The notes under the pieces are model-generated. The model saw only the letters and a list, made by a program, of their open reading frames with translations. It did not search any database and was not told where the DNA came from. Both the position numbers and the translations under genes were made by a program. 64,000 nt of DNA, from positions 24,367 through 88,366 of the forward strand of contig JACQDN010000045.1 in NCBI GenBank assembly GCA_016201105.1. Reading direction: 5' to 3'. Shown here piece by piece: positions 1 through 64,000 of the stretch (position 1 is the stretch's first letter; each line of letters starts with the position of its first letter). The stretch comes from Pseudomonadota bacterium. Its GTDB lineage: Bacteria > Pseudomonadota > Alphaproteobacteria > Micropepsales > Micropepsaceae.

Positions 1-1
1 C

Positions 2-655
2 GCGCGCGGCTGGCTCGGCGTGGAAATCCAGAGCGTCACGCCGGAAATCGCCGCCTCGCTCGGCGAGAAGGAGATGAAAGGCGCGATCGTCGCCACCGTC
101 GTTCCCGGAAGCCCCGCCGCGCAGGCCGGCTTCGAACCGGGCGATCTTGTGGTCGCCCTGAACGGCAGCGGTGTGGACGATTCGCGTTCGCTGACGCGCC
201 GGGTCGCCGCCCTGCAAGCCGGCACCACCGCCACCTTCTCGATCGTGCGCAATGGCGATCAGAAAACGCTGACCGCCAAGATCGGCCAGCGCAAGGACGA
301 TCAGGTGGCCTCGAACGTTCCGGGCAACAGCCGCCAGGACGGCCAGGCCAACACCGGCTCAGCGATGGGTCTGGGCCTTGCCGCGGTAACGCCCGATGTG
401 CGCCGCGCCTACAATCTCGATGACAACGTCAGCGGCGTTCTCATCACCCGCGTCGATCCCGACAGCGATGCCGCCGACAAGGGCCTGCAGCCCGGCGACG
501 TCGTCGTGTCGATCGGCAATCGCGTCGTTCACAGTCCGCAGGAAATCAAACAGCGCATCGCGCAAGCGCAAGCCGCAGGCCGCACCAGTGTCCTGATGCT
601 CGTGGTGGGCGAGGGCGGCCAGCGCTTTGTGGCAGTGAAGATCGCACGAGGCTGA
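2..655 (+). CDS. HtrA/DegP-like serine protease, C-terminal part with two PDZ domains (5' truncated by window)
   Basis: Frame open from base 2 (ARGWLGVEIQSVTPE...); two PDZ-like segments (GAIVATVVPGSPAAQAGFEPGDLVVALNG; GVLITRVDPDSDAADKGLQPGDVVVSIGN). Confidence 0.9.
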   Translation, partial: ARGWLGVEIQSVTPEIAASLGEKEMKGAIVATVVPGSPAAQAGFEPGDLVVALNGSGVDDSRSLTRRVAALQAGTTATFSIVRNGDQKTLTAKIGQRKDDQVASNVPGNSRQDGQANTGSAMGLGLAAVTPDVRRAYNLDDNVSGVLITRVDPDSDAADKGLQPGDVVVSIGNRVVHSPQEIKQRIAQAQAAGRTSVLMLVVGEGGQRFVAVKIARG

Positions 656-826
656 GAGTTTTACGCGTACCGGACGGCGCAGGTTCCCCGAAGCTTGCGA
701 CGTTCGGCCCCCGCGCCGGCGGCGGCGGCCCCATCCCCCCGTTGCCGTTGCCGGCGCGGACCCACTCTGGCTCGCGTTTGAGCAGAGCGGTTGCAGCAGC
801 GACCAAAGCTTAAGGAGATCACCGTG

Positions 827-1504
827 ATGCGCATCCTTGTGGTGGAAGACGATCTCGAAGCTCAGCGTTACCTCGTGAACGGGCTCAAGGAAGCCGGTCA
901 CGTGGTGGACGATGCCGCCGATGGCGACACGGGCCTCACCCTGGCGCTTTCGCGCCCTTACGACGTGGCGATCGTCGATCGCATGTTGCCCAAGCTTGAC
1001 GGGCTGAGGCTCGTGGCGGAAATCCGCGAGCACGGCAACATCACGCCGGTTTTGTTCCTGAGCGCGCTCTCCGATGTCGACGATCGCGTGAAGGGATTGA
1101 AGGCGGGGGGCGACGATTATCTCACCAAGCCCTACGCTTTTGTCGAATTGCTGGCGCGCATCGACGCTTTGATGCGCCGCCGCCAGCCCAGCGCGGTCAA
1201 GACACGCCTTCAGGTCGGCGATCTGGAGCTGGATCTGCTCACCCGCGCGGCCAAGCGCGGCGAGACGGGAATCGATCTTCAGCCGCGCGAATTCCGTCTC
1301 CTGGAATACCTCATGCGCCATGCCGGCCAGGTGGTCACCCGCACGATGCTTCTGGAAAGCGTTTGGGAGTATCATTTCGATCCCCAAACCAATGTGATCG
1401 ATGTGCACATCTCCCGGCTCAGGGCCAAGATCGACAAGGGATTCGAAGCCCCGTTGCTGCACACCGTTCGCGGCGCCGGCTATATGATCCGTGCGCGCGC
1501 ATAA
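827..1504 (+). CDS. OmpR-family response regulator
   Basis: MRILVVEDDLEAQRYLVNGLKEAGH receiver, winged-helix C-terminus (HISRLRAKIDKGFEAPLLHTVRGAGYMIRA); start placed at ATG 827 after an AAGGAG-like RBS. Confidence 0.93.
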   Translation: MRILVVEDDLEAQRYLVNGLKEAGHVVDDAADGDTGLTLALSRPYDVAIVDRMLPKLDGLRLVAEIREHGNITPVLFLSALSDVDDRVKGLKAGGDDYLTKPYAFVELLARIDALMRRRQPSAVKTRLQVGDLELDLLTRAAKRGETGIDLQPREFRLLEYLMRHAGQVVTRTMLLESVWEYHFDPQTNVIDVHISRLRAKIDKGFEAPLLHTVRGAGYMIRARA

Positions 1505-1570
1505 AGCGCAATCCGGCGAAGTGGGCACCGGTTCGCCGCGAGATTGCGCGGCAGTCAAGGAATCCGGAGC

Positions 1571-2983
1571 ATGGCCCGACTCAAAGTGATCGGATTTGGC
1601 TCCGGCCTCTTTCGAACTTTAGCGTTTCGAATCGTTCTGGTTTACGTCGCGGTCTTCGCGCTCTCCACGGGCGCGTTGATCGCGTTCACCTACTGGAACA
1701 CCGAACGCGCGCTCGATGCCGAGACTGACCAGACCATCGAAGCGGAAATCGCCGGTCTGCAGGAGCAATATCAGCGCTTAGGCCTCAACGGGCTGGCCGA
1801 CGTCGTCAACAGCCGCTCCAAGCGTATGGGCCAGGGCCTTTATCTGCTGAGCTATCCCGCGCGGGGCCTCAGCATCGGCAATCTCGATCACTGGCCGCAG
1901 CTCGAAGCGCGCGGCGGCAACTTCGTGGAGTTCGACTACCAGCGCCGCAGCGGCGCGGATTTCGAAACGCGGCGCGCCCGTGGCAAGATTTTCGCGGTGC
2001 GCGGCGGCTTGCTGCTGCTGGTCGCGCGCGATGTGCACGAGCGCTATGAAACCACGCGCCTCTTCACCACCGCTTTGCCGTGGACGGCAGGCTTGATGCT
2101 GATGCTGGGGCTGATCGGCGGCGGGCTCGTCAGCCGCAATCTTCTGGTGCGGCTGGAATCCATCAACCGCACCAGCCGTGAGATCATGGCGGGCGATCTG
2201 TCGCGCCGCGTGCCGGTGACCAGCGCCCGCGACGAATACGACACGCTGGCCGACAATCTCAATCAGATGCTCGAGCGCATCGAACGGCTGATGCGCGGCA
2301 TGCGCGATGTGACCGATTCCATCGCGCACGATTTGCGCTCGCCGCTCAACCGCCTGCGCAACCGCTTGGAAAGCGTGCTGCGTCACGTGCCGCCGGATAC
2401 CGACGAGAGCCACGAGATCGAAGCGGCGATTTCCGAAACCGACCGCCTCATCGGCACCTTCAACGCGCTGCTCCTGATCGCCGAAGCCGAAACCGGCACC
2501 GTCCGCGAAACCATGACGGCGGTGGATTTGAAAGCGATCATCCACGACATGACAGAGCTCTACGAGCCGGTCGCCGAAGAGAAAGGCGTGAAGCTCGATG
2601 TTGTGGCCGGCGCGGTCACGGTGATCGACGGCAACAAGAGCCTGATTTCGCAGGCGCTCGCCAATCTCATCGACAACGCCATCAAATACACCCCGCCCGG
2701 CGGGCGCGTGAGCATCTCGGCGCCGCTCACCTCGCGCGGTGTTGCCCTCAGCGTCGCCGACAACGGTCCGGGAATCCCTGCCGAAGATCGCGCCCGCGTG
2801 CTCGAGCGTTTCGTGCGCCTGGAAGCCAGCCGCAATTCGCCGGGACTGGGATTGGGTTTGAGCCTCGTCTCCGCGGTCGCCCATCTCCACGACGCCAAAT
2901 TCGAACTCGCCGACAACACCCCGGGCCTGAAGGCGACGCTCTATTTCCGCCCCAGTGTGCGCAGGCAGATTGGGAAGGGGTGA
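1571..2983 (+). CDS. HAMP-containing sensor histidine kinase
   Basis: SIAHDLRSPLNRLRNRLE H-box, NLIDNAIKYTPPGG N-box, DNGPGIP; adjacent to the response regulator. Confidence 0.93.
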   Translation: MARLKVIGFGSGLFRTLAFRIVLVYVAVFALSTGALIAFTYWNTERALDAETDQTIEAEIAGLQEQYQRLGLNGLADVVNSRSKRMGQGLYLLSYPARGLSIGNLDHWPQLEARGGNFVEFDYQRRSGADFETRRARGKIFAVRGGLLLLVARDVHERYETTRLFTTALPWTAGLMLMLGLIGGGLVSRNLLVRLESINRTSREIMAGDLSRRVPVTSARDEYDTLADNLNQMLERIERLMRGMRDVTDSIAHDLRSPLNRLRNRLESVLRHVPPDTDESHEIEAAISETDRLIGTFNALLLIAEAETGTVRETMTAVDLKAIIHDMTELYEPVAEEKGVKLDVVAGAVTVIDGNKSLISQALANLIDNAIKYTPPGGRVSISAPLTSRGVALSVADNGPGIPAEDRARVLERFVRLEASRNSPGLGLGLSLVSAVAHLHDAKFELADNTPGLKATLYFRPSVRRQIGKG

Positions 2984-3264
2984 GCGAAAATTTTCCGTCT
3001 CTAAATTCTAAACTCACTCCCTCGCCCCCGCAGGGGGAGAGGGCGGGGTGAGGGGGTCGCGACGCAAATTTCGGTTGCGAAAGCACATTGCTCTTTCGGC
3101 ACATTTGATCGCGTGCTTGTGAGCTGTTGTAGTGGATTGAGAGTATGGTGCTCCGGAGGGAGTGATATGAGGTGACAGGAGCAACATTCCCCTGAACTAT
3201 AAACGAATGGAAAATTCGCACCTCACAGCACAATCGTTGGATCACCCAACCCAATGGAGCCCCC

Positions 3265-4041
3265 TTGACCCTCGCATCCCGATTTGAAGGCAAGACTGCG
3301 ATCATTACCGGTTCCGCCTCCGGCATCGGGCGCGCGACGTTGATCAGGCTCGTCAGCGAAGGGGCCACGGCGCTGGGCGTGGATCAGGACGAAGCGGGAT
3401 TGCGCGAGACGGTATCTCTTGCGAACAACGCGGCCGGCACTGGCGGCCAAGCAAGCTTTGCCGTGGGTTCGATCGCAGATGAAGCGTTCGTAAAATCGAC
3501 AGTGGAGGCATTCGCTGCGAAGAACGGCCGGCTCGATGTGCTGGTCAATCTGGCGGGAATCTTAAGGTCAACCCATCTCGTCGACACGACATTGGAGGAA
3601 TTCCGCCACATCATCGCCGTCAATCTCGAGGGCACGTTTCTCTTTTGCCGCCAAGCGCTGCCGCATCTCCTCAAGACTAAGGGCAACATCGTGAATGCCG
3701 CATCGACCTCGGCGTCCTTTGGCCATCCCTACATGGCGGCCTACGCCGCCAGCAAAGGCGGCATCGCCGCATTCACCCACACGTTGGCGCGCGAGTTCAT
3801 CCTTCAGGGCGTGCGCGTCAACGCCGTGGCACCGGGCGGTATCATGACGCCCATGGTGGCCGGCCAGCCCGCGCGCTTTCCCGAGGGCGCCAACCTTTCG
3901 CTGTTCTCCAACCTGACACGCCCCGACGGTCACTTCGGCCGGCCGGAGGCCGTCGCGGGCGTGATCGCGATGCTGGCGTCGGAAGACGGCGAATTCATCA
4001 ACGGCGAAATCATCCGCATCGACGGCGGAACGCACAGCTGA
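3265..4041 (+). CDS. SDR-family oxidoreductase
   Basis: TGSASGIGRAT, NLAGIL, YAASKGG motifs; TTG start likely. Confidence 0.92.
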   Translation: MTLASRFEGKTAIITGSASGIGRATLIRLVSEGATALGVDQDEAGLRETVSLANNAAGTGGQASFAVGSIADEAFVKSTVEAFAAKNGRLDVLVNLAGILRSTHLVDTTLEEFRHIIAVNLEGTFLFCRQALPHLLKTKGNIVNAASTSASFGHPYMAAYAASKGGIAAFTHTLAREFILQGVRVNAVAPGGIMTPMVAGQPARFPEGANLSLFSNLTRPDGHFGRPEAVAGVIAMLASEDGEFINGEIIRIDGGTHS

Positions 4042-4059
4042 ATGCGCAAGGGAAGAGCG

Positions 4060-4266
4060 ATGCAACCACCTTGGATTGCGCGACCAGATCTCGAACGTGG
4101 CTCAATCGGTTGGAGAATGGGTGCCGGAGAAGAGTATTTCAATGACTTCTATCGCTGGTTCAGCCGGCTCGATGAAAATTCTCGGAAGGAATACATTGTT
4201 CAATATCCCGAGCCCCAGGAGTGGATCGGTCTCTACAAGAATATAGCAAGTCATCCCTGGCTATAG
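4060..4266 (+). CDS. Small conserved-looking hypothetical protein
   Basis: Aromatic-rich compact ORF (MQPPWIARPDLERGSIGWRMGAGEEYFNDFYRWFSRL...) directly after the SDR gene. Confidence 0.55.
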   Translation: MQPPWIARPDLERGSIGWRMGAGEEYFNDFYRWFSRLDENSRKEYIVQYPEPQEWIGLYKNIASHPWL

Positions 4267-4333
4267 GAACCGTATTTCCGAACTCCCGGAATCGAACGGA
4301 TGGAATACCGCGATGCGATATTTGGGCACTGTC

Positions 4334-4612
4334 TCAGTTTGAATCTTCCGGCCCATCCATATCGGGCCACCCGCAAATCTGGGTGTTCTCATCCAAGTCC
4401 CTAGCAATTGACTCTTTGTAGGCCCGGATTTCGTTGCAGATATCATCGCGATCTATGTCCGTGCTGTTCTTCACGTCTCTAGTGTATGATCTCCCCATCT
4501 GGCGCAGCAGATGATAAGCGCCAGTCTGTTGGCCTTCATGATAGCCCAGCAGCCAACTCACCACGCAGCAGAGTGCGGCGAAAAAAATCAGAATACTAGC
4601 GCGTGCTTTCAT
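4334..4612 (-). CDS. Hypothetical protein with N-terminal TM/signal segment
   Basis: MKARASILIFFAALCCVVSWLLGYHEGQQTGAYHLLRQ...; sequence has non-random protein character. Confidence 0.5.
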   Translation of the reverse strand: MKARASILIFFAALCCVVSWLLGYHEGQQTGAYHLLRQMGRSYTRDVKNSTDIDRDDICNEIRAYKESIARDLDENTQICGWPDMDGPEDSN

Positions 4613-4735
4613 GCCTGATTCCCCTCCTATACGGCCCGCGCTTCTTTGGCGGGTTCGTCGCATCGATCAGCGCCACGATATCAGACATTTTCCAAAGGCG
4701 ATCCGTAATTCCCGCCGCGATGAAAAAAGTATTGG

Positions 4736-4789
4736 AAAAGTATTGGGGTCGGTATCGACTTTTGCTCATGATCGCGAAGGCGCGTTGCT
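4736..4789. repeat. 54-bp direct repeat, copy 1
   Basis: aaaagtattggggtcGgtatcgacttttgctcatgatcgcgaaggcgcgttgct; 53/54 identical to 6091-6144. Confidence 0.95.
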
Positions 4790-4949
4790 TAAATGGGGCC
4801 GACGCGTTGACTTGGCACTATCCGATGGTCGTTTGCGGAGGTTTGAGCAATGACGCGCCCATTTCCGAATAGGAACAATGCAGCCGTTGCGGCAAAAAGA
4901 AAAACGATTGACAAACGTCTATTCACGATGTCCCCCAGCGAAATGTTGT

Positions 4950-5327
4950 TTAGAATCCGGCCGTTTTCTGACACGCCCAATAGGCAGTGACATTGGCTCT
5001 ACCAGGCCCACTGTTTGCGTCCTACCTCATGCGCCCCGACAAGCCGTCGAGGTGGAATCTGTTGTCGCTGGAGTCCTTCCAGGCCCAATCGATCGACGTA
5101 GGCGTGATAGATGCGGGAAATGCAACGCGATCGGAAAGTTCGGTCACGGTCGAAGCTTGGACGTTCACTTCGTAATTGAAGGGTACAGGATTGATGGCGC
5201 CCTCCAGCTTACACTTGATCTCAAACACTTCGGCAATTGCCGGAATTGTTGACAAGGGTAGTGCAGATATCAGAATGCCGACTGTCAGCGGCGCACGTGC
5301 AACAATTTGGTTCAATGGCGTTGTCAA
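4950..5327 (-). pseudogene. Secreted hypothetical protein interrupted by an in-frame TAG
   Basis: Signal-peptide-like start (MTTPLNQIVARAPLTVGILISALPLSTIPAIA); frame stays open after TAG at 5022-5024: ...LSGRMR*DANSGPGRANVTAYWACQKTAGF*. Confidence 0.55.
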
Positions 5328-5586
5328 TGGCCATTGACTGCCCCGTCGAAAATTGAAGCGAGTTCTTCAATCACTCCAAGCTTGGCAGACGCTCAAAAGG
5401 CTTGGCAGCGGCCAGCGGCCGTTGATCTGACGGATATTTCTCTGACTGTTAGAGATTTTGTTGCACTGCGGTGTAGATCTCAAAACGGCACCCCCAGCTT
5501 CAATGCTTCGCTGAAAGTTGTACCGTTTAGCACATCACGCCCCTCATCCAGGGGATGTCGACCTAGAGAATCTTTTGGAGGGAGTC

Positions 5587-6060
5587 ATGTTTCAATCACT
5601 ACGACGCGTTGGAATAGTTGCGCCTTCTAAACTTGGGCGTTGCACATTCTGCATGCGAGCTTCGTTCGGATCGGCCGCAGTATTCTGGCTTGGCACCGCA
5701 GTTGCCAGCGTTTCGGGGTTGAGTTCATTCGCAGTGGCGATGGCTATCGCTTCTGGGCTATTGACCGCGCTTTGGTTGGCCCACCTTGCTGCCTACACAT
5801 TCCGCGCAGCGAACGCTTCGCGGGCCGGTTCTGTTGAGACGGCGGAACAAATTGACTTGTCGCGACGAAACCTCTTCCCCACTCTGGCAAAAACGTTCGC
5901 TGTAGCAGCGATTGCGACAGCGATTCCCGTCAGCATGCGCCCCGCCTTCGCACAGGAGGTTGTGCAATGCGAAGGGTTATGTGATTCCAAAAATTCCTGC
6001 GCCCCTGGTTGCAAATGCACTTATCCGGATGGGGCAACGACTGGGTACTGCTCGACCTAG
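5587..6060 (+). CDS. DUF3624-like membrane protein with internal Tat-like signal and six-Cys C-terminal tail
   Basis: Strong RBS (tggagggagtcATG); N-terminus KLGRCTFCMRASFG + TM helices; SRRNLFPTLAKTFAVAAIATAIPVSMRPAFAQ; tail CEGLCDSKNSCAPGCKCTYPDGATTGYC. Confidence 0.7.
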   Translation: MFQSLRRVGIVAPSKLGRCTFCMRASFGSAAVFWLGTAVASVSGLSSFAVAMAIASGLLTALWLAHLAAYTFRAANASRAGSVETAEQIDLSRRNLFPTLAKTFAVAAIATAIPVSMRPAFAQEVVQCEGLCDSKNSCAPGCKCTYPDGATTGYCST

Positions 6061-6090
6061 CTTTTTTTGCAACGCACAGGAATTCGTAAA

Positions 6091-6144
6091 AAAAGTATTG
6101 GGGTCAGTATCGACTTTTGCTCATGATCGCGAAGGCGCGTTGCT
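6091..6144. repeat. 54-bp direct repeat, copy 2
   Basis: 53/54 identical to 4736-4789. Confidence 0.95.
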
Positions 6145-6313
6145 CGCGCCTGAGCCAACGACAAATTCGAAATTCGGAGACGTCGAATCCATTTACAGCA
6201 GGAGCGGCTCGTCTTCGACGATGACCACTGACTCAGATTTTTGAGGTCTCTAGCCGGATGGGTTATGGTGTTTCGGTCGGACATCCCTAGGGATCGCGGT
6301 CAAGGCATATCCA

Positions 6314-6684
6314 ATGGCCAAGCGGGTTTCATTTGTCGTCGGTTTAGCTCTGATGTTTTCCCTGGCACTGCCTGGGCAAGCTGGGCGCAATTGTATGCGA
6401 ACGACTCCCGCTATTGGATCGACTTGAGCAGCGTTCACCACGCGGGAAAGGTCACGTACTTCACTTGGACGGTCCGAGCTTCGGGACTGTCCCCGGGTCA
6501 ATCTTCCGCCAAATCGCCCGGCGACATGTCGTTCACGGACGGCATCGATTGCTCTACCGCAGACGCTTATGAGTTCAACTATATCGATTATAACGATTGG
6601 AACGATCCGGCAGGATGGGAGCGTGACCCTTCCCGTGATCGTGGGTTCGTGCAGGCGGCAATGCGAGCCGTGTGTCGAGGATAA
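6314..6684 (+). pseudogene. Secreted hypothetical protein, apparently frameshifted between signal peptide and mature domain
   Basis: Frame from 6314 gives MAKRVSFVVGLALMFSLALPGQA; the other frame gives SWAQLYANDSRYWIDLSSVHHAGKVTYFTW...AVCRG. Confidence 0.5.
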
Positions 6685-6772
6685 TCCGACGAAATAGAGT
6701 GGCGGCATACTTCGGTGCAAGGAATACGCCGTCGCGCGTCCCATCGGCTTGCACCGCGTCTGTCGCCGAAAC

Positions 6773-7240
6773 TTAATCGGTATGACACCCGACGGCCGAC
6801 TTTGACATTAACGTGAGCTTGGTCTTGCTGACCAAAACGCACCAATACTGCTCGCCGGAGCTGGGATCGTCGGGATATTCGATACCCTTGGCGTCAGCTC
6901 GCAAATTCAAAACTCCCTGCACCGCGTGGGTCTTGGTCTTGGGACCGGAGTGGAAAACGATTCTAACTGTGAAAGAATGTTTTCCAGCCGTCACTTCGCC
7001 AGACTTGCAAATCCAGCCATCGTCGTCCTGTGCGTCCACCGCGCCTTCGGCCCCACAGGCTTGTTTATTGTCGATGGAGGCGTAGAAGCGGTAATATGAA
7101 CCATCCGCCGCTTTTGCGTACAGAGGCGGAGAAGCTACGAAGATCACATGATCGCCGGTGAACGCGGCAGAGGCGGCACCACTCATCGAGAATAACACGA
7201 CGGACGCCGTCAAAGCACTGCGCAAGGCTCCTGTACGCAT
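6773..7240 (-). CDS. Secreted hypothetical protein
   Basis: MRTGALRSALTASVVLFSMSGAASA signal peptide; mature part with paired Cys. Confidence 0.65.
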   Translation of the reverse strand: MRTGALRSALTASVVLFSMSGAASAAFTGDHVIFVASPPLYAKAADGSYYRFYASIDNKQACGAEGAVDAQDDDGWICKSGEVTAGKHSFTVRIVFHSGPKTKTHAVQGVLNLRADAKGIEYPDDPSSGEQYWCVLVSKTKLTLMSKSAVGCHTD

Positions 7241-7476
7241 CGCCACGATCCCCTCAACCGCAACGCGCAGCATACATATCATGGATCGGGACGCGCAACG
7301 GCGCCGTCGGTTTAAAGTCACGATTTGCCGATCGGCCACTTCGCGCCGATCTGCGTTTTGTGGAGAGAATTCGGTGACAGGACATATTCACCGGTTGTCG
7401 CAAACTTCAGCTCCATGGCGGATATCAGGGTAATATGTAATGGCGCCGAATTCCCAGCTGACATTCCGCCCGCTGT

Positions 7477-7758
7477 TCACACGCCTCTCGCATCAAGCCG
7501 CTCCAGAAAATCCTCCAGCGCGCACGCCGTATCCGTCGCGCTTTGCGGGATTTTTCCGTCCACGCGCTCGATCACGAGCCTGATCGCACAGAGATCGCCC
7601 TTGATCGCCTTGTCGACGAGGCGGTCCGCGATGCGGGTGAGCTTCTTCATGGGCGCGCCGTTCGCACCGACCGTCTCGCGGTGAACCGCGAGCACGATCG
7701 CATCGCGCATCAGCTTGTGGGGAATTGCGCCTCTGGAGAGTGTCTTTCGTGCAGCCAT
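7477..7758 (-). CDS. Small protein resembling DUF5681-type mobile-element-associated proteins
   Basis: MAARKTLSRGAIPHKLMRDAIVLAVHRE...LTRIADRLVDKAIKGDLCAIRLVIERVDGK. Confidence 0.5.
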   Translation of the reverse strand: MAARKTLSRGAIPHKLMRDAIVLAVHRETVGANGAPMKKLTRIADRLVDKAIKGDLCAIRLVIERVDGKIPQSATDTACALEDFLERLDARGV

Positions 7759-8093
7759 GATGAATCCTTTCCTTGCGCGATGCTTCGCGCGGACGTGAAG
7801 TTCGTGCGAGCCTTGCGTGTTCGAGTTTATGTGTGGGATTGCGACCGGGAGGCGGAAAACCGCCAATGAACGCCGTCGCATTGAGCGCACGTCCGGATCG
7901 TATAGATGTGATGCGGCCCAGGCGGCCTAATGTCAATTGTTTTTGAAATCACCTCTACCTTGGGAGAGGTCGACGCGCGCAGCGGTTCATCAGCGGCCGC
8001 TGATGAACGGTGAGGGGGGGCACTGGCGGCACCGTAGCGCGACGCGCGCGCAGCGCGCCGCGAAGACTAGAACCGAAGTGGTGAGGCTTCCCC

Positions 8094-9149
8094 TCACCCG
8101 AAAAACCCTCCGCTGCGCTCCAGATTTTTCGACCTCTCCCGAGGTGTTGTGTCCCGGGAGATTGGAGAGGAGCTCAAGCGGGGCTTTGTAGCCGAGACAT
8201 CGCAGTCGAGTGTGATTGTAGTTGGTGACGAAGTCGAGGATGTAGCGGTTGCGCTCTTGGTGATTTTGAAAGCGGCGATCCTGTCGAGGATGTAGCGGTT
8301 GCGCTCTTGGTGATTTTGAAAGCGGCGATCCTGTCCGCGTTCTTTCTTGGGCCGCGCTGCCAGGTGCTCACCCAGGCGTCGGTTGAAGCGTTCGACCATG
8401 CCGTTGGTCTGGGGCCGGTAGGGCCGCGTCAGCTTGTGCTTGATGCCACGCTGGGCACAGAGAAGATCGATGGGATGTTTGAACGAAGGTTGGCCGGCAG
8501 GCTTGCCCTTCTTGCTGTCGGAGAAGCGGTCGGTCCATTCGCTGCCATTGTCGGTGAGGATGGTGTGGACCTTTGCCGGGAAGTCGGCGAGGAAGCGCTC
8601 AAGGAAGCCGTGGGCCGTGGCGGCCGTGCGGTCATCGAAGATCTCGACATAGACGTAGCGCGTTGCCCGATCGATCGCCACGAAGGCATAGGAGCGCTTG
8701 CCATCAAGTGCGGACAGATACTTCGCATCGAGATGGATGAAGCCGAGCGGCTGGGAGGTCTCGAACGTGCCTGCTTTCGGCTTTGGCGCAGCTTCTTTCT
8801 TGGAAAGGGCGTGGCGTTGCAGCGTGCGATGGATAGCGCTGCGCGACAGTTTGGGGTTCACGCAGCGATGTATCACTTCCACAATGTCGTCAAGCGACAG
8901 TGCCAGGCTCTTGCGCAGCTCGCACACAAGCCGTTCCTCGATCTCTGTCAGGCTCACTTGCAGATTTTTGGGCCGGTGCGAACGGTCCTCGACCGTCGTC
9001 CTCCCACGCCAGCGCCGGATCGTCTTGGGGTTGACGCCAAGCTCTTCTGCCAGTTCGCCGACGCTGGCCGAGCTGGCTTGGATATAGGCGCGTATTTTGG
9101 GGGTCGTTGTCGCGTTCGCGTGCAGCCGCACTTCCATTGCTTGAGGCAC
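8094..9149 (-). pseudogene. IS481-family transposase, C-terminus frameshifted by a 50-bp tandem duplication
   Basis: HTH + DDE signature (FIHLDAKYLSALDGKRSYAFVAIDRATRYVYVEIF, TDNGSEWT); expected ending RYILDFVTNYNHTRLRCLGYKAPLELLSNLPG is out of frame. Confidence 0.88.
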
Positions 9150-9214
9150 TCCTCTGCAAAGGCGATGCCTCGCTCTACACCGATTCCACTATCCCAATCT
9201 CCCGGGACGCAACA
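8145..9214 (-). mobile_element. IS481-family insertion sequence
   Basis: Terminal inverted repeats TGTTGTGTCCCGGGAGATTGG (8145) / TGTTGCGTCCCGGGAGATTGG (complement ending 9214), 20/21 match; 6-bp target duplication CCGAGG at 8139-8144 and 9215-9220; transposase inside. Confidence 0.9.
8233..8332. repeat. 50-bp perfect tandem duplication within the transposase
   Basis: gtcgaggatgtagcggttgcgctcttggtgattttgaaagcggcgatcct at 8233-8282 and 8283-8332. Confidence 0.97.
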
Positions 9215-9308
9215 CCGAGGGAGAGGTGATTGCGAAAACCACTGCGCGCGCGAAGAAGACCGCTGGACCAATCGACCCCACTCCTACTTTTCTTCTAATC
9301 TCTCCTCC

Positions 9309-12215
9309 ATGACTCACGACGCCTTCGCTTCCGCCCCGGCGAAACTGCCCAAGCCTTTCGATCCGGCGCGCGCCGCGCGCACGCTCGCGGCCCTCGCGGA
9401 AGGCGAGGGTGGTTTCGCGCCGCCGCCCGCTTCGCGCGCGCTGCTCGAAGCGACGTTCGGCAATTCTCCGTATCTTGCGCGCCTCGCGCTGCGCGAGCGC
9501 GCCTTCCTGCAGGATCTGATCGCGCGCGGGCCTGAGGCCGTCACGCCACAGATCGAAGCGGCGGCGAACCAAGCGGACGCCGCTCCCGATTCCGCCACCG
9601 CGATGACGATCCTGCGCCGTGCCAAACGTCAGGCCGCGCTCACCATCGCGCTCGCGGATATCTCGGGCCTGTGGACCGTTGACGAGGTCACCGCGGCGCT
9701 GACGCGCTTTGCCGATGCCTGCGTCGGCGGCGCGCTGCGCTTCCTGCTGCGCCAGACGGCGGCGCAAGCGCAGTACGCCGAACGCGATCCCGCAAAACTC
9801 GAACGCGACACCGGCCTCATCATTCTGGCGATGGGCAAATACGGCGCTTTCGAACTCAATTATTCCAGCGACATCGATCTCGTCACCTTCTACGACGCGC
9901 GCCGCTTTCCCTTTGCCAAGAAAGGCGATCCGCGCGGCGCCGCCGTCGATATCGTCAAGGGCGTCGTCAAGCTCCTCTCCGAGACGACGGCGGACGGTTA
10001 TGTCTTTCGCACCGATCTGCGCCTGCGCCCCGATGCGGGCGCCACCCAGATCGCCATCTCCACCGAGGCCGCCGAGCTCTACTACGAAGGCATGGGCCAG
10101 AATTGGGAGCGCGCGGCGATGATCAAGGCGCGCGCTTGTGCCGGCGATCTGATGGCGGCGGCGCAATTCCAGAAATCGATCGAGCCGTTCGTGTGGCGGC
10201 GCAATCTCGATTACGCGGCGATCGAGGACATCCACTCCATCAAGCGCCAGATCCACGCCCATGGCGGCCACGGCGCCATCGCGGTGGCGGGTCACAACAT
10301 CAAGCTCGGACGCGGCGGCATCCGCGAGATCGAATTCTTCGCGCAGACCCAGCAGCTCATTCTGGGTGGGCGCAATCCGGCGCTGCGCCCGCGCGCGACG
10401 CTGGAAGCCATCGAGGCGCTGCGCCAGCGCGGACTGGTGAGCGACGCGACGGCTTCAGATCTCACCTAAGCCTATCGCTTCCTGCGCACCCTCGAACATC
10501 GCTTGCAGATGATCGAAGACGAGCAGACGCATACCCTGCCCAAAAGCGACGAAGGCATCGCCCACGTCGCTTGCTTTGCCGGCTTCGAGACCGTGGAGGA
10601 ATTCGGCATTGCGCTGCGCCAGCGCCTGGAAACCGTGCAGGGCCACTATGCCCGGCTGTTCGAGCGCTCCGCCCCGCTCGCCTCCACCAAGGGCAGCCTC
10701 GTCTTCACCGGCGTGGAAGACGATCCCGAAACCATCGAAACGCTGCAGGGCCTGGGCTTTCGCGACGCCAGCCATGTCGCGGGCGCCATCCGCGCCTGGC
10801 ATCACGGCCGCATTCGCGCCACGCGCAGCGCGCGCGCCCGCGAGCTGCTGACGCGACTGGTGCCGCCCCTGCTCGAGGCACTCGCGGCCACCGCCGATCC
10901 CGATGTCGCGTTCGCGCAGTTCGACCGCTTCCTCTCGCGGCTACCCGGCGGCGTGCAGCTCTTCTCCATGCTGCTGGCCAATACCGGCCTCTTGAAGCTG
11001 ATCGCCGAAGTGGCAGGCTCGGCGCCGCGCATCGCCGATCATCTGGCGCGTTTTCCCACCGTGCTCGATGCGCTGATCGATCCGGAATTCTTGGGCGAGC
11101 TGCCCTCGCGTGCGCGTCTGGGCAGATTGCTGGCCGAACAGCTTTCGGCCGCGCGCGACTATGAAGGTGTGCTGGACGCGGCGCGCTGTTTCGCCAAAGA
11201 GCAGATCTTCCGTGTCGGCGTGCAGATCATCCAGGGCGCCGCCAAGGCCGACGAAGCGGGCCCGGCGCTCGCTGCCATCGCCGAATGCGTGATTGCGGGT
11301 CTGCTCCCCGCCGTCGAACGCGAACTGGGTGAAAGCGTCGGCCAAGTGGAGCAGGGCGAATTCGCCGTCATCGCCATGGGCAAGCTCGGCGGGCGCGAGA
11401 TGACGGCGGAATCCGATCTCGATCTGATCTTCGTCTACGACGCGCCTGAGGGCATCGAGAACTCAGACGGCGCCAAACCGCTGCCGGTCAGCGTCTACTA
11501 CGCACGCCTCGCTCAGCGTCTCATTGCGGCGCTGACCACGTTGACGAGCGAAGGCGGGCTCTACGAGGTGGACATGCGCCTGCGCCCCACCGGCAACAAG
11601 GGCCCGGTGGCGGTGAGCCTGGAATCCTTCACCCGCTATCACGCGAGCGAAGCCTGGACCTGGGAGCGCCTCGCGCTCACTCGCGCGCGGGTCATCCTGG
11701 CGCCGGTGAGATTGCGCGCGAACGTCGAACGCGCCATCCGCGACACACTCACCGCTGTGTCCGACCGCGCCAAGCTCTTCAAGGACGCGCGCGAAATGCG
11801 CGAGAAGCTGGCGACGCAGTTCCCTGGAAAGAACCGCTGGGATCTGAAATATGCGCCGGGCGGCCTGATTGACATCGAATTCATCGCCCAGGCCTTGCAG
11901 CTGCGCGATGCGGCGGTCGCACCTCAGGTACTGCAGACGAACACCATCGCCGCGCTGCAGGCGCTGGAAAAATCCGGCGCGCTCGCGAAGGCGGATGCAT
12001 CGACGCTGACCCAAGCCGCCGAACTCGAGCACGCCCTGATGCAAGTCCTGCGTATCGCACTGGACGCCACACTCGATCCCGAGGCCGCGACGCCGGGGCT
12101 TAAAGCGCTCCTGCTGCGCGCCAGCGGGGCTCCGGATTTCGAAGCGCTGGAGCTGCGCCTCGCCGATCTAATGATCCGTGTACGGAGTATATTTGACCGC
12201 GTAATGGCGCGTTAA
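9309..12215 (+). pseudogene. glnE: Bifunctional glutamine synthetase adenylyltransferase/deadenylase, interrupted by in-frame TAA at 10467-10469
   Basis: First part has MGKYGAFELNYSSDIDLV (AR-type); second has MGKLGGREMTAESDLDLIFVYD (AT-type); same frame across the stop: ...SDLT*AYRFLRTLEHRLQMIEDEQTHTLP. Confidence 0.9.
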
Positions 12216-12216
12216 T

Positions 12217-12373
12217 AATCACCTCCCCCTTGTGGGGAGGTCGAAATTTGCGAAGCAAATTTCGGGTGGGGGGAAGCGTTAAAGAATGGAGCGCGCTTTT
12301 CACCACTTCCCCCCGCCCGAAAAATCTTCGCTGCGCTCAGATTTTTCGACCTCCCCACAAGGGGGAGGTGATA
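12217..12373. repeat. Palindromic intergenic repeat (copy R3) between convergent glnE and potA-like genes
   Basis: aatcacctcccccttgtggggaggtcgaaatttgcgaagcaaatttcggg...cccgaaaaatcttcgctgcgctcagatttttcgacctccccacaagggggaggtgat. Confidence 0.9.
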
Positions 12374-12374
12374 C

Positions 12375-13454
12375 CTAGATCGGCAAAATCACCATCGCCT
12401 CCGCCGGCCACGAAAGATACACCGTCTCGCCGCCGCTCAATCCTGCGCTACCCATCCGCCCCACATTCTGCGTCGCGACCGACACCGGTTCCTGCAATCC
12501 CTCCACGATGACATTGAAATGACTGCGCTCGCCGAGGTAGGCCGATGCCGAGATCTTTCCTGCAACACTGCTATCAATCTTTGCCAACGAGAGTGAAATC
12601 TTTTCCGGACGAACGGCAATCAGTACCGACGCGCCGCTCGCAAACGAATCCGCTGTCGCCTGCAGCGTGCCAAGTGGGCCCGCATCGATCGCGATCCTGC
12701 CATTCTGAACGCCACTCACCGTGCCCTCGAAGAAATTCATCGTGCCGATGAAGTCGGCGACTTCGCGGCAATTGGGTTGCTCGTAGAGCGTGCGCGGTTC
12801 GGCGACCTGCAGCACTTTGCCGTTCGACATCACCGCGATGCGGTCGGACATCGACAGCGCTTCTTCCTGATCGTGCGTCACGAACACAAATGTAATGCCG
12901 ACATTCTTCTGCAATTGGCGCAGCTCGATCTGCATCGCCTCGCGCAGGCGCTTGTCGAGCGCGCCCAGCGGCTCGTCGAGCAGCAACACTTTCGGCCGCC
13001 GCACCAGCGCGCGCGCCAGCGCCACGCGCTGACGTTGTCCGCCGGAAAGCTCGTCGGCGCGGCGCATCCCGAACCCGGAAAGCTTGATCATCGCCAGCGC
13101 CTCTTCCACCCGTGCGGTCAACTCGGCCCGCGGAAGCCTCAACTTTCGTAGTCCGTAGGCGATGTTGTCGAACACGTTCAGATGCGGAAAAATCGCGTAG
13201 GACTGGAACACCATGTTCGACGGCCGCCGGTTGGGGGGAATAGCCGTTACCGCGTTGTTATCGATGAAAATTTCACCATCGGTAGGAAAATCGAAACCGG
13301 CGATCATTCTGAGCAACGTCGTCTTGCCGCAGCCCGATGGTCCGAGCAGGGAAAAGAACTCGCCGCGCCGGATTTTAAGGTCGGCCGCGTCGACGGCGGT
13401 GACGGCGCCGAAGCGCTTGGTGACGCGATCGATATGGATATAGGCCTCGCTCAT
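12375..13454 (-). CDS. potA: Spermidine/putrescine-type ABC transporter ATP-binding protein
   Basis: LLGPSGCGKTTLLRMIAGF Walker A, LSGGQRQRVALARAL signature, TOBE-like C-terminus; start MSEAYIHIDRVTKRFG. Confidence 0.88.
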   Translation of the reverse strand: MSEAYIHIDRVTKRFGAVTAVDAADLKIRRGEFFSLLGPSGCGKTTLLRMIAGFDFPTDGEIFIDNNAVTAIPPNRRPSNMVFQSYAIFPHLNVFDNIAYGLRKLRLPRAELTARVEEALAMIKLSGFGMRRADELSGGQRQRVALARALVRRPKVLLLDEPLGALDKRLREAMQIELRQLQKNVGITFVFVTHDQEEALSMSDRIAVMSNGKVLQVAEPRTLYEQPNCREVADFIGTMNFFEGTVSGVQNGRIAIDAGPLGTLQATADSFASGASVLIAVRPEKISLSLAKIDSSVAGKISASAYLGERSHFNVIVEGLQEPVSVATQNVGRMGSAGLSGGETVYLSWPAEAMVILPI

Positions 13455-14278
13455 GCTCCCACCATCGGCCGCTTGCCTTTCTCGATCCCGTGGCTGCGAA
13501 CGAACTCCGCGAACACCACCAGGACGGTCGATGCCATGAGGATCAAAGCGCCAAGCGCCAGCACCGTCGGCAGTTTGTAGGGAAAGCGCAGTTGACCCCA
13601 GATGTAGATCGGCAACGTCGCGTCGGTGCCGGCTAGAAAATAGGCGATGAGAAAATCGTCGAACGAGACCATGAAGGTGAGCAGAAGGCTCGAAATGATG
13701 GCGGGCAGCACCAGCGGAAACGTCACCCGCCAGAATGTCATCCAGCCCGATTCGCCGAGGTCGAGCGAGGCTTCCTCCAAACTCTTGTCGAAGCCTTCCA
13801 TGCGCGACATCAGCACGGTGATCGCAAAGGGAATGCAGATCACCACATGTCCCAGCACCACCGTCATCAGCGACAGCGGAATGGCGACGGCGTTGAGAAG
13901 GATAAGAAGCGAGATGCCGAGCACGATTTCCGGGACGAAGAGCGACAGACTGATCAGCCCCAGGATGCTCGCGTCGCCCGGCAGGCGATAGCGTGTCAGT
14001 GCCTTGGCGGCAGGAACCGCGAGAATAGTCGAAACCAGTGCGGCCGTGATGCCGACCTTCAAACTGTTCCACAGCGCCTGCTGGACCGCGCTGTCCACCC
14101 ATACTTGCGCGTACCACTGGGTGGTGAAGCCCGAGAGCGGAAAGGCGATGAACATGGAATTGTTGAAGGAGAACAGCGGCAGGAACATCACCGGTACGTA
14201 GAGAAACGCGAGATACAGAATCGCGTAGGCGAGAAGCCCGCGTCCCTTCCTTGGCCTTTGGGTGCGCCGCGCGCTCAT
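13451..14278 (-). CDS. potC: ABC transporter permease, PotC-like
   Basis: Six-TM permease with EAA-type loop (EEASLDLGESGWMTFWRVTFPLVLPAI); 4-bp overlaps with neighbours. Confidence 0.85.
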   Translation of the reverse strand: MSARRTQRPRKGRGLLAYAILYLAFLYVPVMFLPLFSFNNSMFIAFPLSGFTTQWYAQVWVDSAVQQALWNSLKVGITAALVSTILAVPAAKALTRYRLPGDASILGLISLSLFVPEIVLGISLLILLNAVAIPLSLMTVVLGHVVICIPFAITVLMSRMEGFDKSLEEASLDLGESGWMTFWRVTFPLVLPAIISSLLLTFMVSFDDFLIAYFLAGTDATLPIYIWGQLRFPYKLPTVLALGALILMASTVLVVFAEFVRSHGIEKGKRPMVGA

Positions 14279-15195
14279 TTCACCCTCGCGACGGCGGCTC
14301 TGAGCGCCTGCACGGTAAGCAGCGTGATGATCCCGACCGCTGCCATGCTGGCGATCGCCACCGCCGCGCCAAGCGGCCAGTCGCCTACTTTGGTGAACTG
14401 CACCTCGATGATATTGGCGATCATCACCCCTTCGCTGCCGCCCACCAGCGCGGGCGAGACATAGTCGCCCGTCGTCGGCACGAAGATCAGAACCGCGGCG
14501 CCGATCACGCCGGGCAGCGACAGTGGCAGGGTGATGCGGAAGAAGCGCCGGATCGCTCCGTCGCCGAGATCGGCGGCGGCTTCGAGCAGCGAGCGGTCGA
14601 TTTTTTCCAGGCTCACATAGATCGGCAGGATCGCGAACGCGGCCCAGGCGTGGGCCAGCGTGATGACGACCGCGAAAGGATTGTAGAGCAGGAATTCCAG
14701 CGGCTCATGGATGATGCCCAGACTCATCAGCCCGGAATTGATGACGCCGTCGTAGCCCAGGATGATCTTCCAGGCGAAGACGCGCAGCAGATAGCTCGTC
14801 CAGAACGGAATGGTCAGAAGGATAAGCCAGAGGAATTTCGATTTCTGCACCCGGAAGGCGACGAAATAGGCCATCGGATAGGCCAGCAGCACCGTCACCA
14901 GCGTGACGACGGAGGAAATCGCGATCGAGCGGTAGAAGAGGGCGCGATAGGTGTCGCGCCCGAACGTCGTGCCGTATTGGTCGAGCGTAAAGTGGGTGCT
15001 GAGGACGTAACCCTCTTGCGACCAAAAGCTGTAAAGCGCCAGCAGCGCCATGGGGGCTGCGAGCGCCAAGAGCATGATGACCATGGTCGGCGAGAGCAGC
15101 GTGTAGCCGCGCAAAGTTTCGGAGCGGCGATAGAGCATGCGCGGCCAGGCGGCGATGCCCGGTGTTTGTCGTTCCCCCGCGCTTCCAACCGCCAT
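14275..15195 (-). CDS. potB: ABC transporter permease, PotB-like
   Basis: Permease with EAA-type loop (EAAADLGDGAIRRFFRITLPLSLPGV); overlaps the next gene. Confidence 0.85.
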   Translation of the reverse strand: MAVGSAGERQTPGIAAWPRMLYRRSETLRGYTLLSPTMVIMLLALAAPMALLALYSFWSQEGYVLSTHFTLDQYGTTFGRDTYRALFYRSIAISSVVTLVTVLLAYPMAYFVAFRVQKSKFLWLILLTIPFWTSYLLRVFAWKIILGYDGVINSGLMSLGIIHEPLEFLLYNPFAVVITLAHAWAAFAILPIYVSLEKIDRSLLEAAADLGDGAIRRFFRITLPLSLPGVIGAAVLIFVPTTGDYVSPALVGGSEGVMIANIIEVQFTKVGDWPLGAAVAIASMAAVGIITLLTVQALRAAVARVK

Positions 15196-15297
15196 GCTTG
15201 ATCCCCTGACGCAACGGCGTGCTTGAAGCGCGGATTGTTAGGAACTCATTGGCAGGTGCGCAACCTCACACCAACAATCAATTCCATCATCCCAATC

Positions 15298-15410
15298 CGT
15301 CATGGCCGGCCAAGCGAAGCGCGTGCCGGCCAGGATCTCGATGCGATTAGGTTCGCGCGAAAACGATTGACTAGGGCGATCCTGGGTTGGGACAAGCCCG
15401 GCCATGACGG
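15298..15410. repeat. Intergenic inverted repeat, ccgtcatggccgg...ccggccatgacgg type
   Basis: Terminal inverted arms ccgtcatggccgg / ccggccatgacgg. Confidence 0.8.
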
Positions 15411-15422
15411 AAGTAGGTTGGT

Positions 15423-16031
15423 TTAGGAGCTAAACGCTGCGAGCCGTTTCTCAAGTGCGGTGCGCACCTGCGGCCATTCCGAAGCGAGAATCGAGAAAAA
15501 GACCGTGTCGCGGAAATAGCCCTGCGGCATCCACATATGGCCGCGCAGGATGCCGTCCTGCTTGGCGCCCAGCTTCAGGATCGCCGCGCGTGAGCGCGCA
15601 TTGCGCGAATCGGTCTTGAGGTAGACGCAGTTGTATCCGGCGTCGAAAGCGTTTTTTAGGAGCAGGAGCTTCGCCTCGGGATTGATCGCCGTGCCTTGAG
15701 CCTCGGCCACATACCATGTCGCGCCGATCTCGACTCGCGCGTCGTTCGGCAAGATGTCGAGATAGGAGGTCGAGCCGACGATGGCGCCGTCTGAAAGGCG
15801 TCGCACGGCATAGGCGATCCTGCTGGCGCGCGCCGTGGCGGTGTCGATATGCGCGATCCAGTCTTCGAACTTGCTGGCATTGCCGACATCCGGAATGTGT
15901 TTGAACAGCGTGGCGTCGCTGCCCGCCCGCTTCAGCTCCGCGTGGTGGCGCGGCTCGATCGGCTCGAGCGCGATAAAGCGCCCGGCGAGGGTGCCTGTAT
16001 TAAGAGGCGTGACGGCTTTCGCCGCGGTCAC
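15423..16031 (-). CDS. GNAT-family N-acetyltransferase
   Basis: LAGRFIALEPIEPRHHAELKRA...IGATWYVAEAQGTAINPEAKLLLLKNAFD...NARSRAAILKLGAKQDGILRGHMW; GTG start at 16031. Confidence 0.85.
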   Translation of the reverse strand: MTAAKAVTPLNTGTLAGRFIALEPIEPRHHAELKRAGSDATLFKHIPDVGNASKFEDWIAHIDTATARASRIAYAVRRLSDGAIVGSTSYLDILPNDARVEIGATWYVAEAQGTAINPEAKLLLLKNAFDAGYNCVYLKTDSRNARSRAAILKLGAKQDGILRGHMWMPQGYFRDTVFFSILASEWPQVRTALEKRLAAFSS

Positions 16032-16888
16032 GGCACCAACCGCTTGATCCACTCCGGCAGCGCAAAGCAGGCCGCGTGGATGGCCGGGTTGTAGTAGTCG
16101 GTCTTGAGCTTGGCGCGTTTGTAGGCTGCCGCCGCGCGCTTGAGGCCGGCCGGCGTGCCGAGCCGCTTGCCCTTGCCGGCCCAGCTGAGCGCCATGAAGC
16201 CGCCGATGTAGCTCGGCACCACCGTCAGATAGAGACCCGATTGCGGAAAGAACTCGGCGAGCTCCTTGAGGGCGTCGGTGATCTCCCACGGCTGGTAGAA
16301 CGGCACGCCCGTCTGGAAGGTGGCGAAGCCTCCCGGCTTCAGCGCGTTCCTCACGCGGTCGTAGAAGGTCTCGCCGAACAGCGCCTTGCCGGGCCCGACG
16401 GGATCCGGCCGATCGGCCACAATGAGGTCGAAGCGGCCTTTGCTGGCCGGGCGGCCGAGATATTCGAAGGCATCGGCGATCTCGATGGTGAGTCGCTTGT
16501 CCTTGAAGGCCTTGGCGTTGATCTCGGCGAAGTGCTCGCGGCAGCGCTCGACCACCTGCCCGTCGATATCCACAAGAACGACCTCTTTCACGCCTTTGTG
16601 CTTGAGCGCCTCGTCGGCGATGGAGAGATCGCCGCCGCCCACCACCATCACGCGCTGGGCTTTGCCGTGCTCGAGCAGCGGCAAATGTGTCAGCATTTCG
16701 GCGTAGGCGCTCTCGTCGCGGGTGGTGATCTGGACGATGTCGTCGAGCGTCATGACGCGGCCGTTGGCGACCGTGTCGAAGATTTTAATGCGCTGATATT
16801 GGCTTTTTTCGTCGACGAGCGGCTTGCCGGAGAGCTCCATGCTCTGGGCGTAGCCCTTGTGAAGACGCTCTTTGATGAAGCTCGGCAT
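16028..16888 (-). CDS. speE: Spermidine synthase
   Basis: VMVVGGGDLSIADEALKH, VLVDIDGQVVE, DLIVADRPDPVGPG. Confidence 0.92.
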   Translation of the reverse strand: MPSFIKERLHKGYAQSMELSGKPLVDEKSQYQRIKIFDTVANGRVMTLDDIVQITTRDESAYAEMLTHLPLLEHGKAQRVMVVGGGDLSIADEALKHKGVKEVVLVDIDGQVVERCREHFAEINAKAFKDKRLTIEIADAFEYLGRPASKGRFDLIVADRPDPVGPGKALFGETFYDRVRNALKPGGFATFQTGVPFYQPWEITDALKELAEFFPQSGLYLTVVPSYIGGFMALSWAGKGKRLGTPAGLKRAAAAYKRAKLKTDYYNPAIHAACFALPEWIKRLVP

Positions 16889-17223
16889 GGCGCTCTCTCC
16901 GCTCGTGGACGCGTTGCAAGGCGCGCCTTCTAAGGCGCGACGAGCGGCTGTGTCCACTGCCTCGCGCGCGTGTTCACAGCCTCCTCGCACGGCGCCAAAG
17001 CGGTCGAGAGCAATGTGACAGCGCCACACCTTCAGGAAAAATTGACGCTTGGGTGACAAAATTTCTTGCATGAGGAAGCGACACGCATATATTCGCATCG
17101 TTCCGGTGACGGGACGAAGCGGCGAGGCGGCCTTCCGTCCGCCGCTTTCTTCTTAAGCAGCGCGTCCGGAAGTCGTGAGGCCAAGGCGCAGGTGTCAACC
17201 TTAAAGAAGGGTAGGTGCCCGAA

Positions 17224-17703
17224 ATGGCTAGACTGCAACTGGTAGCCGCGAACAAAGAGGCCAAGGCGCCTCGCGTCCGCACTTCGGCAAGAACCGTAAC
17301 CGCCGTCGTCCCGCCCAAGGCGAACGACGAACACAAAGATCATTTCATCACCCGCAACGGGCTGACCTTCGCCGGCAGCCACCTGATCATCGATCTGTGG
17401 GAGGCCGAAGGCCTCGACGACCGCGATCGTATCGAGCAGGCGTTGATCGATGCAGTGAAGGAATCAGGCGCAACCCTGCTTCATATCCATCTGCACACCT
17501 TCACCGATGGCGGCGGCGTCTCAGGCGTTGCCGTGCTGGCGGAGAGCCACATCAGCGTGCACACATGGCCCGAGAGGGGTTATGCGGCGTTCGATGTGTT
17601 CATGTGCGGCGATGCGGAGCCTCGTAACGCGCTCGGCGTGTTCAAGCGCGCGTTCAATCCGGGCCGCATCGTGATCGGTGAGCACAAGCGCGGCGTGCTT
17701 TAA
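17224..17703 (+). CDS. speD: S-adenosylmethionine decarboxylase proenzyme
   Basis: HIHLHTFTDGGGVSGVAVLAESHISVHTWPERGYAAFDVFMCG; pyruvoyl-type motif AESHIS. Confidence 0.93.
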   Translation: MARLQLVAANKEAKAPRVRTSARTVTAVVPPKANDEHKDHFITRNGLTFAGSHLIIDLWEAEGLDDRDRIEQALIDAVKESGATLLHIHLHTFTDGGGVSGVAVLAESHISVHTWPERGYAAFDVFMCGDAEPRNALGVFKRAFNPGRIVIGEHKRGVL

Positions 17704-17862
17704 GTCCACGAAATCGATCTTTTCCGCATTAACCAAGCGCGGAGATGGCCAGTTGCGGCCATTTCCGCCGCTGGGCCGCGCCATTATCCTGGCGTGATAG
17801 TTAGTTCTCGTTAACCGCGCCCGAACGGCTTTGGCGGACAATAGGCGCGCGGGAGAAGGCGA

Positions 17863-19353
17863 GTGGTGGAGCGTTACGACGCGTGCGTTATCGGCGCGGG
17901 CGCGGATGGTTTGGCCGCCGCCATCATGCTCGCACGCGCCAAGCTCAAAACGATTCTGATCGAGCGCAGCGAGCGCCCCGGGGGGCGGCTGCAAACGCGC
18001 GAATTCCATCCCGGCTTTCGCGCCTCGCCGTTCATGGACGAAGTCGCGCCGATTCCCAACGAGATCTTCTGGTCTTTCGATCTGGCGCGGCAGGGCGCGA
18101 TTCTCGCTTCATCATCTTCTTCCATCGCGTTATGGCCGGGCTCGCAGAGCGTGCTGCGGCTATCGCAGCAACCGCTCCTGCGCGACGCTGCGGTCCTCTC
18201 TCGCGAAGTGATCGAGCGGGTCGCCGATGACGCGCATCAGGCTCCTCCTCGCCGCAGCTTGTTCTCCCGCCCGCTGCCCCCGAGAACCTGGCCGGGCGAG
18301 GCGTGGGCGAATCACGCGCTCGCTGGTCTGCTCGCGGAGCAGGCGCGCGACGCCCTGGATGTCCCCCACTTGGCGGCGCTGGCGCTGACGGGCCGTGCCG
18401 CCGATCCATACCTCAGCGGCTCAGCGCTGCATCTTCTCGCGCCGGCTACCGGCGGATCGGGCATGCCCATCGGCGGACTTGGCTCGCTCGCCCATGCGCT
18501 CGCCCATGCCGCGGAAAGCGAAGGCGTCGCGTTCTCCTATGGGCTCGATGTCAGTGACCTGCGCCACAACAAAGACCGCGTCACCGGCGCTTGCCTCGCC
18601 GACGGTACCGAGATCGCCGCCCGCGCCGTGATCACCACGCTCGACCTCAAGCGCAGCTTCCTGTCGCTGTTCAAATGGAATGAGCTGCCCGCGCCGGTGG
18701 CCAAGCGCGTGAGCGGTTTTCGCATGGCGGGCGGCACTGCGCGCCTGCTTCTGGCGCTTGAGCGGCCACCCGAACTGTCCGCTGCGAGGCTTGCGGGCGC
18801 CGAAATGGCGCGCGGATCCATCCATATCGCGCCGGACATGCGCGCCCAGGCCGATGCCTACGCGGCTTGGCGCGGCGGCACCGTCCCGGAGCGGCCGCCG
18901 ATCTCGCTTCGCCTCGTCAGCGCCGTCGATCCAAGTCTGGCGCCCATCGGCCAGGCCACGATAACGGTCACACTCGGCTCTATTCCGTTTCGCCTCTTCG
19001 ATGGCGGCTGGACCAAGGAGAAGCGCGATCAGCTTCAGTCGCGCGCGCTTGATCGGATCGAGGATGTGCTGCCGGGGATCAAGGCGCGTCTTCTCCACGT
19101 CGAGGTCATCGCGCCGCCCGACATCGAAGACGCTCTCGGCCTCACCGAGGGCGATCTCTGGGGCGGCGAGATCGCCGGCGACCAGATGCTGGGTCTGCGC
19201 CCCTGGAGCGATATGTCCGGCCCGCGCACGCCGATGCGGGGCCTCTATCTCGCAGGCCCGTCATCGGCCCTCGGGCCGCTCGCGACTTGTGCCGCAGGCG
19301 TCGCGGCCGCGGGAGCCTTGATCGGCGATGCCAAAGCGGGCCGGCTCAAATGA
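17863..19353 (+). CDS. FAD-dependent oxidoreductase (phytoene-desaturase/amine-oxidase-like)
   Basis: YDACVIGAGADGLAAAIMLARAKLKTILIERSERPGGR dinucleotide-binding motif; YLAGPSSALGPLATCAAGVAAAGAL C-terminal FAD motif. Confidence 0.87.
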   Translation: MVERYDACVIGAGADGLAAAIMLARAKLKTILIERSERPGGRLQTREFHPGFRASPFMDEVAPIPNEIFWSFDLARQGAILASSSSSIALWPGSQSVLRLSQQPLLRDAAVLSREVIERVADDAHQAPPRRSLFSRPLPPRTWPGEAWANHALAGLLAEQARDALDVPHLAALALTGRAADPYLSGSALHLLAPATGGSGMPIGGLGSLAHALAHAAESEGVAFSYGLDVSDLRHNKDRVTGACLADGTEIAARAVITTLDLKRSFLSLFKWNELPAPVAKRVSGFRMAGGTARLLLALERPPELSAARLAGAEMARGSIHIAPDMRAQADAYAAWRGGTVPERPPISLRLVSAVDPSLAPIGQATITVTLGSIPFRLFDGGWTKEKRDQLQSRALDRIEDVLPGIKARLLHVEVIAPPDIEDALGLTEGDLWGGEIAGDQMLGLRPWSDMSGPRTPMRGLYLAGPSSALGPLATCAAGVAAAGALIGDAKAGRLK

Positions 19354-20825
19354 ACGCGGCTCCTAACGCACCTGGCGCTTTCGATGCGCTCATCATCGGC
19401 GCCGGCGTCAATGGACTCACCGCCGCGGCAAATCTCGCGCGCCACCGCAAGCGCGTGCTGGTGCTCGAAGCCCGCAACAAAATCGGTGGACGCTGCGAGA
19501 CCGTGACGCTCGGGGACAGTTTCTCTGCGCCATCGGTCGCTCATCTTCTCTATGCACTGGACCCCTCGGTGGTGAGCGAGTTCAGGCTGACCCATCATGG
19601 CCTCAAATTCGCCGCGCGGGACGTTCCGCTCGTGGGTCTGCGCGCAGACGGCAAGCACCTTGTGCTCGGCCGCGACAGACACGCTGCCGTCCGCAGCATC
19701 GCCGCGCATTCGCAAGCCGACGCCGAAGCCTGGCCGAAGTTCCAGCGCGAGTTGTTCGAGCTTGGTCGCGTCATGCGGTCCCATTGGTGGGATGCATCGC
19801 CCTTCGAGCTGCCGCTGCCCGCGGCCATCAAGCATCTGAAGGTCATTAGCCTCGCGGCGTGGCTCGATTCCTGGTTCGAATCCGATGCGCTCAAGGCGCT
19901 CCTGGCCTTCGACGCAAGCGAAGGCGGATGCTCGCCGCTCGACGCGGGCTCTGCCCCGGAGCTGGTCTGGCGCGCCTCGCAGGAGATGAGCGGGCGTCAG
20001 GGCGCGGTCGCGTTTGCTTCCGGCGGACCAGCCACGCTTGCACAGGCCCTGTTCGAAGCGGCGCAAGCGGCTGGAGCGGAAGTCCGCACCGGCGCCAGGG
20101 TAGAGGCGCTGCTGGTCACCGAGGGAACAATATCCGGCGCAAGGCTTTCCTCCGGCGAAATCATCGCCGCGCCGCTCGTGCTCTCAAGTCTCAACCGCGG
20201 GGAAAGCTTGGCGCTCACGCCCCCCGGCGCCGGCGGCTTTGCCCACATGGCGCAAGCGAACTTGGCAAAACCGGCGGTTGCTTCGGCGCAGCTGCTGCTG
20301 GCGTTGGATCATCTGCCCCCGTTTGGCGGCGTCACGGTTCCGCTGAACGCCCGCTTTGTCGCGGCGGAACGACTCGAGACATTCATTGCCGCGCACGCTT
20401 CGGCGCGCGCGGGAAAGATTGCGGACGAATTGCCATTCGAATTCATCGCGCCCAGCGCCTTCGACGCGGCGCTCGCTCCGGTCGGCCAGCACGTCGTTTC
20501 GGTGCTGATCCGGCCGCTGCCGGTGGAAGGATGCGAAAACCGCCGCGAAGAATTGCTGTCTAAAATCGTCGCAACACTCGATCGCTTTGCTTTCGGTCTC
20601 TCCAAACACATTGTACATAAAGAGCTGTTGACCCCGGAAAATATCGCGGAACGATACGGATCGCCGAGCGGACCCGGTCATGTGTTGCGTAGTTGGGATT
20701 TGCGCGTGCGGACATCCATTCCCGGCTTGATGCTGTGCGGCGCCGATGCGGAACCTATAGGTGCGGTATCGGGGCGCGTAGGCCGCGTCGCGGCCGCTTT
20801 TGCGCTTGCGGAGGTTCCGCGATGA
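19350..20825 (+). CDS. Second FAD-dependent oxidoreductase (phytoene-desaturase/amine-oxidase-like)
   Basis: FDALIIGAGVNGLTAAANLARHRKRVLVLEARNKIGGRCET; GLMLCGADAEPIGAVSGRVGRVAA; overlaps upstream gene by 4 bp. Confidence 0.87.
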   Translation: MNAAPNAPGAFDALIIGAGVNGLTAAANLARHRKRVLVLEARNKIGGRCETVTLGDSFSAPSVAHLLYALDPSVVSEFRLTHHGLKFAARDVPLVGLRADGKHLVLGRDRHAAVRSIAAHSQADAEAWPKFQRELFELGRVMRSHWWDASPFELPLPAAIKHLKVISLAAWLDSWFESDALKALLAFDASEGGCSPLDAGSAPELVWRASQEMSGRQGAVAFASGGPATLAQALFEAAQAAGAEVRTGARVEALLVTEGTISGARLSSGEIIAAPLVLSSLNRGESLALTPPGAGGFAHMAQANLAKPAVASAQLLLALDHLPPFGGVTVPLNARFVAAERLETFIAAHASARAGKIADELPFEFIAPSAFDAALAPVGQHVVSVLIRPLPVEGCENRREELLSKIVATLDRFAFGLSKHIVHKELLTPENIAERYGSPSGPGHVLRSWDLRVRTSIPGLMLCGADAEPIGAVSGRVGRVAAAFALAEVPR

Positions 20826-21961
20826 TCGAGCGCAAGCCTTTCGTAAACGCGACCCCGTTCCATGCCCGCACGGCGGGTGCCAACCCGGACAATTCATGGA
20901 TCAATCGTAACGGCTTCACGCTGTCGGCGCATTTTGGCGATGTGAACGCCGAAGCGCTTTGTGCGCGAACGCGCGTCGCTGTTTCAGACATTTCCTGGCG
21001 TTGGCGCGCCATGTTGGAAGGTCCCCAAGCCGGCGAATTCCTTTCGCGCCTGGCCACGCGCGACGTCGCCAAGCTTGCGCCCGGCGAGGCCCAAAAGGCC
21101 TTATGGCTCAACGACGGCGGCGCCGTGCGCGGCGCGGGAGTCTTCGCGCGCTATGGGCGGGAGTCCTTTCTGCTGATTGCCGCTGCAAAGGATGAAGACT
21201 GGATCGCCGCCGCCGCTCGGTCCTTCGACGTCGCCCTGCGCGACTGTTCTCTTGCCGAAGGCGGGCTTGCCGTAACCGGTCCTTACGCAAAGCGCACGCT
21301 GCTTGCCGCGGGTCTTGAGGTCGAACTCGAGCCGCTGGCGTTCCGGAAGCTTTTCTGGCGCGGCCTCGACGTGACGGTGTCGCGCTGGGGCGAGCAGAAT
21401 GGCTATGAAATCTGGTGTGCGGCGGATGACGGCATCATCGTTTGGGATCGCCTGATGGCGGCCGGAGCGCCGTTCGGGATCGAGGCCGCGGGGCTGACTG
21501 CGATGGACGTGCTGGACATCGAAGCCGGCGTGGCGCGTCCGGGTCGCGATTACGACACCGCTTCGGACGGCTTCGCACCGTCGCCCACGCCGCGTTCGCT
21601 GAAGCTCGAACGGCTCATCGAGGAAGAGCACAAAATCTTCAATGGCCGCGCGGCGTGGCTTGCCGGCCGCGATAGCGAAACCAAGACCATTGCCGGCATT
21701 GAAATCGATTCCGAAACGCCGGCGCCTTTCACCCCGCTGACGCGGAACGGCGACGACGTGGGCCGCACGCTGAGCGCTTGCTATTCGCCGGTTCTGCGCC
21801 GCGCCATTGCGCTTGCCCAGCTCGAAACCGCCGCGGCCGAACCGGGGACGGTTCTTTCGCTGACGCTGCCCCCAAGCCGCGACGTTCCGGAATTGCGCAC
21901 GGTGTCGGCGCGCGTCGTGACCTTGCCATTCGCCCCGGCTCCTGATCCCATCGCGGCATGA
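20822..21961 (+). CDS. GcvT/aminomethyltransferase-fold protein
   Basis: VAVSDISWRWRAMLEGPQAGEFLSRLATRDVAKLAPGEAQKALWLNDGGAVRGAGVFARY; GLTAMDVLDIEAGVARPGRDYD. Confidence 0.85.
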   Translation: MIERKPFVNATPFHARTAGANPDNSWINRNGFTLSAHFGDVNAEALCARTRVAVSDISWRWRAMLEGPQAGEFLSRLATRDVAKLAPGEAQKALWLNDGGAVRGAGVFARYGRESFLLIAAAKDEDWIAAAARSFDVALRDCSLAEGGLAVTGPYAKRTLLAAGLEVELEPLAFRKLFWRGLDVTVSRWGEQNGYEIWCAADDGIIVWDRLMAAGAPFGIEAAGLTAMDVLDIEAGVARPGRDYDTASDGFAPSPTPRSLKLERLIEEEHKIFNGRAAWLAGRDSETKTIAGIEIDSETPAPFTPLTRNGDDVGRTLSACYSPVLRRAIALAQLETAAAEPGTVLSLTLPPSRDVPELRTVSARVVTLPFAPAPDPIAA

Positions 21962-22224
21962 AACATGCCGGTTCCGCGGCGCTGGATCGTCTGGAGCCGC
22001 TGCTTGAGAAACTGAGAGCCCACGCGGCGCTCAAGGAAAAATCCCGCGGCGCGTTCTATCGCGGCGGCAAAGCCTTTCTGCATTTTCACGAGCATGGCGA
22101 GGAATTCTTCGCCGATGTCCGCTTGCGCGACGATTTCGAACGCTTCTGCGCCACATCGGCGGCCGACCGTTCAACGCTTCTGAAAAAGATCGCTGCTGCC
22201 CTCGGCGACGGCGCAAAGAAGTGA
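21958..22224 (+). CDS. Small conserved-looking hypothetical protein
   Basis: 4-bp overlap with upstream CDS; GAFYRGGKAFLHFHEHGEEFFADVRL. Confidence 0.75.
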   Translation: MKHAGSAALDRLEPLLEKLRAHAALKEKSRGAFYRGGKAFLHFHEHGEEFFADVRLRDDFERFCATSAADRSTLLKKIAAALGDGAKK

Positions 22225-22278
22225 TCGGCGCGATTGTGGAATCCGTTGCGGTGTGACACTGGCGGAAACGAAAGTAAT

Positions 22279-23391
22279 TCATAACCCTGCGCGAATTTCT
22301 GTCCACGCGTTGATGATTTGATCCTTGTTTTTCAAGTGCTGCTGAAACGTTCCGCTCTTGAGGAAGGTTTCGACGTCGCGCGCGAGGCCGAGTTCTTCGA
22401 ACGTCGCATTCGGAACCTTCTGCAATGCTGCTTCATTCGAGGGTTCATCTCCGATCTTGCTGATCGTATACGTCGCCGCGCCGTCGCTCAGAGATGAATC
22501 GATCAGCGCCAGCGCCTTGGCCTCGTTTGCGGGATCTTTGTGCATCACCAGTCCGCAGACATAAGTGAACATGCCGCCCGGCGGGTTCATGTAAGCCACC
22601 TTCCTGCCTTCGCGGTGCAGCGTCGCGTAGGTGATACGCCACGTCATCGCGGCGACCAGTTCGCCGGAAGCCAACCCTTGTGCTAGCGCGGTGTCGTCGC
22701 TCGACACGAAGCGTGTCTGCTTCACCACGTCTCGCAGCTTGGCCTGAATTTTGTTCCATTGATCCGGCGTCATCGTATAGGCGTTGATGCCCATCATTTT
22801 GGCGATGAACGGCACCGTGTCGTCCACGCCTTCCATCACCGAGACGCGTCCTCTGTATTTGGGATCGAAGAGAATATTCCAGCTCGGCTTCTTGACGTAT
22901 TCGGGCGCGAGGTCCGTGCGGAAGGTGATCGAGGTGTTGCCCCAGTAGTGCGGCACGAACCACACTTTGTTGGGACCGGCGCTGAGGCCCGGCAGAGCAC
23001 GCAGCGTCGGGGAAAGCTTGTTCCAGTTCTTCAGCTTGGTGATGTCGATCGGCTGCAGCAATCCCGCATCCTTCCAGCGGGGGAATTCGTAGTAGCAGGG
23101 GCCCATCACGTCGGGCTTGTAACCCGCGCGCATGGTCGCGAAGGCTTCGTCCTCGTCGGCGAAGATCTTGATGTTGGGCGTTTCCTTGAATTGCGCCTTG
23201 TAGTCGGCCAGGAACGGAGGATCCATGTAGTCCTCCCATTGAAACAGCGTCACCGCGCCGTTTGCCGCCATCGCCCGGTCCGCGTGCGGCGTCAATACGA
23301 TCGCGGCGGCGCCCAGGGCAATCGCCGCCAAGGCCAAACCCCGTCTCAGCAGCATCATTCGCTTCACTTGCCTTCGGAAAAACCCCAGCAT
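22279..23391 (-). CDS. Extracellular polyamine-binding protein (PotF/PotD-like)
   Basis: Signal peptide; VTLFQWEDYMDPPFLADYKAQF...IKIFADEDEAFATMRAGYKPDVMGP; typical periplasmic polyamine-binding family. Confidence 0.87.
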   Translation of the reverse strand: MLGFFRRQVKRMMLLRRGLALAAIALGAAAIVLTPHADRAMAANGAVTLFQWEDYMDPPFLADYKAQFKETPNIKIFADEDEAFATMRAGYKPDVMGPCYYEFPRWKDAGLLQPIDITKLKNWNKLSPTLRALPGLSAGPNKVWFVPHYWGNTSITFRTDLAPEYVKKPSWNILFDPKYRGRVSVMEGVDDTVPFIAKMMGINAYTMTPDQWNKIQAKLRDVVKQTRFVSSDDTALAQGLASGELVAAMTWRITYATLHREGRKVAYMNPPGGMFTYVCGLVMHKDPANEAKALALIDSSLSDGAATYTISKIGDEPSNEAALQKVPNATFEELGLARDVETFLKSGTFQQHLKNKDQIINAWTEIRAGL

Positions 23392-23544
23392 GTTCCCTCG
23401 CAAAGGACGGGGATCGGTGCCGATTGATCCCAATGCCTTTACACTCGGTTCAAGGTCTTAACGGTAAGGTTTAGAGGGCCGAACCGCAATCTTCGGTCGA
23501 AAACTGCTGTGACTTCCGTGCTTCGAGCCGTCCTCGTAAGATGG

Positions 23545-23563
23545 CTGCTCAAGCTTTGAGCAG
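23545..23563. promoter_or_regulatory. Inverted repeat ctgctcaa-gct-ttgagcag upstream of glutamine synthetase-like gene
   Basis: 8-bp perfect arms, 3-bp spacer, 15 bp before ATG 23578. Confidence 0.4.
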
Positions 23564-23577
23564 AATTGAGACGTTTT

Positions 23578-24978
23578 ATGAATCAACAAACGGCCGCGCC
23601 CACTTTCTTGCGTCCCGCCTTTGTCGCGGCGGCAAAGCAGGAATTCGACGCGCTCGTGAAAGCGTGTCCCGATCTTCAATATGTCGATGCGGTGCTCGCC
23701 GACGTGCTGGGCGTGCTGCGCGGCAAGCGTCTGCCGATCGCCGAAGCCGGAAAGATTTTCGATTCCGGTATGCAGATTCCCCATTCGCTCTATCTCATGG
23801 ATGCGAAAGGGGAGATGACCAATCCTTTTGGCAAGGGCTTCGGCGATGGCGATCCGGACGGAACGGCGTGGCCGATCCCCGGAACGCTGACGCCCGTGTG
23901 GGGTGAGGGTGCGGCGCGTGTGCAAATCCTCATGACGTTGCGCGACGAGAATGGCCATCCCAATCCCGCTGAACCGCGCGCTGCGCTGGAGCGCGTGCTG
24001 GAGCGCTTTGCCGAATGGAAGCTGACGCCGGTTGTTGCGCTCGAACTCGAATTCTATCTGATCGATCCCGAGCGCACGGCCGAAGGTGCGCCGCAGCCGC
24101 CGCTCTGCCCGCGTAGCGGCAAGCGCGAGCGCGCCGTCTCCGTCTACGGCATCGACGATCTCGACCGCTACAAAGGATTCCTCTCCGCGCTTAACGAGGC
24201 GGCCAAAACGCAGAACGTGCCCGTCAACGCGACGAGCAAGGAGTACGCACCCGGACAGTTCGAAGCGAATTTGCGCCATCAAGCCGACGCACGCGTCGCG
24301 GCGGATCATGCCGTTCTTTTGAAACAGATCGTGAAGGCCGCCGCCCGAGCCAACGGCTTCGAAGCGACGTTTATGGCAAAGCCTTACGGCGCGCGCGCCG
24401 GCAGCGGCTTGCACATCCATATGAGCCTGCTTGATGCACAGGGCCGCAACGTCTTCGACAACGGCTCGCCCGAAGGCTCCGACGTTTTGCTCCATGTCAT
24501 CGGCGGGCTTCAAGCGTTGATGCCGGACTCCATGGCGCTGTTCGCGCCGAGCGTGAATTCCTACCGCCGCTTTCAGCCGGACATGTTCGCGCCGGTCAAT
24601 CGCCGCTGGGGCGTTAACAATCGCTCCGCGGGTCTGCGCGTGCCGGTCGGCCCCGGCGAAGCGCGCCGCGTCGAACATCGCGTCTCGGGCGCCGACGCCA
24701 ATCCCTATTACGCGCTCGCCGCGGTTCTGGCCGGTGCGCATCACGGTCTTGCGAACAAGGTCGATCCGGGTGCGCCCGCGCAAGGAAACGTGTCGCGCGA
24801 GCCCGATCTGGCGCTGCCTTTCTCGATTCAGGACGCGCTCGCCAAACTCGATCAGAGCAAGCTACTCGCCGGCTATATCGGAGCCGACACGCTCAAGCTC
24901 TACGGCGAAACCAAGCGCATCGAAGCCCAGCGCCTCGCACGCATCATCAGCGCCGCCGAGCACGATTGGTATTTGTAA
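23578..24978 (+). CDS. Glutamine synthetase-like enzyme (gamma-glutamylpolyamine synthetase type)
   Basis: VVALELEFYLID, GQFEANLRHQADARVAADHAVLLKQIVK, FMAKPYGARAGSGLHIHMSL, NRRWGVNNRSAGLRVP, RRVEHRVSGADANPYYALAA. Confidence 0.88.
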   Translation: MNQQTAAPTFLRPAFVAAAKQEFDALVKACPDLQYVDAVLADVLGVLRGKRLPIAEAGKIFDSGMQIPHSLYLMDAKGEMTNPFGKGFGDGDPDGTAWPIPGTLTPVWGEGAARVQILMTLRDENGHPNPAEPRAALERVLERFAEWKLTPVVALELEFYLIDPERTAEGAPQPPLCPRSGKRERAVSVYGIDDLDRYKGFLSALNEAAKTQNVPVNATSKEYAPGQFEANLRHQADARVAADHAVLLKQIVKAAARANGFEATFMAKPYGARAGSGLHIHMSLLDAQGRNVFDNGSPEGSDVLLHVIGGLQALMPDSMALFAPSVNSYRRFQPDMFAPVNRRWGVNNRSAGLRVPVGPGEARRVEHRVSGADANPYYALAAVLAGAHHGLANKVDPGAPAQGNVSREPDLALPFSIQDALAKLDQSKLLAGYIGADTLKLYGETKRIEAQRLARIISAAEHDWYL

Positions 24979-24983
24979 CTCTT

Positions 24984-25125
24984 AATTACCTCTCCCTTGT
25001 GGAGAGGTCGAAAAATCCGAAGGATTTTTCGCGTGAGGGGTAAGAATAGAGCTCAATGGTGAGGCTTCCCCTCACCCGAAATTTGCGTTCCGCAAATTTC
25101 GACCTCCCCACAAGGGAGAGGTGAT
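24984..25125. repeat. Palindromic intergenic repeat (copy R4) between convergent genes
   Basis: aattacctctcccttgtggagaggtcg...cgacctccccacaagggagaggtgat. Confidence 0.9.
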
Positions 25126-25133
25126 GAGGTGCT

Positions 25134-26795
25134 CTACGCCTTCGGCAAGCGCAGTTCCGCCGATGTGCCTTCGCCGTGGACGCCGTCGAGTTTGAGCGCG
25201 CCGCCCATGCGCCGCGCCAGGGCCATCGAAACCGCCAATCCCATGCCGGTACCGGTGGTGGCGCCCGGCCGGTTGAAATGGGCGAAAGCTTCGCCGGCGC
25301 GCTTTACTTCGTCGGTCGCAAAACCGTAACCGCTGTCGCGCACGGTGGCGACGATCGCGCCTTCCTCGCTGCGCACCTGCACGCGCACGCTGCCCCCTTC
25401 CGGGGTGTATTGCAGCGCATTGGCCAGCAGGTTGGTCAGAATACGTTTGACGGCTTGCCGGTCTGCCACGGCCTTCGCGCTGTCCGGCAATGAAACCGTC
25501 AGTTTCAATCGCCGCGTAAAAGCTCCGCCGGCCAATTCGTCGATGGTTTCACGGGCAACGGCCGCGACATCGATGGTTTCGATCACGAGGGGATGCTTGC
25601 CGGCTTCCAGATTGGCGAAATCGAGAATGTCGCCGATCTTGCTGTGCAGATGGCGGCCGGCCGAATTGATGTCGCGGGCATATTCCACATATTTGGGATG
25701 ACCCGGTGTGCCGAAAATTCCCTGCTCGATGATTTCCGAAAATCCGATGATGGCGTTGAGCGGCGTGCGCAATTCGTGGCTCATATGAGCGATGAATTCC
25801 GCCTTGGAACGATCGGCTTCGATGGCGCGGCGCTCCGCATCGGCCAAGCGGATCAACAGCCGCGCATCGGACGGATTGGTCGCGCGCAAGGTTCGCATCG
25901 CTTCGGATGTCCGCGCCCGGCGCTCGAACTCGCGCACGAACACGACCGCCAACCCCGCCCCCGCCAGCGCCGGACCCAGGATGAAGAAGAGATAGAGCGG
26001 CAGCGATCCGTACCAGGCGTCCAGCGCCTCCCCGGCCGCCATCGAAGAACCAACCGTGATAGGCCAGCCCGGAGCTGCGGCGAGCGACACAAGGCGGTTG
26101 CCGCTATCGAGTTCCAGCAGACGCGTTTCCTGCCGGCCCGTGCCCAGAGCGAGCATCGCGGAAGGCGGCACCTCTGCCCAGGCCTTGCCGATGACCAGCA
26201 GTGCGCCATCGCTCGTCGCGACGACGGCGTTCTCCATGCTTTCGCGCGGCAGAAGGGCGGCGGCATCAAGCTGCACTGCGACGATATGCTGTCCGGCGCG
26301 GAAGAGGATGGCGAAGGTCTGCCCATCGCTGGACGGGGCAACAACGCGCCCGTTATGGGCCGCGTCGAACCCGGCGGCGGAAAGCGGCAGCAGACCCTTT
26401 GGCGCGCTCTTCAATTCGGAGACCGGGTTGCCGTTCAAATCGAGCAGCACCAGATTGCGCAACGCGGGACCGCCGGCTTCCGAAAGCGCGGCGGAGGTTT
26501 CCGCCGTCGCCGAAGAATTGGCGAAGGCGGTGCCGATGGCCGCGTAGCGGTCCAGAACGGTAGAAAGATCGGTCGCAATTTCTCGCGAACGGATGGACGT
26601 AAAATGCGCGGCTTGATCGAGTGCATGCGTCCGGTCGAGCCGCATTTGGATGAGAGCCGCGGACGCGAAGCTCCCCGCGATCAACAGAACCGCGAGCGCA
26701 ACCGTGAGGCGAATTCTGCGCGCGGCCGCCGCGAAAGCGCGCGAGATGGTCCATCTCACGGCTTCGAACGGATGAAGGACGGTCGCCTGCGCCAT
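25134..26795 (-). CDS. Membrane sensor histidine kinase
   Basis: AEFIAHMSHELRTPLNAIIGFSEIIEQG, NLLANALQYTPEGG, GTGMGLAVSMALARRMGG. Confidence 0.9.
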   Translation of the reverse strand: MAQATVLHPFEAVRWTISRAFAAAARRIRLTVALAVLLIAGSFASAALIQMRLDRTHALDQAAHFTSIRSREIATDLSTVLDRYAAIGTAFANSSATAETSAALSEAGGPALRNLVLLDLNGNPVSELKSAPKGLLPLSAAGFDAAHNGRVVAPSSDGQTFAILFRAGQHIVAVQLDAAALLPRESMENAVVATSDGALLVIGKAWAEVPPSAMLALGTGRQETRLLELDSGNRLVSLAAAPGWPITVGSSMAAGEALDAWYGSLPLYLFFILGPALAGAGLAVVFVREFERRARTSEAMRTLRATNPSDARLLIRLADAERRAIEADRSKAEFIAHMSHELRTPLNAIIGFSEIIEQGIFGTPGHPKYVEYARDINSAGRHLHSKIGDILDFANLEAGKHPLVIETIDVAAVARETIDELAGGAFTRRLKLTVSLPDSAKAVADRQAVKRILTNLLANALQYTPEGGSVRVQVRSEEGAIVATVRDSGYGFATDEVKRAGEAFAHFNRPGATTGTGMGLAVSMALARRMGGALKLDGVHGEGTSAELRLPKA

Positions 26796-26877
26796 GAAAG
26801 CGGGCTTCCCCGCCGCCTCAACTGATTCGTGTCTTAACGATCATACGATTCGGCGAGTCGGGGGCTAGCGCGTAATT

Positions 26878-27062
26878 CGACCCTCCCCTTGAGGGAGGGT
26901 CGAAAAATTTCAGCGAAGGGAAAATTTTTCGGGGAGGGGTCGTGCCGTGCTCCTCAAGAACCGGCACGACTTGGACGCCGCGGCCTGACCCCTCCCCGAA
27001 ATCTTCGCTCACTTCGTTCGCAAAGATTTCGACCCTCCCTCAAGGGCCCTCAAGGGGAGGGT
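26878..27062. repeat. Palindromic intergenic repeat (copy R5)
   Basis: tcgaccctccccttgagggagggtcgaaaaattt...aaagatttcgaccctccctcaagggccctcaaggggaggg. Confidence 0.85.
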
Positions 27063-27074
27063 AAAGAATTCGCC

Positions 27075-29708
27075 TCACCCCAGCATCTTCGTGGCCACTT
27101 CGAATAGATTGTTCGACAGGTCTTTGAGCGCTTTGGTTTTCTCCAATTCGCCGCGCATCAGCGCCTGGCGCTTTTCGTCGTAGCGCCGCCAGTTCTCGAA
27201 CGCACCCGCCATCCGCGCGGCAACCTGCGGGTTGATGGCGTCGAGCGCGCGGATGGTTTCGCCGACCAGCGCATAGCCGCTCCCGTCTTTGCCGTGGAAG
27301 CGCAGATGATTTCCGGAGAATGCGCCGATCAGTGCCCGCACGCGGTTGGGATTCTTCATGTCGTATGCCGGATGACCGGTGAGTGCACGCACGCGCTCCA
27401 CCGTATCGGGCTGGCAGGAGCCCGCCTGCAAGCTCATCCATTTGTCGAGCACCAGCGCGTCACTTTTGAAGCGGTCGTGGAAATGCGCATAGGCGTCGTC
27501 GCGCTTGGGCGATGACATGCGCGACAGCGCCGCCAGACCGGCGATCATGTCGGTCATATTGGTCGCACTCATGTAGTGCGCATGCGCAAGAGCGGCCGCC
27601 CTCTCGTCGTCCGCCGCGGTCAGATAGCGCAATAAGACATTGCGCAACGAGCGCCGCCCGGCCTGTTCGGCACTCGGATCGAAGCGGCTTTTCGAGTCCA
27701 TGGTGCGGTAAAGCTGTTCGATGCGAGCGCCATGCGCCGCCGCCACGGCGCGGATGAGCGCCGCGCGCGAGACATGAATGGCGTCCGGATCGGCCGGCGA
27801 CTTGGCCAGCGCGATCTCGCTTTCCAGCGGCGGCACCAGAATAAGCGCTGCATAGGCGGGATCGTCCGCGGCGCGGGCAAGCGCGCCGCCAATGGCCTCG
27901 ACATAGGTTGAGTCGGTTCCGGGAGCAGCGCCGGATTTGGCGGTCTCCGCCATCTCCAATAGCAATTCAGTTGAGAGTTTCTGACCCGCTTCCCAGCGGT
28001 TGAAGGCGTCTGCATCGCCGCTCATCAGCGCGGCGCGCGCTTTTCGATTCGTTGGCGTGTTGAACGTCGCCGGCGCGGAGAAATGGCGCCCGATGGAGAG
28101 CAAGGGCTCTTCCGGCACGTCGACGAAGACAAAGCGCTGTTCGCGGTCATGGAGTTCGAGCACGCGCTCTTGCGGTCCGGTTGCGTTTTCGCCTTCCAGG
28201 GTCATCGGCAATTTGCGCCCCGACGTGCTGACGAAGCCTGCGCGCACGGGAATGTGCATCGGCTTCTTGGTGGGTTGGCCCGGTGTCGGCGCGAGGGTCT
28301 GCTTGAGCATCAGAGCGTAGGTTTTCTTCGCTGCGTCGTACGTGCCTTTGGCTTCGATGGTCGGCGTGCCGGCCTGGCTGTACCACAGGCGGAACTGTTT
28401 CAGATCGCGCCCCGTCGCGTCTTCGAAGCACTTCACCCAGTCTTCCACGGTGGCGGCTTGTCCGTCATGCCGCGAGAAATAAAGGTCGGTCGCCTTGCGA
28501 TAGCCTTCGTCGCCGACCAGCGTTTTCAGCATGCCGATGACTTCGGAGCCTTTCTCGTAGATTGTCGCCGTGTAGAAATTGTCGATGGTGATGTAGCTCG
28601 CCGGTTGCACGGGATGGGCCAGCGGCCCCGCATCTTCCTGGAACTGGCGCATGCGCAGCGCGCGCACGTCCTCGATGCGCTTCACCGCGCGGCTGCGCAT
28701 ATCGGCAGAGAAGTTCTGATCGCGGAAGACGGTGAGTCCTTCCTTCAGCGAGAGCTGGAACCAATCGCGGCAGGTGATGCGATCGCCGGTCCAGTTGTGG
28801 AAGTATTCGTGCGCCACCACGCTTTCGATGCGGGCATAGTCGTCGTCGGTCGCGGTCTCGGGAGACGCCAGCAGCAGCTTGTCGTTGAAGATGTTGAGGC
28901 CTTTGTTTTCCATGGCACCGAAATTGAAGGCGGAGACGGCCACGATCATGAAAATGTCGAGATCGTATTCACGCCCATAGGCTTCCTCGTCCCACTTCAT
29001 GGCACGCTTGAGCGAATCCATCGCGTAAGCGGATTTGCTCTCGTTGCCATGCTCGACATAGATCCGCAGCGCGACTTTGCGCCCGCTCATGGTGACGAAT
29101 TCGTCCTTGAGCACGCCCAGATCGCCCGCCACCAGGGCAAAGAGATAGCAAGGCTTGGGGAAGGGGTCGTTCCACACCGCGAAGTGGCGTCCCCCGGCAA
29201 GCTCGCCGCTTTCGATGAGATTGCCGTTGGAGAGCAGGACCGGCAGTGCAGTTTTCGGGGCTTCGATGCGGGTGGTGTAGACGGCGAGATTGTCCGGCCG
29301 GTCGAGGAAATAGGTGATGCGGCGAAACCCCTCAGCTTCGCATTGCGTGCAGTAGATGTCCTTGGAAACGTAGAGACCAACCAGCGCCGTATTACGGGCG
29401 GGCGCGATCTCCGTCACGATCTCAAGCGTGAAATTCGCCGGCACCTTCGCAATCGTCAGGCTTTCTGCGTCGACGGCATAGTCGGTTGCGCTCAGCGCCC
29501 TGCCGTCGATGGCGACGGAAACGAGCTTCAGGTGCTCGCCGTTCAGGACCAGCGGCGGGGTTCCGCTCGCGGTGCGCGCAACCTTTGTCGTCGCCGTCAC
29601 CCGCGTCGCATCGGGATCGAGTGCGAAGTTCAGCTTGATCTGGGAGATGCGGTAATCGGGAGCGCGATAGTCCGCCAGGCGGATGGCGCGCGGTTCTTCG
29701 GTTCGCAT
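27075..29708 (-). CDS. pepN: Aminopeptidase N (M1 metallopeptidase)
   Basis: GAMENKGLNIF, VVAHEYFHNWTGDRITCRDWFQLSLKEGLTVFRDQNF. Confidence 0.95.
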   Translation of the reverse strand: MRTEEPRAIRLADYRAPDYRISQIKLNFALDPDATRVTATTKVARTASGTPPLVLNGEHLKLVSVAIDGRALSATDYAVDAESLTIAKVPANFTLEIVTEIAPARNTALVGLYVSKDIYCTQCEAEGFRRITYFLDRPDNLAVYTTRIEAPKTALPVLLSNGNLIESGELAGGRHFAVWNDPFPKPCYLFALVAGDLGVLKDEFVTMSGRKVALRIYVEHGNESKSAYAMDSLKRAMKWDEEAYGREYDLDIFMIVAVSAFNFGAMENKGLNIFNDKLLLASPETATDDDYARIESVVAHEYFHNWTGDRITCRDWFQLSLKEGLTVFRDQNFSADMRSRAVKRIEDVRALRMRQFQEDAGPLAHPVQPASYITIDNFYTATIYEKGSEVIGMLKTLVGDEGYRKATDLYFSRHDGQAATVEDWVKCFEDATGRDLKQFRLWYSQAGTPTIEAKGTYDAAKKTYALMLKQTLAPTPGQPTKKPMHIPVRAGFVSTSGRKLPMTLEGENATGPQERVLELHDREQRFVFVDVPEEPLLSIGRHFSAPATFNTPTNRKARAALMSGDADAFNRWEAGQKLSTELLLEMAETAKSGAAPGTDSTYVEAIGGALARAADDPAYAALILVPPLESEIALAKSPADPDAIHVSRAALIRAVAAAHGARIEQLYRTMDSKSRFDPSAEQAGRRSLRNVLLRYLTAADDERAAALAHAHYMSATNMTDMIAGLAALSRMSSPKRDDAYAHFHDRFKSDALVLDKWMSLQAGSCQPDTVERVRALTGHPAYDMKNPNRVRALIGAFSGNHLRFHGKDGSGYALVGETIRALDAINPQVAARMAGAFENWRRYDEKRQALMRGELEKTKALKDLSNNLFEVATKMLG

Positions 29709-29811
29709 GGGGCCTCGATGGCAGAAAAGCCTGCCGGTCATAGCCCATTCGGGGACAGGATCGGAAGCACGAAAGTGCGACCGCGGCTAAGCGAAAATTC
29801 GATCGCGAAGT

Positions 29812-31113
29812 TCAGTCTTGTCTGGCGCCACCACCGCTGCCTCGCGTTCCGCTGGAGTCGGGCTTTTCCTGGGGCTTTGGTGGGGGCTTCGACTTGTTGG
29901 AATTGTCTCCGCCGCCCTGCGTGCGGCCAGGTTTGGCAACCGGCTTGATTTTGCCGCCGCCTGACGTTTGGCCTTTCTTGATCGGAGTCTTGGTATTCGC
30001 GCTCGAAGTTTCGTTGGTGGCGGCCTGGGCCTTCAGCTGCTCGGCCGAAAGGGCTGGCATTGTCTTCGTCGGGGACAGCGCGTGTAGCGGTTTGGCCGCG
30101 TGCAGCAGCTTGAACACGCGATCGGAGGTTTGCGGATGCGAACCCAGCCAGCTCGGCGCGCACGCCCTCTTCTTGCAGAAGTTGTCGTCCATGCGCTGCA
30201 GAAACCGCGCCAGCGCGGCGGGATCTTCGCCCGCCTTGGCGAGCGTTGCCGCCGCATCGTCGTCGGCCTGCTGCTCGAAGCGCCGCGAATAGGCAGATTG
30301 CAGAAGGACGCCGGGTAAAATAGTGGCGATCTGTCCGATCTGGGAAGCATCGCCGGTGACGACGGCGATTGTGGCGGGGATCAGCGAGGCCTGATAGATG
30401 CTCTGCAAGCCGTGCTTGTGATTGACGTGCGAGATCTCATGCGCAAACACCCCTTCGATCTCGGCGTCTTCCTTCACCAGCGGCCAGATCTCGTCGGTGA
30501 CCACGATGGTGCCGTCCGGCAGCGCAAAGGCGTTCGGCCCTATGCCCGGCGCATCGCGGAACACCAGCAGATAGTCGCCCGGCTTCTTCTGCAAATTGGT
30601 CATGCGGCCGAACAGAACGATGGCGGCGGATTTCTGTTTTTCCGTCAGCTTTGAAGGCCTGAGCCATGTCCCGTCGAGCGCCTGCAAGGTCTTCTGGGAA
30701 ACGGTATGGGTCACGCCCGGCGGCGTGACTTGCGCGAGCGAGTAGGAGATTGCCGGAATGCCGTATTGCAGGAAGGCGGCACTTGCCAGACCGGTAGTCA
30801 GGGCGGCGACCGCAACCCAGCGCCATGAGCGCTCCAGCCGGTCGATGAACGAGCGGCCATAGCCGGTACCGCGCAGCATCGCGTCGAGGCCGTCATTGTC
30901 CGCAGTCTCGAAATCCGCGCCATCGGCGAAACGGATGTGGCGCGGAATGTTTCCCAGCCGCTCGGACACGCGCACTTGCTTGAGTGCCGCCTGTGCCAGC
31001 AGGCTTCCGTCGGCGCCGAGAACCTGAATGAGGCGATCGCCGGTCAGGACGGCACGCGCCGGCACGAAGCGCGCCGATTTGGGATAGAAATACTGGCCTT
31101 CGACGCCGCTCAT
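29812..31113 (-). CDS. M48-family metallopeptidase with basic Pro/Gly-rich tail
   Basis: GVFAHEISHVNHKHGLQSIY (HExxH), RRFEQQADDDAAATLAKAG; start MSGVEGQYFYPKSARFV. Confidence 0.88.
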   Translation of the reverse strand: MSGVEGQYFYPKSARFVPARAVLTGDRLIQVLGADGSLLAQAALKQVRVSERLGNIPRHIRFADGADFETADNDGLDAMLRGTGYGRSFIDRLERSWRWVAVAALTTGLASAAFLQYGIPAISYSLAQVTPPGVTHTVSQKTLQALDGTWLRPSKLTEKQKSAAIVLFGRMTNLQKKPGDYLLVFRDAPGIGPNAFALPDGTIVVTDEIWPLVKEDAEIEGVFAHEISHVNHKHGLQSIYQASLIPATIAVVTGDASQIGQIATILPGVLLQSAYSRRFEQQADDDAAATLAKAGEDPAALARFLQRMDDNFCKKRACAPSWLGSHPQTSDRVFKLLHAAKPLHALSPTKTMPALSAEQLKAQAATNETSSANTKTPIKKGQTSGGGKIKPVAKPGRTQGGGDNSNKSKPPPKPQEKPDSSGTRGSGGGARQD

Positions 31114-32180
31114 AGTCCGATCCCCAGATCGAAGAAGCCCGCGACTTCCTCGCCGATGGCGCTTTGAGACGCCGTGACGTCGGCGGTGAATTCGTCGAGA
31201 TCGGTCGCGGCGATAAGCGACAACCTGGTCGTCTGATAACGCGCGGTTCTCACCCGCGCCCAAGGGTAGAAGAAGCCGATCGTAAGAATGATCAGCACCG
31301 TGTTGCTGATCCTGATCCATGCCATGCGCCAGGGCGAGACTCGCGAGCGCAGTTTGTGCTGCTTGTCCAACGCGGTTCCGTTGATGGAGAGATTGAACAC
31401 CATCACATCGATGAATACGGACATCAGCGAATAGATTGCGAAGCTGACCAAGATGAACATGAAGGGAAGAACCGGCGCCAAGATTTTCAAGTCCGGCAGG
31501 GAATGCTGCTTGGCTTCGGCGGCGGCGATCGCCCCAATCGCCATGCTTCCGCCTATGAGAATTCCGAAGAATATTCCGAGGCCGGCGAGGTAGATGAGAT
31601 AGATGCGGGCGGTCGAGAATTCGGTTTCGAAGAAGCGCCCGCCATAGGTGTGATGATTGACGTAGTAGTAGTCGCGCGCCTTGCGGGCACGCGGATAGAG
31701 CAGCCCAAGCGTCGCCCCTCCCACCATAGGCCACAGCACATAAGCGATGAAGGCTTCCACATAGGCGCCGGTGAAATTGAAGCGGATGTTGCGATAGCTC
31801 GAATTGCGGGAAATGAATCTCAGGCTCGAATTGATCAGCCAGGGAATGAACGCGGCGAAGATCAGGTACCAGACGAAAACCGCGATGGGGTAGATCGAGG
31901 TGCTGAGGCTGTAGGCCAGCAGCAGCGACAGCGCGATGACGCGGCCCAGAAGGATACGCCACGGCGAAGCGTGATAGTCGAAGGCGTGACCGGCGATATA
32001 GGTGTTGCCGTAGAAATAGCGCTGCGTTCTCACCTTGGCCCAGGCGCCGTAAACACCCAGGGTCAGCAGCGTCAGCGCGATATTGACGATCCAGATGCGG
32101 AAGAATTCGCCGCCCTTGCCGCGAAATTCGAACGCAAGCGTGTGCGGCGCAACCGCAACAGCTGCGGGATTGTCCCCCAT
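31110..32180 (-). CDS. DUF898 (YjgN-type) membrane protein
   Basis: FEFRGKGGEFFRIWIVNIALTLLTLGVYGAWAKVRTQRYFYGNTYIAGHAFDYHASP; overlaps the M48 gene by 4 bp. Confidence 0.88.
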   Translation of the reverse strand: MGDNPAAVAVAPHTLAFEFRGKGGEFFRIWIVNIALTLLTLGVYGAWAKVRTQRYFYGNTYIAGHAFDYHASPWRILLGRVIALSLLLAYSLSTSIYPIAVFVWYLIFAAFIPWLINSSLRFISRNSSYRNIRFNFTGAYVEAFIAYVLWPMVGGATLGLLYPRARKARDYYYVNHHTYGGRFFETEFSTARIYLIYLAGLGIFFGILIGGSMAIGAIAAAEAKQHSLPDLKILAPVLPFMFILVSFAIYSLMSVFIDVMVFNLSINGTALDKQHKLRSRVSPWRMAWIRISNTVLIILTIGFFYPWARVRTARYQTTRLSLIAATDLDEFTADVTASQSAIGEEVAGFFDLGIGL

Positions 32181-32324
32181 GTGTCCCAAGCCGACTTTAT
32201 ATCTTGCCGTGGAGTTTGACTGGCAGAGAAGAAAAGACAACCCGCCTGCGCGAAGCGGAACGTGGTTTATGGCGCGGTGTTGCCGAATTATTCCCGCGCC
32301 AAACCCGACAATTCTGTGAAGATA

Positions 32325-32858
32325 TCAGCCTTCGTCGCTGTTGACACGGGCGAGGATGTCTTGCGCCTGATGCGCGAGGTCGGCGAGCGCCGAAGGCATT
32401 TCTTCGCCGGACTTGCGCGCCCAATCCACCAGTCCTTCGGCGAAGGATGCGAGCACTGGAGCTTGCGCGATCAATTTTGCCTGGCGCTCCACTTTGACGG
32501 GATCCAGATCGTATTCCGCGCCGGGAACACGCCAACCACCCCATTCGGTTTGGCCCGTGACGACGACGGGATAGGTGCCCGGCACCGGATGACGCGCACA
32601 ACCTTCCGCAGGCTGCCATTTGTTGCGCGCGCGGATCACGCGCCATAATTCGGCGCTGGAATTTTGATCTTCCGCCATGGGCTGCTCGGCCTGCAGCTCG
32701 TCGGCGGCGAATTCGCGGCCCAGGCCCACGTCGTAGAAGACCCGCAGCGGTTCATCGAGGCCTTTGGCCCAATGCGGCACGACGCGCTCGACCAGCGCCC
32801 AGGTTCCCACCGGCTTTACGTAGACGCGCTGGTTCTTGTGGAACTGTGCCTTAGCCAT
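32325..32858 (-). CDS. Conserved-looking hypothetical protein
   Basis: MAKAQFHKNQRVYVKPVGTWALVERVVPHWAKGLDEPLRVFYDVGLGREF... Confidence 0.75.
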   Translation of the reverse strand: MAKAQFHKNQRVYVKPVGTWALVERVVPHWAKGLDEPLRVFYDVGLGREFAADELQAEQPMAEDQNSSAELWRVIRARNKWQPAEGCARHPVPGTYPVVVTGQTEWGGWRVPGAEYDLDPVKVERQAKLIAQAPVLASFAEGLVDWARKSGEEMPSALADLAHQAQDILARVNSDEG

Positions 32859-32944
32859 CGACAGACCCTATCTGTGGAAGATGAAGGATAGCCGTCGGCT
32901 GTTAAGCGCCGGTTAAGGGATCGGCCGCGCCTCAAAATCCTCAA

Positions 32945-34050
32945 TGATCGCCGGGTTGTGGCGCGGAAGAGCCTTGCAAGGCCGACCCGATTTCGTCGCG
33001 TTGCGGGACAGTTTGTGACGGTACGGACCGTGACGGGGTTGTTTGGGCCGGTGGCGTTGTGACGGCAGGTTGCGACGGCGGCGTAATCACGGCCGTCACC
33101 GGGCTTTGGTTCGTCAGCAACGATGGTGCCGTCAGCGCGGACGGGGGCAGCGCTGGCGCCATCGACGAAATGAGATCGAGCGGCGCGCGCGGCACGGTGG
33201 CGTTGACGCGGCGCATGACATGCAGGCTCGAAGCAACATCGGGCGCCGTCATGCTCCACACTGTTCCGCAATGTCCTGGCGTGCTGCAGGCAAGTTTGGT
33301 TTCGAAGTCGTCGAAGCTCAAACGCGCATCGCCCGCGAGCTCCACGGTTTTGGCGCGGAAGAGTCTCAATCCGTCGCTTTCGAGCTTGGAGAGATAGCGG
33401 CCGAAGATGTGCAGGGCGGGCGCGAGGGTCTTTTTGGGCGCATCGGCCACGACCACGGCGGCGCGCATTCCGCTCACAAAACCGGAGCCGTCGCGGAAGA
33501 AAGTCGCCTGGGCTTGTGAAATCTGGCTGAGGTTCTCGGTGTCCGCGGAATTGTCGGGATTGAGCGCAACGCGCATCAGTTTCTGGGTTTGTTGGAAAGG
33601 CAAAGGCGCCGTCGGCGCGACAGAATCCACAGCGCCCGCCTCGCTCGCCGCCAGCGCCGCCGCGATCTCATCGCGCTTTTTGGCATCGGCGAACAAGGGC
33701 AGCACGACCAAACGGGTGTAGTCGAAGTGCGCCGCGCCCGTCAGCCGCGCCAGCGAAACGCTGCCGTCTGCGTTGGTGCGCATGATGAGTTGGCCGACGG
33801 ATTGGTTTGTGCTGGGATCGTGCAAATCCAGAACCGTGGTACCGTCGCCACTTGTCGTGCCGAAGACTTTGTCGTCGCGCCCAAACTGGCCGAAGAATTC
33901 GCGCAACGACACCAGCTGCTGGGGCGTCAGCTGAAGTTTGTCGAGCGCATCGGCAATTGTCGTTTCCTCGGCGGCTTGCGCGCTCGCCGGAGGGAATATC
34001 GCGGCGAAGACAAAAGCGGCAGCGGCGAAATGTGAAAAGCCAACCTTCAT
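32945..34050 (-). CDS. Secreted hypothetical protein with Pro/Thr-rich C-terminus
   Basis: Signal peptide MKVGFSHFAAAAFVFAAIFPPASAQA; low-complexity tail. Confidence 0.7.
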
Positions 34051-34247
34051 GACACCATTCTGCGCACCCGCCCCATGCCTGAAACTATCACGTCCGGGAG
34101 CGAAAAAAGCCTTTAGGCGCATGAACTTTCCGTAGGGTCAAGGATTGCTGAACGGCGCTTTGCGACACGCCGCGGCACGGTCTATCGTGGCTGACAGCCA
34201 TACAACGACACAAACAACCCAAAAATAGCCAAAGGGCAGAGGCGCTC

Positions 34248-35375
34248 ATGAATTTCGATTTTTCCGACGATCAGAAAATGCTGAAGGACCAGGCGCGCAA
34301 GTTCCTGGCCGAGAAATGCACTACCAAAACGGTGCGCAAAGTCTTCGAAAGCACCGCCGGTCACGACGCTGCGCTTTGGAAGCAAGTTGCGGAAATGGGT
34401 TGGACCGGAACGGCGATTCCGGAAAACTACGGTGGTCTCGGCCTTGGCTATCTCGAGCTGTGCGTTGTTGCGGAAGAACTTGGCCGCGCCCTCGCGCCTG
34501 TTCCCTTCGCGTCGACCGTCTATCTCTTCGCGGAAGCCGTTCTTGCGGCAGGCTCCGAAGAGCAGAAGCAGAAATATCTGCCCAAAATCGCCAGCGGCGA
34601 ATTGATCGGGACCTTCGCTCGCGCCGAAGGTCCAGGCGCAGTCATCCCAAAATCGATCCGCACCACCTTCAAAGGCGGCAAGCTCTCTGGAAAGAAGATC
34701 GCCGTTACCGACGGCATCGATGCGCAGGTCGCCGTCGTGCTGGCGCGTTCCTCGGACGAAGTCGGCGAGCGCGGGCTTTCCCTCGCGATCGTCGATCTGA
34801 AGGGCGCCGGCGTGAAACGCCGCGCGGAAGATTCGATCGATCCCTCCCGCAAGAATGCCGAACTCACCTTTGACAATGCAAGCGCCGAAGCGCTCGGAAA
34901 GCCGGGCGAGGCGTGGGGCAACACCTCGCGCGTTCTCGATCGGGCCGCCATCATGACGGCCTTTGAGCAAATTGGCGGCGCCGATGTTTGTCTGGCGATG
35001 GCGAAAGACTACGCGCTGACGCGCTACGCTTTCGGCCGCCAGATCGGTTCTTATCAGGCGATCAAGCACAAACTGGCGGACATGTACGTCTATAACGAGC
35101 TCGCGCGATCCAACGCCTATTATGGCGCCTGGGCGCTTCACACCAATGCGCGCGAGCTTCCGCTGGCGGCGGCGGCGGCGCGCGTCTCCGCCACGCAGGC
35201 CTTCGACTACGCGGCGAAGGAAAACACACAGACGCATGGCGGTATCGGCTTCACCTGGGAAGTCGATTGTCATCTTTTCTACAAGCGCTCGCGCCAGCTG
35301 GGCCTCGGGCTTGGTCCGCAGCGCACCTGGAAAGACAAACTCGTCACCGAACTCGAACTCTCCAACGCCGCCTGA
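34248..35375 (+). CDS. Acyl-CoA dehydrogenase
   Basis: MNFDFSDDQKMLKDQARKFLAEKCT...YAFGRQIGSYQAIKHKLADMYV...THGGIGFTWEVDCHLFYKRSRQL. Confidence 0.92.
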   Translation: MNFDFSDDQKMLKDQARKFLAEKCTTKTVRKVFESTAGHDAALWKQVAEMGWTGTAIPENYGGLGLGYLELCVVAEELGRALAPVPFASTVYLFAEAVLAAGSEEQKQKYLPKIASGELIGTFARAEGPGAVIPKSIRTTFKGGKLSGKKIAVTDGIDAQVAVVLARSSDEVGERGLSLAIVDLKGAGVKRRAEDSIDPSRKNAELTFDNASAEALGKPGEAWGNTSRVLDRAAIMTAFEQIGGADVCLAMAKDYALTRYAFGRQIGSYQAIKHKLADMYVYNELARSNAYYGAWALHTNARELPLAAAAARVSATQAFDYAAKENTQTHGGIGFTWEVDCHLFYKRSRQLGLGLGPQRTWKDKLVTELELSNAA

Positions 35376-35401
35376 GCGCGCAGCGAAGAAGGAACACGCA
35401 A

Positions 35402-36643
35402 ATGGATTTCGAAGATACTGCAGAAGAAGCCGCCTTCCGCGCACAGGCGACTGCATGGCTCTCGGCGAACGCCAAGCCGCGCGGCAAGAAGTCGGCCGAC
35501 GACATGGCCGAGATGGAAAACGGCGCCGCCGCTGAAATGGCGGCCTCCAGGGCATGGCAGAAGAAGAAGGCCGAAGCCGGATACGCGCGCATCACCTGGC
35601 CCAAGGGCCAGGGCGGCATGGGCGGAACGCCGATGCAGTCGATCATCTTCGGTCAAACCGAATCCAAATTCGATGTTCCGAGCGGTGGTCCGTTCGCCAT
35701 CGGTCTTGGCATGTGCATCCCCACGCTGATGGCCTACGGCAACGAAGAGGCGAAAAAGCGCTATGTCGTTCCTGCCGTGCAGGGCGATGAGATCTGGTGC
35801 CAGCTGTTCTCCGAACCGGCCGGCGGATCCGACGTCGCGGGTCTTCGCACGCGCGCCGAAAAGAAAGGCGATGAGTGGGTCATCAACGGCCAGAAGATCT
35901 GGACGACCGGTGCGCAGTTTTCCGACTACGGCATTTTGCTGACGCGCACCGATCCCAACGTGCCAAAGCACAAGGGCCTGACGATGTTCTACATCGATAT
36001 GCACGATCCGGCGGTGGAAGTGCGTCCGATCAAACAGGCGTCCGGCGGCTCAGGCTTCAACGAAGTCTTCTTCACCGATCTTCGCGTGAAGGATTCTCAG
36101 CGCCTCGGCGAAGTGGGGCAGGGCTGGCAAGTCGCGCTTACCACGCTGATGCACGAACGTCTGGCGGTCGGCGGCGGCACCGGCAGCGGTCTCGACGTGA
36201 AAGAGCTGATGGCGCTCGCCCGCACGCTGGAGCTGGAAGACGGTCCTGCGATCAAGAATGCCAGCGTGCGCGAACGCATCGCCGACTGGTATGTGCGCTC
36301 TGCCGGTTTGAAGTATACGACCTACCGCACCATGACCGCGCTTTCCCGCGGTCAACAGCCGGGTCCGGAAGCTTCGATCGCCAAGATCGTGGTTGCCTCC
36401 AAGCTGCAGGACCTCGCGGCGTTCGGGATGGAGCTGGAAGGCGAAGCCGGATCGCTCAAGGGCGAAGACGCGCCCGCGCATGGTGCCTTCCAGATGGGCT
36501 GGATGTCGTCGCCCGGTCTTCGCATCGCCGGCGGCACCGACGAAATCCTGCGCAACATCATCGCCGAGCGTGTGCTCGGGCTGCCGCCGGACGTGCGCGT
36601 CGACAAGGACATGCCGTTCAACAAGATGCCGACAGGGCGCTGA
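35402..36643 (+). CDS. Acyl-CoA dehydrogenase
   Basis: WCQLFSEPAGGSDVAGLRTRAEKKGDEWVINGQKIWTTGAQFSDYGILLTRT; GGTDEILRNIIAERVLGLP. Confidence 0.93.
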   Translation: MDFEDTAEEAAFRAQATAWLSANAKPRGKKSADDMAEMENGAAAEMAASRAWQKKKAEAGYARITWPKGQGGMGGTPMQSIIFGQTESKFDVPSGGPFAIGLGMCIPTLMAYGNEEAKKRYVVPAVQGDEIWCQLFSEPAGGSDVAGLRTRAEKKGDEWVINGQKIWTTGAQFSDYGILLTRTDPNVPKHKGLTMFYIDMHDPAVEVRPIKQASGGSGFNEVFFTDLRVKDSQRLGEVGQGWQVALTTLMHERLAVGGGTGSGLDVKELMALARTLELEDGPAIKNASVRERIADWYVRSAGLKYTTYRTMTALSRGQQPGPEASIAKIVVASKLQDLAAFGMELEGEAGSLKGEDAPAHGAFQMGWMSSPGLRIAGGTDEILRNIIAERVLGLPPDVRVDKDMPFNKMPTGR

Positions 36644-36648
36644 AAAAA

Positions 36649-36705
36649 TACCTCCCCCGCGTGCGGGGGAGGGCGAAATGCGAAAGCATTTCGGGTAGGG
36701 GTAAT
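36649..36705. repeat. Short single-arm copy (R6) of the palindromic repeat
   Basis: aatacctcccccgcgtgcgggggagggcgaaatgcgaaagcatttcgggtaggggtaatt. Confidence 0.8.
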
Positions 36706-36708
36706 TGA

Positions 36709-37098
36709 ATGGCGCTGGAGGCCCTCGAGCACTACACGATCCAATGCGTGGACCTTGAGGGCACGCGCGATTTTTATCGCGATGTGCTGGGGTTGACGGA
36801 TGGCTTTCGCCCTAAGCTCGCTTTTCCCGGCTACTGGCTTTACTGCGGCGACGTGCCGGTGGTGCATCTTTTGGGCGCCGACGGCGCGCTGCCCGAAAAC
36901 AGCCATGCCGAACCGGGTGGCGACACGGGCGCGTTGGATCACATCGCCTTTCGTGGCAGCGATGCCCAGGCCACGATTGCGAGATTGAAGCAGCACGGCC
37001 TTGCGTTTCGGGAAAACCAGATCCGCGATATCGCCCTGCATCAGGTCTTCGTGCGCGACCCCAATGGCATTATGGTCGAGATGAATTTTCGTGGGTAA
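36709..37098 (+). CDS. VOC-family (glyoxalase-like) protein
   Basis: HYTIQCVDLEGTRDFYRDVLGLTDGFRP...LHQVFVRDPNGIMVEMNF. Confidence 0.87.
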   Translation: MALEALEHYTIQCVDLEGTRDFYRDVLGLTDGFRPKLAFPGYWLYCGDVPVVHLLGADGALPENSHAEPGGDTGALDHIAFRGSDAQATIARLKQHGLAFRENQIRDIALHQVFVRDPNGIMVEMNFRG

Positions 37099-37176
37099 TG
37101 GAAACGAATGGCGAGTAGCGAATAGAGAAAACAGCTTTGCATTCGCCACTCGCGTAACAAACAACTGGAGGAAGAA

Positions 37177-37545
37177 ATGATCGGCTACGTCACAATCGGC
37201 ACCAACAACTTGGAAAAGTCGAAGGCCTTCTACGACGCGCTGCTCGCCGAACTGGGCGGCAAGCGGGCGTTCGCAAGCGACCGCATGCAGGGTTATTCCA
37301 ACGGCCAAGGCCCGATGGTGGCGATCTGCACGCCTTACGACGGCAAGGCGGCCCAGCCGGGCAACGGCAATATGGTGTCGCTGGCCGCGCCGGATCGCCC
37401 GACGGTGGATAAAGTGCATGCCAAAGCCATGTCGTTGGGTGCGAAAGACGAAGGCGCCCCGGGCGAGCGCATGCCGACGTTCTACGGCGCCTATTTCCGT
37501 GACCCCGACGGCAACAAGTTCTGCGTCTTCAAGTCGGGCAAGTGA
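37177..37545 (+). CDS. VOC-family protein
   Basis: IGTNNLEKSKAFYDALLAELGGKRAF...YFRDPDGNKFCVFK. Confidence 0.88.
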   Translation: MIGYVTIGTNNLEKSKAFYDALLAELGGKRAFASDRMQGYSNGQGPMVAICTPYDGKAAQPGNGNMVSLAAPDRPTVDKVHAKAMSLGAKDEGAPGERMPTFYGAYFRDPDGNKFCVFKSGK

Positions 37546-37754
37546 TCGAGACGCCCTGCATCAAAGTTTGCACCATGGACGCCGCATCCGGTCTCTGCAC
37601 CGGGTGCGGCCGGTCGCTCGATGAGATTGCCAGATGGGGCGGCATGAGCGATCGGGAGCGTGCGGAGATCATGCGCGTGCTGCCACAGCGGACCAGATCT
37701 TCAAACCAAAACAAACCTGTCATCCCCGGCGAGCTTCGCCCGCGCAGCGGGTGA
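37542..37754 (+). CDS. DUF1289 protein; C-terminus encoded by an intergenic repeat
   Basis: TPCIKVCTMDAASGLCTGCGRSLDEIARWGGMSDRER; tail KPVIPGELRPRSG lies in the repeat at 37719-37774. Confidence 0.85.
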   Translation: MIETPCIKVCTMDAASGLCTGCGRSLDEIARWGGMSDRERAEIMRVLPQRTRSSNQNKPVIPGELRPRSG

Positions 37755-37774
37755 AGCGAGGTCAAGGGGATGAC
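37719..37774. repeat. Inverted repeat gtcatccccggcgag...gtcaaggggatgac
   Basis: Terminal arms gtcatcccc / ggggatgac with internal cgcccgcgcagcgggtg hairpin. Confidence 0.8.
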
Positions 37775-38044
37775 AAATGAGTTTGATTTCGCACTCGCAA
37801 GCGTCACTCTTTACATAAATTTGTCGCGTATCCGTGTGTTTTGCTGAACACGCTCTTAAAGCGACTCGATTTATCGTTTACGCACCGCGCGATCAGGGGT
37901 GGGTTTTTTGTACTATTCCGGCCACACGCAATACGCCAGAAGTCCGTTTCCCGCAGTCTATCGGCGGCGGCGGAGAAAACTTCCGTTCTGGATACCGTGT
38001 ATGGCGCTGCTTATGGTGGCTGCAGCGACGATGCTCTTCGCGAT

Positions 38045-38926
38045 TTAACCGGCCTTGTTCAGCACGCCACGCTTCAACGGATCGGGATCGAGCAATTTCC
38101 CCGTCATCGCGCCGAGCCAATCCAGTCCTTCGCGCAGTTTCACGTTCTCGCCGATCACAAGAATGGCCGGTGCGCTGCTTTCATTCGCGACCCGGCCCAG
38201 TTCTCCCAGCGTGGTCACGCGCACATTCTGCTTGACGAAGGTCGCGTCGCTGACGATGGCGGCAGGCTCGCTCGCGTGGCGGCCGCCTTCGATCAGTTTC
38301 GCCGCGATCTCTTCGGCATGGGCGAGCGCCATATACAGCACGATGGTGGGCGAACCCTTTGCCATCGCGTTCCAGTCGAGCTTCGGCACGCCGCCGTCCA
38401 CGTCGTGCCCGGTGACGAACGTCACCACGTGATTGGTGTCGCGATGGGTGACGGGAATGCCCGCGTAAGCAAGACCGCCGATGCCGGCCGTCACGCCCGG
38501 CACGATGCGAAAGGGAATGGAGGCGCGCGCCAGCGCGAGGGCCTCTTCGCCGCCGCGCCCGAACACAAAGGGATCGCCGCCCTTCAAGCGCAGCACCCGC
38601 AAGCCCTTGCTTGCGCGTGAAATCAGCGTACCGGAAATATCGCCTTGCTTGGCGGATGCCGCGCCGCGCCGCTTGCCGGCAAAAGCGACCTCCGCGCCGG
38701 GCCGCGCGAATTGGAGCAAGGTCTCGTTGGCGAGCGCGTCATAAAGAATGACATCGGCCTCTGCGATCGCGTGCAGGCCCAGGGCGGTGATCAGTCCCGG
38801 ATCGCCGGGACCGGCACCGGCCAGCCACACCCAGCCTTTGTCGAAAGAAGGCAGGGCCAACGCATCCGCCAGCCGCTGCATGGCGGCGCGATCGGCAAAA
38901 TTTCCAGGAGTTGCCTTGGATTCCAT
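38045..38926 (-). CDS. cobA: Uroporphyrinogen-III C-methyltransferase
   Basis: VWLAGAGPGDPGLITALGLHAIAEADVILYDALAN; LKGGDPFVFGRGGEEA; GIPVTHRD. Confidence 0.9.
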   Translation of the reverse strand: MESKATPGNFADRAAMQRLADALALPSFDKGWVWLAGAGPGDPGLITALGLHAIAEADVILYDALANETLLQFARPGAEVAFAGKRRGAASAKQGDISGTLISRASKGLRVLRLKGGDPFVFGRGGEEALALARASIPFRIVPGVTAGIGGLAYAGIPVTHRDTNHVVTFVTGHDVDGGVPKLDWNAMAKGSPTIVLYMALAHAEEIAAKLIEGGRHASEPAAIVSDATFVKQNVRVTTLGELGRVANESSAPAILVIGENVKLREGLDWLGAMTGKLLDPDPLKRGVLNKAG

Positions 38927-39061
38927 TTCACATTCTCAAACCGTAGAAGCAATTATATCACATATGTCACAGGGGAAAACGATAGACGATTTCCAGCGTG
39001 AATCTCAGGAAGCGCGCGACTTTTTCCGGAGCCACCGGTTATAGAAGTCCGCCACTCCAGA

Positions 39062-40570
39062 ATGTCTTCCATGCCTCAAAAGCCTCGCAGCGGCCTGAAG
39101 CCGAACACGCTCGACTACGAAACCCTGCCGCTCGTCACCGCGAACGGCTTTCGCGAATACGACGCGCGCTGGCTGTTCGGCAAAGAGATCAATCTGCTGG
39201 GCGTGCAGGCGCTGGGCCTTGGGCTTGGCACCTATTTCCACGAGCTGGGCGTGCGCCCGCGCGTTGCGACGGGGCACGACTACCGCTCCTATTCGCTCTC
39301 CATCAAGCAGGCGCTGGTGCTCGGGCTGATGAATGCGGGCTGCGAAGTGGTGGACATCGGGCTTGCCACCACGCCGATGGCGTACTTCGCGCAATTCGCG
39401 CTCGATTGCCCGTGCGTGGCGATGGTGACGGCGAGCCACAACGAGAATGGCTGGACCGGCGTGAAGATGGGCGCGAATCGTCCTCTCACCTTCGGTCCCG
39501 ACGAGATCAACCGCCTGAAAGCGATCGTGCTCGGCGGCGAAGGCAAGGCGCACGCCGGCGGAAGCTATACGGCGATCGAAAATTTCCGCGAGCCCTATCT
39601 CGAAGAGCTGTCTGGCGGACACAAGCTGTCGCGCAAAATCAAAGTCGCGGTCGCCTGCGGCAACGGCACGGCGGGTCCGTTCGGTCCGGAAGCGTTGCGC
39701 CGCATCGGCGCCGACGTGATCGAGGTCAATTGCGATCTCGACTACAATTTTCCCAACTACAATCCCAACACCGAAGATTTGCACATGCTGCACGCCATGG
39801 CGGATGCCGTGCGCGAGACCGGCGCGGAATTGTGCCTGGGCTTCGACGCCGACGGCGATCGCTGCGGCGTAGTGGACGACAAAGGCGAGGAAATCTTCGC
39901 CGACAAAGTGGGCGTGCTGCTGGCCCGCGATCTTTCCGTCCGTTTTCCCAATGCCAAATTCGTGGCCGACGTCAAATCCACCGGCATCTTCGAGATCGAT
40001 CCGGTGCTGAAAAAAAACGGCGCCACGACCGACTACTGGAAGACCGGCCATTCCTACATCAAGAGCCGCACCACCGAGCTGAACGCGCTCGCGGGCTTCG
40101 AGAAGAGCGGACATTACTTCTTCCGCCCGCCCATCGGCCGCGGCTATGACGACGGCATCGTCGCCGGCATCGCGGTGCTGGAAATGCTCGACCGCGCCAA
40201 AGGCCGGAAGATGAGCGAACTCGTCGCCGATCTGCCCAAGACCTGGGGCTCGCCGACCATGGCGCCCTTCTGTCCGGACGACAAAAAATATTCCGTCGTC
40301 GCCGCGCTGACGAAGGAATATGAGAACGCCAAGGCGAAGGGCGAGAAAATCCTCGGCCAGGCCATCGTGCGCCTCATCACCGTGAACGGCGTGCGCGTGG
40401 TGCTGGAAGACGGAACCTGGGGCCTGGTGCGCGCCTCCTCCAACAAGCCTTCGCTCGTCGTCGTCGTCGAAAGCCCCAAATCGGAAGCCAACATGCGCGC
40501 CATGTTCGCCGATCTCGACGCGCGGCTGAAGAAGCACCCGGAAATCGGCGAATACGACCAGAAGATTTGA
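39062..40570 (+). CDS. Phosphomannomutase/phosphoglucomutase
   Basis: FREYDARWLFG, VTASHNENGWTGVKMG, GFDADGDRCGVVDDKG. Confidence 0.93.
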   Translation: MSSMPQKPRSGLKPNTLDYETLPLVTANGFREYDARWLFGKEINLLGVQALGLGLGTYFHELGVRPRVATGHDYRSYSLSIKQALVLGLMNAGCEVVDIGLATTPMAYFAQFALDCPCVAMVTASHNENGWTGVKMGANRPLTFGPDEINRLKAIVLGGEGKAHAGGSYTAIENFREPYLEELSGGHKLSRKIKVAVACGNGTAGPFGPEALRRIGADVIEVNCDLDYNFPNYNPNTEDLHMLHAMADAVRETGAELCLGFDADGDRCGVVDDKGEEIFADKVGVLLARDLSVRFPNAKFVADVKSTGIFEIDPVLKKNGATTDYWKTGHSYIKSRTTELNALAGFEKSGHYFFRPPIGRGYDDGIVAGIAVLEMLDRAKGRKMSELVADLPKTWGSPTMAPFCPDDKKYSVVAALTKEYENAKAKGEKILGQAIVRLITVNGVRVVLEDGTWGLVRASSNKPSLVVVVESPKSEANMRAMFADLDARLKKHPEIGEYDQKI

Positions 40571-40597
40571 ACGTCTTTTCCAGAGTTCCCCTCCCAG

Positions 40598-40679
40598 CCG
40601 TCATCGCCCGGCTTGTCCGGGCGACCCATCTTCGTGTGAAAATAAGAAGATGGGTCACCCGCATTCGCGGGTGATGACG
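40598..40679. repeat. Intergenic inverted repeat (ccgtcatcgcccgg...cgcgggtgatgacg type)
   Basis: Two nested hairpins including cgacccatcttc...gaagatgggtc. Confidence 0.8.
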
Positions 40680-40717
40680 AACTATTGTAGATTAGGCAAT
40701 TCCTTGAGGACCCGCGC

Positions 40718-41371
40718 ATGGCTCATATCGAAGAATACAAAGGTAAACGCATCGTCATCCGCAACAATGCGCGGCGCTGCATTCATTCGCGTCATTGCGT
40801 GCTCAACACGCCCGAAGTCTTCGTCCCCAATGTCGATGGCCCCTGGATTCATCCCGATGCGGCCGCGGCGGAAGCGGCCATCGCGACGGTCGTCAAATGC
40901 CCCTCCGGCGCGCTGACCTACGAACCCGCCGACGATTCTGTGACCGCGGAAAAACCGCCCGGCGTGAACACGGTGCGGGTGTGGGAAGACGGTCCGCTCG
41001 CTTTCCTCGCCGAGCTCGACGTCAACGGCGACAAATCCACCTTCCGCGCCACGCTCTGCCGCTGCGGGAAATCCAACCACAAGCCGTTCTGCGACAAAAT
41101 GCATGTGAAGGCCGGCTTCAAGGCAACCGGCGAGCCGGCCTCCAAAGAGGTCGCAACGCTGGCCACGCGCAACGGACCGCTCAAAGTGACGCCGACGAAA
41201 AACGGCCCGTTGCACGTCACGGGCGCATTGGAAGTCTGCACCGCGAGTGGCCGCACGGTCCTGCGCGATGTGGAGATGTGGCTCTGCCGTTGCGGTCACT
41301 CCAACGACAAACCGTTCTGCGACGGCAGCCACGAGAAAGTGGGATTCATCGCGCCGGGAGTGGAGGAGTGA
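40718..41371 (+). CDS. Divergent 4Fe-4S plus double CDGSH iron-sulfur domain protein
   Basis: RRCIHSRHCVLNTPEVF...VVKCPSGAL; CRCGKSNHKPFCDKMH; CRCGHSNDKPFCDGSH. Confidence 0.92.
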   Translation: MAHIEEYKGKRIVIRNNARRCIHSRHCVLNTPEVFVPNVDGPWIHPDAAAAEAAIATVVKCPSGALTYEPADDSVTAEKPPGVNTVRVWEDGPLAFLAELDVNGDKSTFRATLCRCGKSNHKPFCDKMHVKAGFKATGEPASKEVATLATRNGPLKVTPTKNGPLHVTGALEVCTASGRTVLRDVEMWLCRCGHSNDKPFCDGSHEKVGFIAPGVEE

Positions 41372-41393
41372 CTCTCCAAAATTCAAAATAAGT

Positions 41394-41503
41394 CCGTCAT
41401 GGCCGCCCTCGTGGCGGCCACCCATGATCTCGATGCTGCAAGATAGTGCGGAATTGTTCGGCAGAGGTGTTCATGGGTGGCCGGGACAAGCCCGGCCATG
41501 ACG
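41394..41503. repeat. Intergenic inverted repeat (ccgtcatggccg...cggccatgacg type)
   Basis: Arms ccgtcatggccg / cggccatgacg; internal gtggcggccacccatg / catgggtggccggg. Confidence 0.8.
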
Positions 41504-41526
41504 AGATAATTGAAATGTTTTCTTGC

Positions 41527-42363
41527 TCAACCCAGCGCGTCGTAGAACATCCGCGCGGCGGTGATTGCGATGAATCCCGCAAACACCATGCGCAAGCGCC
41601 GGCGGTCCATCGTATGCGCCATGTGCGCACCGAAGGGGGCAGCAAAGAACGACACGGGCGCGATGAGCAGAAACCCCAAGACATTCACATAGCCGAACGA
41701 ATAGGGCGGCAGATGCGCGACGCCCCAGCCCGCGATGATCGAGCCGATGGTGCCTGGAATGGAGATGATGGCGCCGAACGCCGACGCCGTTCCCACCGCG
41801 CGGTGGATCGGCACGCCGCACAAAGTCATCGCCGGCACGCCCACGGTTCCGCCGCCGATCCCCATCATGGTGGAGACGCCGCCGATGCCGGCCGGCAGCA
41901 GAAAGCGCCCGAGCCCGGTCGGCAGATGATCCGAAATCCGCTTCGTTTCACCCCAGAACGCGAAATGAATCGCGACCGGCAGTGCGACGCTGGCGAAGAA
42001 CAGCGCCAGCCACTGCCCGCGCGCGATGCCTGCCAGCGCGCTTCCGATCAAGACGCCGATCACCATCGGGGCGACCCAGCGCCTCAGCAGCTCCCAATCC
42101 ACCGCGCCTTTCTTGTTGTGCGCGCTGAGCGAGGAGAACGAGGTGGGGATGATGGTGGCGAGCGAGGTGCCGACCGCGATGTGCATGCGGATATTCTCGT
42201 CGACGCCGAGCAGAGCGAGCACGTGATAGAGCACCGGCACCACCACGATGCCGCCGCCGACGCCCAGCATGCCGGCGACCAAGCCGCCGACGACGCCCGC
42301 GATGACGAGGCCGAGCGCGAAGGTGCCGAGTTCGCCGGCCGGTGCGTAGCCTAGAAAATCCAT
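41527..42363 (-). CDS. TauE/SafE-family sulfite exporter-like permease
   Basis: GVVGGLVAGMLGVGGGIVVVPVLYHVLALLG; second half GIGGVSTMMGIGGGTVGVPAM. Confidence 0.9.
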   Translation of the reverse strand: MDFLGYAPAGELGTFALGLVIAGVVGGLVAGMLGVGGGIVVVPVLYHVLALLGVDENIRMHIAVGTSLATIIPTSFSSLSAHNKKGAVDWELLRRWVAPMVIGVLIGSALAGIARGQWLALFFASVALPVAIHFAFWGETKRISDHLPTGLGRFLLPAGIGGVSTMMGIGGGTVGVPAMTLCGVPIHRAVGTASAFGAIISIPGTIGSIIAGWGVAHLPPYSFGYVNVLGFLLIAPVSFFAAPFGAHMAHTMDRRRLRMVFAGFIAITAARMFYDALG

Positions 42364-43349
42364 CAGGCGGCCACGGGCTCGGGCGCGCGTTGCACAAGGG
42401 CGAGTGCGTCGCGCAGCGTCTGCAGGTTGGCGCCACGCAGAGTCCCGTATTCGGCAAGGTGCCGGCGGAACAGCCGTGCGCCTGGCCGGCCGTTGAACAG
42501 GCCGAGCATCGGTTTGGTGAGTTTGTTCAGGGGCACGCGCTGCTCCAGCTGTTCCGCGGCATAAGCAAGGTAACCTTCCACGGCGGCGTCGAACGAAATA
42601 GCCCGTGCACCGAAGAACCGCGCATCCGCGTCCACGAGCATCGCGGGGGAATGATAGGCCGCACGCCCCATCATCACGCCGTCGACGTGATCCAGATGCT
42701 TCTCGGCTTCGTCGAGACTGCCGATGCCGCCGTTCAGAACGATCTTGAGCTTGGGATGTTCGCGCTTCACGCGATAGACCAGATCGTAGTCGAGCGGCGG
42801 CACATCACGATTGTCCTTCGGCGACAGGCCTTCCAGCCAAGCTTTGCGCGCGTGCACGGCGAACGTCTTCACGCCGGCACGTGCGCACAGTCCAATCAGT
42901 TCGCGCAACGAGCTTTCCGGATCCTGATCGTCCACACCGATGCGGCACTTGACGGTCACTGGAATCGAAACCGCGGCCCGCATCGCGGCCACGCACTCGG
43001 CCACAAGCGTCGGCTCGCGCATCAAACAGGCGCCGAAGCGTCCGGACTGCACCCGGTCCGACGGACAGCCGACATTCAGATTGATCTCGGCGTAGCCGAA
43101 CGCGGCGCCGATCTTTGCGGCCTCGGCCAGCTTCTCCGGCTCCGCACCGCCCAGCTGCAGGGCGACCGGGTCTTCACGGCGGTCGAAACCGAGCAGCCGC
43201 TCGCGATTGCCGCGCAGGATCGCATCCGCCGTCACCATTTCGGTGTAGAGCAGGGCATGGCGCGTCAGCTGACGATGGAGAAAGCGGCAATGCCGGTCGG
43301 TCCAATCCATCATGGGGGCGATGCAAAAGCGGTGGTTTAAGCTATTCAT
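42363..43349 (-). CDS. dusA: tRNA-dihydrouridine synthase A
   Basis: FCIAPMMDWTDRHCRFLHRQLTRHALLYTEMVTADAIL; NLNVGCPSDRVQSGRFGACLM. Confidence 0.94.
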   Translation of the reverse strand: MNSLNHRFCIAPMMDWTDRHCRFLHRQLTRHALLYTEMVTADAILRGNRERLLGFDRREDPVALQLGGAEPEKLAEAAKIGAAFGYAEINLNVGCPSDRVQSGRFGACLMREPTLVAECVAAMRAAVSIPVTVKCRIGVDDQDPESSLRELIGLCARAGVKTFAVHARKAWLEGLSPKDNRDVPPLDYDLVYRVKREHPKLKIVLNGGIGSLDEAEKHLDHVDGVMMGRAAYHSPAMLVDADARFFGARAISFDAAVEGYLAYAAEQLEQRVPLNKLTKPMLGLFNGRPGARLFRRHLAEYGTLRGANLQTLRDALALVQRAPEPVAA

Positions 43350-43493
43350 TGGATTGAATAAATTCTATTTGTGTCGAATCTTCAACGAAATTCAACGGCG
43401 CACTCGCAAGTAACTGCCTTGCTTATCCGATTTCGCGCGGCCGCGCCGCCATTTTGCCGGAAGTTTCTGCTGGGTGCCTTTGCGTGGTGACGC

Positions 43494-44246
43494 CTATCTT
43501 TGGCGAAAATTCCATCGATCTTTTCTCACCGCTGACGGCAAGCGTCCAAGGACACGCCGGAAGGTTCGGCTCATATGGCTCTGGTCGTAGAAGCCCGCCT
43601 CCACCGCGATGCATGCGCTTGGATGATCGGTTTCGCGTAACAGGCGTGCTGCGCGCTCGATGCGAAACCGCGCCGCGGTTTCCAGCAGTCCTTCACCCGT
43701 CGCGCGCTTGTAAGCAGTTCCGAGCCACGAAGGATGTCGTCTCACTTCCCCCGCAAGGTCGCTTGCTCTCAGCGCCGTGTCTTCGCTTAGGCGTCGCGCG
43801 ATCGTACCAACCCAGCTCGGAGAACCGTGCTCGGGTTCGCTGCTCGCTCTTTCCACGAACCGCTGCACGGCCGCGCGAAGTTGCTTTTCGTCTGCTTCCA
43901 TTGCGCAGAGTCGCGCCAAGGTTCGCGCCTCCGCACCAGCACGTCCACCCAGCCATCGCGAGACGGGAGCACTTGGGACCAGTGCGCGTCCAAGCCAAGC
44001 CGGATCGAACTCGACTTCAATCTGCTCAAACCCCGCCGGTCCAATGCTGTTACAATGGGCGGCCCCAGCCCGGTAGAGAATAGCAGAGGGACCGGCGATG
44101 AATGTTTCCCCGAGTTCAGTCTGGTTGACATAGTCGCCAATGACAAAAATCGACAGCACGGGCCAATCATGGGCGTGCTCCGCAACGCGGGCGTAGCTGC
44201 GATCTATGACCCGTCTAATAGAGACTCCGCTGAACCTTCGCAGCAT
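43494..44246 (-). CDS. AraC-family transcriptional regulator
   Basis: C-terminal HTH: HPSWLGTAYKRATGEGLLETAARFRIERAARLLRETDHPSACIAVEAGFYDQSHMSRTFRRVLGRLPS. Confidence 0.88.
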   Translation of the reverse strand: MLRRFSGVSIRRVIDRSYARVAEHAHDWPVLSIFVIGDYVNQTELGETFIAGPSAILYRAGAAHCNSIGPAGFEQIEVEFDPAWLGRALVPSAPVSRWLGGRAGAEARTLARLCAMEADEKQLRAAVQRFVERASSEPEHGSPSWVGTIARRLSEDTALRASDLAGEVRRHPSWLGTAYKRATGEGLLETAARFRIERAARLLRETDHPSACIAVEAGFYDQSHMSRTFRRVLGRLPSAVRKDRWNFRQR

Positions 44247-44405
44247 CTGGCCTGACTCTATCGATGATGAACTTGCTTCAACCTTATCCGCTTCGCCGTT
44301 AAGCGACGAGGGGGCCGATCCCGGTCGCGCCTCCCACCTTGAAACGGTCCAATACGGAGCGCGGCGCGAGCGCCACAGTGGCATTCTCGGCCCCATGGTT
44401 TTGCG

Positions 44406-44942
44406 ATGCCCCAAATACATCCTTCGGTACTGATGACGATTGGCGCAGAGACGTTCCCAGCGAGGTTGCAATATGACTTGGCGCCCAATTCCTGCGCCCT
44501 TCTTGAGACACTGATGCCTTATCGCGGCAAGCTCATCCATGCCCGGTGGAGCGGTGAGGCGTGCTGGTCGCCGCTCGTCGCCACCTGGCTGCCCGGACTG
44601 CTCCTTCCGCCCGAGAACGCCACCAGCGATCCTGTGCCGGGCCAGATGCTTCTTTTTGGCGGCGACTTAGGCGAACCCGAACTCCTGATCCCTTACGGAC
44701 CCTGCCGCTTTGCGAGCAACGCCGGGCCGCTCGCCGGCAACCCGGTGTTGGTGATTGAGGATCGCCTCGCACGACTTGTCGCACTCGGGCGCGAGATTCT
44801 TTGGCGTGGCGCAGCGGATCTGCGTATCGAACATCTGGCGGGTCGGTCTTGCGCTACCGACCCGCGCATTCCTTCGAAGGACTGCATTGTAGACCAATCC
44901 CTCTTGCCGAAAAACGGAGAAGCAGAACATGCCGATCGATAG
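44406..44942 (+). CDS. DUF3830-like protein
   Basis: ALLETLMPYRGKLIHARWSGEACW...ELLIPYGPCRFASNAGPLAGNPVLVI. Confidence 0.65.
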   Translation: MPQIHPSVLMTIGAETFPARLQYDLAPNSCALLETLMPYRGKLIHARWSGEACWSPLVATWLPGLLLPPENATSDPVPGQMLLFGGDLGEPELLIPYGPCRFASNAGPLAGNPVLVIEDRLARLVALGREILWRGAADLRIEHLAGRSCATDPRIPSKDCIVDQSLLPKNGEAEHADR

Positions 44943-46301
44943 ATCAAGACCAACGCGTGTCAGAGGCTTGAACCATCTCGTCCGCTGTGGCGCCGCGCTA
45001 TGCATTTTTCTTCTTACAACGTCTTTCACGCACGCGACGGAAATGCCGGATTGCCACATCGGTACTTACCGGCTGACGGATGGCGGTATCGTCGATATCG
45101 CCCCTTCCGATGGCGACACGCTGCGCTGGCGTCGGTTCGACGGCACGACGGGCGCGCTAACTAAGACAGGAGATGAGCAGTGGACCAGCACCTATGGCTG
45201 GACCGGGCGGCCCGACGGAAAGACCGTGCGCTTTTCCGATTGCGCGGCGGGCCGTATCGACTTCAATAGCTTGGAAGGCCATCGCATCGCCTTCGACGTG
45301 ACCGACACCACATTCACGAGCCACGGCGTGACGCTCACCGGGCGGCTGGTCATGCCGAAAGGCGAAGCCGTCGTGCCGGTGGTCGTCCTCGTGCATGGCT
45401 CCGAGCACGATTCGGCGCGGAAATTCTATTCCCTGCAGCGAATGCTGCCGGCCGAGGGCGTCGGCGCCTTCGTCTATGACAAGCGCGGGACCGGTGCGTC
45501 GGGCGGCAGCTACAGCCAGGATTTCAGCCTCCTCGCCGACGACGATGTGGCGGCAATGCGCGAAGCCCGACGCCTTGCTGGGGCGCGCGCGGGCCGGATC
45601 GGCTACCAGGCGGGAAGCGAGGGGGATGGGTGGCGCCGATCGCGGCCAATCGTGCGCATGTCGACTTCGTCATCGTCTGCTTTGGATTGGCCGTGACCGT
45701 GCTCGAGGAAGATCAGGAAGAGGTGGGACTCGAAATGCGCGAGAAAGGTCATTCGCCGGCCGAGATCGCCGATGCGCTGAAGGTAGCGCGTGCCGCGGAA
45801 ACAGTGATCGCCAGCGGCTTCACCAAAGGCTTTGCGCAATTCGATGCCCTGCGCGCCAAATATCGCACCGCGACCTGGTACAAGGATCTGCACGGTGATT
45901 TCACCTACTTCCTGTTGCCTTACAGCGAAGCGCAGTTGCGCGCGATGGCGCCCAAATTCCGCTGGGGCACACCGTTCCACTACGAACCCATGCCGACGCT
46001 GCGTGCAGACACGACGCCGCAATTGTGGATTCTGGGGAGCGAGGATTACGAAGCGCCGAGCGCAGAAACAAGCCGGCGCATCAAATCGTTAATCGCAGAC
46101 GGGCGACCCTTCACTCTTGCACTCTACCCCGGGGCCGAGCACGGCATGACGCTGTTCAAAACCAAGCCAGACGGCGAGCGCGTGGATACGCGTTATGCGC
46201 CCGGCTATTTCGACATGATTCGCGATTTTGCCCGTAACGACCGCCTGCAGGAACACTACGGCAACGCGCAGATCGCGCGGACCATAGCTCCTATCCATTG
46301 A
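44929..46301 (+). pseudogene. Secreted alpha/beta hydrolase, frameshifted in a G-run near 45621
   Basis: N-part ...VVVLVHGSEHDSARKFYSLQRMLPAEGVGAFVYDKRGTGASGG...RIGYQAGSEG; C-part resumes in another frame GWVAPIAANRAHVDFVIVCFG...LYPGAEHGMTLF. Confidence 0.8.
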
Positions 46302-46605
46302 GTGGATCGAGATGAGCGCATCCAAATCGCATTTCATCAGTATACGGAATATACGTAGAAGCCGCTGTGGGCTGTTGCGGGCTCTTTCGGGGGGAACGAA
46401 AAAGAACGGATACGAAAGTGAAGGAGACCGATTCCGCGTGATAGCCGCAAGCAAAGGAGACTAAACAGCCAACCCGTTCCGTTGCCGCTGTCACGATGGC
46501 CTCGCGAGGCCGCCGCGGTGACGCGTCCCACGTTGGCTTAACATGACCGCCGCTGCACAGCCGCTGGGCAAGCACGGCTCAAATCGCAGCCAGCCCGCAC
46601 CATTA

Positions 46606-46662
46606 TTGTGCAGTGCAAAAGAAATTTCATCATTGATATCAATCGTCTATTGCATTGCACAA
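46606..46662. promoter_or_regulatory. Candidate operator: inverted repeat TTGTGCAGTGCAA-N31-TTGCATTGCACAA enclosing palindrome ATTGATATCAAT
   Basis: Arms 12/13 complementary; inner 12-bp perfect palindrome at 46632-46643. Confidence 0.45.
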
Positions 46663-46730
46663 AAAAACTTTCATTGTTGACCGCGTACCAAGCGCCGGCG
46701 CGAAAACGCAAAGGTGCCGTACCGGGAGCG

Positions 46731-46798
46731 GCGCCAATGGCGGCGCGCTTCTGATGATAGCGGAGCCGCAACGGCTCCATCACAGACAACGGCGTCTG
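46731..46798 (+). ncRNA. ANTAR (NasT)-responsive two-hairpin leader element
   Basis: P1: gcgcc-AATGGC-ggcgc (46731-46746); P2: cagac-AACGGC-gtctg (46783-46798); both hexaloops have A1 and G4. Confidence 0.75.
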
Positions 46799-46831
46799 AG
46801 CGGCGAGCAATCGCCGGTCGGGCGCTTTTTT
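46792..46831 (+). terminator. Intrinsic terminator in leader, mutually exclusive with ANTAR P2
   Basis: gcgtctgagcggcga-gcaa-tcgccggtcgggcgc followed by TTTTTT; its 5' arm includes the P2 3' arm gtctg. Confidence 0.8.
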
Positions 46832-46867
46832 GTTTTCGGGCCTGGGCCCGAACGAAGGGAATTGGTG

Positions 46868-48190
46868 ATGAGTGGAATCTGGGGCAAGGCCGTCGCGATA
46901 CGCGGTGCAATAGGTTTGGCCGGTGCGGTGGTGTTCGGATCGGCGGCGCATGCCGAACTGCCGTTGGCTGCCGTCTTGGCGCAGGGAAAAGCGATCATCG
47001 ACATTCGCGCCCGTTACGAGAGCGTGAACGACGCCAGCAAGACGAAGGATGCGCAGGCCGGCACGTTGCGCCTGCGCCTTGGTTATGAAACCGGCTACTG
47101 GAACAATCTGCAGCTTTCTTTCGATTTCGATCAGATCTTTGCGACCAGCGGCAAAAACTTCAACAGCACGCGCAACGGCAACACGCTCTATCCTGCAATC
47201 GCCGATCCGGCGATGACTTTTCTCAATCGGGTGCAGCTCACTTACGCAAGCGATTTCGACACCAAGTTCACGGTTGGCCGTCAGCGAATCCTTTTCGGCA
47301 ACCAGCGCTTTGTCGGCAACTCCGGCTGGCGCCAGCACGAGCAGACGTTCGACGCGGTGTCGCTCGTCAATACGTCCGTCAAGGATCTGACGATCAGCTA
47401 TGCCTATGTCGACCGTGTCAATCGCGTGTTCGGCCCGGGCGCCGCACCCGTTCCCGTCGCGGCGCAAGTCGACCGCTTCGACAGCAACAGCCACTTGATC
47501 AATGCCGTTTATGTCGGCGTCGACGATTTGCGGCTTGAGGCCTACGCCTATCTGCTCGATTTTCACAACAAGGGTTTTGCCGCCGGCCTGGCGCGGAAAT
47601 TGTCGACGGCAACCTATGGCACGCGCGGCGAATACCATTTCGACCTGTCGGCCGACATAGCCGGGCAGGCCAATGCGGAGTTTGCCCATCAAACCAACTA
47701 TGCCGGCAATCCCAATTCCTTCGATCTCAACTACTGGCTGATCGAAGGTTCGCTCACCTATGACGGCTTCACCGGTCTTGCGGGTTATCAATCGCTGGGG
47801 AGCGGTCTGGTGAGTTCCGGTCCGCTCGCGGGAAAACCGATCGGCTTCTCGACGCCGCTCGCCACGCTGCACGCCTTCGACGGCTGGGCCGATCTGTTTC
47901 TGACCACGCCGGCGAACGGTCTGGACTCGTTCTATGTGAAAGCGAGCTATGCGATTCCGGATTTCTTCGATCTCGAATTCAAGAGCATCACGGCGAACGT
48001 CATCTACTACGACTTCCGCACCGACCGCTTGGGCGCCGGCCTTGGCAACGAATGGGATGCTTCACTCGACGTCGCCGTCGATAAGCAGGCGACGTTTCTG
48101 TTGAAATACGCCTCCTACAACGGCGCCGGGAATGTTTTTTCGCCGAAGGACAAATCGATCTTCTGGGTCCAGACCGCCTACAAGTTCTAG
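46868..48190 (+). CDS. Outer-membrane beta-barrel (alginate-export/porin-like) protein of nitrate cluster
   Basis: Signal peptide; RARYESVNDASKTKDAQAGTLRLRLGYETGYWNNLQLSFDFDQI...; terminal aromatic WVQTAYKF. Confidence 0.85.
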   Translation: MSGIWGKAVAIRGAIGLAGAVVFGSAAHAELPLAAVLAQGKAIIDIRARYESVNDASKTKDAQAGTLRLRLGYETGYWNNLQLSFDFDQIFATSGKNFNSTRNGNTLYPAIADPAMTFLNRVQLTYASDFDTKFTVGRQRILFGNQRFVGNSGWRQHEQTFDAVSLVNTSVKDLTISYAYVDRVNRVFGPGAAPVPVAAQVDRFDSNSHLINAVYVGVDDLRLEAYAYLLDFHNKGFAAGLARKLSTATYGTRGEYHFDLSADIAGQANAEFAHQTNYAGNPNSFDLNYWLIEGSLTYDGFTGLAGYQSLGSGLVSSGPLAGKPIGFSTPLATLHAFDGWADLFLTTPANGLDSFYVKASYAIPDFFDLEFKSITANVIYYDFRTDRLGAGLGNEWDASLDVAVDKQATFLLKYASYNGAGNVFSPKDKSIFWVQTAYKF

Positions 48191-48200
48191 GAGACGTCAA

Positions 48201-49493
48201 ATGACACATAACAAATCGCAGGGGCCGTCGCGGCGCTCGCTTTTGACAGGGGCGGGCACCGCTGCGCTGCTCGCGAGCGCGCGCGTCATGTTGCCGGGTG
48301 GCGCGTGGGCGGCGGGCGCCGACACGCCGGAGACCAACACCGTAACGCTCGGCTTCATCGCGCTGACGGACTCCTCGCCGTTGATCGTTGCGAAAGAAAA
48401 GGGCTTCTTCGCGAAATATGGGATTACCGATCCCAAGATCAGCAAGCAGGCTTCGTGGGGCGCGACGCGTGACAATATCGAACTCGGTTCCGCGCACGGC
48501 GGTATCGACGGCGCGCACATATTGACGCCGATGCCTTATCTGATTTCGACGGGCAAGATCACAAACGGCGGAAAACTGCCCATGTATATTCTGGCTAGGC
48601 TGAATACCAACGGCCAGGCGATTTCCGTCGCGAAATACTACGGCGATTTGGGTGTCGGTCTCGACTCGTCGAGAATGAAAAGCGCTTTCGGGAAAGTGCG
48701 AATGGGCGGCGGCGATCCCAAGGTCGCGATGACGTTCCCCGGCGGTACCCACGACATGTGGGTACGCTACTGGCTGGCCGCCGGCGGCATCGATCCGGAC
48801 AAAGACGTGTCGACGATCACAGTTCCCCCGCCGCAGATGGTCGCAAACATGAAGGTCAAGACCATGGAGGCCTTCTGTGTGGGCGAGCCGTGGAACGCGC
48901 AACTGGTGAACCAGGGCATCGGCTTCACCGCCTGCGTGACGGGAGAGCTATGGCACGATCATCCCGAGAAGAGCCTCGGGCTGCGCGCCGACTGGGTCGA
49001 CAAGAATCCGAAGGCGGCCAAGGCGGTGACCATGGCGGTGCTCGAAGCGCAACGTTGGTGCGACAAACCGGAAAACCGCAGCGAGATGTGCCAGATCGTC
49101 TCCAAGCGCGAATGGTTCAAGGTTCCGTTTGAGGACATCATCGGACGCACCTCGGGCATGATCGACTACGGAACCGGCAAGACGGTCCAAAACTTCCCCT
49201 ATCTCATGAAATTCTGGAAGGACCACGCATCCTATCCGTTTCAAAGCCACGATGCCTGGTTTCTCGCGGAGAATATCCGCTGGGGGTATCAGCCCGCCAA
49301 TCTCGACATCAATGGTTGGGTCAAGAAGGTCAACCGCGAAGACATTTGGCGTGATGCGGCCAAGGCGATCGGGGCCGCCGGCGACATCCCGGCCTCCACA
49401 TCGCGCGGCGTCGAGAAGTTCTTCGACGGCAAGACCTTCGATGCCGCCGATCCGAAGGCCTATCTCGCCAGCCTCAAGATCAAGCGCATCTGA
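48201..49493 (+). CDS. nrtA: Nitrate ABC transporter substrate-binding protein (Tat-type signal)
   Basis: SRRSLLTGAGTAALLASARVMLPGGAWAAG; VTLGFIALTDSSPLIVAKEKGFFAKYG; FPGGTHDMWVRYWLAAGGIDPDKDV. Confidence 0.92.
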   Translation: MTHNKSQGPSRRSLLTGAGTAALLASARVMLPGGAWAAGADTPETNTVTLGFIALTDSSPLIVAKEKGFFAKYGITDPKISKQASWGATRDNIELGSAHGGIDGAHILTPMPYLISTGKITNGGKLPMYILARLNTNGQAISVAKYYGDLGVGLDSSRMKSAFGKVRMGGGDPKVAMTFPGGTHDMWVRYWLAAGGIDPDKDVSTITVPPPQMVANMKVKTMEAFCVGEPWNAQLVNQGIGFTACVTGELWHDHPEKSLGLRADWVDKNPKAAKAVTMAVLEAQRWCDKPENRSEMCQIVSKREWFKVPFEDIIGRTSGMIDYGTGKTVQNFPYLMKFWKDHASYPFQSHDAWFLAENIRWGYQPANLDINGWVKKVNREDIWRDAAKAIGAAGDIPASTSRGVEKFFDGKTFDAADPKAYLASLKIKRI

Positions 49494-49513
49494 TCGTCAA
49501 AAGGACAACGGCT

Positions 49514-50377
49514 GTGAGCATGACTGGAATTATCCAAACCGTGCGTTCTGCAAGCAAACCGCAACATCGTTTTCGCCTTCCGAAATTGCGTCTGCTGGAA
49601 CAGCTTCGGCACGCGGCGGAGGTCGTCGTTCCGCCGCTCATCGTGCTTGGCGTTCTTCTGGCCGTCTGGGAGTTGGCCTGCAGCGGCGCGCACCCCGCGT
49701 TGCCGCCGCCGTCGAAGGTCCTGCGGGACACCTGGGATTTGATTGTCGACCCCACATTTGATCACGGCGGTACGGACAAAGGCTTGTTGTGGCATCTGCT
49801 GGCGAGTCTCAAGCGCGTGGGAATCGGATTTGGTCTGGCGTCCGTCACGGGTGTAGCGTTGGGTGTCCTGATCGGGCAAAGCACATTTGCCTATCGCGGA
49901 CTCGATCCCATATTTCAGGTGCTGCGCACGGTGCCGCCGCTTGCCTGGCTTCCGATATCGCTCGCTGCATTCCAGAACGCCGACCCGTCCGCGATCTTCG
50001 TGATCTTCATCACCGCCGTATGGCCGATCGTCCTCAACACGGCCGTCGGCGTTCGCCAAATTCCCGAAGACTATAAGAACGTTGCGCGTGTGCTTCGGCT
50101 CAGCGGGCCGGAATATTTCTTCAAGATCACGCTGCCGGCGTCCGTCCCCTACATGTTCACCGGTCTTCGGATCGGCGTGGGCTTGTCGTGGCTCGCGATC
50201 GTCGCGGCTGAAATGCTGATCGGCGGCGTCGGGATCGGGTTCTTCATCTGGGACGCGTGGAACAGCTCGCTGATCAGCGAGATCATTCTGGCCCTGATTT
50301 ATGTCGGCATCGTCGGCTTCCTGCTCGATCGGTTTATAGGCGCCATCGGCAAGCTGGTTGCCGGCCGTCCGATATAG
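49514..50377 (+). CDS. nrtB: Nitrate ABC transporter permease
   Basis: Permease of the NrtB/SsuC family: VLRTVPPLAWLPISLAAFQNADPSAIFVIFITAVWPIVLNTAVGVRQIPEDYKNVARVLRLSG. Confidence 0.92.
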   Translation: MSMTGIIQTVRSASKPQHRFRLPKLRLLEQLRHAAEVVVPPLIVLGVLLAVWELACSGAHPALPPPSKVLRDTWDLIVDPTFDHGGTDKGLLWHLLASLKRVGIGFGLASVTGVALGVLIGQSTFAYRGLDPIFQVLRTVPPLAWLPISLAAFQNADPSAIFVIFITAVWPIVLNTAVGVRQIPEDYKNVARVLRLSGPEYFFKITLPASVPYMFTGLRIGVGLSWLAIVAAEMLIGGVGIGFFIWDAWNSSLISEIILALIYVGIVGFLLDRFIGAIGKLVAGRPI

Positions 50378-50391
50378 CGGAGAAACAACTC

Positions 50392-51180
50392 ATGCGCGGT
50401 TATCTGACGATCGAGCAGATTGGGATGACGTTCCAGGCGGCGAGCGGCGCCTACCAGGCCCTCTCCGACGTTTCGCTGACCATCGCCGAGGGTGAGTTTG
50501 TCGCCATCATCGGCCATTCGGGTTGCGGAAAATCCACGCTCCTCAACATCGTTGCCGGCCTGACGAAGGCCACAACGGGAGCGGTCCTGCTCGCCAACCA
50601 GGTGGTGGACGAGCCGGGCCCCGATCGGGCGGTCGTCTTTCAGAACCATTCGCTGCTGCCCTGGCTTTCTGCCTATGCCAACGTAAGGCTGGCAGTCGAC
50701 AAGGTGTTTCGTTCCAAGCCGGCGCGCGAACGCGACAATTGGACTCGGCAGAATCTCGCGCTCGTGCAGATGCAGGACGCGCTGCACAAGAAGCCGGACG
50801 AATTGTCCGGCGGCATGCGCCAGCGTGTAGGCATCGCGCGCGCGCTCGCCATGCAGCCCAAGGTCCTGCTCATGGACGAACCGTTTGGGGCGCTCGACGC
50901 TCTGACGCGAGCGCGGTTGCAGGATACCGTGATGGATATTCATCGCACGCTCGGCAACACGGTGATCATGATCACGCACGACGTCGATGAGGCCGTGCTT
51001 CTGGCGGACCGCGTCGTGATGATGACGAACGGACCTTCGGCAACGATCGGCGAAATCTGCGATGTGCGCCTGCCGCGTCCGCGCCGGCGGCTCGATGTCG
51101 TCGACAATCCAGACTACGTCCGTTCGCGAAAGGCGATCATGCAGTTCCTCTATGAGCGCCACGCCAAGCAAGCGGCCTGA
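50392..51180 (+). CDS. nrtC: Nitrate ABC transporter ATP-binding protein
   Basis: IIGHSGCGKSTLLNIVAGL; ELSGGMRQRVGIARALAMQPKVLLMDEPFGALDALTRARLQD. Confidence 0.92.
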   Translation: MRGYLTIEQIGMTFQAASGAYQALSDVSLTIAEGEFVAIIGHSGCGKSTLLNIVAGLTKATTGAVLLANQVVDEPGPDRAVVFQNHSLLPWLSAYANVRLAVDKVFRSKPARERDNWTRQNLALVQMQDALHKKPDELSGGMRQRVGIARALAMQPKVLLMDEPFGALDALTRARLQDTVMDIHRTLGNTVIMITHDVDEAVLLADRVVMMTNGPSATIGEICDVRLPRPRRRLDVVDNPDYVRSRKAIMQFLYERHAKQAA

Positions 51181-51184
51181 TACA

Positions 51185-53623
51185 ATGGCGGAAAAGCTCA
51201 TCGTGATCGGCAATGGAATGGCCGGCTGCCGTGCCGTCGAAGAACTGTTGGCGCGAGCGCCGGGCCGCTACGAGATTGCGATCTTCGGCAAGGAACCGGA
51301 GCTCAACTACAATCGCATCATGCTGTCGCCGGTGCTGGCCGGCGAGAAGAGCTTCGACGACATCGTCATCAACGACGCCGGCTGGTATGAACGCAACGCC
51401 ATTGTGCTCCATGCCGGTGTCGAGATCGTCGCCATCGACAAGGCCGCGCGCTTGGCCATCGACGATCGCGGAGGCCGCCATTCCTACGACCGGCTGCTGA
51501 TTGCGACGGGTTCGAACCCGATCATGTTGCCGCTGCCCGGCGCGGATCTGGCGGGCGTGATTTCCTTTCGCGACATCGCCGATGTTCGCGCGATGCTCGC
51601 CGCTTCGACGACAGGTGCGCGCGCGGTCGTCATCGGAGGAGGGTTGCTGGGGCTGGAGGCCGCGAACGGCCTGCGAGCCCGGGGCATGGCCGTCAGCGTT
51701 GTTCATCTTGTCGACACGCTCATGGAGCGTCAGCTCGACGAGGCGGCGAGCTTCCTTTTGAAGCGCGAATTGGAAGCGCGCGGTATCGACGTTCTGACCG
51801 GTGCGTCCACCGAGTGCATCGTCGGAGACCGAGGCGTAAGAGGCGTGCGGCTGAAGGATGGCCGCCATATCGCGGCCGACCTGGTGGTCATGGCGGTGGG
51901 CATCCGCGCCAATATCGCCCTGGCGAAGGCCGCGGGGCTCGACTGCGGGCGGGGCGTCGTTGTCGACGATCACATGCGCACGTCCGATCTCTCGATTTTC
52001 GCGGTCGGGGAATGCGTTGAGCATGGCGGCCAGACCTATGGCCTCGTCGCTCCGCTGTGGGAGATGTGCAAAGCTGCCGCCGATGCTCTCGCCGGAATCG
52101 AGGCACGTGGGTACCGCGGCTCCGCCATAAGCACGAAATTGAAAGTCACCGGCATCGACGTGTTTTCAGCCGGGCAGTTTGGCGGCGGCAACGATACGGA
52201 GGACATCGTTTTTCGCGATGCCGCGATGGGCGTCTACAAGCGCCTCATCTTGGCAGGCGGTCGCCTGGTTGGCGCCGTGCTCTACGGCGATACGCGGGAA
52301 GGCAACTGGTACTTCCAGCTTGTGAAGGACGCCACCCCGATCGACAGCATGCGCGACAGTCTGATCTTCGGACAGGCGCTTTTTGCAGGAAGCGGTCAGA
52401 ACCCTAAATCCGCCGTTTCAGCGTTGCCCGACGCAAGCGAGATTTGCGGCTGCAACGGCGTATGCAAGGGCACGATTTTAAGAGCGATCGGTGAGCATGA
52501 TCTGAAAAGCGTCGAGGATGTGCGGCGCAAGACCAAGGCGTCGTCGTCATGCGGCTCCTGCACCGGCCTTGTCGAACAATTGCTTGTCCTGTCGCTGGGC
52601 GATGATTTCGTTCCCGGGGCCGCGACGAAACCGATGTGCCTCTGCACGACATTGACGCATGACGATGTGCGCCGGCTAATCCTGGCCAAAGAGATGAAGT
52701 CCATTCCCGAAGCGATGCAGGAATTGGATTGGACGACGCCGGACGGCTGCGGTTCATGCCGCCCGGCCCTGAATTACTACCTTCTTTGCGCCTGGCCGGG
52801 CGAATATGTGGACGACAAGCAGAGCCGCTTCATCAATGAGCGGGCGCACGCCAACATCCAGAAGGATGGAACCTATTCTGTGGTGCCGCGCATGTGGGGA
52901 GGCGTCACCAACCCGCGCGAGCTGCGCGCCATCGCCGATGTGGCCGATAAATTCCGCATCCCGACCGTGAAGGTGACGGGCGGGCAGCGCATCGATCTTC
53001 TCGGCGTGAAAAAGCATGACCTGCCGGCGGTCTGGGCGGATCTCAATGCGGCCGGTCTTGTCTCCGGTCACGCCTACGGCAAGGCGCTGCGAACAGTGAA
53101 GACCTGTGTGGGGTCGGAGTGGTGCCGCTTCGGCACCCAGGATTCCACGGCGATGGGCATTCGTCTCGAGAAAATGACGTGGGGCTCGTGGATGCCGCAC
53201 AAGTTCAAGATGGCGGTCTCCGGTTGTCCCCGCAATTGCGCCGAAGCGACGATCAAGGATTTCGGCGTCGTGGCGACGGAGGCGGGATGGGACCTGCACG
53301 TCGGCGGCAATGGCGGCATGAGGGTGCGCGCGACCGATCTGCTCTGCAAGGTGACAACGGATGAAGAGGCGATCGAGTATTGCTGCGCCTTCATTCAGCT
53401 CTATCGCGAGGAAGCCCGCTATCTGGAGCGCACCGCGCCTTGGATCGAGCGCGTGGGACTGAATCACGTCAAGGCCAAGCTCGTCGATGCTCCCCAGACG
53501 CGCGCCGCTCTCGCCACGCGGTTCCTGCATTCGCAGAAATTCTTTCAGGTCGATCCCTGGGCCGAGCGCGCCGAAAAGCGGCGCGACCGCCGGGAATTCG
53601 CCCAATTGATGGGAACAGCGTGA
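51185..53623 (+). CDS. nirB: Assimilatory nitrite reductase, FAD/[2Fe-2S]/siroheme large subunit
   Basis: IVIGNGMAGCRAVEELL; BFD-like CGCNGVCKGTI; siroheme/4Fe-4S CVGSEWCRFG...KMAVSGCPRNCAEA. Confidence 0.94.
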   Translation: MAEKLIVIGNGMAGCRAVEELLARAPGRYEIAIFGKEPELNYNRIMLSPVLAGEKSFDDIVINDAGWYERNAIVLHAGVEIVAIDKAARLAIDDRGGRHSYDRLLIATGSNPIMLPLPGADLAGVISFRDIADVRAMLAASTTGARAVVIGGGLLGLEAANGLRARGMAVSVVHLVDTLMERQLDEAASFLLKRELEARGIDVLTGASTECIVGDRGVRGVRLKDGRHIAADLVVMAVGIRANIALAKAAGLDCGRGVVVDDHMRTSDLSIFAVGECVEHGGQTYGLVAPLWEMCKAAADALAGIEARGYRGSAISTKLKVTGIDVFSAGQFGGGNDTEDIVFRDAAMGVYKRLILAGGRLVGAVLYGDTREGNWYFQLVKDATPIDSMRDSLIFGQALFAGSGQNPKSAVSALPDASEICGCNGVCKGTILRAIGEHDLKSVEDVRRKTKASSSCGSCTGLVEQLLVLSLGDDFVPGAATKPMCLCTTLTHDDVRRLILAKEMKSIPEAMQELDWTTPDGCGSCRPALNYYLLCAWPGEYVDDKQSRFINERAHANIQKDGTYSVVPRMWGGVTNPRELRAIADVADKFRIPTVKVTGGQRIDLLGVKKHDLPAVWADLNAAGLVSGHAYGKALRTVKTCVGSEWCRFGTQDSTAMGIRLEKMTWGSWMPHKFKMAVSGCPRNCAEATIKDFGVVATEAGWDLHVGGNGGMRVRATDLLCKVTTDEEAIEYCCAFIQLYREEARYLERTAPWIERVGLNHVKAKLVDAPQTRAALATRFLHSQKFFQVDPWAERAEKRRDRREFAQLMGTA

Positions 53624-53958
53624 CGCCCGATCGCTGGATCGCTCTGGGTTGGCTGCGCGACGTACCGGCACGCGGCGCGCGCCGAATCGTGACCGCCGAC
53701 GGACCGATGGCGATCTTTCGCACGTCGGACGACCGTGTGTTTGCCGTCGAGGACCGCTGCCCGCACAAAGGCGGACCGTTGTCGCAAGGCATCGTGCATG
53801 ACAGCGCCGTGACCTGTCCGTTGCACGGCTGGGTGATCGATCTTGAGAAAGCCGCGGCGCGCGATCCCGACAATGGCTGCATTAAATCCTTTGCGGTGCG
53901 GATTTCGGCCGGTGTCGTGGAAATACTGCTGCCCCGGATAAAGGCGGCGGCAGAGTAG
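53620..53958 (+). CDS. nirD: Nitrite reductase small subunit (Rieske-type)
   Basis: CPHKGGPLSQGIVHDSAVTCPLHGWVIDL; GTG start overlapping the nirB stop. Confidence 0.9.
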   Translation: MTPDRWIALGWLRDVPARGARRIVTADGPMAIFRTSDDRVFAVEDRCPHKGGPLSQGIVHDSAVTCPLHGWVIDLEKAAARDPDNGCIKSFAVRISAGVVEILLPRIKAAAE

Positions 53959-53962
53959 GACC

Positions 53963-56605
53963 ATGCGAACCACATGCCCCTATTGCGGCGTCGGCTGCGG
54001 AATCGTCGCAAGCGCGCGCCGCGATGGCGACGTCGAGATTTGCGGCGATAGCGGCCACCCCGCCAATGGCGGGCGGCTCTGTGCGAAAGGCTTGGCGCTG
54101 GGCGAGACCATCGGGCTCGAAACCCGGCTGCTCACGCCGCAAATCGGCGGCGAGCCGGCGTCGTGGGATGCGGCGCTCGATCTGGTTGCGAGCAAGTTTC
54201 TTGAGGCTGTTCGCAAGTACGGACCGGACTCTGTCGGCTTCTACGTGTCGGGCCAGCTGCTGACCGAGGACTACTATGTCGCCAACAAGCTGATGAAGGG
54301 ATTCATCGGCTCCGGCAACATCGACACCAACTCCCGCCTGTGCATGTCATCCGCCGTAGCGGGTCATAAGCGCGCGTTTGGAGCCGATGCGGTTCCCGGC
54401 TGCTACGCGGACGTCGAACTCGCCGATCTGGTGGTGTTTGTCGGCTCCAACACGGCCTGGTGCCATCCAGTGCTTTATCAGCGGGTGCTGAAGGCTCGCG
54501 CCGAGCGCGGCGTCAAAATCGTGGTGATCGATCCGCGCCGAACCGCGACCTGCGAAGAAGCCGATCTCCATCTCGCCATCAGGGCCGGAACCGATGTCAG
54601 GCTGTTCAATGCGCTGTTGCTGCAGCTGTCGCGGCGGGGCGCGCTGGACCTCGCGTTCGTGGAGCAACACACCGCGCAATACGAAGAGACGCTCGCCCGG
54701 GCGGCGGCGGACGACTGTTCGGCCCAAGCCGTTGCCGCGCACTGCGAGGTCGAAACGCGAGACGTCGAGACGTTCTTCGCGTGGTTTGCGGCGACCGCGC
54801 GCACGGTTACCGCCTTCTCGCAGGGGGTCAATCAATCGACGCGCGGAGCCGACAAGGTCAATGCCATCGTCAATTGCCATCTGGCGACCGGTCGCATTGG
54901 AAAACCCGGTGCCACTCCCTTTTCGATTACGGGTCAACCCAACGCCATGGGCGGCCGCGAGGTGGGCGGCCTCGCGAACCAGCTCGCCGCACACATGGAC
55001 TTCGGCCCGGAAGAAAACGTATCGCGTCTGCAGCGGTTCTGGAATTCCCGCAACGTGGCGCGCCGGCCGGGCCTGATGGCGGTCGACATGTTTCGCGCTG
55101 CTGGCGATGACCGGCTGCGTGCTTTGTGGATCATGGCGACCAATCCGGCGGCGAGCCTGCCCGATGCCGGACGCGTGCGCGAAGCGCTTGGCGCCTGCGA
55201 TTTCGTTGTCGTCTCGGATTGCGTCGCGCAAACCGATACGGCGAAGTTCGCCCATGTGCTGTTGCCGGCGGCGGCATGGGGTGAAAAGGACGGCACGGTC
55301 ACCAACTCGGAGCGCTGCATCTCCCGGCAACGCGCGTTTTTGGACGTGCCCGGCGAAGCGCGGCCCGATTGGTGGATGATCGCCGAAGTAGCCCGACGGA
55401 TGGGATTTGCGCGCGAATTCCCCTATCGCGCGCCGGCGGAGATATTCCGCGAGCACGCTGCGTTGTCGGCGTTCGAGAACACCGGGACGCGGGCCTTTGA
55501 CATCGGCGGCCTCACCGAGCTCAGCGACGCGCAATACGACGCACTCAAACCCGTTCAATGGCCGGTGCCCGTGAAATCGAGAACAGGACCGCAACGCCTG
55601 TTCGCCGACGGCCAGTTCTTCACGCCCGACAAGCGTGCCCGGTTCATTGCCGTCGCCGCGCAAGCTCCCGCGCAGTCGTTGAGCGCGCGCTATCCTCTGA
55701 TCCTCAACACCGGCCGGGTTCGTGATCACTGGCACACCATGACGCGCACCGGCTTGTCGGCGCGGTTGTCCAGCCATCGACCCGAGCCATGCGTGGAAAT
55801 TCATCCCGACGATGCCGCGCACGCCGGAATCGCCGACGGCGATTTGGCGCGCGTTGCAACGGCATGGGGCTCGACGGTATTGCGAGCGTCTTGCGTCGGC
55901 AGCCAAAAGCGCGGCGCCTTGTTCGTGCCAATTCACTGGACGGCGACGAACGCCGCCAGCGCGCTCGCGGGCAGCATGGTCAATCCGTTCGTCGACGCGA
56001 TCTCCGGCCAGCCCGAATTCAAGCATACGCCGGTTCGGCTCGATCCGTTTATCCAGACGTGGCGCGGCTTCCTTCTGACGCGCACCGAGATCGCGCCGCT
56101 CGCCATCGCATATTGGGCAAAACGACGGGTGCGAGGCGGTCTTCTTTATGAATTGGCCGGTGGCGTGGGTGATCAGATGCCGGGTTTCGATGTGTTCGGC
56201 AACGCCGGACAGGGCGGCGAACGAGTCGAGATCGTCAATGACAAGCAGTGCGACTATCGCCTCGCACGTATCGTGGACGGGCGGCTGACGCATTGTCTTA
56301 TCCTCACGCGCTCGGGCAGCTTGCCGCCGCGCGAGTGGCTCTCCTCGCTGCTCGATGGAATCGCTCTGACGCTGGCGGATCGGGTCACCTTGCTTGCCGG
56401 GCGGCCGGCGGGCGGCGGCGGCGATGAGGGGCCTCTTGTCTGCGCCTGCTTCGGTGTTTCCAGAACGCGGATCGCCAGAACCGTGCGCGACGAAAAACTT
56501 GTCAGCGTGGAGGCGATCGGCGCCGTGCTGGGCGCGGGAACGAATTGCGGATCGTGCCGCGCCGAACTCCGCGGTATCCTCGAGACCGAGGCGTTGCGTG
56601 CGTAG
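53963..56605 (+). CDS. nasA: Assimilatory nitrate reductase catalytic subunit with C-terminal BFD-like [2Fe-2S] domain
   Basis: TCPYCGVGCGI 4Fe-4S motif; molybdopterin oxidoreductase body; C-terminal CACFGVSRTRIARTVRDEKL...GTNCGSCRAEL. Confidence 0.95.
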   Translation: MRTTCPYCGVGCGIVASARRDGDVEICGDSGHPANGGRLCAKGLALGETIGLETRLLTPQIGGEPASWDAALDLVASKFLEAVRKYGPDSVGFYVSGQLLTEDYYVANKLMKGFIGSGNIDTNSRLCMSSAVAGHKRAFGADAVPGCYADVELADLVVFVGSNTAWCHPVLYQRVLKARAERGVKIVVIDPRRTATCEEADLHLAIRAGTDVRLFNALLLQLSRRGALDLAFVEQHTAQYEETLARAAADDCSAQAVAAHCEVETRDVETFFAWFAATARTVTAFSQGVNQSTRGADKVNAIVNCHLATGRIGKPGATPFSITGQPNAMGGREVGGLANQLAAHMDFGPEENVSRLQRFWNSRNVARRPGLMAVDMFRAAGDDRLRALWIMATNPAASLPDAGRVREALGACDFVVVSDCVAQTDTAKFAHVLLPAAAWGEKDGTVTNSERCISRQRAFLDVPGEARPDWWMIAEVARRMGFAREFPYRAPAEIFREHAALSAFENTGTRAFDIGGLTELSDAQYDALKPVQWPVPVKSRTGPQRLFADGQFFTPDKRARFIAVAAQAPAQSLSARYPLILNTGRVRDHWHTMTRTGLSARLSSHRPEPCVEIHPDDAAHAGIADGDLARVATAWGSTVLRASCVGSQKRGALFVPIHWTATNAASALAGSMVNPFVDAISGQPEFKHTPVRLDPFIQTWRGFLLTRTEIAPLAIAYWAKRRVRGGLLYELAGGVGDQMPGFDVFGNAGQGGERVEIVNDKQCDYRLARIVDGRLTHCLILTRSGSLPPREWLSSLLDGIALTLADRVTLLAGRPAGGGGDEGPLVCACFGVSRTRIARTVRDEKLVSVEAIGAVLGAGTNCGSCRAELRGILETEALRA

Positions 56606-56815
56606 GCGCGCTTCGCCCGCAAGCCGATTTGCGAGGCGGCGCCGCACGCCTGCTGCTTGAAACGGCAACCGCCCAATGTTTGCGCACGGTTTGCACAACG
56701 CATCGCCAACTTTACCGATGCACATAAGGACGCATGACAATTGGCGTATTCCCATGCGCTGCCATGCACCACCAAGCAGCTCTATTCTGGTGTCGATCTC
56801 CGCGCGGCCGGGTGC

Positions 56816-57412
56816 ATGACTTGCCAGCTGAAAATTCTGATTGTCGACGACAATCCGTTGCGTGCGACCATTATCGAAGATGGTCTGCGCGAAGCCGGCC
56901 ATGACAACGTTGCGCGGCTGCCGGATACGGAAAACCTTCTCACCCGCATTTCCGCCATCGATCCCGACGTCATCGTTATCGACCTGGGCAGCCCCAGTCG
57001 CGATATCCTGGAGCAGATGTTTCACATCAGCCGGACGGTCAAGCGGCCGGTAGCCATGTTTGTCGACCAGAGCGATAGCGCTTCCATTCGCGCGGCGATG
57101 GATGCCGGCGTCTCGGCCTATGTCGTCGACGGCCTCAAGAAGGAGCGCATCAAGCACATTTTGGACATGTGCATTTCGCGCTTCAACGTGTTCTCCCGCC
57201 TGCTGGAGGAGTTGAGCGAGGCCAAGACCGCGCTTGCCGAGCGAAAGGTACTCGATCGCGCCAAGGGCATTCTGATGAAGGCCAATGGCATTGCAGAGGA
57301 GGAGGCTTATGCGCTCATGCGCAAGACGGCGATGAACGAAAAGCGGCGGATCACGGACGTCGCGCGCGCGCTGATTACGGCGTCCGATATGCTGGAAGGC
57401 GGACGGAGATGA
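56816..57412 (+). CDS. nasT: ANTAR-domain antiterminator response regulator
   Basis: KILIVDDNPLRATIIEDGLREAGH; ANTAR helices KTALAERKVLDRAKGILMKANGIAEEEAYALMRKTAMNEKRRITDVARALI. Confidence 0.93.
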   Translation: MTCQLKILIVDDNPLRATIIEDGLREAGHDNVARLPDTENLLTRISAIDPDVIVIDLGSPSRDILEQMFHISRTVKRPVAMFVDQSDSASIRAAMDAGVSAYVVDGLKKERIKHILDMCISRFNVFSRLLEELSEAKTALAERKVLDRAKGILMKANGIAEEEAYALMRKTAMNEKRRITDVARALITASDMLEGGRR

Positions 57413-58551
57413 AGACGTTGCGTATCGGTTATATCCCGCTCGTCGACGCCGCCGTTCCGATCGCGGCGGCCGAATTTGGTTTCGCAGAGGAAGAAGGTTT
57501 GAATCTTGAATTGGTCCGCGAAGTGTCGTGGGCGAATATCCGCGACAAGCTGATCCTCGATATGTTCGACGCCGCCCACATGCTGGCGCCGCTTGCGATC
57601 GCGACCAGTTTGGGTATCGGCCATGTCAAAGTTCCGCTGGCGGTGCCCTTCGTCCTGAATTTCAACGGCAACTGCATCACGCTTGCGGCGCCGATCTTCG
57701 AAAAGGTCTGCACAGCCATCGGCCGCATACCTGCCGACGCGCGCGAATCCGCGCTCGGCCTCGCACGAGTGATCGGCGAGGAACGCGGGCGCCGCGATCA
57801 GCCGCTTCAATTCGGAGTGGTTTTTCCCTATTCCACGCACAGCTTTCTCATTCGCCATTGGCTGAGACTCGGCGGTGTCGATGTCGATCGCGACGTTCAA
57901 CTTATCGTGGTCCCGCCGTCCTACATGGCCGCCAGTCTCTCGAGCGGCCTCATTCAAGGTTGTTGCGTCGGCAATCCCTGGAACAGCCTCGCTGTCGATG
58001 CGGGCGTCGGAGCGATTGCCGCGCTCGGGGCAGAGATCGCGAGCCGCGGCCCCGACAAAGTCCTCGCACTACCGCAGCGCGCGCTCGAAAAAGACGCCGA
58101 AACGACGTTTCGCCTGGTTCGCGCGCTGCGCCGTGCGGCGCTTTGGTGCGAGGTTCCGTCAAACCGTCGCGATTTGGCGCTCTGCCTGGCGAGGCCGAAT
58201 CTTTTGAATGTCGGTGTCGGTCTGATTGAAGAAACACTTTCGGGCGGGATCCGTGTAACCGGCGACACCTTCCGCAACTGCGGCGATTTCCTCTTGTTGG
58301 GCCGCGAAAGCACGAACAGGCCGGACCCACGTCATGCGCGCTGGATCTTCGCCGAGCTTGCGCATGCCGGCCATGTTGCGCTGTCCCCCGGCGGAGCGGC
58401 GAATGCCGGCGCGGTCTATCGGCACGATGTCTACGACGCCGCAACGCGCGAACCCGTCGCGCCCATGTCGGGCGACGCGGTGGGTTTGTCGTTTGGGCCG
58501 TCGTTCGACGGAGACGATTTGCCCGCCTATCTGGATGCGCTCGATCGTTGA
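57409..58551 (+). CDS. nasS: Nitrate/nitrite sensor protein, NrtA-like (NasS)
   Basis: TLRIGYIPLVDAAVPIAAAEFGFAEEEGLNLELVREVSWANIRDKLILDMFDAAHMLAP; no signal peptide; overlaps nasT by 4 bp. Confidence 0.92.
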   Translation: MKTLRIGYIPLVDAAVPIAAAEFGFAEEEGLNLELVREVSWANIRDKLILDMFDAAHMLAPLAIATSLGIGHVKVPLAVPFVLNFNGNCITLAAPIFEKVCTAIGRIPADARESALGLARVIGEERGRRDQPLQFGVVFPYSTHSFLIRHWLRLGGVDVDRDVQLIVVPPSYMAASLSSGLIQGCCVGNPWNSLAVDAGVGAIAALGAEIASRGPDKVLALPQRALEKDAETTFRLVRALRRAALWCEVPSNRRDLALCLARPNLLNVGVGLIEETLSGGIRVTGDTFRNCGDFLLLGRESTNRPDPRHARWIFAELAHAGHVALSPGGAANAGAVYRHDVYDAATREPVAPMSGDAVGLSFGPSFDGDDLPAYLDALDR

Positions 58552-58834
58552 ATACAGCGGTGAGGCCGGTTGCGATACTTCGCTGGCGATTCTCGGCGTG
58601 CCGTCGACTCTCAAGCCCGACAGCCTTTGTCTGGGTGCCGATTTCTCCGACGATCCACAGGCGACTCTGTTTGTGGACAATGTGTGGGACAAACGCGCGC
58701 CGCTGGCCATCAGCACGCGAGATTTGTGTACATCCATTCCATGCGCGGCGTTCAATCCGGCCGTGCCCGCGCAATTGCGGGCGGTGATTGCCCAACCGCG
58801 CACAATCCGCCTCACCCTGTCGAAGAAATTCTAG
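58535..58834 (+). CDS. Small hypothetical protein overlapping nasS 3' end
   Basis: MRSIVEYSGEAGCDTSLAILGVPSTLKPDSLCLGADFSDDPQATLFVDNVWDKRAPLAIS...; protein-like composition. Confidence 0.4.
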   Translation: MRSIVEYSGEAGCDTSLAILGVPSTLKPDSLCLGADFSDDPQATLFVDNVWDKRAPLAISTRDLCTSIPCAAFNPAVPAQLRAVIAQPRTIRLTLSKKF

Positions 58835-58850
58835 CCGGCAGGCGTCAGCT

Positions 58851-59831
58851 TCACCGCTGCCGCGCGAAGAAGTCCCAGATCACTTCTGGTCCGTTCGGTT
58901 CCGTGGGCGACGGACCCAGCAATCGTGGATGGCGCCGGTATGGCTGGGGGATGCCATGTCCGCCGCCGCGAATGGCAACCAGTTCGACCTCCGCTTTGGA
59001 GTCGCTGTGCCAGAGGTCCTGCTCGACTTGAACGCCGTCGGCTACTTGGGTCTCGTTCGTTTCAGGTGTACCGGAGATGTGGTTGAGATCCGCAAAATAT
59101 TGACCTGACTCGCGCGACGAGCGGACCGTGCCGTTTTTGTAGAACAAACCGAACAGGCTCACCTCTCCGCCCTCGAACGGTACGAGGGGGTCCTTCGTAC
59201 CGTTCATGATCATGACCGAAGATGTGCCGTGCGCGGCAGGCTTGCATTTGAAGTTGTCGGGCGTCGGCACGTTGGCCGATATGGCCGCGACGGCGCGAAA
59301 GCGGGAAGGGGATTCGAGCGCCAGACGAAACGCCATGAAACCGCCGCGGGAACTGCCGGCCGCAAACACGCGATGCGGGTCGACACCGATTTCAGCGATG
59401 AGTTTGTCGACCACCGCGCCCAAGAACCCCACGTCGTCGATGCTACGCCCGTTCGCGCCGCCGCCCCCGACGATGTTGCAGGCGTCCCAATAGCCTTCGT
59501 ACGCATTGGGATAAACGACCGCAAAGCCGTGGTGGTCGGCGAGACGCTCGAACCCATACCCCGTCTCGATGCGCATTTGTGCGCCGTTTTCACCCGCACC
59601 GTGCATCACCACGACAAGCGGTGCGTCTTTTGAAAGCCCTCGCGGCACATAGGTCAGATAAGTGCGCTTCAGTCCGCCGACTTGGATGCTCTCCCTGGTC
59701 AGCGTGCCGGACAGACGCGGAACCTCGGGTGCAGGCGTGTAGACGAGGTAGAAGAACAGCGCGCCCAGCACACCGATCAACGCGACAATGCCGGCCAAGC
59801 TCCAAAGCAGGAAACGTAGGACTCGTCTCAT
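58851..59831 (-). CDS. PHB-depolymerase/LpqC-like secreted esterase (paralog A)
   Basis: PLVVVMHGAGENGAQMR, HRVFAAGSSRGGFMAFRLA, GGGHGIPQPY. Confidence 0.88.
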   Translation of the reverse strand: MRRVLRFLLWSLAGIVALIGVLGALFFYLVYTPAPEVPRLSGTLTRESIQVGGLKRTYLTYVPRGLSKDAPLVVVMHGAGENGAQMRIETGYGFERLADHHGFAVVYPNAYEGYWDACNIVGGGGANGRSIDDVGFLGAVVDKLIAEIGVDPHRVFAAGSSRGGFMAFRLALESPSRFRAVAAISANVPTPDNFKCKPAAHGTSSVMIMNGTKDPLVPFEGGEVSLFGLFYKNGTVRSSRESGQYFADLNHISGTPETNETQVADGVQVEQDLWHSDSKAEVELVAIRGGGHGIPQPYRRHPRLLGPSPTEPNGPEVIWDFFARQR

Positions 59832-59876
59832 GACGACCTTCCTGTCTTCCTCAGATCCCGCCGTCCCAGCGCGGAG

Positions 59877-60851
59877 CTATCTCTGCGACTGTTGCGCGAA
59901 GAAGGCCCAGATCGCATCCGGTCCGTTCGGCTCCTTGGCCGTCGGACCGAGAATGCGCGGGTTGCGGTAGTAGGGCTGCGGCATGCCGTGGCCGCCGCCG
60001 TCGATCGCGAGGAGTTCGATTTGCGGTTTGGAATCGTCGTGCCACAGCGTCTGCTCGACGCGAATGCCGTCGGCGGCTTGCGTGGTGCGGGTGGCCGGTG
60101 CGCCGGTGATGTGATTGAGATCGGCGAAGTATTGCCCCGACGCGCGTGAGGAAAGCACCGTGCCGCGCGCGATCAGCCCGAAGATCTGGACCTCGCCGCC
60201 TTCAAACGGATTGAGCGGATCCTTGGTGCCGTTGATGATGAGGACGGAGGAGGTGCTGGTGCTTGCGGGCTTGCACTTGAAGTTGTCCGGCGTGGGCACG
60301 CTGGCCGAGACCGCGGCTACGGCGCGAAAGCGCTGCGGCGCTTCCAGCGCCAGGCGGTAAGCCATATGGCCGCCGCGCGAAACGCCGGTCGCAAAGACGC
60401 GATGCGTGTCGATGCCGATGTCGTGGGCAAGCTTGTCGACCAGCACGGTCAGAAACTTCACATCGTCGATGTTGCGCGTGTTGGCGGCATAATCGCCGAC
60501 CTTGTTGCAGGCATTCCAATAGCCTTCGAACCCATAGGGATAGACGACGGCGAAGCGGTGCAGGTCGGCCAAGCGATCGAATTCGTAACCGGTCCCGAGA
60601 CGAATCTGCGCACCGTTTTCGCCTGAGCCGTGCATCACCACGACGAGCGGCGCGCCCTTGGCAAGAGCTTTCGGAACATAAAGGCGGTAGATACGCTCGA
60701 GCCCGTCGACCTGCATCGTCTGGCGCGTCATCGTGCCGGAAAGTTGCGGAATGTCGGGCGTCGGCGAATAGAGGAAATAGAAGAACAGCGCGCCGATCGA
60801 CGCGGCGAGGCCGACCAGGGCGTAGAGGAAGAAGCGCACAATTCTCATCAT
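59877..60851 (-). CDS. PHB-depolymerase/LpqC-like secreted esterase (paralog B)
   Basis: PLVVVMHGSGENGAQIR, HRVFATGVSRGGHMAYRLA, GGGHGMPQPY; tandem paralog of the downstream gene. Confidence 0.88.
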   Translation of the reverse strand: MMRIVRFFLYALVGLAASIGALFFYFLYSPTPDIPQLSGTMTRQTMQVDGLERIYRLYVPKALAKGAPLVVVMHGSGENGAQIRLGTGYEFDRLADLHRFAVVYPYGFEGYWNACNKVGDYAANTRNIDDVKFLTVLVDKLAHDIGIDTHRVFATGVSRGGHMAYRLALEAPQRFRAVAAVSASVPTPDNFKCKPASTSTSSVLIINGTKDPLNPFEGGEVQIFGLIARGTVLSSRASGQYFADLNHITGAPATRTTQAADGIRVEQTLWHDDSKPQIELLAIDGGGHGMPQPYYRNPRILGPTAKEPNGPDAIWAFFAQQSQR

Positions 60852-60860
60852 GGCGGTCCA

Positions 60861-60905
60861 GCTTTCGACAGGCCGGCTTTCGACAGGCCAGCATTCAACA
60901 GGGTC
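60861..60905. repeat. 15-bp tandem repeat, about 3 units
   Basis: gctttcgacaggccg gctttcgacaggcca gcattcaacagggtc. Confidence 0.8.
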
Positions 60906-60912
60906 GGGTGCA

Positions 60913-61332
60913 TCACCGCCAGCGATCGCCGGAGGCCTTCACATAGGTGGCGAACACATAGTGCCAGGGAATGACGATGAGCACGATGATCCCCATCAAG
61001 CACTCATAAACCGTTGCCATGGTATCCGCGTCCATTTGATGGGCGAACCACAGCGGCAGCGCGACGACGATCAGCCAGATCGCTTTCCAACCCAACTCGA
61101 AGAACAGCAACGGCAGCATCTTGAGCGGATACCTAATTCCCAAGACCGCCATGGCACCTATGGCCCCCAGCAGACTCGACGCGACGCCACGCCAGAACGG
61201 CCATGCGTTGGCGTGATGAATCAGACTGGGCCAGATATGGAAGGCGAGTCCGACGGCCATGAGAACGTAGAGGGCTCTCATCATATAGAGGCGCAGCAGC
61301 GAAACCTCGGGTGCGCCGGTTTGCGGTGTCAT
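60913..61332 (-). CDS. Four-TM hypothetical membrane protein
   Basis: MTPQTGAPEVSLLRLYMMRALYVLMAVGLAFHIWPSLI...; hydrophobic periodicity. Confidence 0.72.
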   Translation of the reverse strand: MTPQTGAPEVSLLRLYMMRALYVLMAVGLAFHIWPSLIHHANAWPFWRGVASSLLGAIGAMAVLGIRYPLKMLPLLFFELGWKAIWLIVVALPLWFAHQMDADTMATVYECLMGIIVLIVIPWHYVFATYVKASGDRWR

Positions 61333-61357
61333 GAAGGATCCCATTTCATCTCTACAA

Positions 61358-61495
61358 CCACCTCTCCCTCGTGGAGAGGTCGACGCGCGAAGCGCGTCGG
61401 GTGAGGGGAAGCCTCACCATTTGAACTCTATTCTTACCCCTCACCCGAAATTTGCGTTCCGCAAATTTCGACCTCTCCGCGAGGGAGAGGTGATT
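61358..61495. repeat. Palindromic intergenic repeat (copy R7)
   Basis: ccacctctccctcgtggagaggtcgacgcgcgaagcgcgtcgggtgagggg...cacccgaaatttgcgttccgcaaatttcgacctctccgcgagggagaggtgatt. Confidence 0.92.
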
Positions 61496-62217
61496 TCTTG
61501 GTGTACCGGTTCGCTTGTGTACCAACGGGTGAGGCGCACGCGGATCAGCCAATAGAACAGCAGCACCAGCGGCGCGAACGCGGGCACGAACAGCCAAGGT
61601 GAGTCGTGAAGGAAGCCGGGCATGACTTGCTGTTGTCCAAGGAAGAAGGAGCCCGTGGCGACGAACAGCGCCAGGCACATCCGCCACAGATGCCGCGCGA
61701 TGCGCGCCGCGCCCGAGATGCCGCCGCGCAGGATGACTTTGATATCCGATCCGGCCGCGATCAGACCAAACGCCAGAAAACCATAGAGGGCTTGCGGCGG
61801 CGTGTCGTCGATGGTGCCGGTGGGGGAGTTCATCGCCTGGACGATGAAGATCGCGCCCATGATGCTGGCGACAATGGGAGCGGCCACTGCGACCTTCTCT
61901 GTCCGCCCGATCGTACCTTCCTTGCGCTTGACCGTGAGCCAAGCGCTCGCCACCAGATAGAAGGCGAGAAGGCCAGCGATGGTATTGACCTCGCTGCCCA
62001 TGAACGGCGCGACGAGGAAGGCGACGCCGGTCATCGTCAGCATCGACACGAAGAACACGGTGCCCGCGACGCGGTGCACGGTCTCGCCTTTGGGCGCGAT
62101 CAACGCGACGGCGCCGGAGAGGATGCCCATGCTGCCGCCTGCGATGTGCAGGAAGAGGAGGGTGTCGAGCCCCGCGCGCACCAGTGGCGAGGCATCGGAA
62201 GGCGCGTGCAGATTCAT
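61441..62217 (-). CDS. Hypothetical multi-TM membrane protein; last ~18 residues encoded by repeat R7
   Basis: LLFLHIAGGSMGILSGAVALIAPKGETVHRVAGTVFFVSML...; tail EITSPSRRGRNLRNANFG. Confidence 0.78.
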   Translation of the reverse strand: MNLHAPSDASPLVRAGLDTLLFLHIAGGSMGILSGAVALIAPKGETVHRVAGTVFFVSMLTMTGVAFLVAPFMGSEVNTIAGLLAFYLVASAWLTVKRKEGTIGRTEKVAVAAPIVASIMGAIFIVQAMNSPTGTIDDTPPQALYGFLAFGLIAAGSDIKVILRGGISGAARIARHLWRMCLALFVATGSFFLGQQQVMPGFLHDSPWLFVPAFAPLVLLFYWLIRVRLTRWYTSEPVHQEITSPSRRGRNLRNANFG

Positions 62218-62293
62218 GGGCTTGATGTAAGGAGCACCGGCGGCTTGCACATTGACGCCGCGCGCCAATCTCTTGACCCTAGGCGCCAGGCAC

Positions 62294-62329
62294 AAAAGCA
62301 GGGCCAAAAACAGGGCCAAAAACAGGGCA
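62294..62329. repeat. 12-bp tandem repeat, 3 units
   Basis: aaaagcagggcc aaaaacagggcc aaaaacagggca. Confidence 0.9.
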
Positions 62330-62332
62330 AGC

Positions 62333-63379
62333 GTGGACCAGGCAACCGTAAGTGCCGGATATCCCAAGGGCTTTCTCGATTTCGCCGTCTCGCGCGGCGC
62401 CGACCGGGCCGCTTTGCTTGCGCGTGCCAGCCTGAAAGAAAGCGATCTCGCCGAGCCCGACGCACGCGTCGCCTTGCCCCGTTATGTCGCGCTCATCAAA
62501 GCGGGGATCGCGCTGCTGGACGATCCGGCACTCGCGCTCAAGTTCGGCGAGAACGTGCGCATGCAGGACATCTCCATCGTCGGCTTGATCTGCGAGGCGG
62601 CCGAAACCACCGCCGAAGTAGGGCGCCAGCTCAATCGCTATTCCCGGCTGATGGTCGACGGCGCCGATACCAGCCCGCCCGACATTATCCGCACGGTGCG
62701 TGACGCTGAGGGCCCCTGGATGGAAATCACCAGCGGCTTCTACAACGGCAATCCGCTTCTGATCGAGGCAGAGTTCGCGCGCATTGTGTGGAACGCGCGC
62801 GTGATGTTCGCCGGCAATCTCGAATTCGAAGCCATGCAGTTTCCCCGCGCGGTGCGTTTCGCGCACGCCGAGCCGTCCTACCGCGCCGAATACGAGCGCG
62901 TTTTCCGGGCGCCGGTCGTCTTCTCAAGCGGAAGGAACGCGCTGTTGCTCGACGAGCGCTTTGGCACGCTGCGCCAGCCGCCCACCAACCGCTATGTCTT
63001 CGGCGTGCTCAGCAAGCGCGCCGAGGCGCTGCTCAAGGAGCTTGAATCCGCGAAGTCGACGCGCGCGCGCGTCGAACGCCTGCTCCTGCCGATTCTGCAC
63101 ACCGGCGATGCCGGTATCGCCCCCATCGCGCAGAAGATGGGACTGAGCACGCGCACGCTGCAGCGCAGGCTCGCGCAGGAGGGCGTGAGTTTCGCAACCG
63201 TCCTCGACGAACTGCGCCACAGAATCGCGCTGCACTATCTGAGCGGACGCAAAGTGAGCGCCAACGAGACGGCCTATCTGGTGGGCTTTTCCGATCCCGC
63301 CGCTTTCGCCCGCGCCTTCAAGCGCTGGACGGGAACGAGCCCGGGGGCGATACGCGAAGCAAGGAGCGAGGAAATCTAA
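62333..63379 (+). CDS. AraC-family transcriptional regulator (arabinose-binding-like N-terminus)
   Basis: C-terminal HTH: IAPIAQKMGLSTRTLQRRLAQEGVSFATVLDELRHRIALHYLSGRKVSANETAYLVGFSDPAAFARAFKRWTGTSPGAIR; GTG 62333 or an upstream start in the same frame (62252). Confidence 0.88.
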   Translation: MDQATVSAGYPKGFLDFAVSRGADRAALLARASLKESDLAEPDARVALPRYVALIKAGIALLDDPALALKFGENVRMQDISIVGLICEAAETTAEVGRQLNRYSRLMVDGADTSPPDIIRTVRDAEGPWMEITSGFYNGNPLLIEAEFARIVWNARVMFAGNLEFEAMQFPRAVRFAHAEPSYRAEYERVFRAPVVFSSGRNALLLDERFGTLRQPPTNRYVFGVLSKRAEALLKELESAKSTRARVERLLLPILHTGDAGIAPIAQKMGLSTRTLQRRLAQEGVSFATVLDELRHRIALHYLSGRKVSANETAYLVGFSDPAAFARAFKRWTGTSPGAIREARSEEI

Positions 63380-63787
63380 GCCCCAGGTTTCTCCCTCTCC
63401 ACCGCGCAGCGGGGGAGGCTGCGCGCTGGATCTTTCGATGGGGTTTAGCAGCAGAAGCGCCCGCGCGCCCAACTGCACAATCAAGAACATGAGATACAGG
63501 AACGGGATCATCGCGCGGTAGCGGATCAGCGCCACGGCGCTGATCACGGGGAGTATCAGAAGATACATCCCAAGCAGCGCGAACATTGCGATCATGGTTG
63601 CGGCAGCCTCGGTGTTGAAACTGTCGAGAGGGATCCCGTCCGCCGTCATCATCACATCACGGGTGTTGACCATGGATACGATGCCTTGCGCTCCCTTTAC
63701 AAACACGACGGGCACGAAAAGCCACAGACCGAGCCAATGGCCGCGATAGGTGTTGTCGAACTGCTTGGGGAAGATGAGGTTGAGCAT
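62924..63787 (-). CDS. Hypothetical membrane protein; ORF reads through a repeat remnant antisense to the AraC gene
   Basis: N-part MLNLIFPKQFDNTYRGHWLGLWLFVPVVFVKGAQGIVSMVNTRDVMMTADGIPLDSFNTEAAATMIAMFALLGMYLLIL is protein-like; only this part is well supported. Confidence 0.5.
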   Translation of the reverse strand: MLNLIFPKQFDNTYRGHWLGLWLFVPVVFVKGAQGIVSMVNTRDVMMTADGIPLDSFNTEAAATMIAMFALLGMYLLILPVISAVALIRYRAMIPFLYLMFLIVQLGARALLLLNPIERSSAQPPPLRGGEGETWGLDFLAPCFAYRPRARSRPALEGAGESGGIGKAHQIGRLVGAHFASAQIVQRDSVAQFVEDGCETHALLREPALQRARAQSHLLRDGGDTGIAGVQNRQEQAFDARARRLRGFKLLEQRLGALAEHAEDIAVGGRLAQRAKALVEQQRVPSA

Positions 63788-63803
63788 GGGGAACTCCTTT
63801 GGC

Positions 63804-63833
63804 ATAATAGAGATAATAGAGATGATAATAGAG
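63804..63833. repeat. 9-bp repeat ataatagag, 3 copies
   Basis: 63804-63812, 63813-63821, 63825-63833, just upstream of the 63787 start. Confidence 0.8.
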
Positions 63834-64000
63834 GGACAGCATACAGAAACCCCTTCGCGAAGGGTTGGATGTCCGCGGTCGGGACGGTCGCCGCGTACAC
63901 GCCAGCGAAGGGATTCTTTTTCAATCTGGTGAGCGTCACCGTACTGTTCGTGCTCATCATGCATGAGCGTCTGTACCAGTGTATGGACCGTGCTCGGCAC

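What the first reader, a model, noticed from the sequence alone, without database searches (positions are those of the whole stretch)
46731..46837. ANTAR/NasT antitermination leader in front of the nitrate porin and transporter operon
Seen directly: P1 gcgcc-AATGGC-ggcgc and P2 cagac-AACGGC-gtctg each have a 6-nt loop with A at position 1 and G at position 4. The P2 3' arm (46794-46798) is also part of the 5' arm of a strong 15-bp terminator hairpin followed by TTTTTT. This is the arrangement described for ANTAR-protein antitermination, and a NasT/NasS pair is encoded 10 kb downstream. The regulated gene here would be an outer-membrane porin at the head of a nine-gene cluster. Whether the porin is part of the NasT regulon in relatives is an inference to test.
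Basis: partly seen in the sequence, partly recalled or inferred. Interest (0 to 1): 0.75.

Follow-up and report, generated by a model that had tools for sequence, protein, structure and literature searches.

The report
Three-hairpin nitrate antitermination leader RNA
Ahead of a nitrate-uptake and nitrate-reduction operon lies an RNA switch of a known type (ANTAR/NasT antitermination), but here and in many alphaproteobacterial relatives it carries an extra hairpin upstream, so the binding hairpins sit farther apart than published rules for this type of switch allow.

Summary
Both A1/G4 hexaloop hairpins, the terminator and the overlap of the P2 3' arm with it lie at the stated coordinates. A covariance model built without the window finds this site first in the whole genome (72 bits, E = 2e-15; next 21 bits). 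The genome's only ANTAR protein is the NasT at the end of the same gene cluster. The NasT interpretation is therefore well supported by comparison, though not by experiment. The same leader type precedes homologous porins in at least a dozen other loci, so the porin belongs to the predicted regulon.

It lies 36 nt from P2, whereas published ANTAR targets use 2-25 nt (5-12 nt in eut). Among 37 non-redundant NasT-linked alphaproteobacterial leaders chosen without regard to P1, 24 carry a distal A1/G4 hexaloop (shuffles 0.8), 20 an adjacent one (shuffles 0.2), 10 both. Predicted sigma-54 start sites agree: leaders too short to hold the distal hairpin lack it. New variant of a known kind; I found no published description of the third hairpin.

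The parts
46596..46612 (+). NtrC-type site CGCACCATTATTGTGCA (2 mismatches to TGCACCAWWWTGGTGCA), candidate nitrogen-limitation activator site
   Evidence: 2 matches in the window, 0.02 expected by chance; function inferred
46603..46665 (.). imperfect inverted repeat TTATTGTGCAGTGCAAAAGA / TCTATTGCATTGCACAAAAA, probable promoter/operator region; a similar pair lies upstream in L014
   Evidence: 85% complementary arms; L014 ATTGTGCAGCGCA ... GTTGCAACGCACAA, about 9768-9824; role inferred
   Evidence: covariation of this helix in an alignment with 6 relatives, 4 of 5 pairs with changes on both sides
46762..46778 (+). middle hairpin ggagcc-GCAAC-ggctcc (closes further to 7 bp with a CAA loop), in the canonical P1 position but without an A1/G4 hexaloop
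   Evidence: hairpin at the same place in relatives
46783..46798 (+). P2 antiterminator hairpin cagac-AACGGC-gtctg, A1/G4
   Evidence: loop A1 and G4 invariant in the seven-leader alignment
46792..46831 (+). intrinsic terminator (stem 46792-46825, T6 46826-46831); its 5' arm contains the P2 3' arm
   Evidence: -26.6 kcal/mol hairpin against -4.9 for P2 alone
46868..48190 (+). outer-membrane porin, first gene of the cluster (weak Alginate_exp / Opr-porin match, below curated cut-offs)
48198..51180 (+). nitrate ABC transporter NrtA, NrtB, NrtC (48198-49493, 49514-50377, 50389-51180)
   Evidence: TIGR01183, TIGR01184 above cut-off
51185..53958 (+). nitrite reductase NirB (51185-53623) and NirD (53623-53958)
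   Evidence: TIGR02374, TIGR02378 above cut-off
53963..56605 (+). assimilatory nitrate reductase NasA, molybdopterin type
56816..57412 (+). NasT: receiver domain plus ANTAR domain, the only ANTAR protein found in the genome
57409..58551 (+). NasS: NMT1-like nitrate sensor

Best explanation
A nitrate-responsive transcription attenuator. Without nitrate, NasS holds NasT and the leader terminates before the porin gene, because the terminator fold is about 12 kcal/mol more stable than the fold with P2. With nitrate, NasS releases NasT. NasT is recruited first by the distal hexaloop, which is made earliest, and then holds the P2 hexaloop. P2 withholds the 5' arm of the terminator, and polymerase reads through into porin-nrtABC-nirBD-nasA. 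The middle hairpin occupies the usual P1 place; in the window it has lost the hexaloop and most likely works as a folded spacer that brings the distal hairpin and P2 close together. Shown here: the anatomy, the leader type in relatives, recurrence of the distal hairpin, and the single ANTAR protein. Inferred: NasT binding, order of events, spacer role, read-through. The confidence given is for NasT-dependent antitermination using the distal and P2 hairpins; the spacer role on its own I put near 0.5.
For: Anatomy and stability. Leave-one-out covariance model finds the leader as the clear top hit in the genome. Only one ANTAR protein in the genome, the NasT of the same cluster. NasT aligns to EutV with its RNA-contact Tyr kept and the two Lys as Lys and Arg (contact residues from PMC8934654; position mapping is my own reading). 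Homologous leaders precede porin/nrtA/nirB in many genomes. Survey of 37 leaders picked by NasT proximity and by P2 plus terminator only: distal A1/G4 hexaloop 24, shuffles mean 0.81, max 4; adjacent 20, shuffles 0.20; farther upstream 1, shuffles 0.80. Replication in 14 further alphaproteobacterial leaders: distal 7, shuffles 0.29. Predicted sigma-54 start within 38 nt of P2: distal hairpin in 0 of 6; 41 nt or more: 14 of 19, Fisher p = 0.003. Helix of the distal hairpin covaries. NasT binds the nasA leader RNA of Paracoccus, and a hairpin mutation there abolishes growth on nitrate (PMC3795266; PMC5424462).
Against: No experiment exists for this genome. EutV tolerates only short P1-P2 linkers, and a 20-nt extension abolishes antitermination (PMC8934654; PMC3369931); whether a folded linker rescues this is unknown. 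Some relatives (gammaproteobacterial Nevskia-like loci) have a distal hairpin but no folded linker, so the spacer role is not general. Congeneric genomes lack a close NasT and a strong leader match, so conservation is across genera rather than within the genus.
Confidence: 0.75

Rival explanations
1. Plain dual-hairpin ANTAR element: the distal hairpin is P1, P2 is P2, and the 36-nt gap is an unimportant linker.
For: Only these two hairpins have A1/G4 hexaloops. The dual-hairpin definition of 2012 allows a variable linker. Nevskia-like leaders have 26-29 nt linkers without a hairpin.
Against: The gap exceeds the 2-25 nt used as a curation criterion and the 5-12 nt of eut. The gap is not random: it holds a hairpin placed like P1 in relatives, and its fold beats all 200 shuffles.
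Confidence: 0.25
2. Relay of two recruitment hairpins: in the three-hexaloop relatives NasT uses distal and middle loops in turn before P2; the window is a derived case in which the middle loop has decayed.
For: Ten of 37 leaders carry A1/G4 in all three hairpins and four more carry G1/G4 in the middle loop (rows). The step-wise P1-to-P2 transfer model for EutV extends naturally to a third hairpin.
Against: Not distinguishable from redundancy by sequence. The tendency that the middle loop decays when a distal hairpin is present is only suggestive (Fisher p = 0.08).
Confidence: 0.4
3. The middle hairpin of the window is an anti-antiterminator: its flank TCTGATGAT pairs with ATCACAGA, taking up the P2 5' arm and favouring termination.
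For: The minimum-energy fold of the leader shows this pairing.
Against: Seen by eye in the window only; the flanks of the closest relatives do not show it, and it was not tested systematically.
Confidence: 0.15
4. Chance hairpins around an ordinary, unregulated terminator.
For: A GC-rich genome makes hairpins common.
Against: as above; A1/G4 outnumber other hexaloops in the relevant zones and not farther upstream.
Confidence: 0.02

Closest known systems
NasS-NasT nasA leader of Paracoccus denitrificans
   Same: NasT (receiver-ANTAR) with nitrate sensor NasS, leader hairpins ahead of nitrate-assimilation genes, terminator control (PMC3795266, PMC5424462)
   Different: The published text names two hairpins (HI, HII) or an unspecified series; here a distal hexaloop, a middle non-hexaloop hairpin and P2, with a porin as first gene
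ANTAR dual-hairpin target (eut of Enterococcus, nasF of Klebsiella, amiE of Pseudomonas)
   Same: Hexaloops with A1 and G4, P2 overlapping an intrinsic terminator (PMC3369931)
   Different: 36 nt between the two A1/G4 hairpins instead of 5-12 (eut) or 2-25 (curated actinobacterial set); an extra hairpin lies between
NasT-linked leaders of Bradyrhizobium diazoefficiens (nos, nap, nirA, narK)
   Same: NasT antitermination of nitrogen-oxide genes (PMC6759348)
   Different: The word porin does not occur in that paper; the number of hairpins is not given in the passages read

Membership tests
ANTAR target RNA (dual hairpin) | two hairpins with 6-nt loops, A at 1 and G at 4, stems of at least 3 bp | tested here: met
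   AATGGC and AACGGC, 5 bp each
ANTAR target RNA (dual hairpin) | P2 overlaps a mutually exclusive intrinsic terminator | tested here: met
ANTAR target RNA (dual hairpin) | short linker between the two hairpins (5-12 nt eut; 2-25 nt curation rule) | tested here: not met
   36 nt with an intervening hairpin (rules). The 2012 definition itself says 'variable'
ANTAR target RNA (dual hairpin) | structure kept through covariation in homologous leaders | tested here: met
   for the distal helix; the P2 helix is nearly invariant in the close set, so uninformative there, but P2 stems vary widely in the larger surveys, which were selected for pairing
ANTAR target RNA (dual hairpin) | bound by an ANTAR protein | not testable with these tools
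   only candidate in the genome is the adjacent NasT
NasS-NasT two-component system | NasT with receiver plus ANTAR domain | tested here: met
   PF00072, PF03861 above cut-off; EutV 6wsh E 6.5e-21; NasR 4akk 1.4e-10
NasS-NasT two-component system | NasS, NMT1-like sensor next to nasT | tested here: met
   (PF13379, 221 bits); the two genes overlap by 4 bases
NasS-NasT two-component system | nitrate-dependent release of NasT | not testable with these tools
   needs protein work

The most novel reading that the evidence does not exclude
Alphaproteobacterial NasT leaders are a distinct three-hairpin class of ANTAR attenuator in which a promoter-proximal distal hexaloop recruits NasT and a middle hairpin, free to lose its hexaloop, bridges it to the antiterminator. 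This would overturn the short-linker rule drawn from EutV.
Probability: 0.5. Interest if true: 0.6.

Novelty: new variant of a known kind. Interest (0 to 1): 0.5.

Why it matters
How an ANTAR dimer uses two hairpins is unsettled: the crystal structure with RNA suggested that it cannot hold both at once and passes from one to the other (PMC8934654). A natural family with two or three A1/G4 hairpins, with predictable start sites and with natural losses of the middle loop, gives ready-made test pieces for recruitment against spacing. It also means that dual-hairpin searches with short linkers will miss or misassign many NasT leaders, and it adds an outer-membrane porin to the predicted nitrate regulon.

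Tried and rejected
Rfam has no ANTAR family that matches (only sub-threshold miRNA/snoRNA chance hits on the upstream inverted repeat). The weak second genome hits of the covariance models (C5:40536, C22:13322) were read; the first lies inside a molybdate-binding-protein-like reading frame, the second showed no P2/terminator arrangement on inspection. A coding extension through the leader (open frame from 46655) was rejected, since the signal-peptide start is at 46868. A sigma-54 promoter was sought in the window and not found ahead of the leader. Named plasmid records came without gene annotation; only Azospirillum brasilense (L178) and Novosphingobium (L175) gave leaders. Three-hexaloop counts in non-alphaproteobacteria are lower, so no general claim is made there. 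The 2012 Azotobacter NasT paper is not in the library.

Full report
OBSERVATION. The two loops are AATGGC and AACGGC, both with A at 1 and G at 4. The terminator stem spans 46792-46825 and is followed by six T. The P2 3' arm lies in the terminator 5' arm. The leader folds much better than shuffles (z -4.6), and within the 64 kb window no other pair of such hairpins is followed by a U run. To avoid circularity I built a covariance model from six relatives without the window. It finds the window leader as top hit of the whole genome with 72 bits, the next hit having 21 bits, and that one lies in a coding frame.

SURROUNDINGS. The leader precedes porin, nrtA, nrtB, nrtC, nirB, nirD, nasA, nasT, nasS on one strand. 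The NasT is the only ANTAR protein found in the genome (assembly 98.6% complete). It aligns with the ANTAR protein EutV (E 6.5e-21) and with NasR. By my reading of that alignment, the RNA-contact tyrosine (Tyr164 of EutV) is kept, and Lys143 and Lys147 correspond to Lys and Arg. No terminator or sigma-70-type promoter was found between nasA and nasT, so co-transcription of nasTS with the cluster is possible, which would make a positive loop; this is not shown. Upstream of the leader lies a site two mismatches away from the enterobacterial NtrC consensus (46596-46612; 0.02 matches expected; the consensus itself is from my own knowledge) and a larger inverted repeat that has a counterpart in L014. 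The genome encodes sigma-54, but no sigma-54 promoter is seen here.

RELATIVES OF THE PORIN LEADER. The porin was searched in named genome contigs and in a sample of the class. Leaders with the P1/P2/terminator overlap precede homologous porins in L014, L022, L044, L054, L055, L058, L064, L065, L067, L070, L074, L083 and L084. The closest relative is a metagenome-assembled alphaproteobacterium with porin-nrtABC-nasT-nasS (L014; porin 57%, NrtA 78%, NasT 69% identity). Genomes of the same genus lack a close NasT and show no convincing leader, so the cluster was probably gained by transfer (inference).

THE MIDDLE HAIRPIN AND THE DISTAL HAIRPIN. In the window the two A1/G4 hairpins are 36 nt apart. 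Between them lies a third hairpin (46762-46778), 4 nt from P2, with a GCAAC pentaloop that can close further to CAA. In relatives such as L065/L149 all three hairpins are A1/G4 hexaloops. I then surveyed leaders chosen only because a NasT is near, a P2 hexaloop overlaps a terminator, and a nas gene follows. In 37 non-redundant leaders, 20 have an A1/G4 hexaloop adjacent to P2 (0-12 nt; shuffles mean 0.20, max 3), 24 have one distally (13-62 nt; shuffles 0.81, max 4), and only 1 has one farther up (63-110 nt; shuffles 0.80, max 4). By my count of the rows, 10 have both, 4 have distal A1/G4 plus a G1/G4 middle loop, 10 are distal only and 10 adjacent only. A second set of 14 alphaproteobacterial leaders gave 7 distal and 5 adjacent (shuffles 0.29 and 0.06). 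Thirty-five non-alphaproteobacterial leaders gave 13 and 12, mostly not together. Loci in the second set came from a phylum-wide draw.

PROMOTER GEOMETRY. Most of the 37 leaders have a sigma-54 promoter (TGGCAY-N7-GC) upstream. Where the predicted start lies within 38 nt of P2, no distal hairpin exists (0 of 6). Where it lies 41 nt or more away, 14 of 19 have one (Fisher p 0.003). The distal hairpin thus appears where it would be transcribed, near the 5' end of the RNA. This is independent support that it is part of the leader.

LINKER FOLD. In most alphaproteobacterial leaders with a distal hexaloop the linker folds into a hairpin ending 0-5 nt before P2, whether or not its loop is A1/G4. For the window the linker is more stable than all 200 shuffles. 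Exceptions are the Nevskia-like leaders (L044, L054, L055, L058), whose linker does not fold by itself. In the seven-leader alignment the distal helix has 4 of 5 pairs with changes on both sides and 94% of cells paired.

MECHANISM. NasT is held by NasS without nitrate and binds leader RNA with nitrate in Paracoccus (PMC3795266); a hairpin mutation there abolishes growth on nitrate (PMC5424462). For EutV a short linker is needed and 20 extra nt abolish antitermination, and a step-wise transfer from a recruitment hairpin to the antiterminator hairpin was proposed. For the window I conclude: terminator by default (its fold is 12 kcal/mol better than the best fold with both hexaloop hairpins), and NasT-dependent antitermination through the distal and P2 hexaloops, with the middle hairpin as compact spacer. 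The NasT dependence is inferred from comparison; the spacer role is a hypothesis.

NOVELTY. NasT leaders are known, and so is the dual-hairpin rule. I found no description of a third, distal hexaloop or of a middle hairpin with lost loop in the open-access papers searched. Subscription papers, including the Azotobacter work, could not be read. Verdict: new variant of a known kind.

Noticed in passing
window 46596-46665: NtrC-like site plus a 20-nt imperfect inverted repeat upstream of the leader; a similar repeat pair with nearly the same spacing lies upstream of the L014 leader, although the window has no sigma-54 promoter.
   Followed up: partly
window 46750-46787: The flank TCTGATGAT can pair with ATCACAGA and so occupy the P2 5' arm, extending the middle hairpin; seen in the window only.
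   Followed up: partly
G000:C71:88968-90149 (L012): Second porin of the same family (42% identity) elsewhere in the genome, without an ANTAR leader detected in the 4 kb locus.
   Followed up: partly
L106-L163: Many NasT leaders in alphaproteobacteria have a sigma-54 -24/-12 promoter whose predicted start lies just upstream of the first hairpin.
   Followed up: partly
L178, minus strand, about 250 nt before nirB: Azospirillum brasilense Sp7 nirB leader appears to carry three hexaloops, the middle one GACGGC (G1/G4).
   Followed up: partly
L117, L123, L129, L141: Middle loops with G instead of A at position 1 but G kept at 4, in leaders that also have a distal hexaloop.
   Followed up: no
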